From positions 1-42,695 of IMG/VR virus record IMGVR_UViG_3300036832_001439: a stretch of DNA of 42,695 nt, one strand, 5' to 3'. Made by a program: the position numbers and the translations under genes. The notes beneath the pieces were generated by a model, which saw only the letters and a program-made list of their open reading frames with translations, ran no database searches and had not been told where the DNA came from. This document shows positions 1 through 42,695 of the stretch, one piece after another (the first letter of the stretch is position 1; each line of letters starts with the position of its first letter). Source of the DNA: a virus.

Positions 1-792
1 CCAATTTCGGAACTCGACATCCGCGGCCGGCGCCTGCGCCACCACGTGATCATGTGGTCGGTAGAAGGCACCGAGGTCAAGGTGCAGTGTTTCGCCGACC
101 GTAGCGACAACCTGGACGAGATCAACCTGAACCTGCGTCGGGCGGGTCTGGACAACGTCGGGCGGTTCATGCTGGCCGATAGCATGGCGATCAGGTTCAA
201 CACACCGCTGCCGGTCTCCCCGGATACCACCACCATTCGGGCACTACGCGAGTACGACGTGCTGCCCGAGGACTGGGAGATTGGTTACCAGATCGAACAT
301 GAGATCGTGACCGATGATGCGGGCGTGGAGCACCTGCACTATGTGCCGGTGCGAACCAGCAGTGATCGGGTGCAGTTGTCCGACGAGCAGTTCGCGCTGA
401 TCCACGAGGCCTACGACGCGATCGCGTCGACCGATCGGGTCAACGACGGGCTCAAGTATCTGATGTGCTTCTGGCGGCTGTGTCAGCAGACCCTGTCGGC
501 CAAGGAGTACCACGAGCCGAACCGGACCCAGCGCAAGCAGCTGATCCGGCGCAAGCTCACCCCCAAGCCGGTCACCGTCATCACCCTGCGCCGGCGCAAG
601 GTGGCCAACCAGGGCACCCACGAGATCGAGTGGGACCACCGGTGGGTCAGAAGGGGTCATTGGCGGCAAGCCTGGTACGGGCCTATGAACGGAGAAAGGT
701 ACCAACGAGCCGTGTACATCAATCCGACCATCTGCGGCCCGGAGGACAAGCCGCTGGTGATCAGACCACACGTCAACCTGCTAGCGAGATAG
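1..792 (+). CDS. Hypothetical phage protein, 5' end outside window
   Basis: The frame is open from base 1 to the TGA at 790-792. The first possible start inside is GTG at 46, with no ribosome binding site in front, and codons 1-45 read like ordinary coding sequence, so the gene most likely begins upstream of the window. The C-terminal part is basic and aromatic (RRGHWRQAWYGP, then GPEDKPLVIRPHV). This kind of W-R-x-x-W-Y / GPEDKPL ending recurs in unassigned actinophage proteins, but no function is known to me. No enzyme motif is visible. It is followed after 7 bases by the next gene, so they probably share a transcript. Confidence 0.7.
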   Translation, partial: PISELDIRGRRLRHHVIMWSVEGTEVKVQCFADRSDNLDEINLNLRRAGLDNVGRFMLADSMAIRFNTPLPVSPDTTTIRALREYDVLPEDWEIGYQIEHEIVTDDAGVEHLHYVPVRTSSDRVQLSDEQFALIHEAYDAIASTDRVNDGLKYLMCFWRLCQQTLSAKEYHEPNRTQRKQLIRRKLTPKPVTVITLRRRKVANQGTHEIEWDHRWVRRGHWRQAWYGPMNGERYQRAVYINPTICGPEDKPLVIRPHVNLLAR

Positions 793-799
793 GAGAACG

Positions 800-1054
800 A
801 TGCAGATCGACAACCCAGGAGGCAATGGTGAGCGCACCGAGGCGGTCTGGATGTACCTGGTCCAGCACGGCCCCGACGACGAGGGGCTGGCAGCCGTGCA
901 GATGCACGGCAAGTGGTTCCCGCTGATCGCCACCACCGACGACGGGCTGAAGTCCATCTCTGCGCTAGCCCAGGAGGCGGCTACCGAGTCAGGGCTGCCG
1001 ATCATGCTGGCCCGCTTCGACAACCGAATCGACATCGGGAAGGTGCTGCCATGA
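800..1054 (+). CDS. Small hypothetical protein (84 aa)
   Basis: ATG at 800 is preceded by AGGAGA at a good distance (bases 791-796), which fixes the start. The protein is a small mixed alpha/beta-looking chain (YLVQHGPDDEGLAAVQMHG, then an acidic-hydrophobic stretch) with no Cys pairs or membrane helix. Its TGA overlaps the ATG of the next gene as ATGA at 1051-1054, implying translational coupling. Family not recognised. Confidence 0.7.
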   Translation: MQIDNPGGNGERTEAVWMYLVQHGPDDEGLAAVQMHGKWFPLIATTDDGLKSISALAQEAATESGLPIMLARFDNRIDIGKVLP

Positions 1055-1578
1055 CTGAAGTACGTCTCGGGGACACCCAGCGCATCTGCGCGGTGTGCGG
1101 GCGGGTGCTGGTGCGCTTCACCAAAGACACCGACCCGAACTTCGAGCGCTGGGACCACAGCGAGCAAGACCAGCTGGCCGACCACCCTGCGGTGGCGGTG
1201 CGACCCGATCAGGTCATGGCGAACTACCGCTGCGACTTCTGCAACACCGACCAGGACGGCATTCACTGGTCGGTGCCGGCACGCAACTTCCCGATGCCGT
1301 TCGGCGGCGGCACCGAGATCGACGCGAGCGACGGGGACTGGGCCGCATGTAATGAGTGCGCGGCACTGATCACTGCTGAGAACTGGGCCGGGCTGATCAA
1401 CCGGTGCAGTGCCATGTCCCCGGCGGTACGCAGCGGCGAGGCCCACCAGGACCTGGTAGCCGTGCAACTGGCTCGGGTCTATCACCGGCTGCGGGCACAC
1501 ATGACCGGGCCACCACACGCGGCTACCCCGGCCGAGTTGAAGCCACGCCTGGCGATCGGCCGGCTGCCCACCCGCTAA
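1051..1578 (+). CDS. Zinc-binding hypothetical phage protein
   Basis: The start is ATG 1051, overlapping the previous stop (ATGA); the frame is open further upstream but only as a shadow. The 175-aa protein has three CxxC pairs: C13/C16, C61/C64 (CDFC) and C100/C103 (WAACNEC). This is the layout of small actinophage zinc-ribbon proteins of unknown function in which a YRCDFC motif is followed by GDWAACxxC. The Cys pairs suggest one or two structural zinc sites and a binding or adaptor role; no catalytic motif is visible. It is the last gene of the first small operon, since a strong terminator follows at 1613-1640. Confidence 0.75.
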   Translation: MTEVRLGDTQRICAVCGRVLVRFTKDTDPNFERWDHSEQDQLADHPAVAVRPDQVMANYRCDFCNTDQDGIHWSVPARNFPMPFGGGTEIDASDGDWAACNECAALITAENWAGLINRCSAMSPAVRSGEAHQDLVAVQLARVYHRLRAHMTGPPHAATPAELKPRLAIGRLPTR

Positions 1579-1592
1579 GGAGGAAGGAGGAA
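1577..1592 (+). other. Orphan Shine-Dalgarno-rich run
   Basis: AAGGAGGAAGGAGGAA lies directly after the stop of the preceding gene, giving two near-perfect anti-16S complements, but no start codon lies within about 28 bases downstream and a terminator hairpin follows. It may be the remnant of a deleted gene start. Confidence 0.35.
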
Positions 1593-1612
1593 GCACAGTC
1601 GCTACCGAGCGA

Positions 1613-1640
1613 GGGCCACCTGATGCAGGTGGCCCTTTTT
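1613..1640 (+). terminator. Rho-independent terminator
   Basis: A perfect 9-bp stem GGGCCACCT / AGGTGGCCC (1613-1621 with 1627-1635) around the loop GATGC is followed directly by TTTTT. It is a classic intrinsic terminator on the plus strand, closing the operon ending at 1578. Confidence 0.9.
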
Positions 1641-1684
1641 CTATGTCCGAAACCCCTACAAGGAGAACCGAGAGGAGGGAAACC

Positions 1685-1948
1685 ATGCCCTTCATCCACT
1701 TCACCGTGGCCGTCGAGTACGACGGCAGCGAGCCGGGCGCCAAGATGACCAACCGGCAGCTGAGTGACTGCCTGCACGACCTGGTCAGCTACGCCAACAC
1801 GGTCGTGCTGCCGACGCACATCAAGGCCAAGACCGTGATGATCGAGCCGGCAACCATGCCGGACAACGGCAAGCACATCCACGACAACGACGGCAGCTGC
1901 ACCACCTGCTACGCCCTGTACCAGCACATGCACGAAAACAACCTCTAG
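1685..1948 (+). CDS. Small hypothetical protein with C-terminal HxH/CxxC
   Basis: ATG 1685 is chosen because GAGGAGGGA sits 5-13 bases upstream; an in-frame ATG at 1643 lies in the terminator tail and lacks a binding site. The 87-aa protein starts with a beta-like stretch (MPFIHFTVAVEYDG) and ends with a His/Cys-rich segment (KHIHDNDGSCTTCYAL) that could bind one metal ion. Family not recognised. It lies 12 bases before the AAA+ ATPase gene and is probably co-transcribed with it. Confidence 0.7.
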   Translation: MPFIHFTVAVEYDGSEPGAKMTNRQLSDCLHDLVSYANTVVLPTHIKAKTVMIEPATMPDNGKHIHDNDGSCTTCYALYQHMHENNL

Positions 1949-1960
1949 GAGAATTCCATC

Positions 1961-3442
1961 GTGACTTCCACGATCGAAACACCACCAGTCAAGACTGCCG
2001 AGCAGCGCACCCAGGAGGCGATCCTGAACGGGTTGGCCGAACTGGGTGGCCAGCGCGTCGGCACCGACAAGATCGTCAAGGAGGGCACCAGCTACGTGCT
2101 CCCCGGCACCACCTCGATCCAGGAGGACATCCGCTTCCTGGTCGCCTATGCCGAGAGCGAGGAGAAGGAGACCAGCTTCTCCAAGTCCTTCCGCTATCGG
2201 CCGTGGGACGGCGCGCACGCCTTCCAGTCGGCCCTGATGAAGCAGTGGGGCACGACCGGCATCGGCGCCGGCATCCACAGCTTCTTCGGGTCCTCGCTCC
2301 CGGAGATGCGCACCATCGACAACGGCGTCGACAGCCAGATCCAGATCCCCTGGGGACGAGTGAACTTCCCGCCGCTGGACGCGGTCTTCGACCTGGGTGC
2401 CGACTACGACCGGGACCTCGGTCTGCTGTTCGCCATGCAGGTCACCGCACCCAAGAAGCACGCCAAGCGGGTGCAGGGGCTGTTCATCCTGATCGAGGAG
2501 GAGTTGAAGACCAACTCGATCTACAAGGGCAAGGCGTTCACCGGCGCCGAGGAGCCGTCCTTCATCGACCCGTACTCGGTGGACCGCTCCAAGGTGGTCT
2601 ACTCCGATGAGGTGCTGGCGCAGCTGGATGCGAACATCTGGTCGCTGATGCGCCACACCGAGCAGACCCGCGCGATGGGCCTGCCGCTCAAGCGGGCGAT
2701 CCTGCTGGCCGGTCCGTACGGGACCGGCAAGTCCCTGACGGCGATGTTGACCGCTCAGGAGGCGGTGCAGAACGGCTGGACCTTCATCCAGTGCCGGCCG
2801 GGCCGCGACGACCTGGACAAGACGTTGCAGACCGCACGTCTCTACCAGCCCGCCGTGGTGTTCTTCGAGGACGTCGACACGCTGGCCATGTCCGGCAACC
2901 CGGACCAGCTGTCCAAGTTGCTGGACATGTTCGACGGCATCCAGGTCAAGGGCACCGAGTTGGCCATGGTGCTCACCACCAACCACACCGACAAGATCCA
3001 CAAGGCGATGCTGCGACCCGGCCGCATCGACGGGGTCACCGAGTTCGGTGCGCTGGACCACCAGGGCTTCATCCGGCTGGTCAAGGCGGTGGTGCCCAGC
3101 CACCTGCTGGACGACAGCATCGACTACGACGAGGTCGCCGCGGCGATGGACGGGTTCCTCCCGGCCTTCGTCAAGGAGGCCATCGACCGCTCGATGCGCT
3201 ACGCGCTGGCTCGCGCCGGCGGTACGCCGCTGGGGCTGACCACCGCGGACTTCGTGCATGCGGCCAAGGGCCTGCGCCCGCAGCTGGACCTCATGCACGG
3301 GGCCAAGGAAGGGGTCAACGCCGACGGCATCGGCACCGCGATGGAAAAGGTGCTGACCAAGGCGATCACCTCCGGTGAGGTCGGCCTCTACGACAAGGAC
3401 GAGCAGCTGCGATTCACCGTGCAGCCCTCGCCCGTGAAGTAG
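1961..3442 (+). CDS. AAA+ ATPase
   Basis: GTG 1961 follows AGGAGAATTCCATC. The 493-aa protein has a unique N-terminal region (about 1-240) and a C-terminal AAA+ module: Walker A GPYGTGKS at 251-258, Walker B VVFFEDVD at 299-306, a sensor-1-like TTNH at 339-342 and an LRPGR arginine-finger-type motif at 351-355, with a helical lid after it. The order and spacing match classical single-ring AAA proteins (FtsH/Cdc48/BCS1-like), which remodel or unfold protein substrates with ATP. No protease domain is attached and no HslV- or ClpP-like partner is nearby, so the substrate is unknown; the N-domain should determine it. A hairpin follows at 3454-3505. Confidence 0.88.
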   Translation: MTSTIETPPVKTAEQRTQEAILNGLAELGGQRVGTDKIVKEGTSYVLPGTTSIQEDIRFLVAYAESEEKETSFSKSFRYRPWDGAHAFQSALMKQWGTTGIGAGIHSFFGSSLPEMRTIDNGVDSQIQIPWGRVNFPPLDAVFDLGADYDRDLGLLFAMQVTAPKKHAKRVQGLFILIEEELKTNSIYKGKAFTGAEEPSFIDPYSVDRSKVVYSDEVLAQLDANIWSLMRHTEQTRAMGLPLKRAILLAGPYGTGKSLTAMLTAQEAVQNGWTFIQCRPGRDDLDKTLQTARLYQPAVVFFEDVDTLAMSGNPDQLSKLLDMFDGIQVKGTELAMVLTTNHTDKIHKAMLRPGRIDGVTEFGALDHQGFIRLVKAVVPSHLLDDSIDYDEVAAAMDGFLPAFVKEAIDRSMRYALARAGGTPLGLTTADFVHAAKGLRPQLDLMHGAKEGVNADGIGTAMEKVLTKAITSGEVGLYDKDEQLRFTVQPSPVK

Positions 3443-3453
3443 GACCCTGGACG

Positions 3454-3505
3454 GGAGGCCCGTCCCATGACTCCCTCCCCCCGAAGACGATTGGGGCGGG
3501 CCTCC
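3454..3505 (+). terminator. Hairpin after the AAA+ gene
   Basis: GGAGGCCCG (3454-3462) pairs with CGGGCCTCC (3497-3505), and the stem extends inward by TCCC/GGGG to 13 bp including one G-T pair. There is no T tract, so it is a weaker or factor-assisted terminator, or a processing site. It insulates the ATPase gene from the next promoter. Confidence 0.6.
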
Positions 3506-3530
3506 TCCTACGCTATTGCACTATGAAATC

Positions 3531-3539
3531 TGGTATAAT
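3531..3539 (+). promoter_or_regulatory. Extended -10 promoter
   Basis: TGGTATAAT (3531-3539) is a perfect extended -10 element (TGnTATAAT) in the most AT-rich short stretch of the left arm. No good -35 hexamer lies 16-18 bases upstream, as is usual for extended -10 promoters. Predicted transcription start is about 3546. It should drive the gene at 3590. Confidence 0.75.
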
Positions 3540-3545
3540 TGACTC

Positions 3546-3564
3546 AGCGCACATGGTGTGCGCT
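3546..3564 (+). promoter_or_regulatory. Perfect palindrome at the transcript start (operator or 5' hairpin)
   Basis: AGCGCACA TGG TGTGCGCT is a perfect 8-bp inverted repeat with a 3-base centre, starting about 7 bases after the -10 box, over the predicted start of transcription. A repressor bound here would block the promoter; alternatively the RNA would begin with a stable hairpin. No copy was noticed elsewhere in the window. Confidence 0.65.
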
Positions 3565-3589
3565 ATTCGAGTGTGCAAAGGAGAATTCC

Positions 3590-4420
3590 ATGACACCCGA
3601 GCGATACGTCCCGCTGGAGAGCACCCGACCCGGGTTCGCCTTCAGCTACGTGACGAAACCGCAGGCCGAGGATAAGCCGACAGTCGAGATCGACATGTTC
3701 GCGCCCGGTATGCGCCAGGCACTCTACGAGGCGGTCAGCCTCGCGCTGGAGTGCTGGGAACCCGTGTTCGACCACTGGGAGGAAGTCAAGCCCAAGAGGC
3801 TGCCCAGTGGCGCGCTCGTCCCATGTCGCAAGAAGCCGGTCTTCAAGGGCCGGCACGCCGACAAGCTGGGACAGTTCCATGACAGGTTCAACGGCTATAT
3901 GCGCCGCAACCACCCAGACTCGTGGAATGATCAAATCTTCCTGGAGATTGCAGCCAAGTACGTGCATCTTCGTCCGCATGAACCCAATCAGAAACGGATG
4001 CGGGAGCCCAACACTCCCTACGTCCGCGAAATGATCAGGCCGGTCATCCGGCGTTCGGACCCCGAGTGGAATCCGAAACTGGTTCAGGCAGCGCGCGAAG
4101 AAGTGCCCGAGAAGGGCGAGGCACGCTACTGGGAGTATCTCGGAGGCCTGACCGGCAGGTACCCCCAATACCGCGTGCACACGCACGTCGGGGACATGCT
4201 GAGGGCCTACGACAGCAATCACCAGACGATGCATCATTTCTCCTACGAAGCTGAGGTGCGTGACCTGTGTACGGACAACGCGCCACTGTGGGAGCACCTG
4301 CGCTTGGTTGCCCACTATGTGCAGGACATCGTTGATTCCCGGTACCTTCGCAGCACGGAGGGCCTGCCGCAGGACCGCGCACGGCGCCGGCAGCCTCGCA
4401 CGACAGCCCGTCACTCCTAA
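3590..4420 (+). CDS. Unknown protein in a self-contained cassette (276 aa)
   Basis: ATG 3590 follows AAAGGAGAATTCC. The predicted protein is soluble, charged and rich in His, Arg and aromatic residues, with no Cys clusters, signal peptide or membrane helix. I recognise no family. Segments such as RHADKLGQFHDRFNGYMRR and RYWEYLGGLTGRYPQYRVH look helical. The gene has its own promoter and palindrome, a hairpin before it and one over its end, and coding sequence that appears less GC-biased than its neighbours. These are the marks of a separately regulated, recently acquired (moron-type) gene. Its role is unknown; early or lysogenic expression is possible by analogy only. Confidence 0.75.
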   Translation: MTPERYVPLESTRPGFAFSYVTKPQAEDKPTVEIDMFAPGMRQALYEAVSLALECWEPVFDHWEEVKPKRLPSGALVPCRKKPVFKGRHADKLGQFHDRFNGYMRRNHPDSWNDQIFLEIAAKYVHLRPHEPNQKRMREPNTPYVREMIRPVIRRSDPEWNPKLVQAAREEVPEKGEARYWEYLGGLTGRYPQYRVHTHVGDMLRAYDSNHQTMHHFSYEAEVRDLCTDNAPLWEHLRLVAHYVQDIVDSRYLRSTEGLPQDRARRRQPRTTARHS

Positions 4421-4443
4421 CGGAGGGCGGGCTGCCGCCGTTT
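4381..4443 (+). terminator. Terminator hairpin overlapping the end of the cassette gene
   Basis: ACGGC(GCC)GGCAGCC at 4381-4395 pairs with GGCTGCCGCCGT at 4430-4441 (7 + 5 bp with a 3-base bulge), followed by TTTAAT. A competing inner stem CAGCCCG/CGGGCTG (4404-4410 with 4428-4434) is also present. The short T run makes termination likely but not certain. Confidence 0.55.
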
Positions 4444-4451
4444 AATGAGCC

Positions 4452-4559
4452 AGCGCGTACCGCGTCAAACCGATTCCAGAGTTCTCCTTATCGGCAAGGC
4501 GCGAAACCCTGACCCCAGCCTGGCGTGGGTGGTCCCTCACGACCTGCGCGGTACGCGCT
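4452..4559 (+). ncRNA. Candidate structured RNA closed by a 13-bp inverted repeat
   Basis: AGCGCGTACCGCG (4452-4464) is perfectly complementary to CGCGGTACGCGCT (4547-4559), 82 bases apart. Inside lie a CCGAT/ATCGG hairpin (4470-4474 with 4490-4494), CCAGcCTGG, and a GTGGG...CCCtCAC stem, so the transcript could fold as a closed multi-branch structure. The space between the genes at 4420 and 4593 is otherwise empty: a 72-codon ORF through it has no binding site. It could be a small RNA, a 5' leader element of the 4593 operon, or a DNA site for a protein that loops the two arms. Confidence 0.4.
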
Positions 4560-4592
4560 TCCCGGAACTACCAACCACCATCAAGGAGCGAG

Positions 4593-4961
4593 ATGACCGA
4601 GCCAGACCAAGAACTGAGCCCCATCAACGATGTGCTCACCAACATCGACACCGATTGGAGTGACGACCGCGAAGGTCAGGCCGAACTGACCACGGCGCTG
4701 ATGGGCCTGTTCACCGGCGCCATGGCCCGCCTGGACGTGGACAACCTGGACGAGGTGGCGGCCAACGCCGCCATGCAGGACCAGATCCTGACGATGATGG
4801 ACCGCTGCTTCAAGGCCGGGATGTTCTACCAGCACCTGACCCACCCCGCCGGCGACAACGCCGTGCCGATCACCCTGACCCCGCAACAGGTCACCGGCGT
4901 CATGGCAGCACTGCTGACCGGCGAGGGGGTCACCCTGCGGCTGGCGGTCGAGCGTGGATGA
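4593..4961 (+). CDS. Hypothetical acidic protein (122 aa)
   Basis: ATG 4593 follows AAGGAGCGAG. The protein is acidic, with a helical middle (ALMGLFTGAMARLDVDNLDE) and a C-terminal LTPQQVTGVMAALLTGEG segment. No known domain. It heads an operon of overlapping small genes running to 7965, each coupled to the next by short overlaps. The candidate structured RNA lies directly upstream and could regulate the operon. Confidence 0.7.
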   Translation: MTEPDQELSPINDVLTNIDTDWSDDREGQAELTTALMGLFTGAMARLDVDNLDEVAANAAMQDQILTMMDRCFKAGMFYQHLTHPAGDNAVPITLTPQQVTGVMAALLTGEGVTLRLAVERG

Positions 4962-5325
4962 GATGACCGATGAGGTGCCGCAGCGCTACTGGGTGCTGCG
5001 GCCCTTTCTGCATTACGAGCACTTGAAAGTGATCATCCCAGTGATCAGCTGCGGGATCTGCGGCGCCGAACTGCTGCGCGCCGACACCATCGAGCACGAC
5101 ATCCGCCCGCTGGTGATGTTCCAAGATGCGCCGCTGTGCCCCAAGGACGCCCTGGCACAGCTGTCCGAACACCCGATGACCCCCGAATATCTGCGTTGGA
5201 TGGAAGAAGGCGATCCAAGATGGTGGAGTCCCTGGTTCTGCGACTGCGACGGCTGCGATCCGTTCTCGCCGCTGTCGCCAAGCGATGGGGCTGGGTCCGA
5301 CCCAGCGAGGACGAACAAGCCGTGA
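4954..5325 (+). CDS. Cys-rich hypothetical protein
   Basis: GTG 4954 overlaps the previous gene by 8 bases; ATG 4963 (three codons later) is an equally plausible start. The 123-aa chain has a CGIC pair (C33/C36) with C62 nearby, and a second Cys cluster FCDCDGC (C96, C98, C101), which suggests zinc binding. It is rich in Trp (RWWSPWF). The TGA overlaps the next GTG as GTGA. Function unknown. Confidence 0.65.
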   Translation: MDEMTDEVPQRYWVLRPFLHYEHLKVIIPVISCGICGAELLRADTIEHDIRPLVMFQDAPLCPKDALAQLSEHPMTPEYLRWMEEGDPRWWSPWFCDCDGCDPFSPLSPSDGAGSDPARTNKP

Positions 5326-5549
5326 CGACCGATGAGGACCTGCGTAGGACTGCAGCACGGTTCCGGCTGACCAACACCGCCATGCTGGCCCTGTTGGCGC
5401 TCAGCATCGCGTACGTGCCCTTCGCGGCCAATCCCCAGGCGGTCGAGATCTTCGTCAGCCTGATCGCGGTGGTGATGTCCAAACGCGGGATCAACGAATG
5501 GGTCCTGGCCGACTACTTCACCACGATCCGGGATGCGATGTTCCGATGA
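5322..5549 (+). CDS. Small membrane protein with two predicted helices (holin-like by size)
   Basis: I chose GTG 5322 because it overlaps the upstream stop (GTGA); ATG 5220 in the same frame would add 34 residues that overlap the previous gene and has no binding site. The 75-aa product has two hydrophobic segments, AMLALLALSIAYVPFAA and a second around VEIFVSLIAVVM, with a positively charged turn and tail. Size and topology fit a holin or an inner-membrane accessory protein, but no endolysin is nearby, so a lysis role is only a possibility. Confidence 0.6.
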   Translation: MTTDEDLRRTAARFRLTNTAMLALLALSIAYVPFAANPQAVEIFVSLIAVVMSKRGINEWVLADYFTTIRDAMFR

Positions 5550-5890
5550 GCGAGCACGACAACCGGGTGGCCGACACCGAACGGCTGCTACTGATCAACC
5601 GCAACTCTCTGGTCGCCGGCTACAACATGCACTGGGCGCCGGGGGAACTGGAGGAACTGCTCGACCCGGACGGCATGCACCTGATCACCATGTCCATGGT
5701 GCACGAGCACAAGCACACCAAGGCCAGCGAGCCGCATCTGCGCACCGTGGTGCTGCTCAAATTCAAGGACGGCATCGGCACCGGCATCATCGACCGCGGC
5801 CTGCTGGACATGTCCATGTCCGACTACGAGTCGCTGCCGACCGTGGCACAGGTGCTCGAAGCTCGGCGGGGCACCGATGCGGGCATCTGA
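5546..5890 (+). CDS. Hypothetical protein (114 aa)
   Basis: ATG 5546 overlaps the previous stop (ATGA). The protein is a predicted soluble alpha/beta chain with a His-rich stretch (MVHEHKHTKASEPHLR) and a conserved-looking VVLLKFKDGIGTGI strand. No catalytic or DNA-binding motif is evident. Overlaps the next gene by 14 bases. Confidence 0.65.
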   Translation: MSEHDNRVADTERLLLINRNSLVAGYNMHWAPGELEELLDPDGMHLITMSMVHEHKHTKASEPHLRTVVLLKFKDGIGTGIIDRGLLDMSMSDYESLPTVAQVLEARRGTDAGI

Positions 5891-6356
5891 GATCCGGGTC
5901 GGGGAGACCTACGCCGCCACCGGGCGGGACCTGCAGCTGTCCAAGGTGCGGGTGCTCAACGTGGTCCGCAACCCGCGCGAGCGCTCGGTGCACTTCGAGT
6001 GCGACGTGGTCGAGGGCGAGGTCTACGTCGGCTGGTCCACCCTGGCCGGCGTGCTGGACATGGACTACGTCGGCCCCGGCACCGTCGTGATGCTGCAGCC
6101 ACGGGACTTCCTGCGCCCCTGGGAGCAGGAGGAGCAGCGGCGCAGCGTGGTGCTGGCCCGGCGCGGCGAGATCCGCGACCTGATGACCGAGGCGGACGCG
6201 CTGCTCAACCACCTGGGGCTGCCCGACGCCCAAATCCAGTTGATAGAAATACGCGGCAAGTACACCGTAGTTGCCGTGCTCGGACTCGAAGACATAAGGA
6301 GACTCCATGCGCAATATCGCGCAAGTGTGGAAGGACCGGCTGAGCCGAACACCTGA
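5877..6356 (+). CDS. Hypothetical protein with SH3-like N-terminal half
   Basis: ATG 5877 lies inside the end of the previous gene. The first 80 residues are beta-rich: a RVGETYAATGRDLQLSKVRV start like many small phage proteins of the form 'I.vG..Y....g....VrVl', then VHFECDVVEGEVYVGWSTL, suggesting a small SH3/Tudor-like barrel. The C-terminal half is helical and charged (EQEEQRRSVVLARRGEIRDL). No function can be assigned. It overlaps the following gene by 50 bases, unusually long for this genome. Confidence 0.6.
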   Translation: MRASEIRVGETYAATGRDLQLSKVRVLNVVRNPRERSVHFECDVVEGEVYVGWSTLAGVLDMDYVGPGTVVMLQPRDFLRPWEQEEQRRSVVLARRGEIRDLMTEADALLNHLGLPDAQIQLIEIRGKYTVVAVLGLEDIRRLHAQYRASVEGPAEPNT

Positions 6357-6645
6357 CCCCGTACCCGACCCGGCCTGGCCGGACCGCCCGACCGGCGCGG
6401 ATTTCATCCTGCTGTCCCGGGTGATCACCGCCATGGACGACCTGGCGTTGGACCTGACCGACGCGCTGCCCCAGTACCTCTCGTTGCTCGGGATAGACGA
6501 GGGAGCCGTCTCCTACACCTCCCTGCAGCGCGCCATGCGGGCCCGCGACACCCTCCCGCAGGGCTCAGCCCTGACCAGATTGGGCGCCACCTGGCTGGAC
6601 GGTTTCATCACTGCTTCGCTGTTCTACAAGGAGAAGAACACATGA
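6307..6645 (+). CDS. Hypothetical protein (112 aa)
   Basis: ATG 6307 is preceded by AAGGAGACTCC, a strong binding site that supports the long overlap with the preceding frame. The protein is mostly helical with Pro-rich N-terminal segment (RTPDPVPDPAWPDRP). Its TGA overlaps the next ATG (6642-6645). No family recognised. Confidence 0.65.
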   Translation: MRNIAQVWKDRLSRTPDPVPDPAWPDRPTGADFILLSRVITAMDDLALDLTDALPQYLSLLGIDEGAVSYTSLQRAMRARDTLPQGSALTRLGATWLDGFITASLFYKEKNT

Positions 6646-7340
6646 ACGACAACGACAACGAGGGTCGAGACTACGGCGGCGAGCCGCAGACGGTGATCAA
6701 CAACATCCTTTTCGAGCGTAGGGACGTGGTGGCCGCCGGCATCGCGTCCGGCATCGCCGAGCACGAGGAGGAGATGGACAAGGTGGGTTGGGACGTCGAG
6801 CCCAACATCTGGTCGATGTACGGCTCCCTGCCGCCCACCGACATCGCCGACAGCATGCAACGGGCCGGCTTTCAGATGATGGCGATGATGTTCAAGCCGA
6901 TCAACTTCCAGCTTCCGGAGTGGGACGGCCCGATCATGGCGCAGGTGTTGCACTTCCTCGCGGACAACATCCGCGAATCGACCGAGGCGCGCGAGGCACT
7001 GCGCAACGACTTCTGCGTGCACGGCATGGACATGCTCGGCTGGATGCTGACCAACGAGGCCTGGATGATCACCGGCGATGACACCGAGGTCGGTGTCGAC
7101 CGCGACGGCAACCAGAACGAGCACTACGTGCGGCCCAGCCAACACCCGAAGCGGATCGAGATCCGGGTGGTCACCGCGGTGGACACCGCCGGGTTCCACT
7201 ACCAGGTGATGCGCGAGCGGGTCAGCAACCGGGTCAGGATGATTGTCGACTTCCGCGAGGACGAAGCGACCAAGCTGCAAGGCCGGTTGTTCGAGGCGCT
7301 GGCCGACGCCGCCTCGGCCATTCCACTGTTGGGCAGGTGA
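6642..7340 (+). CDS. Hypothetical acidic protein (232 aa)
   Basis: Start ATG 6642 lies in an ATGA overlap, and AAGGAGAAGAAC lies just upstream. The acidic protein has an Asn/Asp-rich N-terminus, a helical centre with many Met residues (AGFQMMAMMFKPINF) and a C-terminal beta-like stretch around EIRVVTAVDTAGFHYQV. No membrane helix or metal site stands out. Function unknown; it belongs to the coupled operon 4593-7965. Confidence 0.7.
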   Translation: MNDNDNEGRDYGGEPQTVINNILFERRDVVAAGIASGIAEHEEEMDKVGWDVEPNIWSMYGSLPPTDIADSMQRAGFQMMAMMFKPINFQLPEWDGPIMAQVLHFLADNIRESTEAREALRNDFCVHGMDMLGWMLTNEAWMITGDDTEVGVDRDGNQNEHYVRPSQHPKRIEIRVVTAVDTAGFHYQVMRERVSNRVRMIVDFREDEATKLQGRLFEALADAASAIPLLGR

Positions 7341-7344
7341 GCCG

Positions 7345-7965
7345 ATGGCCGACATGCGGGCGTGGCCGTATGAGGCGTTCGAGGCCGATCACGTCAGCGG
7401 CAAGCGGATCTGCAACGGCTGGGTCCACAACATCCGCTGGGCGGTGATGGGCCGCTCGGGCTACATCGCCGGCGCCAACGGCTATGCCCAGATCCCCTGG
7501 GAGGGCCACCCGTGGACCGGCTGCACCGACTACGACGACTTGGACGTGTCGGTGCACGGCGGGCTCACCTACGGCCCGAAACCATCCCTCGACTTCTGGG
7601 AGGCCACCGATGCGCTGATCCAGGAGACCGCCGGCACCGACCACCCGATCGTGATCCCGGGCTTCTACGACAAGCCGCGCCCGCCGGCGCACCCGGCCGT
7701 CACCTTCGCCGACTGTGGTGGCTGGATCGGCTTCGACACCCTGCACGCCTGGGACGTCTGGTCCGATGAGGAACTGGCCCGGATGGGCCTGGTCTGCACC
7801 GAGGAGGCGTTTCGCCGGGCGCTGTACGGCACCGCGTCGGAGTACCAGGTGCACTGGACGCTGGAACTGGTCACCGCCGCAGCGATGGACCTGGCTCGTC
7901 AGATCCATGTGGTCGGCGAGATGGCCGACATCGAGTACATCGGATTGCGGAAGGAGAAGGGTTAG
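7345..7965 (+). CDS. Phage hypothetical protein of the 'VHGGLTY / GFDTLHA' type
   Basis: ATG 7345 lies 4 bases after the previous stop. The 206-aa protein contains GHPWTGCTDYDDLDVSVHGG followed by LTYG, and later WIGFDTLHAWD. This pairing is typical of a widespread family of phage and bacterial proteins without known function, in which the conserved H, D and G residues cluster as if around an active or ligand site. It ends the operon; a 10-bp hairpin follows immediately. Family assignment is by motif only. Confidence 0.7.
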   Translation: MADMRAWPYEAFEADHVSGKRICNGWVHNIRWAVMGRSGYIAGANGYAQIPWEGHPWTGCTDYDDLDVSVHGGLTYGPKPSLDFWEATDALIQETAGTDHPIVIPGFYDKPRPPAHPAVTFADCGGWIGFDTLHAWDVWSDEELARMGLVCTEEAFRRALYGTASEYQVHWTLELVTAAAMDLARQIHVVGEMADIEYIGLRKEKG

Positions 7966-7972
7966 AGTACGA

Positions 7973-8004
7973 CCAGCCCCCGGACCTGTGAGAACGGGGG
8001 CTGG
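7973..8004 (+). terminator. Hairpin after the 4593-7965 operon
   Basis: CCAGCCCCCG (7973-7982) and CGGGGGCTGG (7995-8004) form a perfect 10-bp stem with a 12-base loop. There is no T tract, so termination may need a factor, or the hairpin may be part of the leader of the next gene. Confidence 0.6.
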
Positions 8005-8011
8005 CCAGCAA

Positions 8012-8086
8012 GGGCGATGAAGCGCCCGTTGACGTCATCCTATTCGGGATGACCGAGCGCACCGCCGGAAAGGCACCTCATGGTGC
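8012..8086 (+). promoter_or_regulatory. Hairpin-rich leader of the ParB-like gene
   Basis: Three further inverted repeats follow in quick succession: GGGCG/CGCCC (8012-8016 with 8023-8027), GTCATCC/GGATGAC (8034-8040 with 8047-8053), and GCACC/GGTGC (8073-8077 with 8082-8086). The last one holds the first two bases of the ATG at 8080-8082 in its 4-base loop and the G in its stem. This arrangement could hide the start codon, giving translational control, or the second repeat could be an operator. No clear -10 box was found. Confidence 0.4.
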
Positions 8087-8871
8087 TCGTCAAGAGGAAG
8101 GTCATCAAGACCTTCGAGAAGATCAGGGTCAGGGATCTGCACGTCGATCCTGTCGTGCAACGCCTGATCAACCCCAAGCAGCTGACCAAGCTGGAGGCCG
8201 ACTGGGATCGGCTCTACGTCGGCACCCTGCTCGTCTCGCGGCGCAAGGACGGGTCGTGCTGGCTCATCGACGGCCAGCACCGCAACGAGGTGGCCCGGCG
8301 CATCGAGGGTGAGGACTTCGAGATGGACTGCGAGGTCCATACCGGGCTCACCCGCCGGCAAGAGGCGCGGATGCACCTCAAGCTGAACAAGCAGCGTCTG
8401 GGCGAACGTCCGTTCGACACGTTCCGGATCAGCCTGTTCTCGGGCGAGCCGATCGAGATCGCCATGGACGCGGCGGTGCGGTCGCGCAACCTGGAGATCG
8501 CAGCATCACCGTCGGTGAACAAGATCGGTGCCATCGACTCGGCCCGGCGCATCGTGGTCAAGGGCGGCGCCGTGCTGCTGGCCGACACCCTGGAGGTGGC
8601 CGAGGCAGCCTGGGGACGCGAACCGGACTCCTGGGACAACATGATCATCCAGGCCATCGCCACGGCGATCCACAAGAACCCGACGAACATCGACCTCAAG
8701 CGTCTGTCCACGACGTTGGGCCGGCGCACGGTCGGAGGGTGGAAAGCCGCGGCCATCGCCATCACGCCTGGCGGCGGCGGTTCGGTGTCACGCTCGAACA
8801 GACTGGTCGAGTTGATCGTGACCAACTACAACTCCGGACTGCGCAAGGTCGATCGGCGCATCACCTTCTGA
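8080..8871 (+). CDS. ParB-like domain protein
   Basis: ATG 8080 has a modest binding site (GGAAAGG). The 263-aa protein has an N-terminal ParB/Srx-fold signature: a charged start, VDPVVQR, then WLIDGQHRNEVA with DGQHR at residues 64-68, and a long helical C-terminal half. Related actinophage proteins are annotated as ParB-like nuclease-domain proteins. The fold can bind CTP, act as a phosphotransferase or nick DNA, and which applies here is not visible. There is no ParA partner or HTH typical of partition ParB, so a partition role is unlikely. It is the last plus-strand gene before a strong terminator. Confidence 0.75.
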   Translation: MVLVKRKVIKTFEKIRVRDLHVDPVVQRLINPKQLTKLEADWDRLYVGTLLVSRRKDGSCWLIDGQHRNEVARRIEGEDFEMDCEVHTGLTRRQEARMHLKLNKQRLGERPFDTFRISLFSGEPIEIAMDAAVRSRNLEIAASPSVNKIGAIDSARRIVVKGGAVLLADTLEVAEAAWGREPDSWDNMIIQAIATAIHKNPTNIDLKRLSTTLGRRTVGGWKAAAIAITPGGGGSVSRSNRLVELIVTNYNSGLRKVDRRITF

Positions 8872-8878
8872 ACAACCT

Positions 8879-8921
8879 GGCCCTGGCCGTCCCTTCGGGG
8901 GCGGTCAGGGCCTATTTTTTT
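8879..8921 (+). terminator. Strong rho-independent terminator at the convergent junction
   Basis: GGCCCTGgCCG...CGGtCAGGGCC (8879-8889 with 8902-8912), with inner CCC/GGG pairs and a TTCG loop, is followed by TATTTTTTT. It ends the left-arm plus-strand transcription before the minus-strand virion operon. On the minus strand the same hairpin lacks a T tract and is at best weak. Confidence 0.92.
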
Positions 8922-8943
8922 GCCCAAAAGAAGTTGATCTTGG

Positions 8944-9315
8944 TCAACTCGGCACCCCGAGCGAGACCGCGTAGGTGTGCGCAGCGATCTTCATCGAGCC
9001 GCCGGCGAGCACGCTGACCGGGGTGTCCAGCGGCGCGCAGGTCAGCAGGTGCCCGTTGTACTGCGCGTCCCAGAAACCGATCCAGGAAATCTTGGCCGCC
9101 GGCAGACCGATGAAGACCGAGTCGCTGGCGATCCAGGTGGTGCGGGTGCCGAACATCGCGAAGGCCGCCGGCTGGCGCAGGTAGGTGCCGCCGCTGACCT
9201 CGGACTGGGTAGCGCCGTTGACGATCGGGCTGGACAGATGCAGGCTCGTCCAGCAGCCGTGGCCGAAGGTCGCCAGCCACAGGCCGGCAACGTAGTCGGT
9301 GACATAACCGTTCAT
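8944..9315 (-). CDS. Tail fibre-like small virion protein
   Basis: ATG 9315 overlaps the upstream stop (ATGA). The 123-aa protein has the pattern SEVSGGTYLRQPAAF ... ISWIGFWDAQYNGHLL ... VLAGGSMKI, which matches a common phage tail-fibre-like family (SGGSYAR, WG-x-x-x-FGLFDA, and a G.L ending) found near the distal tail. The product of 12595-13047 has the same layout, so the two are likely paralogs. Probable structural role at the tail tip or as a decoration. It is the last gene of the virion operon. Confidence 0.7.
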   Translation of the reverse strand: MNGYVTDYVAGLWLATFGHGCWTSLHLSSPIVNGATQSEVSGGTYLRQPAAFAMFGTRTTWIASDSVFIGLPAAKISWIGFWDAQYNGHLLTCAPLDTPVSVLAGGSMKIAAHTYAVSLGVPS

Positions 9316-11519
9316 GTGGCCCCCAGGACGTCACGGAAGCACCGGCCCAGGAAGAACACCGGCTGATTGCGTGGCAGCGCCTCGGCGTAGATCATGATGT
9401 AGACCAGGCCGGCCAGCTTGTTCTGCGCCACCTTGGCCGGATAGGTCGGGTTGAGCAGGAAGTTGGCCTTGGTGGTGTCGTAGGACCACGTCGTCTCGTC
9501 CACCAGCAGCCCGGTGACCTTGTCGTGGTCGCCGTACAGGCCCGGGTAGTAGCCGGCCCGCTGGTAGTAGTTGCCCCAGCCGAGCATGAAGCTGTCCTGG
9601 TGGTTGGTGAAGTCACCGCTCACCTTGGGCGAGCCGTCCGGGTAGATCGACTCGAACGCACCGGGGAAGAACGGGTAGTGCTGGCCGGCGTGGTTTTTCA
9701 GGCTGGCCAGGTAGGACGGGTTGGTCTTGTCCTTGGGGATCATCGGCATCGACGTCGGGTTGATCCCGGCGGCGGTGTAGAAGCTGACGTGGAACGGGAT
9801 CTTCATGACGTTGCCGTTGGCGTCATAGGCCGCGATCTGGGTCATCCGGATGTTGCCGGACTGGCTCAGCAGCACGCCGATGGCATAGCGCTTGGTCCCG
9901 GACCCGGACCAGTTCTTGGTGAAGTCGGTGGACGGTTTCTCGATCCTGATGTACCAGGTCGGGTGCTTGTGCGGCGGGTACTTCTTGACCAGGTTGCGCC
10001 ACGGGAACGCCTCGTTGGCGGTGTTGTACTTGACGAACAGGTCCTTGCCGTTGGGCTGCCCGGTGATCGGTGAGGACGGGATGACGCCCGAGCCGGCCGA
10101 GTAGCTCCAACGCTTTTGCTGGTCGTTGATCTGCACCGACAGCTTGCCGACCTGCAGCGCCCGGATGGTCGAGAGGGCATCACGGCTGCGCGCGCGGACC
10201 TGCTCGATGGTCAGCAGATCGCGGAACTTGGAGTCCACGGTCAGTTCCACCGAGCCGTCGGCCACGTTGGCGGACACCTGGGCGATGTGCAGCAGCACCC
10301 CGACGCCCTTGAAGCCGTGCAGGTAGATCTGCATACCGGGCATCAACAGCCAGCGCGAGTAGGTGGCGTTGTTGCGCTCGGTGTCGACCTTGAGCGTGAT
10401 GGTGCCGGTGTAGCCGGGATGGGCGCTGCGCTGCAGCGAACTGATGGCCACCGCCTGCGCGTCGATCGGGCTGATGCCCTGGTCGAACTGCACGTGCGTC
10501 TCCTGGCGCATCACGTCCTTGGTCCACCACTTGTTGGACGTGGCTGCGGGGTAGACCTGGTGCTGCGCGGCGAAGGGCAGGTAGCCAGTCTTGCCGCCGC
10601 CGTTGGAGATCACCTCGTTGGAGAAGTCGTCGCCGCCCACGTCGGTGCCCTTGCCGAAGTAGACGTTGGCGGCCTGGGTCCAGTCCTCGTTCAGGCTGGC
10701 GCTGACCCCCGGCTGGCCCAGTGTCACCTCATGGGTGTAGCTGTCGATGCTGTAGCGGATCTGGCGCACCAGCAGCTGCGGCTTGCGCCCGTAGTTGAGG
10801 ATCACCGTCCACTGCGAGCCGTCCGGCACGAACATCATCGAGAGCAGGCCCTGGATGTAGCTGGTCAGCCGCTTGTCCCACGAGCCGGTCGAACGGGTCA
10901 CCAGCCCGGTCCACTTGTCGCCGGTCTTGACCCCTTGCGGGCGCAGTTCGGCGAACCCGGTCAGTGCCGAGGCCGGCACCGTGGTGGTCCAGTAGGACGG
11001 GAAGGTGACGGTCAGCGCGCCGGTGTGCAGGTCAGGCGTGGTGGTCGGGTCCAGGCGCTGCTTGATGGCCAGTTCGTAGGGCAGCGGCGAGACGATGAAC
11101 TGCGGCTCGGCCAGGAAGTTGTCCACCTGGTAGAGCGCGCCCTTGCACTGGACGCTGACTGAGGAACTGCTCTCGTCCTGGGCGTAGGCCAGGGAGGCGA
11201 TGTAGCCCTCCCAGCGCCACGTGGTGGAGGCCAGCCCGGTGCTGGCATAGACCCAGGTGATGTTGACGTCAGCGCCCTGGTGCAGCCAGAACAGGTCGCC
11301 CTCGCCGGGCTGCTCGTACGCGGTGATCTGCGGGAAGGAAATCTCTGCGGTGGACGGCCCGAACGGGTCGGCGAACACGTAGCTGGACAACTGGGCCGGG
11401 ATGTTGCGGAAGTACGTCACGTCCACCGCGGCATGACCGGGCCGGGTGACCCAGACCCGGTGCTGGCCGGCGTCGCTGCGGTCCACCACCTGCTGGGTCC
11501 ACGGCTGCGGTGCGCTCAT
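9312..11519 (-). CDS. Minor tail protein, tail hub-like
   Basis: The start is ATG 11519 (ATGA overlap with the upstream stop); the frame is open further but reads as shadow. The 735-aa protein has an N-terminal beta-rich domain (VTYFRNIPAQLSSYVFADPF, ISFPQITAYEQPGEGD) and a long middle with MPGMQIYLHGFKGVGVLLHI and VELTVDSKFRDLLTI. The second is a typical ending of gp27/gpD-type tail hub folds in actinophages. The C-terminal third (from about 500) looks like a separate beta-rich receptor or carbohydrate module. It lies after the tape measure among distal tail genes, as expected for the baseplate hub. Confidence 0.75.
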   Translation of the reverse strand: MSAPQPWTQQVVDRSDAGQHRVWVTRPGHAAVDVTYFRNIPAQLSSYVFADPFGPSTAEISFPQITAYEQPGEGDLFWLHQGADVNITWVYASTGLASTTWRWEGYIASLAYAQDESSSSVSVQCKGALYQVDNFLAEPQFIVSPLPYELAIKQRLDPTTTPDLHTGALTVTFPSYWTTTVPASALTGFAELRPQGVKTGDKWTGLVTRSTGSWDKRLTSYIQGLLSMMFVPDGSQWTVILNYGRKPQLLVRQIRYSIDSYTHEVTLGQPGVSASLNEDWTQAANVYFGKGTDVGGDDFSNEVISNGGGKTGYLPFAAQHQVYPAATSNKWWTKDVMRQETHVQFDQGISPIDAQAVAISSLQRSAHPGYTGTITLKVDTERNNATYSRWLLMPGMQIYLHGFKGVGVLLHIAQVSANVADGSVELTVDSKFRDLLTIEQVRARSRDALSTIRALQVGKLSVQINDQQKRWSYSAGSGVIPSSPITGQPNGKDLFVKYNTANEAFPWRNLVKKYPPHKHPTWYIRIEKPSTDFTKNWSGSGTKRYAIGVLLSQSGNIRMTQIAAYDANGNVMKIPFHVSFYTAAGINPTSMPMIPKDKTNPSYLASLKNHAGQHYPFFPGAFESIYPDGSPKVSGDFTNHQDSFMLGWGNYYQRAGYYPGLYGDHDKVTGLLVDETTWSYDTTKANFLLNPTYPAKVAQNKLAGLVYIMIYAEALPRNQPVFFLGRCFRDVLGAT

Positions 11520-12598
11520 TTGTCGATTCCGTAGCAGGAGGTGACCGCGGCCAGCGCGGTGGCGATCTCGGTGGTGCTCAGCAGGTGGTCGAAGTAGTTG
11601 ACCTCGTACAGGATCATGCTGGCCGAGGTGCTCGCGCTGACCAGGTTGCGGGCTCGGCCCAGCGCGTAGCTGGTGTCCATCGACTGCCGCACCTGGGCGG
11701 GCCCGTTGACCACCGAGGTCAGGTTCTTCGGCCCGACCCGGCGCGCGCCGATCGCCATGCCGAAGTTCGCCATCCAGGCCACCGGACGCGAGCCGGTCAA
11801 CACCGCGTAGTTGGCCGCGGCCTGCACCGGTGAGATCGGCACACCGTTGAAGTCGACCCCGCCGTACTGCCACACCGAGATCCCGGTGGGGGTCAGCTGC
11901 AGTTCCTGCTGCAACCCGTTGGCCGAGTCGGCCTGGTTGAACGGCAGGTCACGGTAGCCGAAGATCTCATCGCCGGTGACCAGCACCGAGTGCAGGGTCT
12001 GGCCGGCCAGCAACGGCATCAGCGCCGCCACGATCAGCCAGGTCACTCCCTTGTCGCTGGCCTGATCGTTGATGCTGACCTGGGTCGACATGTTCGTGGC
12101 CTGGCTGGCATCGAAGACCAACCCGCTGCGCGCGAACAGTTCGTGTCCGATGGCGTAGGTGTTGTCGTCGTTGAACAGTGGCCGGAAGACGTCATAGCTG
12201 GTCCAGGGGTTGAGCCCGTCGTTGCCCTTGGCATCCATGCCGACCCAGGTCATCGTCTCCTCGTCACCGCTGATCGCCTGGTCATCGGCGATCCAGCGCA
12301 GCGTGGCACCGGTGTTGACCGCCCGCGGCAGCGGCCGGGTGGTGGGCGTTTCGGCCAGCCCCGGTGTGTAGGTCACCGTCACCGGCACGGTGGCGTCGAA
12401 GATCGGCGGGGAGACCGGGATGCCGTTCATCAACAGATAGTCGTTCATCACCGCGCGGTAGTGCCGCAACGGCACGATCTGCGGCGGCGGTGGTTGGTAG
12501 GGCGTGTCCAGTTCCATGATCATGGATGCGCGCATCTCGACCTGCAGCGGCATCCCGATGTAGGTTGTCGCGGTCTCGGCACCGGCTGGGTTGGTCAT
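11516..12598 (-). CDS. Minor tail protein, possible lectin-like (LamG/ConA) fold
   Basis: ATG 12598 overlaps the previous stop (ATGA). The 360-aa protein is beta-rich. Its end, SMILYEVNYFDHLLSTTEIA then a short helix and YGIDK, resembles the terminal strand and helix of concanavalin-like/LamG domains in secreted and tail proteins (E-x-x-x-Y-x-x-x-L-S-x-x-E ... YG). The N-terminal region with PPPPQIVPLRHYRA looks like a linker or attachment segment. Likely part of the tail tip and perhaps a cell-surface glycan binder; the lectin assignment is tentative. Confidence 0.6.
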   Translation of the reverse strand: MTNPAGAETATTYIGMPLQVEMRASMIMELDTPYQPPPPQIVPLRHYRAVMNDYLLMNGIPVSPPIFDATVPVTVTYTPGLAETPTTRPLPRAVNTGATLRWIADDQAISGDEETMTWVGMDAKGNDGLNPWTSYDVFRPLFNDDNTYAIGHELFARSGLVFDASQATNMSTQVSINDQASDKGVTWLIVAALMPLLAGQTLHSVLVTGDEIFGYRDLPFNQADSANGLQQELQLTPTGISVWQYGGVDFNGVPISPVQAAANYAVLTGSRPVAWMANFGMAIGARRVGPKNLTSVVNGPAQVRQSMDTSYALGRARNLVSASTSASMILYEVNYFDHLLSTTEIATALAAVTSCYGIDK

Positions 12599-13047
12599 GT
12601 CGGCTCGTAGTTCGCGCTGATCGAGGACAGCGAGATCAGCAGACCGCCGGGCTTGACCGACAGCTGGCTCAACTCCTGCGGCGCCTGCGCCGGGGTCAGC
12701 AGCCCGAAGATGAGCACGTTGCCCGAGCCCACGGTGGCCACGTCGCACAGCGCGAAGGCGGTCAGCCGCCCCCAGTCGGTGTCGGCGCCGACGATCGGCC
12801 AGACGATGGTGGCTGCATTGATCACCTCGTCGTAGCCCGAGGACACCCAGTGTGCGGTGTCATTCGGCACCGCCACCCGCGCGTAGTTGGCAGTGATCGA
12901 CGGCTCGCTCAGGTCCGCGCCGTCATCGTTGTTGTCCGGGATGTCTTGGCACAGCGCGATGTAGTAGTTGGCCGGCGGCGTCGTGACTCGACCGAACAGC
13001 AGCGACAGGAAGTACGACGAACCGTAGGAGGAAACGAAGCTGGTCAC
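12595..13047 (-). CDS. Tail fibre-like minor tail protein
   Basis: I chose GTG 13047, which forms a GTGA overlap with the upstream stop; the frame continues upstream only as shadow of the neighbour. The 150-aa sequence (FLSLLFGRVTTPPANYYIAL, LSEPSITANYARVAV, DWGRLTAFALCDVATVGSGN) follows the same pattern as the gene at 8944: an 'Y.AL' opening, an E-P/YARV motif, W-G-x-x-T-x-F, then a G-N-x-L strand. This is a common small tail-fibre-like family in actinophages. Structural role inferred. Confidence 0.7.
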   Translation of the reverse strand: MTSFVSSYGSSYFLSLLFGRVTTPPANYYIALCQDIPDNNDDGADLSEPSITANYARVAVPNDTAHWVSSGYDEVINAATIVWPIVGADTDWGRLTAFALCDVATVGSGNVLIFGLLTPAQAPQELSQLSVKPGGLLISLSSISANYEPT

Positions 13048-13547
13048 GTCAGCGGCCCCATGGTCACCGCAGGAAGCCGTGGCACCGCGAATTTGAACAG
13101 CACCTGGCGGGCGAAGGCGTTGGTGTGGGTGAAGTCCATGGTGTAGTCGGCCATCTCGCAGTTCCAGGTGTAGGCCATCTCGTCCAGCGAGTAGATCAGC
13201 TGGTAGGCCGGCTGGGAGACAGCCTCGATCAGGTCCGACAGGTTCTGGGCCAGATCGGTCTGGTTGTCCCCGAGCACCCACACCGCGACGTTCTCGACCA
13301 CGGTGTCCGGCACCGCCGAGACGGTGAACTTGCCGGCTACGTAGGGGCCCTGCACCTGGTTACGGCGCCAGGTCATGGTCGAGGCCTGGAACGAGGATGC
13401 CTCCACGATGTATTTGATGTGGTCGTCCAGGGACATCATCCCGTCCCAGTTGGTCAGCCAGCAGCGGAAGTCCGCCTCGCCCCACTTGGTCGGGACGTCA
13501 GCCGAACCACCGCTGGTGATGATCGACGGAGTGACTCGGGTAGCCAT
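13044..13547 (-). CDS. Distal tail (Dit-like) minor tail protein by position
   Basis: Start ATG 13547 overlaps the tape-measure stop by one base; GTG 13550 one codon upstream is also possible. The 167-aa protein (SLDDHIKYIVEASSFQASTM, VWVLGDNQTDLAQNLSDLIE) resembles the first gene after the tape measure in other actinophage siphoviruses, where distal-tail proteins lie. No catalytic motif. Role inferred mainly from synteny. Confidence 0.65.
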   Translation of the reverse strand: MATRVTPSIITSGGSADVPTKWGEADFRCWLTNWDGMMSLDDHIKYIVEASSFQASTMTWRRNQVQGPYVAGKFTVSAVPDTVVENVAVWVLGDNQTDLAQNLSDLIEAVSQPAYQLIYSLDEMAYTWNCEMADYTMDFTHTNAFARQVLFKFAVPRLPAVTMGPLT

Positions 13548-16500
13548 CACACACCTGCCTGCGACGCGGTTGCCAGGCCCGGGTTGGTCAGCGCCCGCAG
13601 CCGCGCCTTGTTCTGCAGGGCAACGGCCATCGCGTTCGGGTCCTGGGCCTGCACGGTGATCTCACCGGTGAAGTTGGTGGAGGAGTCCACGTGGGTGTGA
13701 TTGATCGTCTGAGCGACCGGGCTGGCGTACTGCCTGCCCATCCGTGCCGACCCAGCCGCGTGGTTCATCTGCTGGGCCAGATGCAGGATGAAGTCCACCC
13801 CGCGCTGGTTGAGCGGCAGCACCGCCTCCGGGCCGCGTTCGCCGAGGTGCGCCGTTCGGCCACCGTGCACGACTCCACCCTCGGCCAAGTACACCTTCGC
13901 GAAGTCCTTGCCCTCCGGGCTGGGCCGCTCACCGGGGTCTGCGCCGGGTGCCTGGTGGCCGCGTGAGGCGGCCAGCGTCTCTCCGGTGGTGCCGGGCGGT
14001 GCCGCCCAGCCGATCTCGATACCGGTGGACCCACCGGTCGCCTTCCCGATGGTCGCCCCGCCGGCCACATGCTGACCGATGCGCACCGATGGCCGGATGT
14101 CCTCGGCGTAGTACACGTAGCCGCGACCACCGCTGAGCGGGTGATCGAGCTTCAGGGTGATGAACGCCCCGGCGCCGGGCCAGCCAGAATTGTGCAGGTT
14201 GACGATTTTGCCGGGGCCCACCGCGTACACCGAACCCGCACCGGTCCAGTCCACGCCCTGGTCGGTGCGCCCTCGATGCAGCGACGCGGAGACCGGCTTG
14301 TGACTGTTCGAGGCGTTCGCTGCGTGGATCTGGGCGTAGTACGCGGTGGCCGAGGCCGGGCGCTTGTTGGTCTTGTCGCCGCTGACCTCGTACTTGGCGT
14401 TGATCAGGTTGGCCGCCAGCGCCGCGCTCGGCTCGGCGTTCAGTTGCCCTGCGCTGACGTAGCCGCCGCCTTTCAGTTCCGCAACCATGAAGTTGATCTG
14501 CGTCTGCAAATCGGAGATCGGCTTGTGGTGCGCGTTCGCGTAGCGCTGCAACGCCGCCAGTCGGTTGCCCTGCCACTGCACGATGCCGTAGGCGGTGCCG
14601 TCACTGGCGGTGGGGTTGAAGTTCGACTCGTGCACGATGTTGCCCATCAGCCCGGCGATGGCGGTCTCGGAGAACCCGGCGGCTGCCAGCCCGGCATAGA
14701 CCTTGCCCTTGTTGCCAGTGAACGGGTTGGCGCCGCCGGCCCCACCACCACCGCTACCGCTGCCTGAGTACGTGATGTTGACACTGTGGAACTCGTCCTC
14801 GGCTGCCTGGAAAAAGGCGTGCAGGTTGCCCTTGGAGGTCGCCAGCGCCCTGGCCATGATCTGGTTGGCGGTGCCGTAGGCCTCGGTGGCGAAGTCGTTG
14901 ACGTCGTGCAGGGACCGCTTGAGCGAGGTCTCGTAGTCGGTCCGCATGTTGGTCATCTGGACGTTGAAGTCATGCTCGGAGTTCTGCGTCTGTTCCTTGA
15001 AGTCGTCGGCGTTCTGCTGGGTGATCGTCTGGAAGTCGGTCTGGGCGTTCTTCTCCTGCAGCTTGAACGCCTTCTCGGCGCGCGACATCGCGTTGTCGAA
15101 GTCGGTCTTGGCATCGTTGGCCGCGGTGTCGAACTGGTGCTTCATGTTGCGCCACTCGGTGGAGGACTGGTCGGTGGCCAGGCCCTTGGTCCACTTCAGC
15201 CGGCCCTTGATCGAGTCGTTGTAGGACTTGATCAGCGTCGGGTTGGCGGCCAGGTCGGAGTAGGTACGCGCCAGTTGCTGGATGTTCTTCGGGTCTGAGA
15301 GGCCGAGCACGTCGATGGCGTTTTGCGAAAGGCCCATCTTGCGCAGCGCATCCAGCTGTTTGCCGGCGTCCTTGTACGCCTGGTTCTGGGTGCTCATGTT
15401 CTGCAGCACCATGCTGGCGTCGTTGACCGACTGGGCCTGCATCTGGCTGTACGGGTCCAGGCTCTGCGCCACACCCTTGACGTACTGCTGCTCCTGGTAG
15501 ATGAAGTCACGGGTGGCCCGCGCGCGCGACTTGTTGTAGTCCTCGGTGGACTGCTTCATCTGCAGCTGGAACGCCGTTTCGCTGCGGCTCTGCTGCAGGT
15601 GGAACTGCGTATCCGAGCGTTCGACCTGCTTGTGATAATCGAAATTCGCGCGCTCCATCTGCAGGTTGAACTGCTCGGTGGATCGGCTGACCTGAAGGTT
15701 GTAGTCCTCCGCACTGCGCTGGCGCTGGATGTTGAAACTGTGCATCGCCAGCAGATACTGCTGGGCCTGGCTGTACACGCCCTGCTGGGCCTGGATCTGC
15801 TGGTCCCTGATCCGAGCACGCTCCTGCGGTGCGTTCGGGTCGTTCGGGTCGATCGCTGCCTTCTGCTGGCGCAGCGAACCCAACAGCTGCGGCGCCGACA
15901 TGGTCGACTGCTTCATATCATTGATCTTGTTCGTCAAATCCAGCACGTCAGCAGTGAGTTGCTTCGTCGCTGGCTGGGACTGGTCCAGACCGGCCGACCA
16001 CTTGGAGAACGCCGCGGTGGAATCGGTCGCCGACATGCCGGCCTTGGTCAGTGAGTCGGCCGCGGCATCCACCGCGCGCGAGTAGGTGATCGGGTCCTGG
16101 CTCTTGGACCCGCCCAGCACGTCACCGATGTCCTTGGCGCCCTGCGAACCCGCCTTGATGCCGATGCTCTGCAGGTCGAACGCCTTGAAGGCGTACTGCC
16201 GGATGTTCTTCTCCTGCGCCGCCATCGCGGCCCGGTTGGCGTCCTGGGAATCCTGCATCTGCTTGAGCGCTTTTTGCGGATCGGAGTAGTCGATCTCCCC
16301 CTTCTTGCCGAAGATCCGGGTGGCCTCGTTGACGACGTTCTTGTCCTTGGAGGCGAACATCTTGGCGACGAAGTCCTGCAGGTTCGTCACGTTGCCGTAC
16401 TCGGCCGGCAGCCCGAGCTTGGTCGCCAGCGCCTTGAACCATGCTCCGGTGCCACCGATGCCGGCCCCGCCACCACCGAGTATTGATGAGGGCTGATCGG

Positions 16501-19500
16501 GTGGCAGCGCACGCCCACGCACCGTGCCGTAGCCCGGCACATTCACCGGTGTGGTGGCCGGCGCTCGGGTCCGTACCTGGCCGTATTGGGGCACGTTGAC
16601 CGTCGGACCGCTACCGGTGACCGAACCTCCCTGCACGGCAACAGCCGCGCCGAGGATCTCGGCACGCAAAACGTTGGATATCTGAGTCCGGGCCGCGCCG
16701 CTGGACGCGGCGGACTGCAGGTTGAGCACCCCGAGTGGGGTGGTGCTGCGATCCCGCGCGCGCTGTGAGCCCTTGGACTCCCACGCGTCGTTGAAGGTCA
16801 GCGCGGTACCAGCGGCACGCTTGATGTTGTCGATGTAGTCCTTGCCCAGCGTGTTGAAGGTCTGGTATGCGACCGTCAGCGCCTGCGGCGCCTGGGTGAA
16901 CTTGTTCGTCGCGTCCGAGAGCGACTGGTAGTACTTCTTGGCCTCCGGGATGTTGTCCGGCAGCAGATGTTCCAGTTGCTGGCGCAGGTTCTGCTGCTGG
17001 GTCGCGGTCAGCGGGCCACCACCGGGCCGGCTGATCTGGGTCAGGATGGTGGACTGCAGCTGGGCGATCTGCTCGGTGGTGGTCGACTTCGACTTCGGGT
17101 CGTAGCCCGCTGCCTTGAACGCGGCATCGGTCGATGCAGCGATCTCTGCCTTGCCGAAGGCCGGCGCGTTGGTTGCCAGACCACCCTGGGAGATCTTCTT
17201 CGCGGCAGCGGTCGCTGCATCTGTCATGCTCTTGAGCGAGGTGGTGGCACCGCCGGTGGCGGCGTTGAACGAGTTCAGTGAACCGACGGTGGAGCCGGCC
17301 ATCTTCTCCATGTCGTCTGTGCCGATTTGCTTGTTGCGATTTTGATAAGCGGAATAGAGCATCGGGCCGCCGATGAGCGCCCCGGTGATCGCCATCCCCC
17401 ACGGGCCGCCCAACGCGCCCATCAGCCCGGCGCCGGCCCGCATCCCACCGCGCGCCAGGCCGCCGATGGCCGAAGCACCCATCGCTGCGCCGGCGGTCGC
17501 TGCTCGCCCGGCCAGCACTCGCAGCGAAGCCGAGGCCTCATTGGCCGCGGCAGCCTCGGCGTCGTTGGCTCCCGTCTGCCGGGTCGATGCGCCCACCGCG
17601 GCATCCGAGACACCGACCAGCTTCTTCCCCAGCGCGCTGAACTGCGCCCCGACGTTCTTGGCCGCATTCGACATGCTCACGCCGAAGCTGCCCATGATCT
17701 TCTGGGTGCGGGTCATCTCCGCGCCCATCGCGGCCTGTGCGGCCCGCGCGCTGTCCCCGGCCGCGGTGGCACCCGGAGTGGCGCCGCCCATCGGGAACAC
17801 CCGCCGGCCGGCCGCATTGAGGAACGGCAACCCGGGTGTCGTTGACGGCCGGTTCAGCGCCTGCTCGGCAGCACCGCCGATGCCACCGGTGGCCATCGCG
17901 CCGACCCCGCGGATCAGCTGGCCGGCCGGGTTGAAGTACATCATGTTGGCTGCGCCCATCGCGCCCCGCCCGGCCAGGCCCAGCGTGCGACGGAAGAACC
18001 CGGCGGCAGCGCCCGGCTCTTGCTCGGGGAGGTAGCGCCCGGCCTGGCGACCCATGAAGGCCCCGCCGCCGTAGATGCCGCGGCGGATCAGGCCGGGCGA
18101 GCCCGGCTGGTCGCGCGGGATCATCATCGAGCGCTGAGCCGCCGACATGGTCGCCGTGGTGCCCTGCGCCTCGGCCCGCACCCCGCGCATCCCGTCGCGT
18201 ATCCCGCTGACCATGGACACACCGGTCTTGCTGAAGATCAGTGTCCACAGGATGCCCAGGTGGGCCAGCACCGGCACCAGGGTGAGCAGGGCTCCGCCCA
18301 GCGCAATGACCGGCGCAGCAGCCGCGGCCAGCACGCCCATGGCTTCCATCAGCTGGTGGATGCCGGGCATGTTGGCGAACTTCTCGAAACCCTGCAGGAC
18401 GAAGTTGACGCCCTTGACCACAGCGGTGAAGACCTTCTCCAGCGCTGCGAACGGACCGGTCACCAGGTCCTGGATGGTGTGGCCCACCTTGGTGAGTTGG
18501 GCGTCCAGGTCGTTCATCGACGCAGCGGTGCCCTTGGTCAGGTCACCGGGCTTGGCGCTGGCGGCGATGCCCAGGCCCTCGGCCAGCCCGCCGCCCTGGG
18601 AGACCCGCTGGATGGCGTTGAGCGAGCGCACGCCGTCCAGGCCGATGCTCTGCAGGAACTGCAGGGCCTGCGGGCCGCGCTTGTTCAGCGACTCGAACAG
18701 GCCGTTCATCGCCTCGGCGGGGTTGGTCTTGACCAGCTTGGTCATCGCGTCGGTGCTGACCCCGAGCAGGTCCGCGAACTGCTTGATCTGCGGGTTGCCG
18801 GTCTGCACGTCGTTGGTCAGCAAGGTGGCGATCTGGCCGAAGGCGTTGGCCGCCGCCTGGGAGTCCGCGCCGGCCTTGCTGAACGCGCCGGACACACCCA
18901 GCAGCTGGGTCTCGTTGAGCCCGAGCAGCTTGCCCAGCGGCTGGATGGCCTGGGCGAACTGGGTGATCCCGGTGGCGCTGGTGCCCATCTTGGCGGACAG
19001 GTTCGCCACCGAGGAGGCGTACTGGTTGATCTGGTTCGGGTCCAGCGAGTTGCCCATCGAGCGGGTCAGCCCGATCAGTGAGTTGGCCAGCCCCGGGCCG
19101 GACTCCCCAGTGATCATTTGTAGCTGGGTGAAGGTCTTGGTGAGCTTCTCGATGTTGGCCGTGCCCTGCACGCCGAGCGCCGAGATGGTGGTCATCAGCG
19201 CGGTGATCTGCTGCTGTGGTTGGCCCAGGTTGGCCGAGAGCGTGCGGACGTTCTGGGACAGCTTGTTGACGTCGGTGGCGCCGTTGCCGACCAGGGCCAC
19301 CTGCGCGCGCACCTGGCGCAGCTGGGCATCCACCTGGGCCAGTGCGGTGACCGCGCCGCCGATGGCCGCCATCGAGCCGGCGCCGAAGATTTCCAGCTTG
19401 CGACCGGCGCTCTTGAAGACGTTGTCCATCGCCTTGTTGAGCGAGTTCAGCTTGTCGATCAGGCCATCGGTGGAGGTCTGCGCCTGGCCCATCGAGGCCT

Positions 19501-19561
19501 GGTACTGAGCGACGTTCGCGGTCAGGACGACATTCGGGTCGGTGGCGTTCGGGGCGCTCAT
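13547..19561 (-). CDS. Tape measure protein with tail lysozyme and degenerate M23 domains
   Basis: ATG 19561 overlaps the chaperone stop (ATGA). At 2004 aa it is the longest gene, as expected for the ruler of tail length. Residues 1-390 match the phage tape-measure/minor-tail N-terminus (FTQLQMITGE, LGLNETQLLGVSGAFSKAGA). Hydrophobic, Ala/Gly-rich segments at about 394-445 and 690-745 may enter the host membrane. Two blocks of 11-residue repeats (1276-1363 and 1477-1553) form a predicted coiled rod. A phage-tail lysozyme-type domain follows (about 1618-1710, with HESNFNP at 1644-1650, E1645 the likely acid), then an M23 peptidase-like domain (about 1757-1860). The M23 His position is D1767 (DQGVD) and no HxH is present, so that domain is probably inactive. 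The C-terminus contains a GERGPEAVLPL motif common at tape measure ends. Confidence 0.92.
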   Translation of the reverse strand: MSAPNATDPNVVLTANVAQYQASMGQAQTSTDGLIDKLNSLNKAMDNVFKSAGRKLEIFGAGSMAAIGGAVTALAQVDAQLRQVRAQVALVGNGATDVNKLSQNVRTLSANLGQPQQQITALMTTISALGVQGTANIEKLTKTFTQLQMITGESGPGLANSLIGLTRSMGNSLDPNQINQYASSVANLSAKMGTSATGITQFAQAIQPLGKLLGLNETQLLGVSGAFSKAGADSQAAANAFGQIATLLTNDVQTGNPQIKQFADLLGVSTDAMTKLVKTNPAEAMNGLFESLNKRGPQALQFLQSIGLDGVRSLNAIQRVSQGGGLAEGLGIAASAKPGDLTKGTAASMNDLDAQLTKVGHTIQDLVTGPFAALEKVFTAVVKGVNFVLQGFEKFANMPGIHQLMEAMGVLAAAAAPVIALGGALLTLVPVLAHLGILWTLIFSKTGVSMVSGIRDGMRGVRAEAQGTTATMSAAQRSMMIPRDQPGSPGLIRRGIYGGGAFMGRQAGRYLPEQEPGAAAGFFRRTLGLAGRGAMGAANMMYFNPAGQLIRGVGAMATGGIGGAAEQALNRPSTTPGLPFLNAAGRRVFPMGGATPGATAAGDSARAAQAAMGAEMTRTQKIMGSFGVSMSNAAKNVGAQFSALGKKLVGVSDAAVGASTRQTGANDAEAAAANEASASLRVLAGRAATAGAAMGASAIGGLARGGMRAGAGLMGALGGPWGMAITGALIGGPMLYSAYQNRNKQIGTDDMEKMAGSTVGSLNSFNAATGGATTSLKSMTDAATAAAKKISQGGLATNAPAFGKAEIAASTDAAFKAAGYDPKSKSTTTEQIAQLQSTILTQISRPGGGPLTATQQQNLRQQLEHLLPDNIPEAKKYYQSLSDATNKFTQAPQALTVAYQTFNTLGKDYIDNIKRAAGTALTFNDAWESKGSQRARDRSTTPLGVLNLQSAASSGAARTQISNVLRAEILGAAVAVQGGSVTGSGPTVNVPQYGQVRTRAPATTPVNVPGYGTVRGRALPPDQPSSILGGGGAGIGGTGAWFKALATKLGLPAEYGNVTNLQDFVAKMFASKDKNVVNEATRIFGKKGEIDYSDPQKALKQMQDSQDANRAAMAAQEKNIRQYAFKAFDLQSIGIKAGSQGAKDIGDVLGGSKSQDPITYSRAVDAAADSLTKAGMSATDSTAAFSKWSAGLDQSQPATKQLTADVLDLTNKINDMKQSTMSAPQLLGSLRQQKAAIDPNDPNAPQERARIRDQQIQAQQGVYSQAQQYLLAMHSFNIQRQRSAEDYNLQVSRSTEQFNLQMERANFDYHKQVERSDTQFHLQQSRSETAFQLQMKQSTEDYNKSRARATRDFIYQEQQYVKGVAQSLDPYSQMQAQSVNDASMVLQNMSTQNQAYKDAGKQLDALRKMGLSQNAIDVLGLSDPKNIQQLARTYSDLAANPTLIKSYNDSIKGRLKWTKGLATDQSSTEWRNMKHQFDTAANDAKTDFDNAMSRAEKAFKLQEKNAQTDFQTITQQNADDFKEQTQNSEHDFNVQMTNMRTDYETSLKRSLHDVNDFATEAYGTANQIMARALATSKGNLHAFFQAAEDEFHSVNITYSGSGSGGGGAGGANPFTGNKGKVYAGLAAAGFSETAIAGLMGNIVHESNFNPTASDGTAYGIVQWQGNRLAALQRYANAHHKPISDLQTQINFMVAELKGGGYVSAGQLNAEPSAALAANLINAKYEVSGDKTNKRPASATAYYAQIHAANASNSHKPVSASLHRGRTDQGVDWTGAGSVYAVGPGKIVNLHNSGWPGAGAFITLKLDHPLSGGRGYVYYAEDIRPSVRIGQHVAGGATIGKATGGSTGIEIGWAAPPGTTGETLAASRGHQAPGADPGERPSPEGKDFAKVYLAEGGVVHGGRTAHLGERGPEAVLPLNQRGVDFILHLAQQMNHAAGSARMGRQYASPVAQTINHTHVDSSTNFTGEITVQAQDPNAMAVALQNKARLRALTNPGLATASQAGV
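14903..15133 (-). repeat. Second hendecad repeat block in the tape measure gene
   Basis: Seven consecutive 11-residue units (residues 1477-1553), each opening with Phe or Tyr: FDTAANDAKTD, FDNAMSRAEKA, FKLQEKNAQTD, FQTITQQNADD, FKEQTQNSEHD, FNVQMTNMRTD, YETSLKRSLHD. Most end in D. Confidence 0.9.
15473..15736 (-). repeat. First hendecad repeat block in the tape measure gene
   Basis: Eight consecutive 11-residue units (residues 1276-1363): FNIQRQRSAED, YNLQVSRSTEQ, FNLQMERANFD, YHKQVERSDTQ, FHLQQSRSETA, FQLQMKQSTED, YNKSRARATRD, FIYQEQQYVKG. A consensus is [FY]-N-L-Q-x-x-R-S-x-x-[DQ]. The period of 11 predicts a right-handed coiled coil. Confidence 0.92.
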
Positions 19562-20426
19562 TTACCCGCCGCCTCCTTCGCGTTCTGCCGGTCCCGGCGG
19601 GCCAATCTGTTGGCGAGCATGGCCCGTTTGGCTGCATCCATCGTCCCAGGACGTTCCAGTTCCACCGTGACACCCGGGCCGATGTCCTGCCCCTCGCGGG
19701 CGATCTCCTTGTAGTAGCAGCCCAGGCAGGTCTTCATCACCGGCTGGTAGGCGCGCTTGGTGCCACCCTGCGCCTCGTCCCACTCCCAGGCAGCGGTGCC
19801 GCACATCGAACAGCGCTCGGCTTCCTCGAACATGTAGGCCAGCGTCTTGGCCCGATCCTCGGCGTCCCACTCCATGAACGCCGAGTGCGGCATGCCGTTG
19901 TCGTTGCAGAAGCGCAGTTCGGCGTGGAAGATCCCGTCGTATCTCAGCCGAGCCCGGTAAAAGGGATGTCCAGCCCCTTGTTGCAGATCTCCACCGCCGC
20001 GGTGAACAGGCTCATCACCTCTCCCCGGTTCCAGTCCGAGGAGTTCCAGATCTGCAGGGTGTCCTGCTCGCTGATCTCCGGGTCCACGCACACCCGGGCG
20101 ATCAGCGCCGGCCCGAAGGTGTGGATGTTGTAGTTGGACCCCTCCGCGCGCTGCTCGGTGGTCGGCGGGTGCTTGGTCATCAACCGGTCGTAGTCGCGGG
20201 CGCCGATGGCTCGAAACAGCATGGTGACCTCGGTCAGTTCGCCGTCGTCACCGGGGATCTTGATCGGCACCTCGCGTTCGAGGTGGCGCTTCTTGACCAG
20301 CATGTCGAAGGTGGCCCGGTTGCGGGCCTCGCTGCGCTGGGCGTTCGCCGCAGCGAGTTCCTCAGTCGCCTTGGAGCCGGACTTGGAGATGCGTACGGTG
20401 TCTGCCACCTGGGCAGTATCAGTCAC
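19558..20426 (-). CDS. Tail assembly chaperone, long frameshift product (G-T)
   Basis: This product reads codons 1-156 of the 20426 frame, slips back one base at CCCTTTT (19959-19965), and continues from 19959 to the TGA at 19558. The result is about 289 aa. The extension carries a probable zinc site, CSMC ... CLGC, in a segment otherwise rich in charged helices. In siphoviruses such G/G-T pairs coat the tape measure before tail tube assembly; position directly before the tape measure gene fits exactly. In the database this should appear as a joined CDS. Confidence 0.85.
19944..20426 (-). CDS. Tail assembly chaperone, short product (G)
   Basis: GTG 20426 to TGA 19944, 160 aa. The binding site is weak; a nearby alternative start was not found. 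The protein (MLVKKRHLEREVPIKIPGDD, FRAIGARDYDRLMTKHPPT, a helical C-terminus ending FTGLG) is typical in size and composition for the upstream tail chaperone: RDYDRLMTKHPPT-like motifs recur in actinophage homologs. It binds the tape measure and recruits major tail protein by analogy. Confidence 0.85.
   Translation of the reverse strand: MTDTAQVADTVRISKSGSKATEELAAANAQRSEARNRATFDMLVKKRHLEREVPIKIPGDDGELTEVTMLFRAIGARDYDRLMTKHPPTTEQRAEGSNYNIHTFGPALIARVCVDPEISEQDTLQIWNSSDWNRGEVMSLFTAAVEICNKGLDIPFTGLG
19959..19965 (-). other. Programmed -1 frameshift slippery heptamer
   Basis: Minus-strand CCCTTTT, in zero frame C CCT TTT, is a perfect X-XXY-YYZ heptamer. It lies 12 bases before the zero-frame stop, and after a -1 slip the frame reads 133 further codons up to the tape measure start. 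Confidence 0.88.
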
Positions 20427-20508
20427 ACGGGCGAGAAATCAAGGAATGGGGAGCCGGGGCGGGAGTCTGGGCCAGTCACCGCTCCGGTCCCTGTCCTGGA
20501 TGGTGCGC

Positions 20509-20643
20509 CTAGCGGCGCCAGCGGCCACGAAAGATGTAGATCAGACCAAAGATCGCCAGCACCACGAGCACGATGATGAAGATCAGCCAGCCCAGACTCA
20601 GGCCCGAGGAACTGGCCGCCTGTAACTGTTCCGCCAGGTTCAT
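20509..20643 (-). CDS. 44-aa single-helix membrane protein
   Basis: ATG 20643 to TAG 20509 with GGGAAGG about 10 bases upstream. The product is MNLAEQLQAAS, then a hydrophobic helix of about 23 residues (around WLIFIIVLVVLAIFGLIYIF) and a basic end, RGRWRR. The pattern is a clear N-out/C-in single-pass protein. It sits between the major tail protein and chaperone genes. The role is unknown: it may be a small virion-assembly accessory, a superinfection-exclusion peptide or a holin-like peptide. Confidence 0.65.
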   Translation of the reverse strand: MNLAEQLQAASSSGLSLGWLIFIIVLVVLAIFGLIYIFRGRWRR

Positions 20644-20663
20644 GGCATGCAACCTTCCCTGCG

Positions 20664-21152
20664 TCAGGCGGCAACCACCGCGTCCTCGGCCGGCACCTCA
20701 GGCACCGATCCGGTCATGGTGAAGGTCATCGCAGTGTTGGAGGCCATGTTGGTCATCGCGCGGGACACGATGTAGACCGGCCAGACCTCGACGTCGTCGC
20801 CGGTCATCGGGATCTGCGCCGGTCCGGACCCGCCGAAGCGAGAGATGAAGAAGTAGCCGCGCTGCCCGCGGGGCAACGCCTTCCAGGCCGCGTCACCGTC
20901 GACACCAGGATCGTCGTCGCGGTAGAAGTCGGCGGTGAAGGTTGCCGTCGAGGTGCCGGGCACACTGGTCTCGAACAGCGAGCAGAACGCCGGCGTGGGC
21001 ACCGTGTTGCCGGTAGCGCTCGCGTTCAGCGACACGATCAGGCAGGTGAGGTCGACCGCAGCGGTAATCTCCGCCTCGGTGGGGGCTTCCAGGTCGGCAC
21101 ATGCGAGCCCGAAGCCGATCCAGGTGCGTTCGTTCGGAATCAACCGGGACAT
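20664..21152 (-). CDS. Major tail protein (tail tube subunit)
   Basis: ATG 21152 with AGAAGGAGTGGG upstream. The 162-aa, beta-rich protein (TATFTADFYRDDDPGVDG, GQRGYFFISRFGG, then FTMTGSVPEVP) matches the size and layout of siphovirus tail tube subunits; the FxMTGSVPE type ending is common among actinophage major tail proteins. It lies between the connector genes and the tail chaperones, the standard place. Forms stacked hexamers around the tape measure. Confidence 0.85.
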   Translation of the reverse strand: MSRLIPNERTWIGFGLACADLEAPTEAEITAAVDLTCLIVSLNASATGNTVPTPAFCSLFETSVPGTSTATFTADFYRDDDPGVDGDAAWKALPRGQRGYFFISRFGGSGPAQIPMTGDDVEVWPVYIVSRAMTNMASNTAMTFTMTGSVPEVPAEDAVVAA

Positions 21153-21214
21153 GTCCCACTCCTTCTGCCATCGGTGCTCTGGTTCATCAGACCATCTCCG
21201 TCACGTCATCCGGC

Positions 21215-21685
21215 TCAGGGAGCCAGGCCGGCCGCCCAGGCGGTTCCGGTCCAGTGCGCATCGCTGTTGTCGGCTGGCTTGACCGACTGACCGGTGGTCC
21301 ACGCCGTCGCCGGGCTGGCGGTCAGCCCGGTCATCGCGGCCAGGTTGGCCGGATGCGTCGCACCGGCCGGGGTGAAGGTGCCCGGCGTGCCCGCGGTGGC
21401 TCCGGTCGCCGGCACGCTCGGGTTGCTGGCCACCCAGTCCTTGGTGTCCCACAAGGCCTCGGACTGCGCCAGGATCTCGGCCGCGGCGCCGCTCAGCGTG
21501 GCGTTGGTGACGTCGATCCACTTCAACGCTGCGGTGGCGGCGTCGCCGAGGTTGTTGTCCTCGGTGGTCTTGGCCCAGCCGAGATCGAGCCACAGTGCCT
21601 CGGACTTGAGGCTCATGATCGTCGCCACCGGGGCGTTGGGCAGCGTGGCGAACTTGAGGTTCTCCGTGGATGCCGGTGCGGTCAT
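21215..21685 (-). CDS. Hypothetical virion-associated protein (156 aa)
   Basis: ATG 21685 overlaps the previous stop (ATGA). An Ala/Thr/Gly-rich chain with two W-D/WL motifs (ALWLDLGWAKTTED, ALWDTKDWVASNP) that may be two related small units, followed by a TPGTFTPAG turn-rich region and a WTGTAWAAG end. No known domain. Located just before the major tail gene, it may be a tail-tube accessory or decoration. Confidence 0.6.
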   Translation of the reverse strand: MTAPASTENLKFATLPNAPVATIMSLKSEALWLDLGWAKTTEDNNLGDAATAALKWIDVTNATLSGAAAEILAQSEALWDTKDWVASNPSVPATGATAGTPGTFTPAGATHPANLAAMTGLTASPATAWTTGQSVKPADNSDAHWTGTAWAAGLAP

Positions 21686-22008
21686 GACGCCGACCAGCCG
21701 TGGTTCTCCCACATTGCCTTCGACTTGGGCCCGCCAAGGACCTCGACCTCGCCCAACTCGCCGCTCATCTTGGTGACCGCCGCACTCGCGGCGGGAGCGC
21801 CACCGGGGCGATGGCGCGGCGCGTCGGCGGGCGGTGCTTCGGTAGCTTCGGGCGCTGCGCCAGGAGCATCGGGGGCCACCTGCGACACCGGCGCCTGAGC
21901 CGGGTCCGAGGTCTGGCCCACCGGCTGGGATGCGCCGGGCTGACCGGACTCTGCGCTGGCGGTTGCCGGCTGGTCGGTTGCGGTGGTGTCTGCCGGTGTC
22001 TCGGTCAT
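21682..22008 (-). CDS. Pro/Ala-rich small protein
   Basis: I chose ATG 22008 (ATGA overlap with the upstream stop) over GTG 22032, which gives 108 residues. The first 75 residues are Pro, Ala, Thr and Gln-rich and probably disordered. The C-terminus (GELGEVEVLGGPKSKAMWEN) is the only ordered-looking part. Proteins of this kind occur near the tail terminator in actinophages without known role. Possibly a flexible linker or assembly factor. Confidence 0.6.
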   Translation of the reverse strand: MTETPADTTATDQPATASAESGQPGASQPVGQTSDPAQAPVSQVAPDAPGAAPEATEAPPADAPRHRPGGAPAASAAVTKMSGELGEVEVLGGPKSKAMWENHGWSAS

Positions 22009-22508
22009 GAGAACAACTCCCTGCTGATCCACAATGTGACTGAATCGGTCTGCCCGTAGTAGGCCGGCTCGGTGGCGTCCACCCGCTGCACCGGCCCGAT
22101 CACCTGCTCGCGCGCCTGCTGCACCGCGTACCCGTCACCGTTGAGCATGACGGTTTGGCGCTCCAGCGTCACGGCAGCCGCGCGCGCCTCGTCGGCCATC
22201 CACTCGCACTGTTCGCGGCTGACCCCGAAGCTGGTCAGGGTGTAGGCCAGTTGCCAGTCGGCCTGGGTGTTGCCGAACGGCCCGGAGGAGATGGTTGCGC
22301 CACCGGGCACCAGCACCACGTACGGGACGAAGTTGGAGCCGTCGGCGTTGGGCTCACCAATCCAGCCACCGGCAGCGGGGGAGACCGCGTCGCCCACCGG
22401 CTTGCCAGTGATGGCCAGCTGGGTGAGCAACACATCGGTCAGAAAGCGGCGTCGTAACGGCGCCGGCACCGTCTGGGTGCGCCCGTTGCCCCGAAACCCC
22501 GCGGTCAT
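22005..22508 (-). CDS. Tail terminator-like protein
   Basis: ATG 22508 overlaps the previous stop (ATGA at 22505-22508). The 167-aa protein has the features of actinophage tail terminators: N-terminal VLLTQLAITGKPVGDAV, then YVVLVPGGATISSGPFG, a QLAYTLTSFGVSREQCEWMA strand-helix unit, and IGPVQRVDATEPAYYGQTDS. Its place, after gp10-like and before the tail tube, fits. It caps the tail tube and forms the head-tail joint. Confidence 0.75.
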   Translation of the reverse strand: MTAGFRGNGRTQTVPAPLRRRFLTDVLLTQLAITGKPVGDAVSPAAGGWIGEPNADGSNFVPYVVLVPGGATISSGPFGNTQADWQLAYTLTSFGVSREQCEWMADEARAAAVTLERQTVMLNGDGYAVQQAREQVIGPVQRVDATEPAYYGQTDSVTLWISRELFS

Positions 22509-23014
22509 GCCGCGGCCTGGGTAGGTCGGGATGCCGGCTGGTTCGGTCCGTAGTTGACATAACTACTGCCAAGCTCGCCCAGCGCCTGCCCGAACGGGGT
22601 GATGACCCGCTCGAAGGCCGGTCGCATGTACGGGTGCGGCGGCACCCCGGGATGCTTGACCATCTTGGCGTAGACGGTCCGCCCGCCGACCTTGAACACC
22701 AGCACGCCGCCAGGCTTCTTGGGCCGGATCGTGTAGACCGCACCGCCGAACTCGCCGCGGCTGGCGGTGCCGTACTCCATGTAGGCGGCATAGGGCTGGT
22801 GCGGGCCGATCACCGCGGTCAGCGCGGCCGGGTAGCTCACCGTGATCGAGTCGCGCAGCGCGCCGGTCCGCACCGGCGCCATGGTCTGGGCCACCTGGGC
22901 GATCTGCTGGCCGTAGGAGTGCACCAGCTTCTCGGCCGCGGTGGCGAAGCTCTGCCCGGATGCCGCGCCGAAGCGGGCGGACAGGTTGGTGAGATCTGCA
23001 AATGCCGCCGTCAT
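22505..23014 (-). CDS. HK97 gp10-like neck/tail completion protein
   Basis: ATG 23014 overlaps the previous stop (ATGA). The 169-aa protein has the family pattern: APVRTGALRDSI, then YAAYMEYGTA, and HPYMRPAFERV at the end, which matches HK97-gp10-like proteins that act at the head-tail junction. Length is normal for the family (about 130-180 aa). Confidence 0.85.
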   Translation of the reverse strand: MTAAFADLTNLSARFGAASGQSFATAAEKLVHSYGQQIAQVAQTMAPVRTGALRDSITVSYPAALTAVIGPHQPYAAYMEYGTASRGEFGGAVYTIRPKKPGGVLVFKVGGRTVYAKMVKHPGVPPHPYMRPAFERVITPFGQALGELGSSYVNYGPNQPASRPTQAAA

Positions 23015-23514
23015 CGCAGGCTGTCCTCGCCCCAGGCTGAACTGGCGCTGACCACCGACACGCTCATCCGCCGCGCGGCATACATCTGCCCGCCCAGCTG
23101 CACGTCCAGGATGCGGAAGTGGCGCCCGAGCAGCGCCGGGTCGCCGAACCCGTCGCGCAGCTGGTAGTCGAGCACCGAGGCGATGTCGTCGCGGCGCGGC
23201 ACCGGGTCGGTGTCCCACGGGATGGACATGTTGGTCTGGCTGAAGCTCATCTGGTCCTCGCCCGAGGAGATCACCATCGGGCCGGCGACCGTCCAGATCC
23301 GGGCCGGGCCCTGATAGACCGCCACGCCGATCTGCGAGGTGATCCCGCCGGTGGCCTCATCGAACGCGCCGGCGACCATCCGGGTGATCGCCACGGTGTA
23401 GTACATGTGCGCGGTGGCATGGCGACGCGCGTAGGAACGCGCCCACGGGCTGACCACCACCGGCGGCAGCGGGTTGTCGACCGGCTGATCGGGCGCGACC
23501 CACGGCGCACTCAC
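23011..23514 (-). CDS. Head-tail connector (stopper-like, DUF6093-type)
   Basis: ATG 23514 starts a 167-aa protein with a beta-rich centre (VYQGPARIWTVAGPMVISSG, DQMSFSQTNMSIPWDTDPVP) and a D-x-x-L-LGRHFRI ending. The VYQGPARI...SIPWD arrangement is typical of actinophage connector proteins of the DUF6093 type, in the stopper position. It should close the portal channel after packaging. It overlaps both neighbours by 4 bases. Confidence 0.75.
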   Translation of the reverse strand: MSAPWVAPDQPVDNPLPPVVVSPWARSYARRHATAHMYYTVAITRMVAGAFDEATGGITSQIGVAVYQGPARIWTVAGPMVISSGEDQMSFSQTNMSIPWDTDPVPRRDDIASVLDYQLRDGFGDPALLGRHFRILDVQLGGQMYAARRMSVSVVSASSAWGEDSLR

Positions 23515-24116
23515 GGCAACGGCCCGCTGGTCTGGGACGGCGGTCCCTCGATCACGTTGTTCGCCATCGCCGCGGTCGCTGCCGCCACCAGTCCGCGCGC
23601 CTGGGCCGCGACCGCACCGTAGGCGCGGCTGGAGTAGTCCAGCGCGGGCGGCAGGTAGGAGCCGCCGAAGTCCTGCTGGCCGGCCCGGAAGTTGTCGTGC
23701 ATGCCGACGCTGAAGACCAGCGGGCGGATCGAGTCGTCGTAGACCTCGCCGATCATGATGCCGCCGACGTCCGGACCCGCGCCCACGTCGGTACGCAGCC
23801 CGAGGGTGCGGATCTTCTCGCCGACCGTGTAGAACTTGGCCGCCAGCGAGTCGGCCGAGACCGACACGCCGTCCGCGGAGTAGGTGACCTCGCGGCTCAG
23901 TTCGGCCGCAATGGCCTCGGCTGCGGCTCCCGCTGCCTCGGTGACGTCGCCGTTGTACTTGGCCAGCAGATAGGCGATCTCGGCGTCGTTGAGGAAGTAC
24001 GCAGCCGGGTTGGTGTCCCCGACCAGGAAGCGAATCGCGTCTGCGTCGCTACTGGCCGGGTCACCTGAATAGCTGAACGGCCCGGTCGAGCGCAGGTCCG
24101 TTCCCGGGCTGCTCAT
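23511..24116 (-). CDS. Head-tail adaptor (gp6-like)
   Basis: ATG 24116 with AGGAGC upstream. The 201-aa protein opens with SDADAIRFLVGDTN and FLNDAEIAYLLAKYNG followed by an Ala-rich helix and YSADGVSVSADSLAAKF. This is the signature layout of the connector adaptor that docks on the portal. Gly/Ala-rich C-terminus is probably extended. Position and motif agree. Confidence 0.85.
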   Translation of the reverse strand: MSSPGTDLRSTGPFSYSGDPASSDADAIRFLVGDTNPAAYFLNDAEIAYLLAKYNGDVTEAAGAAAEAIAAELSREVTYSADGVSVSADSLAAKFYTVGEKIRTLGLRTDVGAGPDVGGIMIGEVYDDSIRPLVFSVGMHDNFRAGQQDFGGSYLPPALDYSSRAYGAVAAQARGLVAAATAAMANNVIEGPPSQTSGPLP

Positions 24117-24125
24117 GTGCTCCTC

Positions 24126-24761
24126 TTAGCTGGCCGGCGTGCTGGGCGAGGACGTGCTGCCCGAGGACTGCGTGCCGCTGCCTGACTGCGTGCTGGACGT
24201 GCTGCTGGCCGGCGGGCTGCTGCTCGCCGTGCTGCCGCTGGCGGTGGTTTCCGGTGCCGCGGTGGACGAACTGGTGTCCGTGCTGCCGCTGTCCGAGGAC
24301 TTGGCTGCGGCTGCGTTCTCCTTGTCCTGCTGTTCGGTGGAGCCGCCGCCGAAGCTGCCGGCCCCGCCGCGCGGCGGCAGGCCGCCGACATTGCCCTCGG
24401 CCGGCGCGAACATCTCCTGCAGTTCCTCGGGGATCACCGGGTCGGCGACCTTGTTGAACTGCGGCAGCGGTGCCGGGCTCAGCGCCACCACGCCGACGTC
24501 GGACACGCTGATCGCACCCGATGGGTTCGAGGACCGCGACCCCTCGCGGACCGAGTCGCCGACACCGGTGCCGGTGGACTCCTGGGTGGGTGCGGAGGTG
24601 TCCTCCGGGCCGGCGGGCACCGGGCTGGGGTTCTCCGCTGCGCTCTGCGCTGCCTGGGAGGCCACCTCACTCTGCGGGGTGGCTTGGCTGCCCGTGCTGG
24701 TCTCGGCCGGCTCGCCGGACACGGGGTCGGCGGGGGCGTTGGGTGTCGCTGGAGTCGTCAT
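24126..24761 (-). CDS. Ser/Thr-rich low-complexity protein
   Basis: ATG 24761. The 211-aa chain is mostly disordered: Pro/Thr/Gln-rich at the N-terminus, one conserved-looking core (VALSPAPLPQFNKVADPVIP) near residue 90-115, then a long Ser/Thr/Gly tail. The core may be a short capsid-docking motif. It lies between capsid and connector genes and may decorate or tether the capsid. O-glycosylation or another surface modification is possible but unsupported. Confidence 0.6.
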   Translation of the reverse strand: MTTPATPNAPADPVSGEPAETSTGSQATPQSEVASQAAQSAAENPSPVPAGPEDTSAPTQESTGTGVGDSVREGSRSSNPSGAISVSDVGVVALSPAPLPQFNKVADPVIPEELQEMFAPAEGNVGGLPPRGGAGSFGGGSTEQQDKENAAAAKSSDSGSTDTSSSTAAPETTASGSTASSSPPASSTSSTQSGSGTQSSGSTSSPSTPAS

Positions 24762-24774
24762 CGCATTGCCTCTC

Positions 24775-25128
24775 TCACTTCGTGGTGGCCCGCCGGGTTC
24801 GCCGTGCCGTGGTGGGGGGTTCGGGATCGGCCTCGGGTTCTGGTTCTGGTCCGATGTCGACCACGTCTTTGCCCCACGGATGGGTCATGTGCGGCAGGTG
24901 CAGCACTCGGTTGTCAGCGTGCTCCCATTTCAGTGCGTCTGGTTCTGTTGGTATCTGCTGGTTTACCCCGTAGGCCTGCTCGTGTGTGGTCTGCACCAGG
25001 GCGACCGCACCGGAGTTGACGTAGGAGGGCAGCGTGCGCCAGTGACTGGCCTCGGGCACCTCGTCGCCGGGCTCATAGACCGTGGTGCCGACCTTCAGGC
25101 GCTTACGCGCGACGTAGGTATCAGTCAT
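24775..25128 (-). CDS. Small virion protein, paralog of the next gene upstream
   Basis: ATG 25128, 117 aa. The first 50 residues (TYVARKRLKVGTTVYEPGDE, VPEASHW, ALVQT) are clearly related to the start of the 25137-25712 product. They read as one small beta-barrel (K-V-G-x-x-x-Y-x-P-G-D-E-V-P-E-A) that recurs in phage proteins near the capsid gene. The remainder is Pro/Glu-rich and Arg-rich (TTARRTRRATTK), a likely flexible anchor. Confidence 0.65.
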   Translation of the reverse strand: MTDTYVARKRLKVGTTVYEPGDEVPEASHWRTLPSYVNSGAVALVQTTHEQAYGVNQQIPTEPDALKWEHADNRVLHLPHMTHPWGKDVVDIGPEPEPEADPEPPTTARRTRRATTK

Positions 25129-25136
25129 CAGTGCTC

Positions 25137-25712
25137 CTAAGCCGTGGTGGTGAACGGCAGTTGGTTGGAGATCTCCACCGCACCGTCACCGCTGTCTTTC
25201 CACAGCGATACCGGATAGGAGCCGGGACCAGCAGCGTTCCCCCAGAATCCCGCGTAGGACGTCCAGGTGCCGGTCCCGGGCCCGGTGACGGTCAACGCCC
25301 AGACCGCGGTGATGCCCGGGCCGGAAGCATCGGCGAAGCCGATGGAGTCCGGGTCGTCACCGGTCCAGACCAGGTTGCAGACCACGTCGTCGGCGGCCTG
25401 CGACACGCTGTTCGGCGTGATCGAGACGAAGGTGGCACTCGCCGGCGGCGGTCCGCTGGCCTTGCCCCAGCCGCTCAGTTCGCCGTACCAGCGCTCGCGC
25501 TTGACCCGGTAGTCGGCCCGGTCGGGGTCGACCGGACGGCGCTGGTTCATCCCGCGCGAGTAGTCCACGCTGGTCTGCACCAGCGCCAGCGAGCCGTTGT
25601 GCACGTAGGTGGGCAGGTGCCACCAGGAGTTGGCCTCCGGGACCTCGTCACCCGGGTAGTAGGTCTGCTCCCCAACCTTCAGGCACTTGCGCGCCACGTA
25701 CACGTCGGCCAT
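25137..25712 (-). CDS. Small virion protein with Ig-like extension, paralog of its neighbour
   Basis: ATG 25712, 191 aa. The N-terminal 50 residues match those of the 24775-25128 product; then comes a basic linker and a C-terminal region (ATFVSITPNSVSQAADDVVC, then GTWTSYAGFW and YPVSLWKD) with the strand pattern of an Ig-like or surface-exposed beta domain. This suggests a duplicated capsid-associated protein where one copy gained a display domain. Located directly after the major capsid gene. Confidence 0.65.
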   Translation of the reverse strand: MADVYVARKCLKVGEQTYYPGDEVPEANSWWHLPTYVHNGSLALVQTSVDYSRGMNQRRPVDPDRADYRVKRERWYGELSGWGKASGPPPASATFVSITPNSVSQAADDVVCNLVWTGDDPDSIGFADASGPGITAVWALTVTGPGTGTWTSYAGFWGNAAGPGSYPVSLWKDSGDGAVEISNQLPFTTTA

Positions 25713-25718
25713 GGCCGA

Positions 25719-26717
25719 TCACCCAATGCAGGCATTCCACATGACGCCCATGTCACGACCGATCAGGCGCATGTCGTAGGTCAGTTCGCCCTCGATCCGG
25801 TCGCTCGCGATGGGCTCCATCCGGAAGGTCTTGACCCGGATGCCCTGCGCGTTGCCGGCGAAGTACCCGGTCCAGTTGAAGGTGTAGCCAGCGGCCGGGG
25901 TCATCAGCGACGGCGAGGACGGGCTGTAGGTCAACAGCGCGGACTTGGAGTCGGCGATGAAGTGGTAGCTGGAAGCAGCGTCCTGGCCGACCGCGTCGTT
26001 GATCTCCGGGCCGACGGCGCTGGAGGCGTAGGCGATCAGCACCCGGTCCACCCCGAACAGCGTCGCGAGCAGGTCCTCGGTGACGATGCCGCGCTGGGTG
26101 TACTTGATGCGGTCCAGGATGTCCGGGTGGTTGCGCAGCACCTGCAGCACCATCGCGCCCAGGGTGAGCGTGTTGGGGCTGTAGCCGTTCTGCTCCCGGA
26201 AGGTGACCGCGGCCATGGTGATGTCCATGATCGGGTCCGAGCCGGCCTGGTCCCACTGCAGGAACTGGTTGGCACCGGGCGCGGTGGCCGCGCCGGTCAA
26301 GTCGGTGCCCCAGACGCCGGGCCGGAAGTAGGTCGCGCACCAGTCCAGGTCACGGCGCAGCAGTAGCTGGTTGGTGACGAACAGCGAGGCGTCGCGGTCC
26401 AGGCTGAAGTTGGAGTCCGCGTTGGCCCGCAGCTGGTCGTCAATGTCCTTGTGCACCGCGTAGACGTGCGCGAAGTACTGGTCGGTGGTGACCCGCCAGC
26501 CGACACCCGGGGACTCGGTGCTGGGCGCGCGCCGCTCGGCGTCGGTACGCCGCCAGTCGGACTTGGAGTACTTCCAGTACAGATCGGACTGCTTGTTCAC
26601 CGAGACCTTGGGAAAGACCTTGTCCGCGATGAAGTTGCTGGCGTCCTGGATGTAGGCGATCGAAATGTTCGTCAGCGGGGTGTTGACGTGCAGATCGCTC
26701 TGGGTCGGGTTGGCCAT
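25719..26717 (-). CDS. Major capsid protein (HK97 fold)
   Basis: ATG 26717 with AGGAGATACCGAG upstream. The 332-aa protein has the start of a capsid subunit ([20 protein letters not shown]), an ADP-like E-loop/strand region with [11 protein letters not shown], and a P-domain with [18 protein letters not shown] and a MWNACIG end. Position between the decoration/scaffold genes and connectors agrees. Size fits HK97-type subunits without a fused delta domain. The scaffold is encoded two genes upstream. Confidence 0.87.
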
Positions 26718-26735
26718 CTCGGTATCTCCTCAGCC

Positions 26736-27134
26736 CTAGTGGACCAGCAGCAGGACGGGGATAACTTCGCCAGCCGCGCCAGAACTGATCGCCAGACCAG
26801 GACCTCCTGCAGCCTCGATCGACGCGCCGTTGGCATCCGGGCCGACCCGGGTGCCGGCGGCCACCGGGCCGCCGCAGACCGCCTTGGACACGCCCGCGAT
26901 GCCGACCGCGGCGGCGCCGCCGATCTGCTGGGGCTTGTTCTGCAGGATGCCGACCAACGGGTCGCCGGTCGCCACGGCCAGTCCGGCCATGTGCTCACCG
27001 GTCAGCTTGACCCAGCAGTACTGCTTGCCAGAGTTCGGGTTGGCCGAACCGGGCTGACCGGGAACGCCGGTGTAGATGCCGATGGTGCCGTCCGCATCCA
27101 GGGAAATAGACCGGAGAGATTCTTCGTAGGCCAT
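26736..27134 (-). CDS. Capsid decoration protein (DUF2190-like)
   Basis: ATG 27134 with GGGGAGTG upstream. The 132-aa Gly/Ala/Val-rich protein (HMAGLAVATGDPLVGILQNK, IGGAAAVGIAGVSKAVCGG, AGTRVGPDANG) has the repeated short strands typical of phage decoration/stabilisation proteins encoded before the major capsid gene. It should sit on the outside of the capsid. Family assignment from pattern and position. Confidence 0.75.
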   Translation of the reverse strand: MAYEESLRSISLDADGTIGIYTGVPGQPGSANPNSGKQYCWVKLTGEHMAGLAVATGDPLVGILQNKPQQIGGAAAVGIAGVSKAVCGGPVAAGTRVGPDANGASIEAAGGPGLAISSGAAGEVIPVLLLVH

Positions 27135-27154
27135 CTGTTGTCACTCCCCTCGGA

Positions 27155-27973
27155 TTAGCGTCCGCGCCGGTCGGCGAGGTACTGGTCGTAGAGCGCCGGG
27201 TTCATCTCGAACTGCTTGCCGATCAAGGACTCGCGGCTGATCGGCACGTCGTTCTTGGCGAAGGTGTCCTCGGCGAAGGCGTTGACCTGGGCCATGATGT
27301 CGCTGTTGTCGCCACCGCCGGCCTTGCCGATCTCGGTGAACATGTCGTTGCTGGCCGCCTCGAAGCACTGCGCCAGCACCAGCTGGTCGCTCTTGGACAG
27401 CACCTCGGCGCAGCGCTTGAGCACCGGGCCGAGCGTCTCGGGCGGTACCGGCAGCGCGTACTCGGCCGCCTTGGCGACGTACTCGCGGGTCAGCCGCAGG
27501 TCGCGCTCGGCCTTGGCCACCTGTTCGGCCTGCTCGGTGCGCTTTTGCAGCTTGGCGATCTCGCCGTAGGCCTTGGCGACCACCTCGTCGCGGTCGCTGT
27601 CGCCCAGGGCCTTGCTCAGCCCGGCCAGCACCTGCTCGGTGGCATCGCTGGCCGCGCCCTCGCCGTCCGGGTCGTAGTCCTGCTCGTCGTCGTCGTCCAC
27701 GACGTAGTAGGTGCCGTCGGTGTCCTGCGCGATGGGGGCGTAGGCCTCCTCGCCGTCCTCCATCTGCACTGGCAGGAAGGCGTTGCCGCTCTCGTCGTAG
27801 ACAAGATCGTCATCGGTGAAGGTGACCTCGTCGTTGTCCTGGTCCGGCATGCTCTCCTCCGGTGACTCGTCCCGCTTGGCGATCAGCATCTTGGCGTGTC
27901 CGTTGGCGTCGGCATCGACCAGAGAGACCTCGTCGATGTCCATCTGGGTCAGCTTGTTGATCCGCCTGCTCAT
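27155..27973 (-). CDS. Capsid scaffolding protein with XkdF-like N-terminus
   Basis: ATG 27973. The first 35 residues (KLTQMDIDEVSLVDADANGH) resemble the start of prohead-protease/XkdF proteins (DEVSLVD-x-x-A), followed by an acidic, probably disordered stretch (DDDDEQDYDPDGEG) and a coiled-coil (KLQKRTEQAEQVAKAERDLR), then a C-terminal helical region. It has no protease catalytic residues that I can see. The most likely role is the internal scaffold for prohead assembly, removed by the XkdF protease encoded at 32664-34322. Confidence 0.7.
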   Translation of the reverse strand: MSRRINKLTQMDIDEVSLVDADANGHAKMLIAKRDESPEESMPDQDNDEVTFTDDDLVYDESGNAFLPVQMEDGEEAYAPIAQDTDGTYYVVDDDDEQDYDPDGEGAASDATEQVLAGLSKALGDSDRDEVVAKAYGEIAKLQKRTEQAEQVAKAERDLRLTREYVAKAAEYALPVPPETLGPVLKRCAEVLSKSDQLVLAQCFEAASNDMFTEIGKAGGGDNSDIMAQVNAFAEDTFAKNDVPISRESLIGKQFEMNPALYDQYLADRRGR

Positions 27974-28011
27974 CTCAGAACCCAGTCTCTAGGGGCTGTC
28001 ATGTCACTCCT

Positions 28012-31000
28012 TCAGATCCGCGGAATCTTCGGGATGGCACGCACCACCTTGCCGGCCGTCGAGCCCAACTTGGCCGCACCTGTATTGATCTTGGCTTGCG
28101 GAATCTTGGTCGCCAACGCGGCACCGCCGAGCAGTCCGGCACCGCCGATAGCGGTGTTGCGCAACGTCTTCGGCTTGGGCGGCGCCATCGAGGGCATCCC
28201 GATCGCCTTGCTGATCGTCACCTTGTGCTCGGCGCGCGCGGAGCCGGCCAGCTGGGGCTCGGACTCGTCGCTGACGTTGGTGTTCTCCTGGCGGTGGCCC
28301 ACCCGGTTGCCGCCGAAGTCGGCGAACGGCCCGAAGTCCAGCGGCAGTTCCAGCTGACGCTGCTGGGGCACCGACCAGTCCAGCGACTTCTTCATCCGGC
28401 CACGGAGGGCGTGCACACCCACGCCGGCGAGGTCACCGGGAGCCGCGCCGACCACTGCGCCGAAGCCAGCACCAGCCGGCTTGCGGGTGGCCAGTGCGCC
28501 CAGTCCGGCACCGATGGCCGAACCGACACCCATGCCCTTGAGACCGGCGTTGCGGGCCCGGCGTTCGGCCGGCAGCAGTGCCTTGCTCGCGGTTGCGTTC
28601 TGCGGCTTGAGATAGCCCTTCTTGTGGGCCCGCATGGTGCCCAGGGCGGCACCGGCGATCCCGGCCGGCACACCCAGCCGCGGCCCGGCGATGGCAGATC
28701 CGGCCATCCCACCGGCCATTCCGGCACCGAACTCATTGCCGAACGCACGCGCCTTGTAGCCCTTCTTGCCGGCCACCAGCGAGTGGTAGCCGGGCACCAG
28801 TGCACCGGTGGCGACCCGCCCGGCACTCGGCTTGGCGGTGTTCTGCTGGGGCGGCGTGAAGGCCTTGCTGGTGGCGCTCAGCCCGGCGTTGCGCTGACGG
28901 CGGGCGCTCTGGGCCAGCTTGGTCTGCTTGTTCTGCTTCAGGCCGTGATACGCGCGCCGGGCGCCGCCGATACCGGCAACCCCGAGTCCACCGGCTACCG
29001 CTGCCCCGCCGCCGAGCTTGGCACCGGACTTGATCCGGTTGATGTTGCGGGCCGTCGCCAGGCCGTGCGCCAGGTGCCCGACCTCGCTGGGCGGCGGGGT
29101 GAAATGGGCAGCGATGTTCGGCGCGGCATTGTGCACTGCCGTGGCTGCGGTGGCCCCGAAGCCTGCTGCCCCCAGCCCGCCCGCTGCCTGCCGACCGGCG
29201 CTGGACTTCTTGCGCGCGTGGAAGCCGGCCTGCTCGTGGTGATAGGTGATCGAGCCCGGCGAGTAGGCCTTGCTCGCCGTCGTGTTCTGCGGCTTGAGGT
29301 AGCCCTTGTGATGCGCGTAGAGGGTGCCGAGCCCGGCACCGGTGATCCCGCCGAGGCTGCTGGCCCGCCCGCGGGTCGCCGCCCCGGCCGCGATACTGCC
29401 GGCCGCACCACCGAGGAGTTCCGAGCCGCCGGCCTGCAGCTTGTGGCCCTTCTTGCCGGCCACCAGGCCGTGGAACGGAGAGAGCAACGCGCCCGAGGCC
29501 ACTCGCCCGGCGCTGGGCTTGGTGGTGTTCTTCTGGGGCTGGGTGAAGGCCTTGGAGGCCAGCGAGTAGTGGCGTTGCATGCGCTTGGACTCGGCATGGT
29601 TGGCCACGGTCCCACCGACCAGCGCAGAGCCGAACCCACCGATGGCCATGGCCCCGCCGGCACCGCGCAGCCGGCGGCCGGCCTTGATGCCCGCGCGGGC
29701 GGTCTTCACGCCCTTGAGCGCGTCCATGTGCGCACCGATGGCCTTGTGCTCCGGGGTGCCGGGCGCATGCCACTGGTTGGCCGTCACCGGGTTGAGCTGA
29801 TGCTTCATCGCGGCGCTCGCGTGCCGCACGCCCTGCTGTGCGTGGGTGGCGACCTTCTCGTCACCCCGGTCGATCAGGTGCATGCCGGTCACGCCGGCGG
29901 CTGTACCGGCACCCAGTGTTGCCAGGCCGCCGCCGACCTGCTTGCGCTCCTTGGCGGTGTAGTCCGTCTTGGCCACGTCCATGTCCGGGCGCGCAATCCC
30001 GAATCCGTCCAGCATGTCGTTCCCCTTGCCGATGGTGGAGTTGGTGTAGCCAAGCTGTGGCAGCTTGCCGGTCGACCTCTGGTAATTGATCTTCGGGTGC
30101 TTGTTGCGCTTGTGCGTCGGGGTGCTGAAGATCCGCTTCGGGATGGGCGCCGCGGTGGTGGCCGAGCCGAGGGCACCCAGGCCGATGGCGGTGCTGGCGT
30201 GGCGCAGCTGACTGGCCGCGTGCGCCGCCTTCTCCTCACCGGTTGCCAGCGAAGCAGCACGCCCCGAGCGCAGCCCGGCAACCGCGGGAATGGCCGCAGC
30301 TGCGGTGAGCAGGCCGCCGATCTGTCGCTGGTGCCGCGTCACGGTCTGTGCCTTGGTCTCGCCGGGTAGCCGCTTACCGACGTGGCGGGCGTGCTCGGCG
30401 CACTTGGCCTGGTGGTGCGCGATCAGCTTGTCGGTCCAGTGCTCCTTGGCGCCCTTGGGCCGGAAACTGTGCATCCGCTCCAGTTGCTGCTGGTGATGGC
30501 GCAGCTGGGCGGCATGACTGCCGATCCCGAACGGGTTGTCGTTCTTGGCCACCTTGGCTCCCAACCGGGCGATGTGCTCGACGTTGACGATCGAATGCCC
30601 GAACCCGTGTTCCACCGAGGCCACCTTGTAGTGCCCGCCGCCGACCCACTCGCGCTGCGCGGGCAGGCCCGCGTGGGTGAGGTTGACGTGCGCCGAGCCG
30701 GGGTTCACCCGCAGGATCACCTTGTGCGGCGAGGCCTGCTTGGGCCCGTACTGCGCACCCAGCAACTTGTTGGCCTGGTGCTTGACGCCGCTGCCGGCCG
30801 AGGCCACCCCGCGGTCGGCGAACGTGTGCGCGATGTGCTCGTTCTCGGTGAAGCTGGACATCGGCAGGTGCAGGTCCGAGCCGGGCTGTAGCGCATGCGC
30901 CGCGGCGTGGTCCATCGACAGGCCGCGGTACAGCTGCGGCGCGTTGTGCGGGGCGTGGCGGGCCGCCGCGATCAGGTGGTTGGCGCCCTTGTTACCGAAC

Positions 31001-31449
31001 CGGGCGTTGAGATACTGGCCCTGGTTGGGCTTCTTGGCCCCGGACTCGAAGGCCTGCGCCTTGGTGTCGCGAGCCCGGATCGCCTGCTTGCCCTGAAAGG
31101 TCTTGGCCCACTGCTGGCCACCGCGCACGATGGGCGCCGTCGGGGACGGCGGACGCATGCCGGCGTTGAGCCCCGGGGCGACCTTCGCGCCCGGGTGCTG
31201 CGCGTGGTACATCCCGGCAACGTGCGCGCGCTGGCCTGCCGTGGTGGGCAGCTGGGTGGCGCCCACAGCAGTGGCCGCAACGCCGGCGCCGATCTCCTTC
31301 TTGCGCCGGTCGGTCATCGGTGCGGCCTTGTGCACCCGCGCGGGCAGCTTGCGGAACTGCTTCTTGGAGGTGTGCTTGTCCCAGCGTGCGGCGATGTCCG
31401 GGTGCCGGGCATGGAGGAGCCCCTGTTGCGCCCGCGATTTGTACGGCAT
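28012..31449 (-). CDS. Giant virion-region protein with ADP-ribosyltransferase-like domain and glycine-zipper repeats
   Basis: ATG 31449, 1145 aa. Residues 170-275 have the order of a mono-ADP-ribosyltransferase: LYRGLS with R175, SSFTEN (S199-F-T201), then QREWVGGGHY with Q265 and E267, i.e. an R ... S-x-T ... [QE]-x-E triad at normal spacing (about 92 residues from R to E). After that come basic, Ala/Gly-rich segments and two copies of a 100-residue unit (29270-29556 and 28580-28869) with SKAFT-x-PQ-x-NT, KPSAGRVA and GYLKPQN. These Gly-zipper segments could insert into membrane. ART proteins of other phages are packaged and ejected to modify host enzymes; whether this one is active is unknown. 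It is a large, compound protein next to the scaffold gene. Confidence 0.65.
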   Translation of the reverse strand: MPYKSRAQQGLLHARHPDIAARWDKHTSKKQFRKLPARVHKAAPMTDRRKKEIGAGVAATAVGATQLPTTAGQRAHVAGMYHAQHPGAKVAPGLNAGMRPPSPTAPIVRGGQQWAKTFQGKQAIRARDTKAQAFESGAKKPNQGQYLNARFGNKGANHLIAAARHAPHNAPQLYRGLSMDHAAAHALQPGSDLHLPMSSFTENEHIAHTFADRGVASAGSGVKHQANKLLGAQYGPKQASPHKVILRVNPGSAHVNLTHAGLPAQREWVGGGHYKVASVEHGFGHSIVNVEHIARLGAKVAKNDNPFGIGSHAAQLRHHQQQLERMHSFRPKGAKEHWTDKLIAHHQAKCAEHARHVGKRLPGETKAQTVTRHQRQIGGLLTAAAAIPAVAGLRSGRAASLATGEEKAAHAASQLRHASTAIGLGALGSATTAAPIPKRIFSTPTHKRNKHPKINYQRSTGKLPQLGYTNSTIGKGNDMLDGFGIARPDMDVAKTDYTAKERKQVGGGLATLGAGTAAGVTGMHLIDRGDEKVATHAQQGVRHASAAMKHQLNPVTANQWHAPGTPEHKAIGAHMDALKGVKTARAGIKAGRRLRGAGGAMAIGGFGSALVGGTVANHAESKRMQRHYSLASKAFTQPQKNTTKPSAGRVASGALLSPFHGLVAGKKGHKLQAGGSELLGGAAGSIAAGAATRGRASSLGGITGAGLGTLYAHHKGYLKPQNTTASKAYSPGSITYHHEQAGFHARKKSSAGRQAAGGLGAAGFGATAATAVHNAAPNIAAHFTPPPSEVGHLAHGLATARNINRIKSGAKLGGGAAVAGGLGVAGIGGARRAYHGLKQNKQTKLAQSARRQRNAGLSATSKAFTPPQQNTAKPSAGRVATGALVPGYHSLVAGKKGYKARAFGNEFGAGMAGGMAGSAIAGPRLGVPAGIAGAALGTMRAHKKGYLKPQNATASKALLPAERRARNAGLKGMGVGSAIGAGLGALATRKPAGAGFGAVVGAAPGDLAGVGVHALRGRMKKSLDWSVPQQRQLELPLDFGPFADFGGNRVGHRQENTNVSDESEPQLAGSARAEHKVTISKAIGMPSMAPPKPKTLRNTAIGGAGLLGGAALATKIPQAKINTGAAKLGSTAGKVVRAIPKIPRI
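28580..28869 (-). repeat. Gly-zipper repeat, copy 2 within the 28012-31449 gene
   Basis: Runs from SKAFTPPQQNTAKPSAGRV to GYLKPQNATASKA. Close to the copy at 29270-29556, with the middle (LVAGKKGYK, AHKKGYLKPQN) also conserved. Tandem but separated by about 400 bases. Confidence 0.8.
29270..29556 (-). repeat. Gly-zipper repeat, copy 1 within the 28012-31449 gene
   Basis: Runs from SKAFTQPQKNTTKPSAGRV to GYLKPQNTTASKA, about 95 residues. The ends are nearly the same as in copy 2; the middle is Gly/Ala-rich and variable. Confidence 0.8.
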
Positions 31450-32438
31450 CAGGCCACCGCCAACGCGTAGGTCGCCATGATCTTGGAGAACTGCCCGTTG
31501 GGCGCCCGCTTGAACTTGCGGTCGTAGAACTCCTTGCGGGCCGCGTCGGCGTGCGCCACCGCGCGCTGGTAGCGCGGATTCTGCGGGCCCGCACTGTCAT
31601 CGCGGTGCTTGGAGCCGTAGTGCATGCCGGCCAGGTAGGCCTTGGTCTCGCGGTGCTCACCCTGCTTCTTGGTGCGGCCGGCATTCAACCGGCCGAGGTA
31701 GTGCTCCGGGTAGCCCGAGTGCACCTCGCTGGACATCACGCCGGTCAACGGCGTGGGCGGCAGGTACGTGCGGTTCTTCTTGCGCCGGTCGGTGAGCACC
31801 TGGGCGCGGTCCGCACGGCCCTCGGCAGCCGCGTGCACAGCGCGGAAGCGCTCGAAGTCGGCCTCGGCGTCCCAGGCATGGCGCACATGTTGCTGCGGGG
31901 TGGTGGTGAGCGCATCGCGCACGTGCTGCATCTCGTGGCTCAGGGTGCGCTCGTTGATCTGCTTGGGCTTCACGCCGTAGTTGCGGGCGACGTCTTTGAC
32001 CGCCCGCTTGCGGGGCATCACCATGTGCGTGCGCCCGGTGGAGATGTCGTGGTAGGCGTAGCCGAGGACGTTGCGACCAGCCCGGTGCTTGGTCTCACGC
32101 GCCACGACGTCGCGGTGCAGCGGGTGCTTGCTGGCCTTGGACCGCTTCCAGTCCGGGAAGTCGCGCACCGACGCCGGGTGGTTCAGTGCGTGCCTGGTAT
32201 AGACCCTGGCGTGCGCCTGCTCGCCCAGGACCTGGTAGCGGCCCAGCTGACGCTTGCGGTACTGGCGCTGGTACGCGCGCGCCTGCGCACTCTTGCCCGG
32301 AGCCCGTGGGCGCATGGCCCGGTCATGGATCTTGTCCATGATCTGCTCGCGCTCCTCGGGCGTGGCCGCGCGCAGCCGCCGGCTCAGATTCGTCTCGGTC
32401 TTGGCGATCTCGGCGAGGTAGCGCTCCAGCGCGCTCAT
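31449..32438 (-). CDS. Minor virion-region protein with HExxH metallopeptidase motif
   Basis: ATG 32438 overlaps the previous stop (ATGA). The 329-aa protein is basic and helical. Residues 165-172 are TLSHEMQH: H168-E169-x-x-H172, and about 20 residues later AWDAEADFERF supplies E192/E196, as in gluzincin-type zinc peptidases (HExxH ... E). The N-terminal half (RRLRAATPEEREQIMDK, RQYRKRQLGRYQVLGEQ) is charged. The metal ligands are predicted, and activity is likely but unproven. A role in virion maturation, in cell wall or in host-protein cleavage after ejection is possible. Confidence 0.7.
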   Translation of the reverse strand: MSALERYLAEIAKTETNLSRRLRAATPEEREQIMDKIHDRAMRPRAPGKSAQARAYQRQYRKRQLGRYQVLGEQAHARVYTRHALNHPASVRDFPDWKRSKASKHPLHRDVVARETKHRAGRNVLGYAYHDISTGRTHMVMPRKRAVKDVARNYGVKPKQINERTLSHEMQHVRDALTTTPQQHVRHAWDAEADFERFRAVHAAAEGRADRAQVLTDRRKKNRTYLPPTPLTGVMSSEVHSGYPEHYLGRLNAGRTKKQGEHRETKAYLAGMHYGSKHRDDSAGPQNPRYQRAVAHADAARKEFYDRKFKRAPNGQFSKIMATYALAVA

Positions 32439-32671
32439 GGCTCATCGTCACCGTGGATGGCAATGGCTGCGTTGGCCCACATCATGGTGTTCTGCAGGTG
32501 GGTCAGCGCCAGGGAGGTCTCGCGGCACTTGGGCAGTGAGTCGGCCAGCGAGCGGGCCAGGGCGTAGCAGCGGGTGCGCACCTCCTCGTGCATCGGCCCG
32601 GTCAGGTCGGTGGCCGGGTGGAAGCTGAAGCGCTGGTACAGGTCGTCGGACTTGGAGATCGGCTCAGTCAT
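32435..32671 (-). CDS. Acb2/Tad1-like protein (probable anti-CBASS/anti-Thoeris sponge)
   Basis: ATG 32671 overlaps the preceding stop by 8 bases; the frame upstream is shadow. The 78-aa protein has F-S-F-H-P near the start, R-x-x-x-x-x-LA in the helix, and PKCRETSLALTHLQNTMMWA ending in NAAIAIHG. The S-R-E-x-S-L-A-L-T-x-L-x-x-x-M-x-W-A-N-A-A-I-A motif is the hallmark of the Acb2/Tad1 hairpin domain (DUF7681-type) in phages. Known members form oligomers that sequester cyclic dinucleotides or other second messengers of CBASS/Thoeris, blocking host defence signalling. Length (70-100 aa) fits. Here it is wedged between the prohead protease and the HExxH gene, translated with the capsid genes. 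The ligand cannot be told from sequence. Confidence 0.75.
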   Translation of the reverse strand: MTEPISKSDDLYQRFSFHPATDLTGPMHEEVRTRCYALARSLADSLPKCRETSLALTHLQNTMMWANAAIAIHGDDEP

Positions 32672-34322
32672 CAATGAGCACCTCCTCCCGATGGCCCTTG
32701 CCGTGGATGCTGAAGCCCTTGCGCTTGCCGATCTTGACGTCGCTCCAGACGTCCGGGTCGTGCACCTGCATGCCGATCCACCAGCCCAGCGGCACGGTCT
32801 CGGGCAGCTGCAGGGCGGCACGCTTGTCCGGGGTCATCACGAAGGACTCGATCATGTCGGCGACCTTGTGCACGTCACCGTCCACGGCGCGGCGGTGCAT
32901 GTCGCCACCGATGCGGCTACCCAGCACGTAGTCGTAGGCGGCCTTCTCGATGTCCTCGATCTCGATCAGGTCGTTCTGCTTGTCGATCACGTCCTTGCCG
33001 TCGACCTTGACCACCGAGCACCAGCCGAAGCACTGCTGGCGGTCCTCATCGACCTTGCTGATCAGGCCACTGATGTCGATTTCTGGAGTTACGGCGTCTG
33101 TCTTATGGACCGATTTCGTGGCGCCCTTGCCGGATGCGTGGGTCTGCTCCTTGCCGCCGGTGTGCAGCTGGCCGCCGGCCTTGCGGCCCGCGGTCTTGCC
33201 TTTGTGCTTGCCCTTGGGGATCTGCACCGACCGCGCGGTCTGGCGGGTGGGCAGCACCCGGCCCTTGATCTGCGGCGGGTCGACCTTGGGCGCCTTCAGT
33301 GGGGTGAGCTTGATGTTGGCGGAGGTGGTTTCGTATCCAAATCCAGCTTTGCCAACCGCGCCCAGATCCGCTGCGACCGCCGCGCCGAGAGCCAGCGCCT
33401 CAGCCTTGTCGATCCGACCGTCAGCATGCGCATGCAGGATCATCTCCTGGGCTTGGTCCCAGGCCTTGACCATATCGGCTTGCTTCGGCTTGGACTGGTG
33501 CAGCAGGCGGGTGGCGATGGCCTCGCCGCCGAGGTTCGCGGTGTGCAGCGCGGCGGCTCCGACGACCAGGCCGGCGCTGATGCGCGGATTCTCACGTGCC
33601 ACCGTCGCGCCGGCCTTGACTGCACCGGGCAAGCGTCCCAGCAGATGGCCAGCGCCGGTGCCCATCGGCTTGAGCGCCTCGGCCGAGCCCTGGGTGACCG
33701 GCTTGGTGCTGAACTGGCGCACCGCGCGCATCGAGGACTTCATCCCCTCGGCCACCGAGGGTCCGGTCTTGGCGTTGCGCAGCGCACCGGGGATGTGGCG
33801 CAGGTGCTTGGGCAGCGAGACCGCGCTGATGCCCGCGCCGATGGCCGTGGTGCCCAGCCCGATGTTGTGGGTGACCTTGTCCTTGTCGATCTTCTGGAAC
33901 CTGATCGAGCGGACGTCAGTCTCGATCTTGCGTCGGCCCCGGCCCTTGGTGTGCCCGCGCCCGTTACGCCACACCGGTGACGGGACGTGCACGTCTGCAC
34001 TGCTGGGCTCGGATTTCGCCACCCGCGCAACACGCAATGCTGAGGCGATACCCCGGTCGACAGCACCAATGCGCGGCAACTTCATGGCGGCGGCATCGAA
34101 CACCTTCGGATGCACTGCCAGTGCTCCGACAGTTCCAACAGCAGTGGCTGTTCCGACGGCAGCCTTTTTCCCGGGGGACATCGGCGGCTTGACGACACCG
34201 TTCGCCTTGTAGACGGTGTCGTAGACCTCGGCGGGATTGAACCCCGGGAACAGCGTCTCGCAGATCTGCCGGAATCCGGGGTCCAGGTCAGCCAACTTGC
34301 TCACCACGGCGGCACTGTCCAT
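32664..34322 (-). CDS. XkdF-type prohead protease with long N-terminal extension
   Basis: ATG 34322, 552 aa. The C-terminal 145 residues fit XkdF/S78-type prohead proteases: FGWCSVVKVDGKDVIDKQND, IEKAAYDYV, then GGDMHRR (H476), MIESFVMT (S493) and GWWIGMQVHD; H476 and S493 are the candidate catalytic pair. The other 400 residues are unusual: a short helical start (FRQICETLFPGF), a Gly/Ala-rich hydrophobic region (AAVGTATAVGTVGALAV), basic segments and a His/Lys/Gly-rich linker before the protease. Typical XkdF is about 130-200 aa, so this is a fusion. It should cleave scaffold and other head proteins, perhaps including its own extension. Confidence 0.8.
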   Translation of the reverse strand: MDSAAVVSKLADLDPGFRQICETLFPGFNPAEVYDTVYKANGVVKPPMSPGKKAAVGTATAVGTVGALAVHPKVFDAAAMKLPRIGAVDRGIASALRVARVAKSEPSSADVHVPSPVWRNGRGHTKGRGRRKIETDVRSIRFQKIDKDKVTHNIGLGTTAIGAGISAVSLPKHLRHIPGALRNAKTGPSVAEGMKSSMRAVRQFSTKPVTQGSAEALKPMGTGAGHLLGRLPGAVKAGATVARENPRISAGLVVGAAALHTANLGGEAIATRLLHQSKPKQADMVKAWDQAQEMILHAHADGRIDKAEALALGAAVAADLGAVGKAGFGYETTSANIKLTPLKAPKVDPPQIKGRVLPTRQTARSVQIPKGKHKGKTAGRKAGGQLHTGGKEQTHASGKGATKSVHKTDAVTPEIDISGLISKVDEDRQQCFGWCSVVKVDGKDVIDKQNDLIEIEDIEKAAYDYVLGSRIGGDMHRRAVDGDVHKVADMIESFVMTPDKRAALQLPETVPLGWWIGMQVHDPDVWSDVKIGKRKGFSIHGKGHREEVLIDD

Positions 34323-34348
34323 AGCCCCAGCCTCTCTGTGCTGTCAGG

Positions 34349-34537
34349 TCAATCCCGCAGATCGCGCATCCAGATGACCGAATCGGGCCAGTCGCGCAGC
34401 TGCTCGGCCAGGTGCTCGCCACACAGGTAGTGCGGCATGGCGCTGTGCGCCAGCAGCGCCACGTAGGCGGCCGGCGCGCGGCAGTGCTCGCCCTCGTGCA
34501 GCACGTCGGCGTAACAGCGCGGGCGGGTGTCGGCCAT
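34349..34537 (-). CDS. Small zinc-finger-like protein (62 aa)
   Basis: ATG 34537 is chosen; an upstream GTG/ATG in frame (34564) would place the start inside the terminator. Residues C8, C19, C39 and H42 (RCY...HCRAPAAY...YLCGEH) form a likely C2CH zinc site, found in small actinophage proteins. The function is unknown; it may be a regulatory or adaptor peptide. It lies directly upstream of the prohead protease gene. Confidence 0.6.
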   Translation of the reverse strand: MADTRPRCYADVLHEGEHCRAPAAYVALLAHSAMPHYLCGEHLAEQLRDWPDSVIWMRDLRD

Positions 34538-34549
34538 TGCTCTGGATAG

Positions 34550-34590
34550 CACGAAGCCCCCCACCCCGGCAGGGAGCAGAGGGCTTCGTG
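34550..34590 (-). terminator. Hairpin after the secreted-protein gene
   Basis: CACGAAGCCC (34550-34559) and GGGCTTCGTG (34581-34590), a perfect 10-bp stem, just downstream of the stop at 34604 on the minus strand. No T tract; likely terminator or processing site at the downstream border of the secreted-protein cassette. Confidence 0.7.
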
Positions 34591-34603
34591 GGCCGGTGAG
34601 GTC

Positions 34604-35143
34604 CTAGTGCGCGAGCACGTGCCGCTCGATCGGGCCGCTGGCGCCGATGTGCTCGATGAACAGGTCGGGGTGGTTGCGGTCGGCACCGACGGTGTCGACC
34701 TCCAGGTGGTAGGTGCCGTATCCGGTGATGCCGCGATCCGCGCCGTAGCCAGCGATGATGCGGTAGGTGCCGCGCTCGGTGTAGGTGTCCAGGCAGGTCA
34801 CCGCGTCAAAACGGTTGTGGGCGGTCCCGGCCAGCGTGTGATGGGAGACGAGCAGCCAGCCGTTCGGGAAGACGAACTTGTCCAGGTTGTCGTTGATCTG
34901 CACGTCACGGCCTCGGGCGTGGATGAGGCCGTTGGCAATCACGACAGGCTGGGCGTCCGGACTGGTGGACAGGATCTGGAAGCGCTCGAAGCCACGCACG
35001 ACCGGTCCGGGCGGCGGCGTGCAAACGCACGCGGTGACCGGCGCTGGCGTGGGTGTGGTGCCGGCGCCGGCGGAACTGGCCAGGCCGAACACACTCAACA
35101 CCGAGGTCAGTGCGGCTACGACGAACAGGGCGTACTTCTTCAT
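34604..35143 (-). CDS. Secreted beta-rich protein (phage-encoded, moron-like)
   Basis: ATG 35143 with GGGGGG in front. The 179-aa protein begins with a clear Sec signal peptide: MKKYALFVVAALTSVLSVFG then ASSAGAG as a probable cleavage region. The mature part contains C-V-C near its start, then repeated strands (VIANGLIHARGRDVQIND, NGWLLVSHH, AVTCLDTYTERGTYRI, GITGYGTYHLEV). The GTY...GITGYGTY pattern is common in secreted actinobacterial proteins of unknown function, with a small beta-barrel look. It lies as a single gene with its own promoter and hairpins on both sides. It may alter the host surface (for example blocking re-infection) or act in lysis; this is inference. Confidence 0.75.
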   Translation of the reverse strand: MKKYALFVVAALTSVLSVFGLASSAGAGTTPTPAPVTACVCTPPPGPVVRGFERFQILSTSPDAQPVVIANGLIHARGRDVQINDNLDKFVFPNGWLLVSHHTLAGTAHNRFDAVTCLDTYTERGTYRIIAGYGADRGITGYGTYHLEVDTVGADRNHPDLFIEHIGASGPIERHVLAH

Positions 35144-35191
35144 GGGCCCCCCTGAGGCTGTTGGCGCTCCCCCGTCGGGCGCGCTCGCCAG

Positions 35192-35221
35192 AGCCTGCCC
35201 TGCGCTGCCCGCTTAGGTCAA
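35192..35221 (-). promoter_or_regulatory. Streptomycete-like promoter before the secreted-protein gene
   Basis: On the minus strand: TTGACC (35216-35221), an 18-base spacer, then CAGGCT (35192-35197). This is close to the actinobacterial vegetative consensus TTGACn-N16-18-TAGRRT. The ATG at 35143 lies about 42 bases downstream of the predicted start. Confidence 0.55.
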
Positions 35222-35253
35222 GCACAGGTGAAGCGACACGCACGCAGACACGA

Positions 35254-35297
35254 CACAGCCCCCCGGCCGCGCAGGAGGCTTGGTACGGGGGGCTGTG
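35254..35297 (-). terminator. Strong hairpin after the Pro-rich gene
   Basis: CACAGCCCCCCG (35254-35265) pairs with CGGGGGGCTGTG (35286-35297), a 12-bp perfect stem, just beyond the stop at 35315. It separates the Pro-rich gene transcript from the secreted-protein cassette. No T tract follows on the minus strand. Confidence 0.75.
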
Positions 35298-35314
35298 CGC
35301 CTAGAGGCTAGCGA

Positions 35315-36274
35315 CTACCTCGGGTCCACCACCGGCTGATCGGGCGGAAGGCCCTGATCCGGATGCGGGAGATCGCCAGGAAGTGTCTGATCTGGCTGAC
35401 CTCCGGGCTGCTGGGGCGGGTTCTCGGGCAGTCCCTGATCGGGTCGCGGGAGATCACCGGGCAGCGTCTGGTCAGGAGCGCCAGGCGCACCAGGCGTCTC
35501 GGGCAGGCCCTGGTCGGGCTTGGGCAGGTCGCCGGGCAGCGTGTGGTCCGGGCGCTCACCACTGCCGCCGCCCTCACCGCCACCGGAACCGGAGTCCGCG
35601 GACGGAATCCAGCACCAGGCCGGACCCGCGTTGAACAGCCCGACCACCCAGTCGCCGGGCAGCCCGCTCGCCGGTGGTGTCGGGACGTAGCCGGGCAGGT
35701 CGGCACTGACGTAGTACGAGGGCACGGCGAAGGCGCGCACCAACTGCTCACCCTGTTGCAGCCAGGTCCAGATGCCCCGGGTCATGTCCGGCACCTCGGG
35801 GTGCTGGGGCAGCTGGTCGGGGTCGATGCTCGGGTACCCGGTGGGCGGGTCGGGCCAGATCACCGGCGGGTAGAAGATCGGGTGCTCGGGGCTGCCGCTT
35901 TCCGGCGGGACCGGCGGCGGCAGCACGATCGGGTGGGTCGGGACGCCGGGTTGGCTCGGCGGCCAGTAGATCGGCGGGGTGGGCACCGGGAGCGGCGCTC
36001 CGCCCCAGATGCCGGGAGGCGTGCCACCGGGCGCGATGGGGTGTGCCGGATACGGCGGCTGGCCACCGGGCGCAATCGGATGCGCCGGTCCAATGGGCAG
36101 ACCCTGGTCCGGATAGGGCGGGTAGTAGATGGGCGGCATCGGGACGTTGCCACCGCCACCCGGGGCGATGGGGTGCGCAGGCCAGCCCGGCACGCCGAAG
36201 CCCGGGTCGACCGGGCCGCTCGGCGGCGTGAACTCGGGTACCCAGGCATTGACGACGACGTTCCTCCAGGCCAT
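35315..36274 (-). CDS. Proline-rich repeat virion-region protein
   Basis: ATG 36274, 319 aa. Almost a third of the residues are Pro or Gly. The N-terminal half repeats PAHPIAPGG three times plus variants (THPIVLPPP, EHPIFYPP); the middle holds one ordered-looking region (GIWTWLQQGEQLVRAFAVPS to AGPAWCWIPSA) and the C-terminal part repeats PDQTLPGDLP-x-PDQGLP (three copies, one starting PDHT). Such chains adopt polyproline-like fibres; capsid head fibres or flexible linkers are known with this type of composition. Function unknown. It follows the gpF-like gene. Confidence 0.65.
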   Translation of the reverse strand: MAWRNVVVNAWVPEFTPPSGPVDPGFGVPGWPAHPIAPGGGGNVPMPPIYYPPYPDQGLPIGPAHPIAPGGQPPYPAHPIAPGGTPPGIWGGAPLPVPTPPIYWPPSQPGVPTHPIVLPPPVPPESGSPEHPIFYPPVIWPDPPTGYPSIDPDQLPQHPEVPDMTRGIWTWLQQGEQLVRAFAVPSYYVSADLPGYVPTPPASGLPGDWVVGLFNAGPAWCWIPSADSGSGGGEGGGSGERPDHTLPGDLPKPDQGLPETPGAPGAPDQTLPGDLPRPDQGLPENPPQQPGGQPDQTLPGDLPHPDQGLPPDQPVVDPR

Positions 36275-36360
36275 GACGCAGATCTCCGATCATTGGGGAA
36301 GTGTGTGTTCTTCCTAGCACCGACGGCCCCGAAATACAGGGCATGCAGCAGGATTTCTGC

Positions 36361-38106
36361 TCAGTTCGATCGCTGCAGCCGATAGCCGTACTGACGCTGG
36401 TTGACCATGCGCCACAGCTGCAGTGCCTTGGTGGGAAGCGGCGGCGGGCCTTCCACATGCCGCACCGTCACCGGCACGTTCTTGATCCCCATCGCGTCAG
36501 CGATCTCCAGCCGGTGGTGGCCGTCCCAGACCTCGGCGGCCCGCTTGCCGTCACCGTGGTAGATGCGCATCTGCACCGGGTGGGTGAAACCCTTGCGGCC
36601 CATGTTCGCCTCCAGCGCGGCCAGGTAGCCGGCCTCGCGGCTGGCCGGCGGGAAGCGGTAGTTGCGCAGCGAAGCACTGCTGATGAGGTACGTGCCCTCG
36701 GGATGGCTCTGTTGGGTGATCACCGTGCCCTGCGGCATGTCGGAAGCGCCCTTGTGCTTGCGGTACAGCTTGCGCGGCACCACCCCGCTGCTGACCGCGT
36801 AGCCGTGCTTGGTCTGCTGCCGGATGCCGTACAGGTCGGCGGCCTCGCGCGCGCCCGCGAGGGCGAGCGCACCGCCGGCGACGAACAGGCCGGCCTTGCC
36901 CCGCGGATGCAGCTGCGGGCTGAAGGCCTTGCCCAGATCGTCGTTGTAGTTGTCCTCGGCCCACGGTGGGGTGGCATCGCGGATCAGGTCGCTCAGCTGG
37001 CTGCGCAGCCGCGCTCGGTGCTCCTTGGTCCGGCTGAACCGCGCAGTGTGGGTGATGATGCCTGCCTCGATGGCTGATTCAGGAACGACCGAGCAGCGGC
37101 AGTTCGGATGTGCCGGCGGCACCCACAGCTGCGTGTCGTGGCGCAGCACGCCATGGTGGGCCCGCACCGTGAAGGGGCTGTCGATCTCGACGGCCACGCT
37201 GTCCATCGGTGCGCAGACCGGGCAGACCCGTTCGTCAACGGCTGTCACCCACACTTTCCGTGCCCCAGTGGGTAAGTAGCCGCGCTGCACCGCGTTCATC
37301 ATCGTCAGCTGGGTGCCGAAGTTGCGGGCCACCTGGGTTTCGTTCTCTACCACCAGGTTGGCCCGACGGCTCAGGTAGAGCTTGCCGACATCCCTGGCGA
37401 AGTCCAGCGGGCCTGGAGTCCTTCTGCTGGCCAGATACAACTGCAGCCGCTGCTGGGCTACGCCGACCACGGACATGGATTGACCCGGTGGCAGCCCCGC
37501 CACGCTGTAGAGGATCTGGTTGATCCAGGCGTCAGCCAAGGTGGTGTTGCTCAACGTCCGCAGGCTGACCAGCATGCCTTCCGCGGACTGTTCTCCGAGT
37601 CCGGCTCCCAGCTGCCGGGCATAGTTGGCCGCCCAGCGGTCGGCCAGTGCGGTGCTGGCCCCGCGGTTGGGCAGCGTGACCACCTCGTTGCGCCGGTAGA
37701 CAGCGGGGTTACTCAGTGCTGAGAGTGCGGTGCCGACCCCGTACCGCGCAGCATTTTGCAACCCTGGGGTGAGCGCTGCAGCCACCGATGCCGCGGTGTT
37801 GGCGATGATGGCCCGCTTCAGCTGCCGGCCACCCTCAGAGATCAAGATATGAATGTCGGACCGACGCGCCGAGGGCATAGTCGGATTCCCAGAAACTCCT
37901 GCTAAAGTCCAAGATCGTTTACCGAGAGCAAGAACAACGGCTCCGGAAAGAGCGAGCGCCAGCGAGTGAGAGACGGAACGGCTGTTCGGCTCTAAAAGGG
38001 AGGGGGTAGCAGGAGAAGCCAGGCCGGATGGCAGATCCTCAGGGCGAAGGTCATCAGGGCTGAACGAAGTGAAGCTCTGAGGAGTGAAGCTCAGAGGAAC
38101 GGACAT
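36361..38106 (-). CDS. Mu gpF-like minor head protein fused to a ParB-like domain
   Basis: Start ATG 38106 gives 581 aa; ATG 37878 would give 505 aa and removes an unusual Ser/Pro/Leu-rich N-terminus. The middle matches the Mu F / SPP1 gp7-type minor head domain: ENETQVARNFGTQ, WVTAVDERVCPVCAPMD (C295/C298), PPAHPNCRC (C336/C338). The C-terminal 130 residues contain VWDGHHRLEIADAMGI with DGHHR at 528-532 and VPVTVRHVE, as in ParB/Srx-fold domains. A Gly/Ala-rich hydrophobic segment (RGKAGLFVAGGALALAGARE) lies between. F-like proteins join the portal inside the head and can be ejected with DNA. The ParB-like fusion is uncommon. Confidence 0.8.
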   Translation of the reverse strand: MSVPLSFTPQSFTSFSPDDLRPEDLPSGLASPATPSLLEPNSRSVSHSLALALSGAVVLALGKRSWTLAGVSGNPTMPSARRSDIHILISEGGRQLKRAIIANTAASVAAALTPGLQNAARYGVGTALSALSNPAVYRRNEVVTLPNRGASTALADRWAANYARQLGAGLGEQSAEGMLVSLRTLSNTTLADAWINQILYSVAGLPPGQSMSVVGVAQQRLQLYLASRRTPGPLDFARDVGKLYLSRRANLVVENETQVARNFGTQLTMMNAVQRGYLPTGARKVWVTAVDERVCPVCAPMDSVAVEIDSPFTVRAHHGVLRHDTQLWVPPAHPNCRCSVVPESAIEAGIITHTARFSRTKEHRARLRSQLSDLIRDATPPWAEDNYNDDLGKAFSPQLHPRGKAGLFVAGGALALAGAREAADLYGIRQQTKHGYAVSSGVVPRKLYRKHKGASDMPQGTVITQQSHPEGTYLISSASLRNYRFPPASREAGYLAALEANMGRKGFTHPVQMRIYHGDGKRAAEVWDGHHRLEIADAMGIKNVPVTVRHVEGPPPLPTKALQLWRMVNQRQYGYRLQRSN

Positions 38107-38169
38107 CAGGCCGCCAGCCTTCTCCTGCGTAGGGGGATGATCTTCATTTGATCTTGGAGATGATCTTCG
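37879..38169. other. Compositionally odd stretch between two virion genes
   Basis: This 290-bp stretch covers the 5' extension of the gpF-like gene and the gap to the previous gene. On the plus strand it is purine-rich and less GC-rich than its surroundings; on the minus strand it would encode many Ser, Leu and Pro with T-ending codons and a TTA. It has repeated AGTGAAGCTC (38068 and 38083), a CTCTGA/TCAGAG hairpin (38075-38096) and GATGATCTTC twice (38136 and 38159). It could be the real N-terminus, an insertion, or a noncoding element. Confidence 0.45.
38136..38168. repeat. Direct repeat GATGATCTTC
   Basis: Two perfect 10-bp copies at 38136-38145 and 38159-38168, just after the 1104-aa gene's stop (38170) on the minus strand. 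Possibly a protein-binding site or insertion trace. Confidence 0.5.
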
Positions 38170-41100
38170 TCAGGCCACCTTCGTGATCCACAACTGGCCG
38201 TTGCGCTTGCTCAGCACATAGCGCGGCTGCTCCTGCTTGTGCACGTTCTCCAGTTCCTCGATGACCTCGTCCACCTGGTCGCGCACCGCCTGCATCGGCA
38301 TCGGCAGGCCGTTCGGGCCGCGCAGCTTGAGGTCCGGGTGCTGGCCGTGCAGATCGGCCAGCGCCTCCTTGACCTTCGCCCAGCCCGCGGCCGAGTTGTC
38401 GTGCTCGTCCACCCGCTCGTGGGCAACCTCCAGGTGCTTGTTCTTGGCCGCCCAGTCCTCGTGTTCCGGGTTGTCCTCGGTGTCGCCGGGATCGGGCTCC
38501 TCGCGCTGGTGGGCCTCATACGTGCCGCGCAGCCCCGCCTTGAGCGAGTCGGCGAAGTCGCTGTGCTCGCGCTGCAACTCACCCGTGCGGTGCTTGACCT
38601 TGGCCTCCTCCTCCTTGGCCGCTGCCGCGCCGGCGTCCGCATCGTCGCCGCCGCCGACCCCGGCGTTGAGAATCGCCTCCTGCAGGTGCCAGCGGTCCTC
38701 CTCGGGCGTGCCCAGGTCCGTCTCGTGCCGCTCGGCCTGGCGCTCCAGCCCGACCAGCCGCTTGGCCGCCGGGATGAAGTCGGTGCGCGCCTTGTTGCCG
38801 TTCGGGGTGCCGGGCGGATAGAGCGCCTCGGCCAGGTCCACCGGGCGGTGCTCCTGGTAGGCCATCGGGTGGCGGTCCTGGTCCCACTCCTCGGCGTGCT
38901 TCTTCGGGTCGTAGGCCTTGCGCGCGCCTTCTTGCATCTGGGCGCGCAGCGCGATGTTCTCCTTGCTGGCCAGCTGGTCGCGAATGCCCCGGTAGACGTC
39001 CTTGAGGTTCTCCTTCTCCAGCACGGTCATCGCCGTGTCGTCGTTGGAGTCCCCGTGCACCCGGGTGCGGGTGAGCGGCGTCTTGCCGTGCGCATCCTCC
39101 ACGTAGGTCTTGGTGCCGTGCGGGTTGTCCGCCCAGGCGTCGCGGAAGGCCTGCCGGTTGCCGGCGTACTGGGAGATCAGGTTGTCCCTGATGCCCTTGG
39201 ACGCGTTGTACTTGTGCGTCGCGAGCACCAGGTTGTACATGTCCTTCTCCTCCTGGCCCATCTCCCCCCAGCGGCCTGGCCGCCCGCTGCCCTGAGCCCC
39301 GGTGCCACCACCCAGGCGCCGGCGCTCGCGCTCGGCAGCCTCCGCGGCCTCCCTGGCCTTGCGCCGTGCCTCGGGCGTGTTGGCCGCCAGGTTCTGTGGA
39401 TCGCGGTAGGGGTTGTTGCGCCAGTTCTGGTAGTGCGCCAGGTCCCCGCGCACCTTGCCGCCGGACAGCGTGGACACGCCCTTCGCGTCCTTGTCGGTGG
39501 CCAGCCGCTTGATGTCGCCGGCGATGGTCGGGTCGAAGTAGCCCACCAGCGCGTCCTGGCTCTTGATGTGCCGGGCCTTGACGTAGCCCTCGTCAATCTC
39601 GGCGCTGTTGCCGATGCGCTGCAGGTGGCTCGGCGCCCCGCCCTCGATCGGCTTGCCGTCGCGGTCCAGTTCGCTATCGCCCGTGCGGTCCCAGAACCGC
39701 TGGTCGTGCGGCTTGGTGTAGGTGGCCGATTTGATGTAGTACGGGTACATCGACTGCAGCGAGGTCAGCGCGTACTGGTAGCCCTCGCCGTCCAGGCGGA
39801 TAGTGCGCCCCTTGCCGCTGTGCTGCTCGCGGACCTTGCGGTCGGCGTCGTTGTGGGCGTTCTGCTCCAGGTTGGCATCGTTCGGGTTGGCTACCCGGTA
39901 GGCGTTCACCCAGTCCTCGTACTGGCCCTCATCGACCTCGCCGCGGGCGTGCACCTTGCCCTCCTTGACCGCGTCCAGCAGCTTGCCGTAGCGCTTGCTC
40001 ATCCCCAGCGCGATGTCCCCGAAGCGCTTGTTGTGGGTGAAAGCCGGGTCGAACTCCACCTCGTAGGTGCCCTGCCGGCTGGCCACCGTGAACTTCTTTC
40101 CGCCGCTGACGCTGGCCGCGTAGATGTCCTCGGTGGTCGGCCCGCCGGTGGACCGGGTGCGGATGTAGGAACCGTTCTTCATCCGGTGCATGCCGGACAG
40201 CTTGAAGGGCAGATAGTGGTCATCGCCGTAGCCGTGCGCCTCGTTGATCACCTCGCCCTTGCGGTCGAGCAGGTAGCCGTGACTCGGCGCGGTGTAGCCG
40301 CTGGCCAGGTTGAGCGCGTGGGTGGCCGCGTGCGGGATGTTGGTGGCGATGCGGCCCACCAGCGCATCGTGGTAGCGACTGACCTGCTCCTCCTTGGTGC
40401 CGCCCGGCTCCTTGGTGGGCAGGTTCTTGGCGTCCACCTTGCGCTCCACGCCGCGGTACTTGTAGGCGCTCTTGCGCCCGTGCGGGCCCAGCACCTTCTC
40501 GGCGTCCTCGCCGTGGGAACCCACGAAGTGGCCTACCTTGGCGGCCACCTGGGCCTTGGGTGAGCCGGCCGCGATGGCACCAAGCGCCTTGGCACCGGAC
40601 TCGATGTGGGTGTAGGCCATACCCACGTCCGAGCCGTAGTTCGCGTTCTCGTGGTTGAGCCAGGCCTGGTGGAAGTTCATCCCCTCGCGCCCGATCGCGC
40701 CGCCAGCCACCGCCGCACTGGTCGCCGGGGAGACCCCCAGGGCCTGCATCAGGTTGAAGCTGTGATCGCCCATGGTCAGGTCGTCACCCTTGATGCCGGC
40801 GCCGCGCTCACCGAGCAGCCGCTCCCCGCGCTTGAGCTTGGGCAGCTGGCCGCGGCTGGGCACCACATCGCGGACATTGCCCTTCTTGTCCTTGATCCGG
40901 TACACCACGTCCTGGGAGCGCCGGCCCGCGCCGGCGATGGCAGCCGCGTGGGTCAGGATCGCCTGGTTGCGCATGTGCTCGGCATAGGAGGGGCCGTAGT
41001 CCCCCTCGTGCGCCAGCCCGGGCGCAGCCGTGTAGGAGCCGCGCTGGGCCCGCTCGCGAGCGACGTCACCCGCTGCGTGCATCGCGCCCACGAACGAACT

Positions 41101-41484
41101 GAACTCGCCGTGGTTGCGCTTCCAGTCGCTCTCCTTCCACTTGCGCTTCTTGGCGATGTCGTAGTGCTGCGCCGCGGCCACGCTGGTGGCCACGTAAGAC
41201 TTCACGATGGCCTTGGCCATGGTGGCCCCACGCTGCGCACCGAACTCGTCCAGGAAGGCCTGGATCTCGCCCCGATGCTTCTCGATCTCGGTGGCGGTGG
41301 CGTTCTGGATGGCGTGCAGCAGCATCGCCTTGAACGCATCGCCCTCCTTGGGGTCGTCCCAGCGCCGCATCACGTCCGCGTGCGCCGCGCGTGCGCGAAC
41401 CAGGTCGAAGGTGGGGTCCTGCGGGTCGGCGCCGAAGTGGTGGTGGTCGAGTTGCACCGGCTTGCGGCTGGTCTTGACGGACAT
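38170..41484 (-). CDS. Large unknown virion-region protein (1104 aa)
   Basis: ATG 41484 is chosen, three bases after the HNH gene stop (41487); the frame is open to 41604 but as a shadow of the HNH gene. The protein is soluble, rich in His, Lys, Arg, Asp and Gln, and without membrane helices or Cys. I see no recognised enzyme motif. It has helical regions (RKAREAAEAAERERRRLGGG, an acidic GGDDADAGAAAAKEEEAKV) and an N-terminal LHAIQNATATEIEKHR segment. Its location next to portal and gpF-like genes suggests an internal or ejected virion protein. Confidence 0.7.
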   Translation of the reverse strand: MSVKTSRKPVQLDHHHFGADPQDPTFDLVRARAAHADVMRRWDDPKEGDAFKAMLLHAIQNATATEIEKHRGEIQAFLDEFGAQRGATMAKAIVKSYVATSVAAAQHYDIAKKRKWKESDWKRNHGEFSSFVGAMHAAGDVARERAQRGSYTAAPGLAHEGDYGPSYAEHMRNQAILTHAAAIAGAGRRSQDVVYRIKDKKGNVRDVVPSRGQLPKLKRGERLLGERGAGIKGDDLTMGDHSFNLMQALGVSPATSAAVAGGAIGREGMNFHQAWLNHENANYGSDVGMAYTHIESGAKALGAIAAGSPKAQVAAKVGHFVGSHGEDAEKVLGPHGRKSAYKYRGVERKVDAKNLPTKEPGGTKEEQVSRYHDALVGRIATNIPHAATHALNLASGYTAPSHGYLLDRKGEVINEAHGYGDDHYLPFKLSGMHRMKNGSYIRTRSTGGPTTEDIYAASVSGGKKFTVASRQGTYEVEFDPAFTHNKRFGDIALGMSKRYGKLLDAVKEGKVHARGEVDEGQYEDWVNAYRVANPNDANLEQNAHNDADRKVREQHSGKGRTIRLDGEGYQYALTSLQSMYPYYIKSATYTKPHDQRFWDRTGDSELDRDGKPIEGGAPSHLQRIGNSAEIDEGYVKARHIKSQDALVGYFDPTIAGDIKRLATDKDAKGVSTLSGGKVRGDLAHYQNWRNNPYRDPQNLAANTPEARRKAREAAEAAERERRRLGGGTGAQGSGRPGRWGEMGQEEKDMYNLVLATHKYNASKGIRDNLISQYAGNRQAFRDAWADNPHGTKTYVEDAHGKTPLTRTRVHGDSNDDTAMTVLEKENLKDVYRGIRDQLASKENIALRAQMQEGARKAYDPKKHAEEWDQDRHPMAYQEHRPVDLAEALYPPGTPNGNKARTDFIPAAKRLVGLERQAERHETDLGTPEEDRWHLQEAILNAGVGGGDDADAGAAAAKEEEAKVKHRTGELQREHSDFADSLKAGLRGTYEAHQREEPDPGDTEDNPEHEDWAAKNKHLEVAHERVDEHDNSAAGWAKVKEALADLHGQHPDLKLRGPNGLPMPMQAVRDQVDEVIEELENVHKQEQPRYVLSKRNGQLWITKVA

Positions 41485-41486
41485 CG

Positions 41487-41564
41487 CTACCTCTTTGCCT
41501 GGTACTTGCCGGTGGTGCCACCCTGGCCTGGGCCCTGCACCTGCGGGTTCTTGCGGGCTTCCTC
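41487..41564 (-). repeat. Duplicated portal 3' end, copy in the HNH gene
   Basis: Codes the final 26 residues of the HNH frame. 19 of 26 residues match the last 26 of the portal-like protein (42092-42169); the 17-base stretch GCCTGGTACTTGCCGGT on the plus strand is identical in both copies. Confidence 0.85.
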
Positions 41565-42014
41565 GGACTCCTTGTGCTTCCACACCCGAGCACACGTACG
41601 ACACTCCCGCTTGTTCCTGCCGGGAGGGTGGTAGGTGTTCTCCGGAGTGAATTCATGACCCTGGTTGCAGTGCGTCTTGCGCGCGTTGCGATGGTTGCCG
41701 TGCCGAACTTGATCACTGATGTTCTCTGCGCGGGTACCCCATGCCAGGTTGTCGGCGTGGTTGTTCAACTCGTTGCCGTCCAGGTGTCGAACCTCGCACC
41801 CGTCCGGGCGTGGGCCATGGAACGTCTCGCACACCAGCGCGTGCACCTGGTAGGGCCGTGGCTTTCCGGTTCGGATGCCGATCACCAGATATCCACGATC
41901 ACTCAGCCTGGGCCGCAGCAGACCCTTCGGTCCCTTGATCAGCCCGTCATCGGACACGCGGTAGCGCGGGAACCGGGACACGGCTCGCCAGCTGCGGATA
42001 TGTACGATCGGCAT
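41487..42014 (-). CDS. HNH homing endonuclease with NUMOD4-type N-terminus
   Basis: ATG 42014 has GGAGG 7 bases upstream; an ATG at 42095 overlapping the portal stop is also in frame. The 175-aa protein has a NUMOD4-like part (WRAVSRFPRYRVSDDG), then VHALVCETFHGP, CEVRHLDGNELNNH, NLAWGTRAENI, which is the HNH_3 core (H58, H77, N85, N89), and a C-terminal zinc site C116xxGH ... C138xxC141. It cleaves DNA at an insertion site by analogy. The last 26 residues (EEARKNPQVQGPGQG, TTGKYQAKR) are nearly the same as the end of the portal-like protein. Confidence 0.85.
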   Translation of the reverse strand: MPIVHIRSWRAVSRFPRYRVSDDGLIKGPKGLLRPRLSDRGYLVIGIRTGKPRPYQVHALVCETFHGPRPDGCEVRHLDGNELNNHADNLAWGTRAENISDQVRHGNHRNARKTHCNQGHEFTPENTYHPPGRNKRECRTCARVWKHKESEEARKNPQVQGPGQGGTTGKYQAKR

Positions 42015-42091
42015 GGCTGGACCTCCACACAGGTCTGGCATCGAGCCGGGCGGTGACAGCCGCACCGGCTCGTTCAATCCTCGCACGCCGA

Positions 42092-42169
42092 TCATCGCTT
42101 GGCCTGGTACTTGCCGGTCGTTGGGCCCTGCCCAGGACCCTGCGCACCCGGTGCCTGCCGTGCTTGCTC
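42092..42169 (-). repeat. Duplicated portal 3' end, copy in the portal gene
   Basis: Codes AEQARQAPGAQGPGQG plus TTGKYQAKR; counterpart of 41487-41564. Flanks the HNH gene on the upstream side. Confidence 0.85.
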
Positions 42170-42695
42170 AGCATCTTTATAAGACTGCACGAAGCGCGCC
42201 ACGTTCATGGTGTGCGCATCGCGCTGCATCTGGGCCTGCTCGGAGCCGGTGGCCAGGTTCTGCTGGTGGGCCTGGGCCTGGCGCTGGGCGTTCTCCGCGC
42301 CCATCTGGGCCTGCTGGTCCTGGCGGTCCTGGTCCTTGTCCGCGTGGCTCATCTTCTGGTCGGTCTCATCCATCGCCTGCCCGCCCTGGGCCATCTGCTG
42401 GGCGTGCGCATCGGCACCCTGCTGGGCCTGCTGGTCGCCCTGCTCGATGCCCTGCTGACCCTGTTCGAGGCCCTGGTGCGCCTGGGCCAGCTGCATCTGC
42501 TGGGTGGCCAGGCCCATGGCCTGTTCCTGGTTGGCCTGCTGTTCGCGCTGGGCGGCCAGATCGGGGCTGATCTCAGGCAGCTTGGCGGTTTTGCGCAAGA
42601 ACTCCTCCAGGTCCGGATCGGGGAAGAAGGTCATCCCGGCGGTGGTCATCTGCTGGATGAAGGCGCCCAGTTGGGTCAGGTCCGGCGGGTCCACG
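42092..42695 (-). CDS. Portal-like protein, C-terminal part only
   Basis: The frame is open to the right edge of the window, so only 200 C-terminal residues are visible. It has AGMTFFPDPDLEEFLRKTAK at the start of the visible part, as in the final segment of DUF935-type portals, then a long Gln/Ala-rich helical tail (QGLEQGQQGIEQGDQQAQQG) ending in TTGKYQAKR. Gln-rich coiled C-termini occur in portals of this kind. Being followed by an F-like minor head protein and a prohead protease supports the call. The stop overlaps a possible ATG of the HNH frame. Confidence 0.6.
   Translation of the reverse strand, partial: VDPPDLTQLGAFIQQMTTAGMTFFPDPDLEEFLRKTAKLPEISPDLAAQREQQANQEQAMGLATQQMQLAQAHQGLEQGQQGIEQGDQQAQQGADAHAQQMAQGGQAMDETDQKMSHADKDQDRQDQQAQMGAENAQRQAQAHQQNLATGSEQAQMQRDAHTMNVARFVQSYKDAEQARQAPGAQGPGQGPTTGKYQAKR

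Follow-up and report, generated by a model that had tools for sequence, protein, structure and literature searches.

An Acb2/Tad1-hairpin gene in a variable slot of a phage head operon as a probable counter-defence gene

Why does the head operon of a phage carry a gene for a putative sponge of nucleotide second messengers, and does that gene serve the head or protection from the host? The question arises from IMG/VR virus record IMGVR_UViG_3300036832_001439, of which the whole stretch from position 1 to 42,695 (42,695 nucleotides; hereafter the window) was analysed. A first-pass annotation had placed a 78-amino-acid Acb2/Tad1-like sponge at 32435–32671 and quoted two stretches of its sequence. 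The coordinates were exact, and the strand, which the annotation had left unstated, is minus: 32671..32435 forms an intact 78-aa open reading frame with an ATG start, the plus strand of the same interval carries an internal stop, and both quoted stretches (R50-E51-x-S53-L-A-L-T57 and MMWANAAIA) are found in the minus-strand translation. We favour, at a probability of roughly 0.66, the reading that this Acb2/Tad1-hairpin gene is accessory and serves counter-defence, occupying a slot of variable content in the head operon.

Sequence profiles identify the 78-aa protein as a new member of the known Acb2/Tad1 sponge family. Comparison with the Acb2/Tad1 profile, a check that the annotation had proposed, gave a significant match (PF24729 Acb2_Tad1_hairpin, E 4.4e-15, 56 bits, profile positions 1–57 of 58), far above the curated cut-off of 27 bits, and the protein also matched phrog_1454 (1.2e-21). 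A single-sequence search of solved structures returned Tad1 (8kbb) at 0.013. When a profile of 63 relatives was used instead, Acb2 homolog 43 (9ptq) matched over almost the whole protein at 1.7e-9, with Tad1 structures at about 8e-4 and T4 Vs.4 at 0.45; the direct match to PHROG 717, the T4 Vs.4 group, reached an E value of only 0.11. PADLOC and NCBIfam searches with the 78-aa protein gave no match. The AlphaFold2 monomer (mean pLDDT 89.9) has helices at residues 7–15, 25–45 and 50–76, a short N-terminal helix followed by two long ones, the arrangement reported for the Acb2 protomer (PMC10419184). Fold comparison was rejected as proof of membership: Foldseek placed solved Acb2 (7uq2) at E 9.9, VIA-align gave Z scores of 5.8 for Vs.4 and 4.8 for Tad1, no better than for unrelated helical hairpins or bundles, and both proteins were listed only amid such unrelated bundles. 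Because the fold searches did not single out Acb2/Tad1, family membership rests on the sequence profiles.

Several characterized or annotated proteins can be set beside the 78-aa protein. The nearest solved relative by profile is Acb2 homolog 43, whose match spans the F-x-x-H element to the C-terminal helix and which has F-A-T where the window protein has W-A-N. Acb2 of Pseudomonas phages PaMx33 and PaMx41 (orf24) is likewise small and has three helices, two of them long (PMC10419184). Tad1 (8kbb, 7uav, 8kbh) shares the C-terminal hairpin pattern C-R-E-x-x-x-A-x-T-x-x-Q/E-x-x-x-M-W and nothing further; it has an N-terminal β-sheet domain (PMC12043709), whereas no Tad1-type β-sheet domain with its gcADPR pocket is present in the 78-aa model, which is all-helical. 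The actinophage phrog_1454 proteins belong to the same subfamily, at no more than 52% identity to the 78-aa protein (tblastn). Some of them are annotated as Acb2 or cyclic nucleotide sequestering protein (in StellaBean; Statler, PMC13348362; Xandras and BigBubba, PMC11953737), the role of the Xandras and BigBubba proteins being given as unknown (PMC11953737). Many actinophage phrog_1454 genes lie outside head operons, unlike the window gene.

T4 Acb2/Vs.4 (7uq2; PHROG 717; PMC10097602), a member of the same hairpin family, permits comparison of the ligand pocket. Its ligand residues are Y8, H11, K23, R79 and F82, and its hexamer interface involves L29, A66, A73 and A77 (PMC10097602). Across the 63 relatives five columns are invariant: H18, R32, W65, N67 and A71 are present in 63/63, F15 is phenylalanine in 62 and tyrosine in one, and R50 and T57 are each found in 61/63. 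The F15-x-x-H18 spacing equals that of Y8-x-x-H11, R32 aligns with K23, and the tryptophan and alanine of the ‘MWA’ element are conserved. Spacing and conservation thus make F15, H18 and R32 plausible equivalents of Y8, H11 and K23, although an automatic loop alignment pairs F17 and A20, rather than F15 and H18, with Y8 and H11. The C-terminal half differs. The hairpin loop is about 20 residues shorter than that of T4 Acb2, and a gap-free alignment sets A68 and A71 opposite R79 and F82, with I72 replacing the usual arginine of the IAR motif. The C-terminal half of the T4 dinucleotide pocket is therefore missing here. T4-type dinucleotide binding may therefore be lost or altered; alternatively, since the A68/A71 state is common to many family members, it could be the signature of a subfamily pocket and no sign of loss. 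The hairpin motif R-E-x-x-x-A-x-T-x-x-x-x-x-x-M-W is common to the 78-aa protein and Tad1, and a similar trinucleotide site has been described at the trimer ends of Acb2 and Tad1 (PMC12043709). With this Arg-Glu/Thr motif kept and the R79/F82 half missing, the ligand may differ from that of T4 Acb2, and a cyclic trinucleotide would be no less likely than a dinucleotide.

These residues bear on the best-surviving alternative, a sponge for some other nucleotide signal, such as a housekeeping signal of the host or cyclic trinucleotides alone, and not for dinucleotides of the 3′3′-cGAMP type. The motif shared with Tad1, the similar trimer-end site and the missing R79/F82 half speak for it. We nevertheless regard this alternative as unlikely, because F15, H18 and R32, the plausible counterparts of Y8, H11 and K23, are nearly invariant in the subfamily, and because ligand preference is not safely read from sequence.

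The counter-defence reading, which we prefer, has to account for the position of the gene. As the annotation had noted, it is embedded in a head operon: MuF, prohead protease, the Acb2-like gene, an HExxH gene, genes for 1145-aa and 272-aa proteins, scaffold and major head protein follow one another in this order on the same, minus strand. The two immediate neighbours were also named correctly. Upstream, the 552-aa prohead protease (32664..34322) has a long N-terminal extension and an XkdF-type domain at residues 421–546 (PF14550 Peptidase_S78_2, 4.9e-13; phrog_3017 head maturation protease, 2.1e-7). Downstream, a 329-aa protein (31449..32438) contains the HExxH motif HEMQH; it had no match in Pfam, PHROG or PADLOC, and no relatives of it were found in viral contigs. 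Beyond it lie a 1145-aa Ala/Gly-rich protein with internal repeats (28012..31449), the 272-aa gene (27155..27973; phrog_13547, with a weak Scaffold match below its cut-off), the head scaffolding protein (26736..27134; phrog_673, 1.5e-10) and the major head protein (25719..26717; phrog_1005, 1.8e-83). By eye, a stretch of the 1145-aa protein (LYRGL...SSFTENEHIAHTFA) resembles an ADP-ribosyltransferase motif; this identity was not adopted, residues 1–400 being without Pfam support. On the other flank, the Mu-F-like minor head protein (36361..38106; PF04233, 2e-8) has a C-terminal ParB-like stretch: residues 468–549 match ParB-like partition nuclease families (phrog_26387), making it a head protein–nuclease fusion. 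Next to MuF lies a 1144-aa protein (38170–41604, minus strand) with no match in Pfam, PHROG or NCBIfam searches; it adjoins MuF in 32 loci gathered as relatives and is possibly a very divergent portal.

The junctions of the Acb2-like gene are tight. A strong ribosome-binding site, GGAGGAGG (32681..32688, minus strand), lies within the 3′-terminal part of the protease gene with a 9-nt spacer to the ATG, and the start of the Acb2-like gene overlaps the protease stop by 8 nt (ATGACTGA, 32664..32671), an arrangement that likely couples translation of the two genes. The stop of the Acb2-like gene shares the bases ATGA (32435..32438) with the HExxH gene's start, so the annotation's 8-base overlap with both neighbours holds on the protease side and becomes 4 nt on the other. 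A decayed or non-expressed passenger, inserted by chance and left without function, would fit the patchy presence of the gene among relatives, but is highly improbable in view of the intact frame, the strong ribosome-binding site, the overlaps with both neighbouring genes and the retention of residues invariant in 63 relatives.

Related loci show how constant this position is. We gathered 80 viral-contig loci with a major head protein at least 64% identical to that of the window, 49 of which keep the protease (a few contigs are represented twice, and the locus L107 stops before the 272-aa gene). Matches to the capsid protein in genomes were limited to two MAG contigs, at 55–63% identity, and gave no indication of the host. 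Across the 49 loci the stretch from the protease to the 272-aa gene, its far border, varies from 458 to 4994 bp and contains differing genes, which suggests a slot for varied cargo behind the prohead protease. Ferritin-like genes (PF00210) occupy the same slot in two loci (L163:3808–4242, 2.8e-17; L184:5236–6156, 9.3e-14). Only one of the 49 protease–scaffold slots, that of L111, holds an Acb2-like gene, and a profile search of the 49 whole records sharing the capsid protein, many of them fragments, found a homologue in two, L111 and G010, the latter elsewhere in its contig. This sparse presence and the varied content of the slot indicate that the gene is accessory, not structural, and behaves as mobile cargo.

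The nearest relatives of the gene point the same way. The Acb2-like genes of the window and L111 are 44% identical, whereas the capsid proteins are 84% identical. The window gene is closest to homologues in L025 and L026 (63–67% in the aligned core), which lie among tail genes in contigs where no relative of the window capsid protein was found, and the L111 gene has closer relatives of its own at 66–68%. Together these values suggest separate acquisition by the window phage and L111, but an AU test did not reject a single clade for the two genes (p 0.459).

Relatives of the gene occur in many settings. They lie beside thymidylate synthase, primase or polymerase genes in Remus, Scottie and Theresita, within lysis cassettes in Jace and Zuko, and near the terminase at the genome end in Marshawn, Whitty, Dashyla and Jasmine. 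In Gordonia phage ChisanaKitsune a relative stands directly behind the portal gene. Among viral contigs, relatives follow portal (L055), terminase (L030, L035, L070) or head protease genes (L029, L041, L058), or stand between the portal and the scaffold or major head protein (L032, L062, L006). A head-cassette position of the family thus recurs in unrelated phages and is not unique to the window. The annotation had judged late timing or packaging of such a protein unusual; as regards position, this stands relative to T4 vs.4, which sits in the vs.1–vs.8/regB cluster outside the head operon, and to PaMx41 orf24, which is encoded on the other strand from the structural genes and adjoins MazG, primase and DNA polymerase genes. 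It does not stand relative to the family, since phages of several types have members next to portal, terminase or head-protease genes. In a survey of 85 upstream genes from 135 non-redundant homologues, the commonest families were portal/protease and terminase, followed by thymidylate synthase, and 13/85 upstream neighbours were related to head or packaging seed proteins. A protease stood directly upstream in five cases (L029, L041, L042, L243, L058) against a rough expectation of about two (n = 135); as four of the five are of one protease type, we did not take this enrichment as significant, and we read the survey as pointing to a recurrent head-cassette position, not to a strong enrichment.

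Three further arrangements were seen among the relatives. In ChisanaKitsune (L007:8016–10280), portal, Acb2-like, RNA ligase and VIP2-like ADP-ribosyltransferase genes overlap or abut, and the last two, neighbours of an Acb2-like gene in a head operon, are possible host-acting genes. In cluster E mycobacteriophages, exemplified by StellaBean (L018:1729–2707), a gene for a ClpP-like protease precedes the Acb2-like gene, away from the head operon; this is another type of protease–sponge neighbourhood. In the viral contig L075, two Acb2-hairpin genes of 80 aa and 71 aa stand in tandem, one at 6983–7198 and the other immediately upstream of it.

The distribution also decides how much weight to give a structural role, in which a small helical protein that has lost nucleotide binding would assist head assembly or form a minor virion component, serving protease, scaffold or capsid. 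Embedding and overlap in the head operon would suit such a role, as would the relatives that likewise follow portal, terminase or protease genes and the missing C-terminal pocket residues of T4 Acb2. A head part, however, would hardly be missing from 47 of the 49 sampled same-capsid records (many of them fragments) and, with a single exception, from the 49 protease–scaffold slots, and the family is found equally in DNA-metabolism, lysis and left-end clusters. Since its relatives occupy so many genomic contexts, we conclude that the family is not a head part and hold a structural role for the window gene to be a slim prospect.

The accessory counter-defence reading suggests a mechanism. The product would probably assemble, as Acb2 does, into a hexamer of helical hairpins and sequester the nucleotide second messengers of host CBASS, or Thoeris-like, systems, so that their effectors stay inactive. 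Given the overlap of its start codon with the stop codon of the protease gene, the sponge would be transcribed and translated with the protease, at the time when head proteins are made. Both the anti-CBASS/Thoeris action and the late timing are plausible. The prohead protease of BAS13 is reported to activate a type I CBASS cyclase, and capsid mutations are described as letting phages avoid CBASS (for both, Richmond-Buccola 2024 and others, cited through PMC11312562 and PMC12409349); staphylococcal Thoeris is reported to sense capsids (PMC12578639). With capsid proteins and a prohead protease as reported CBASS triggers, a sponge co-translated with the protease would be present whenever the trigger is, and counter-defence may thus be timed to the trigger; the XkdF-type protease of the window would be a candidate trigger. 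A stronger version, that co-translation of the sponge with its trigger is purposeful and gives a dose-matched late counter-defence, and that the slot is filled by different protective genes in different phages, we consider decidedly unlikely.

For the sponge family, the locus adds members that reside in head operons, whereas the two studied examples that were checked, those of T4 and PaMx41, lie outside structural operons. For the phages that share this capsid, the variable slot between protease and scaffold may be a place to seek other protective cargo genes.
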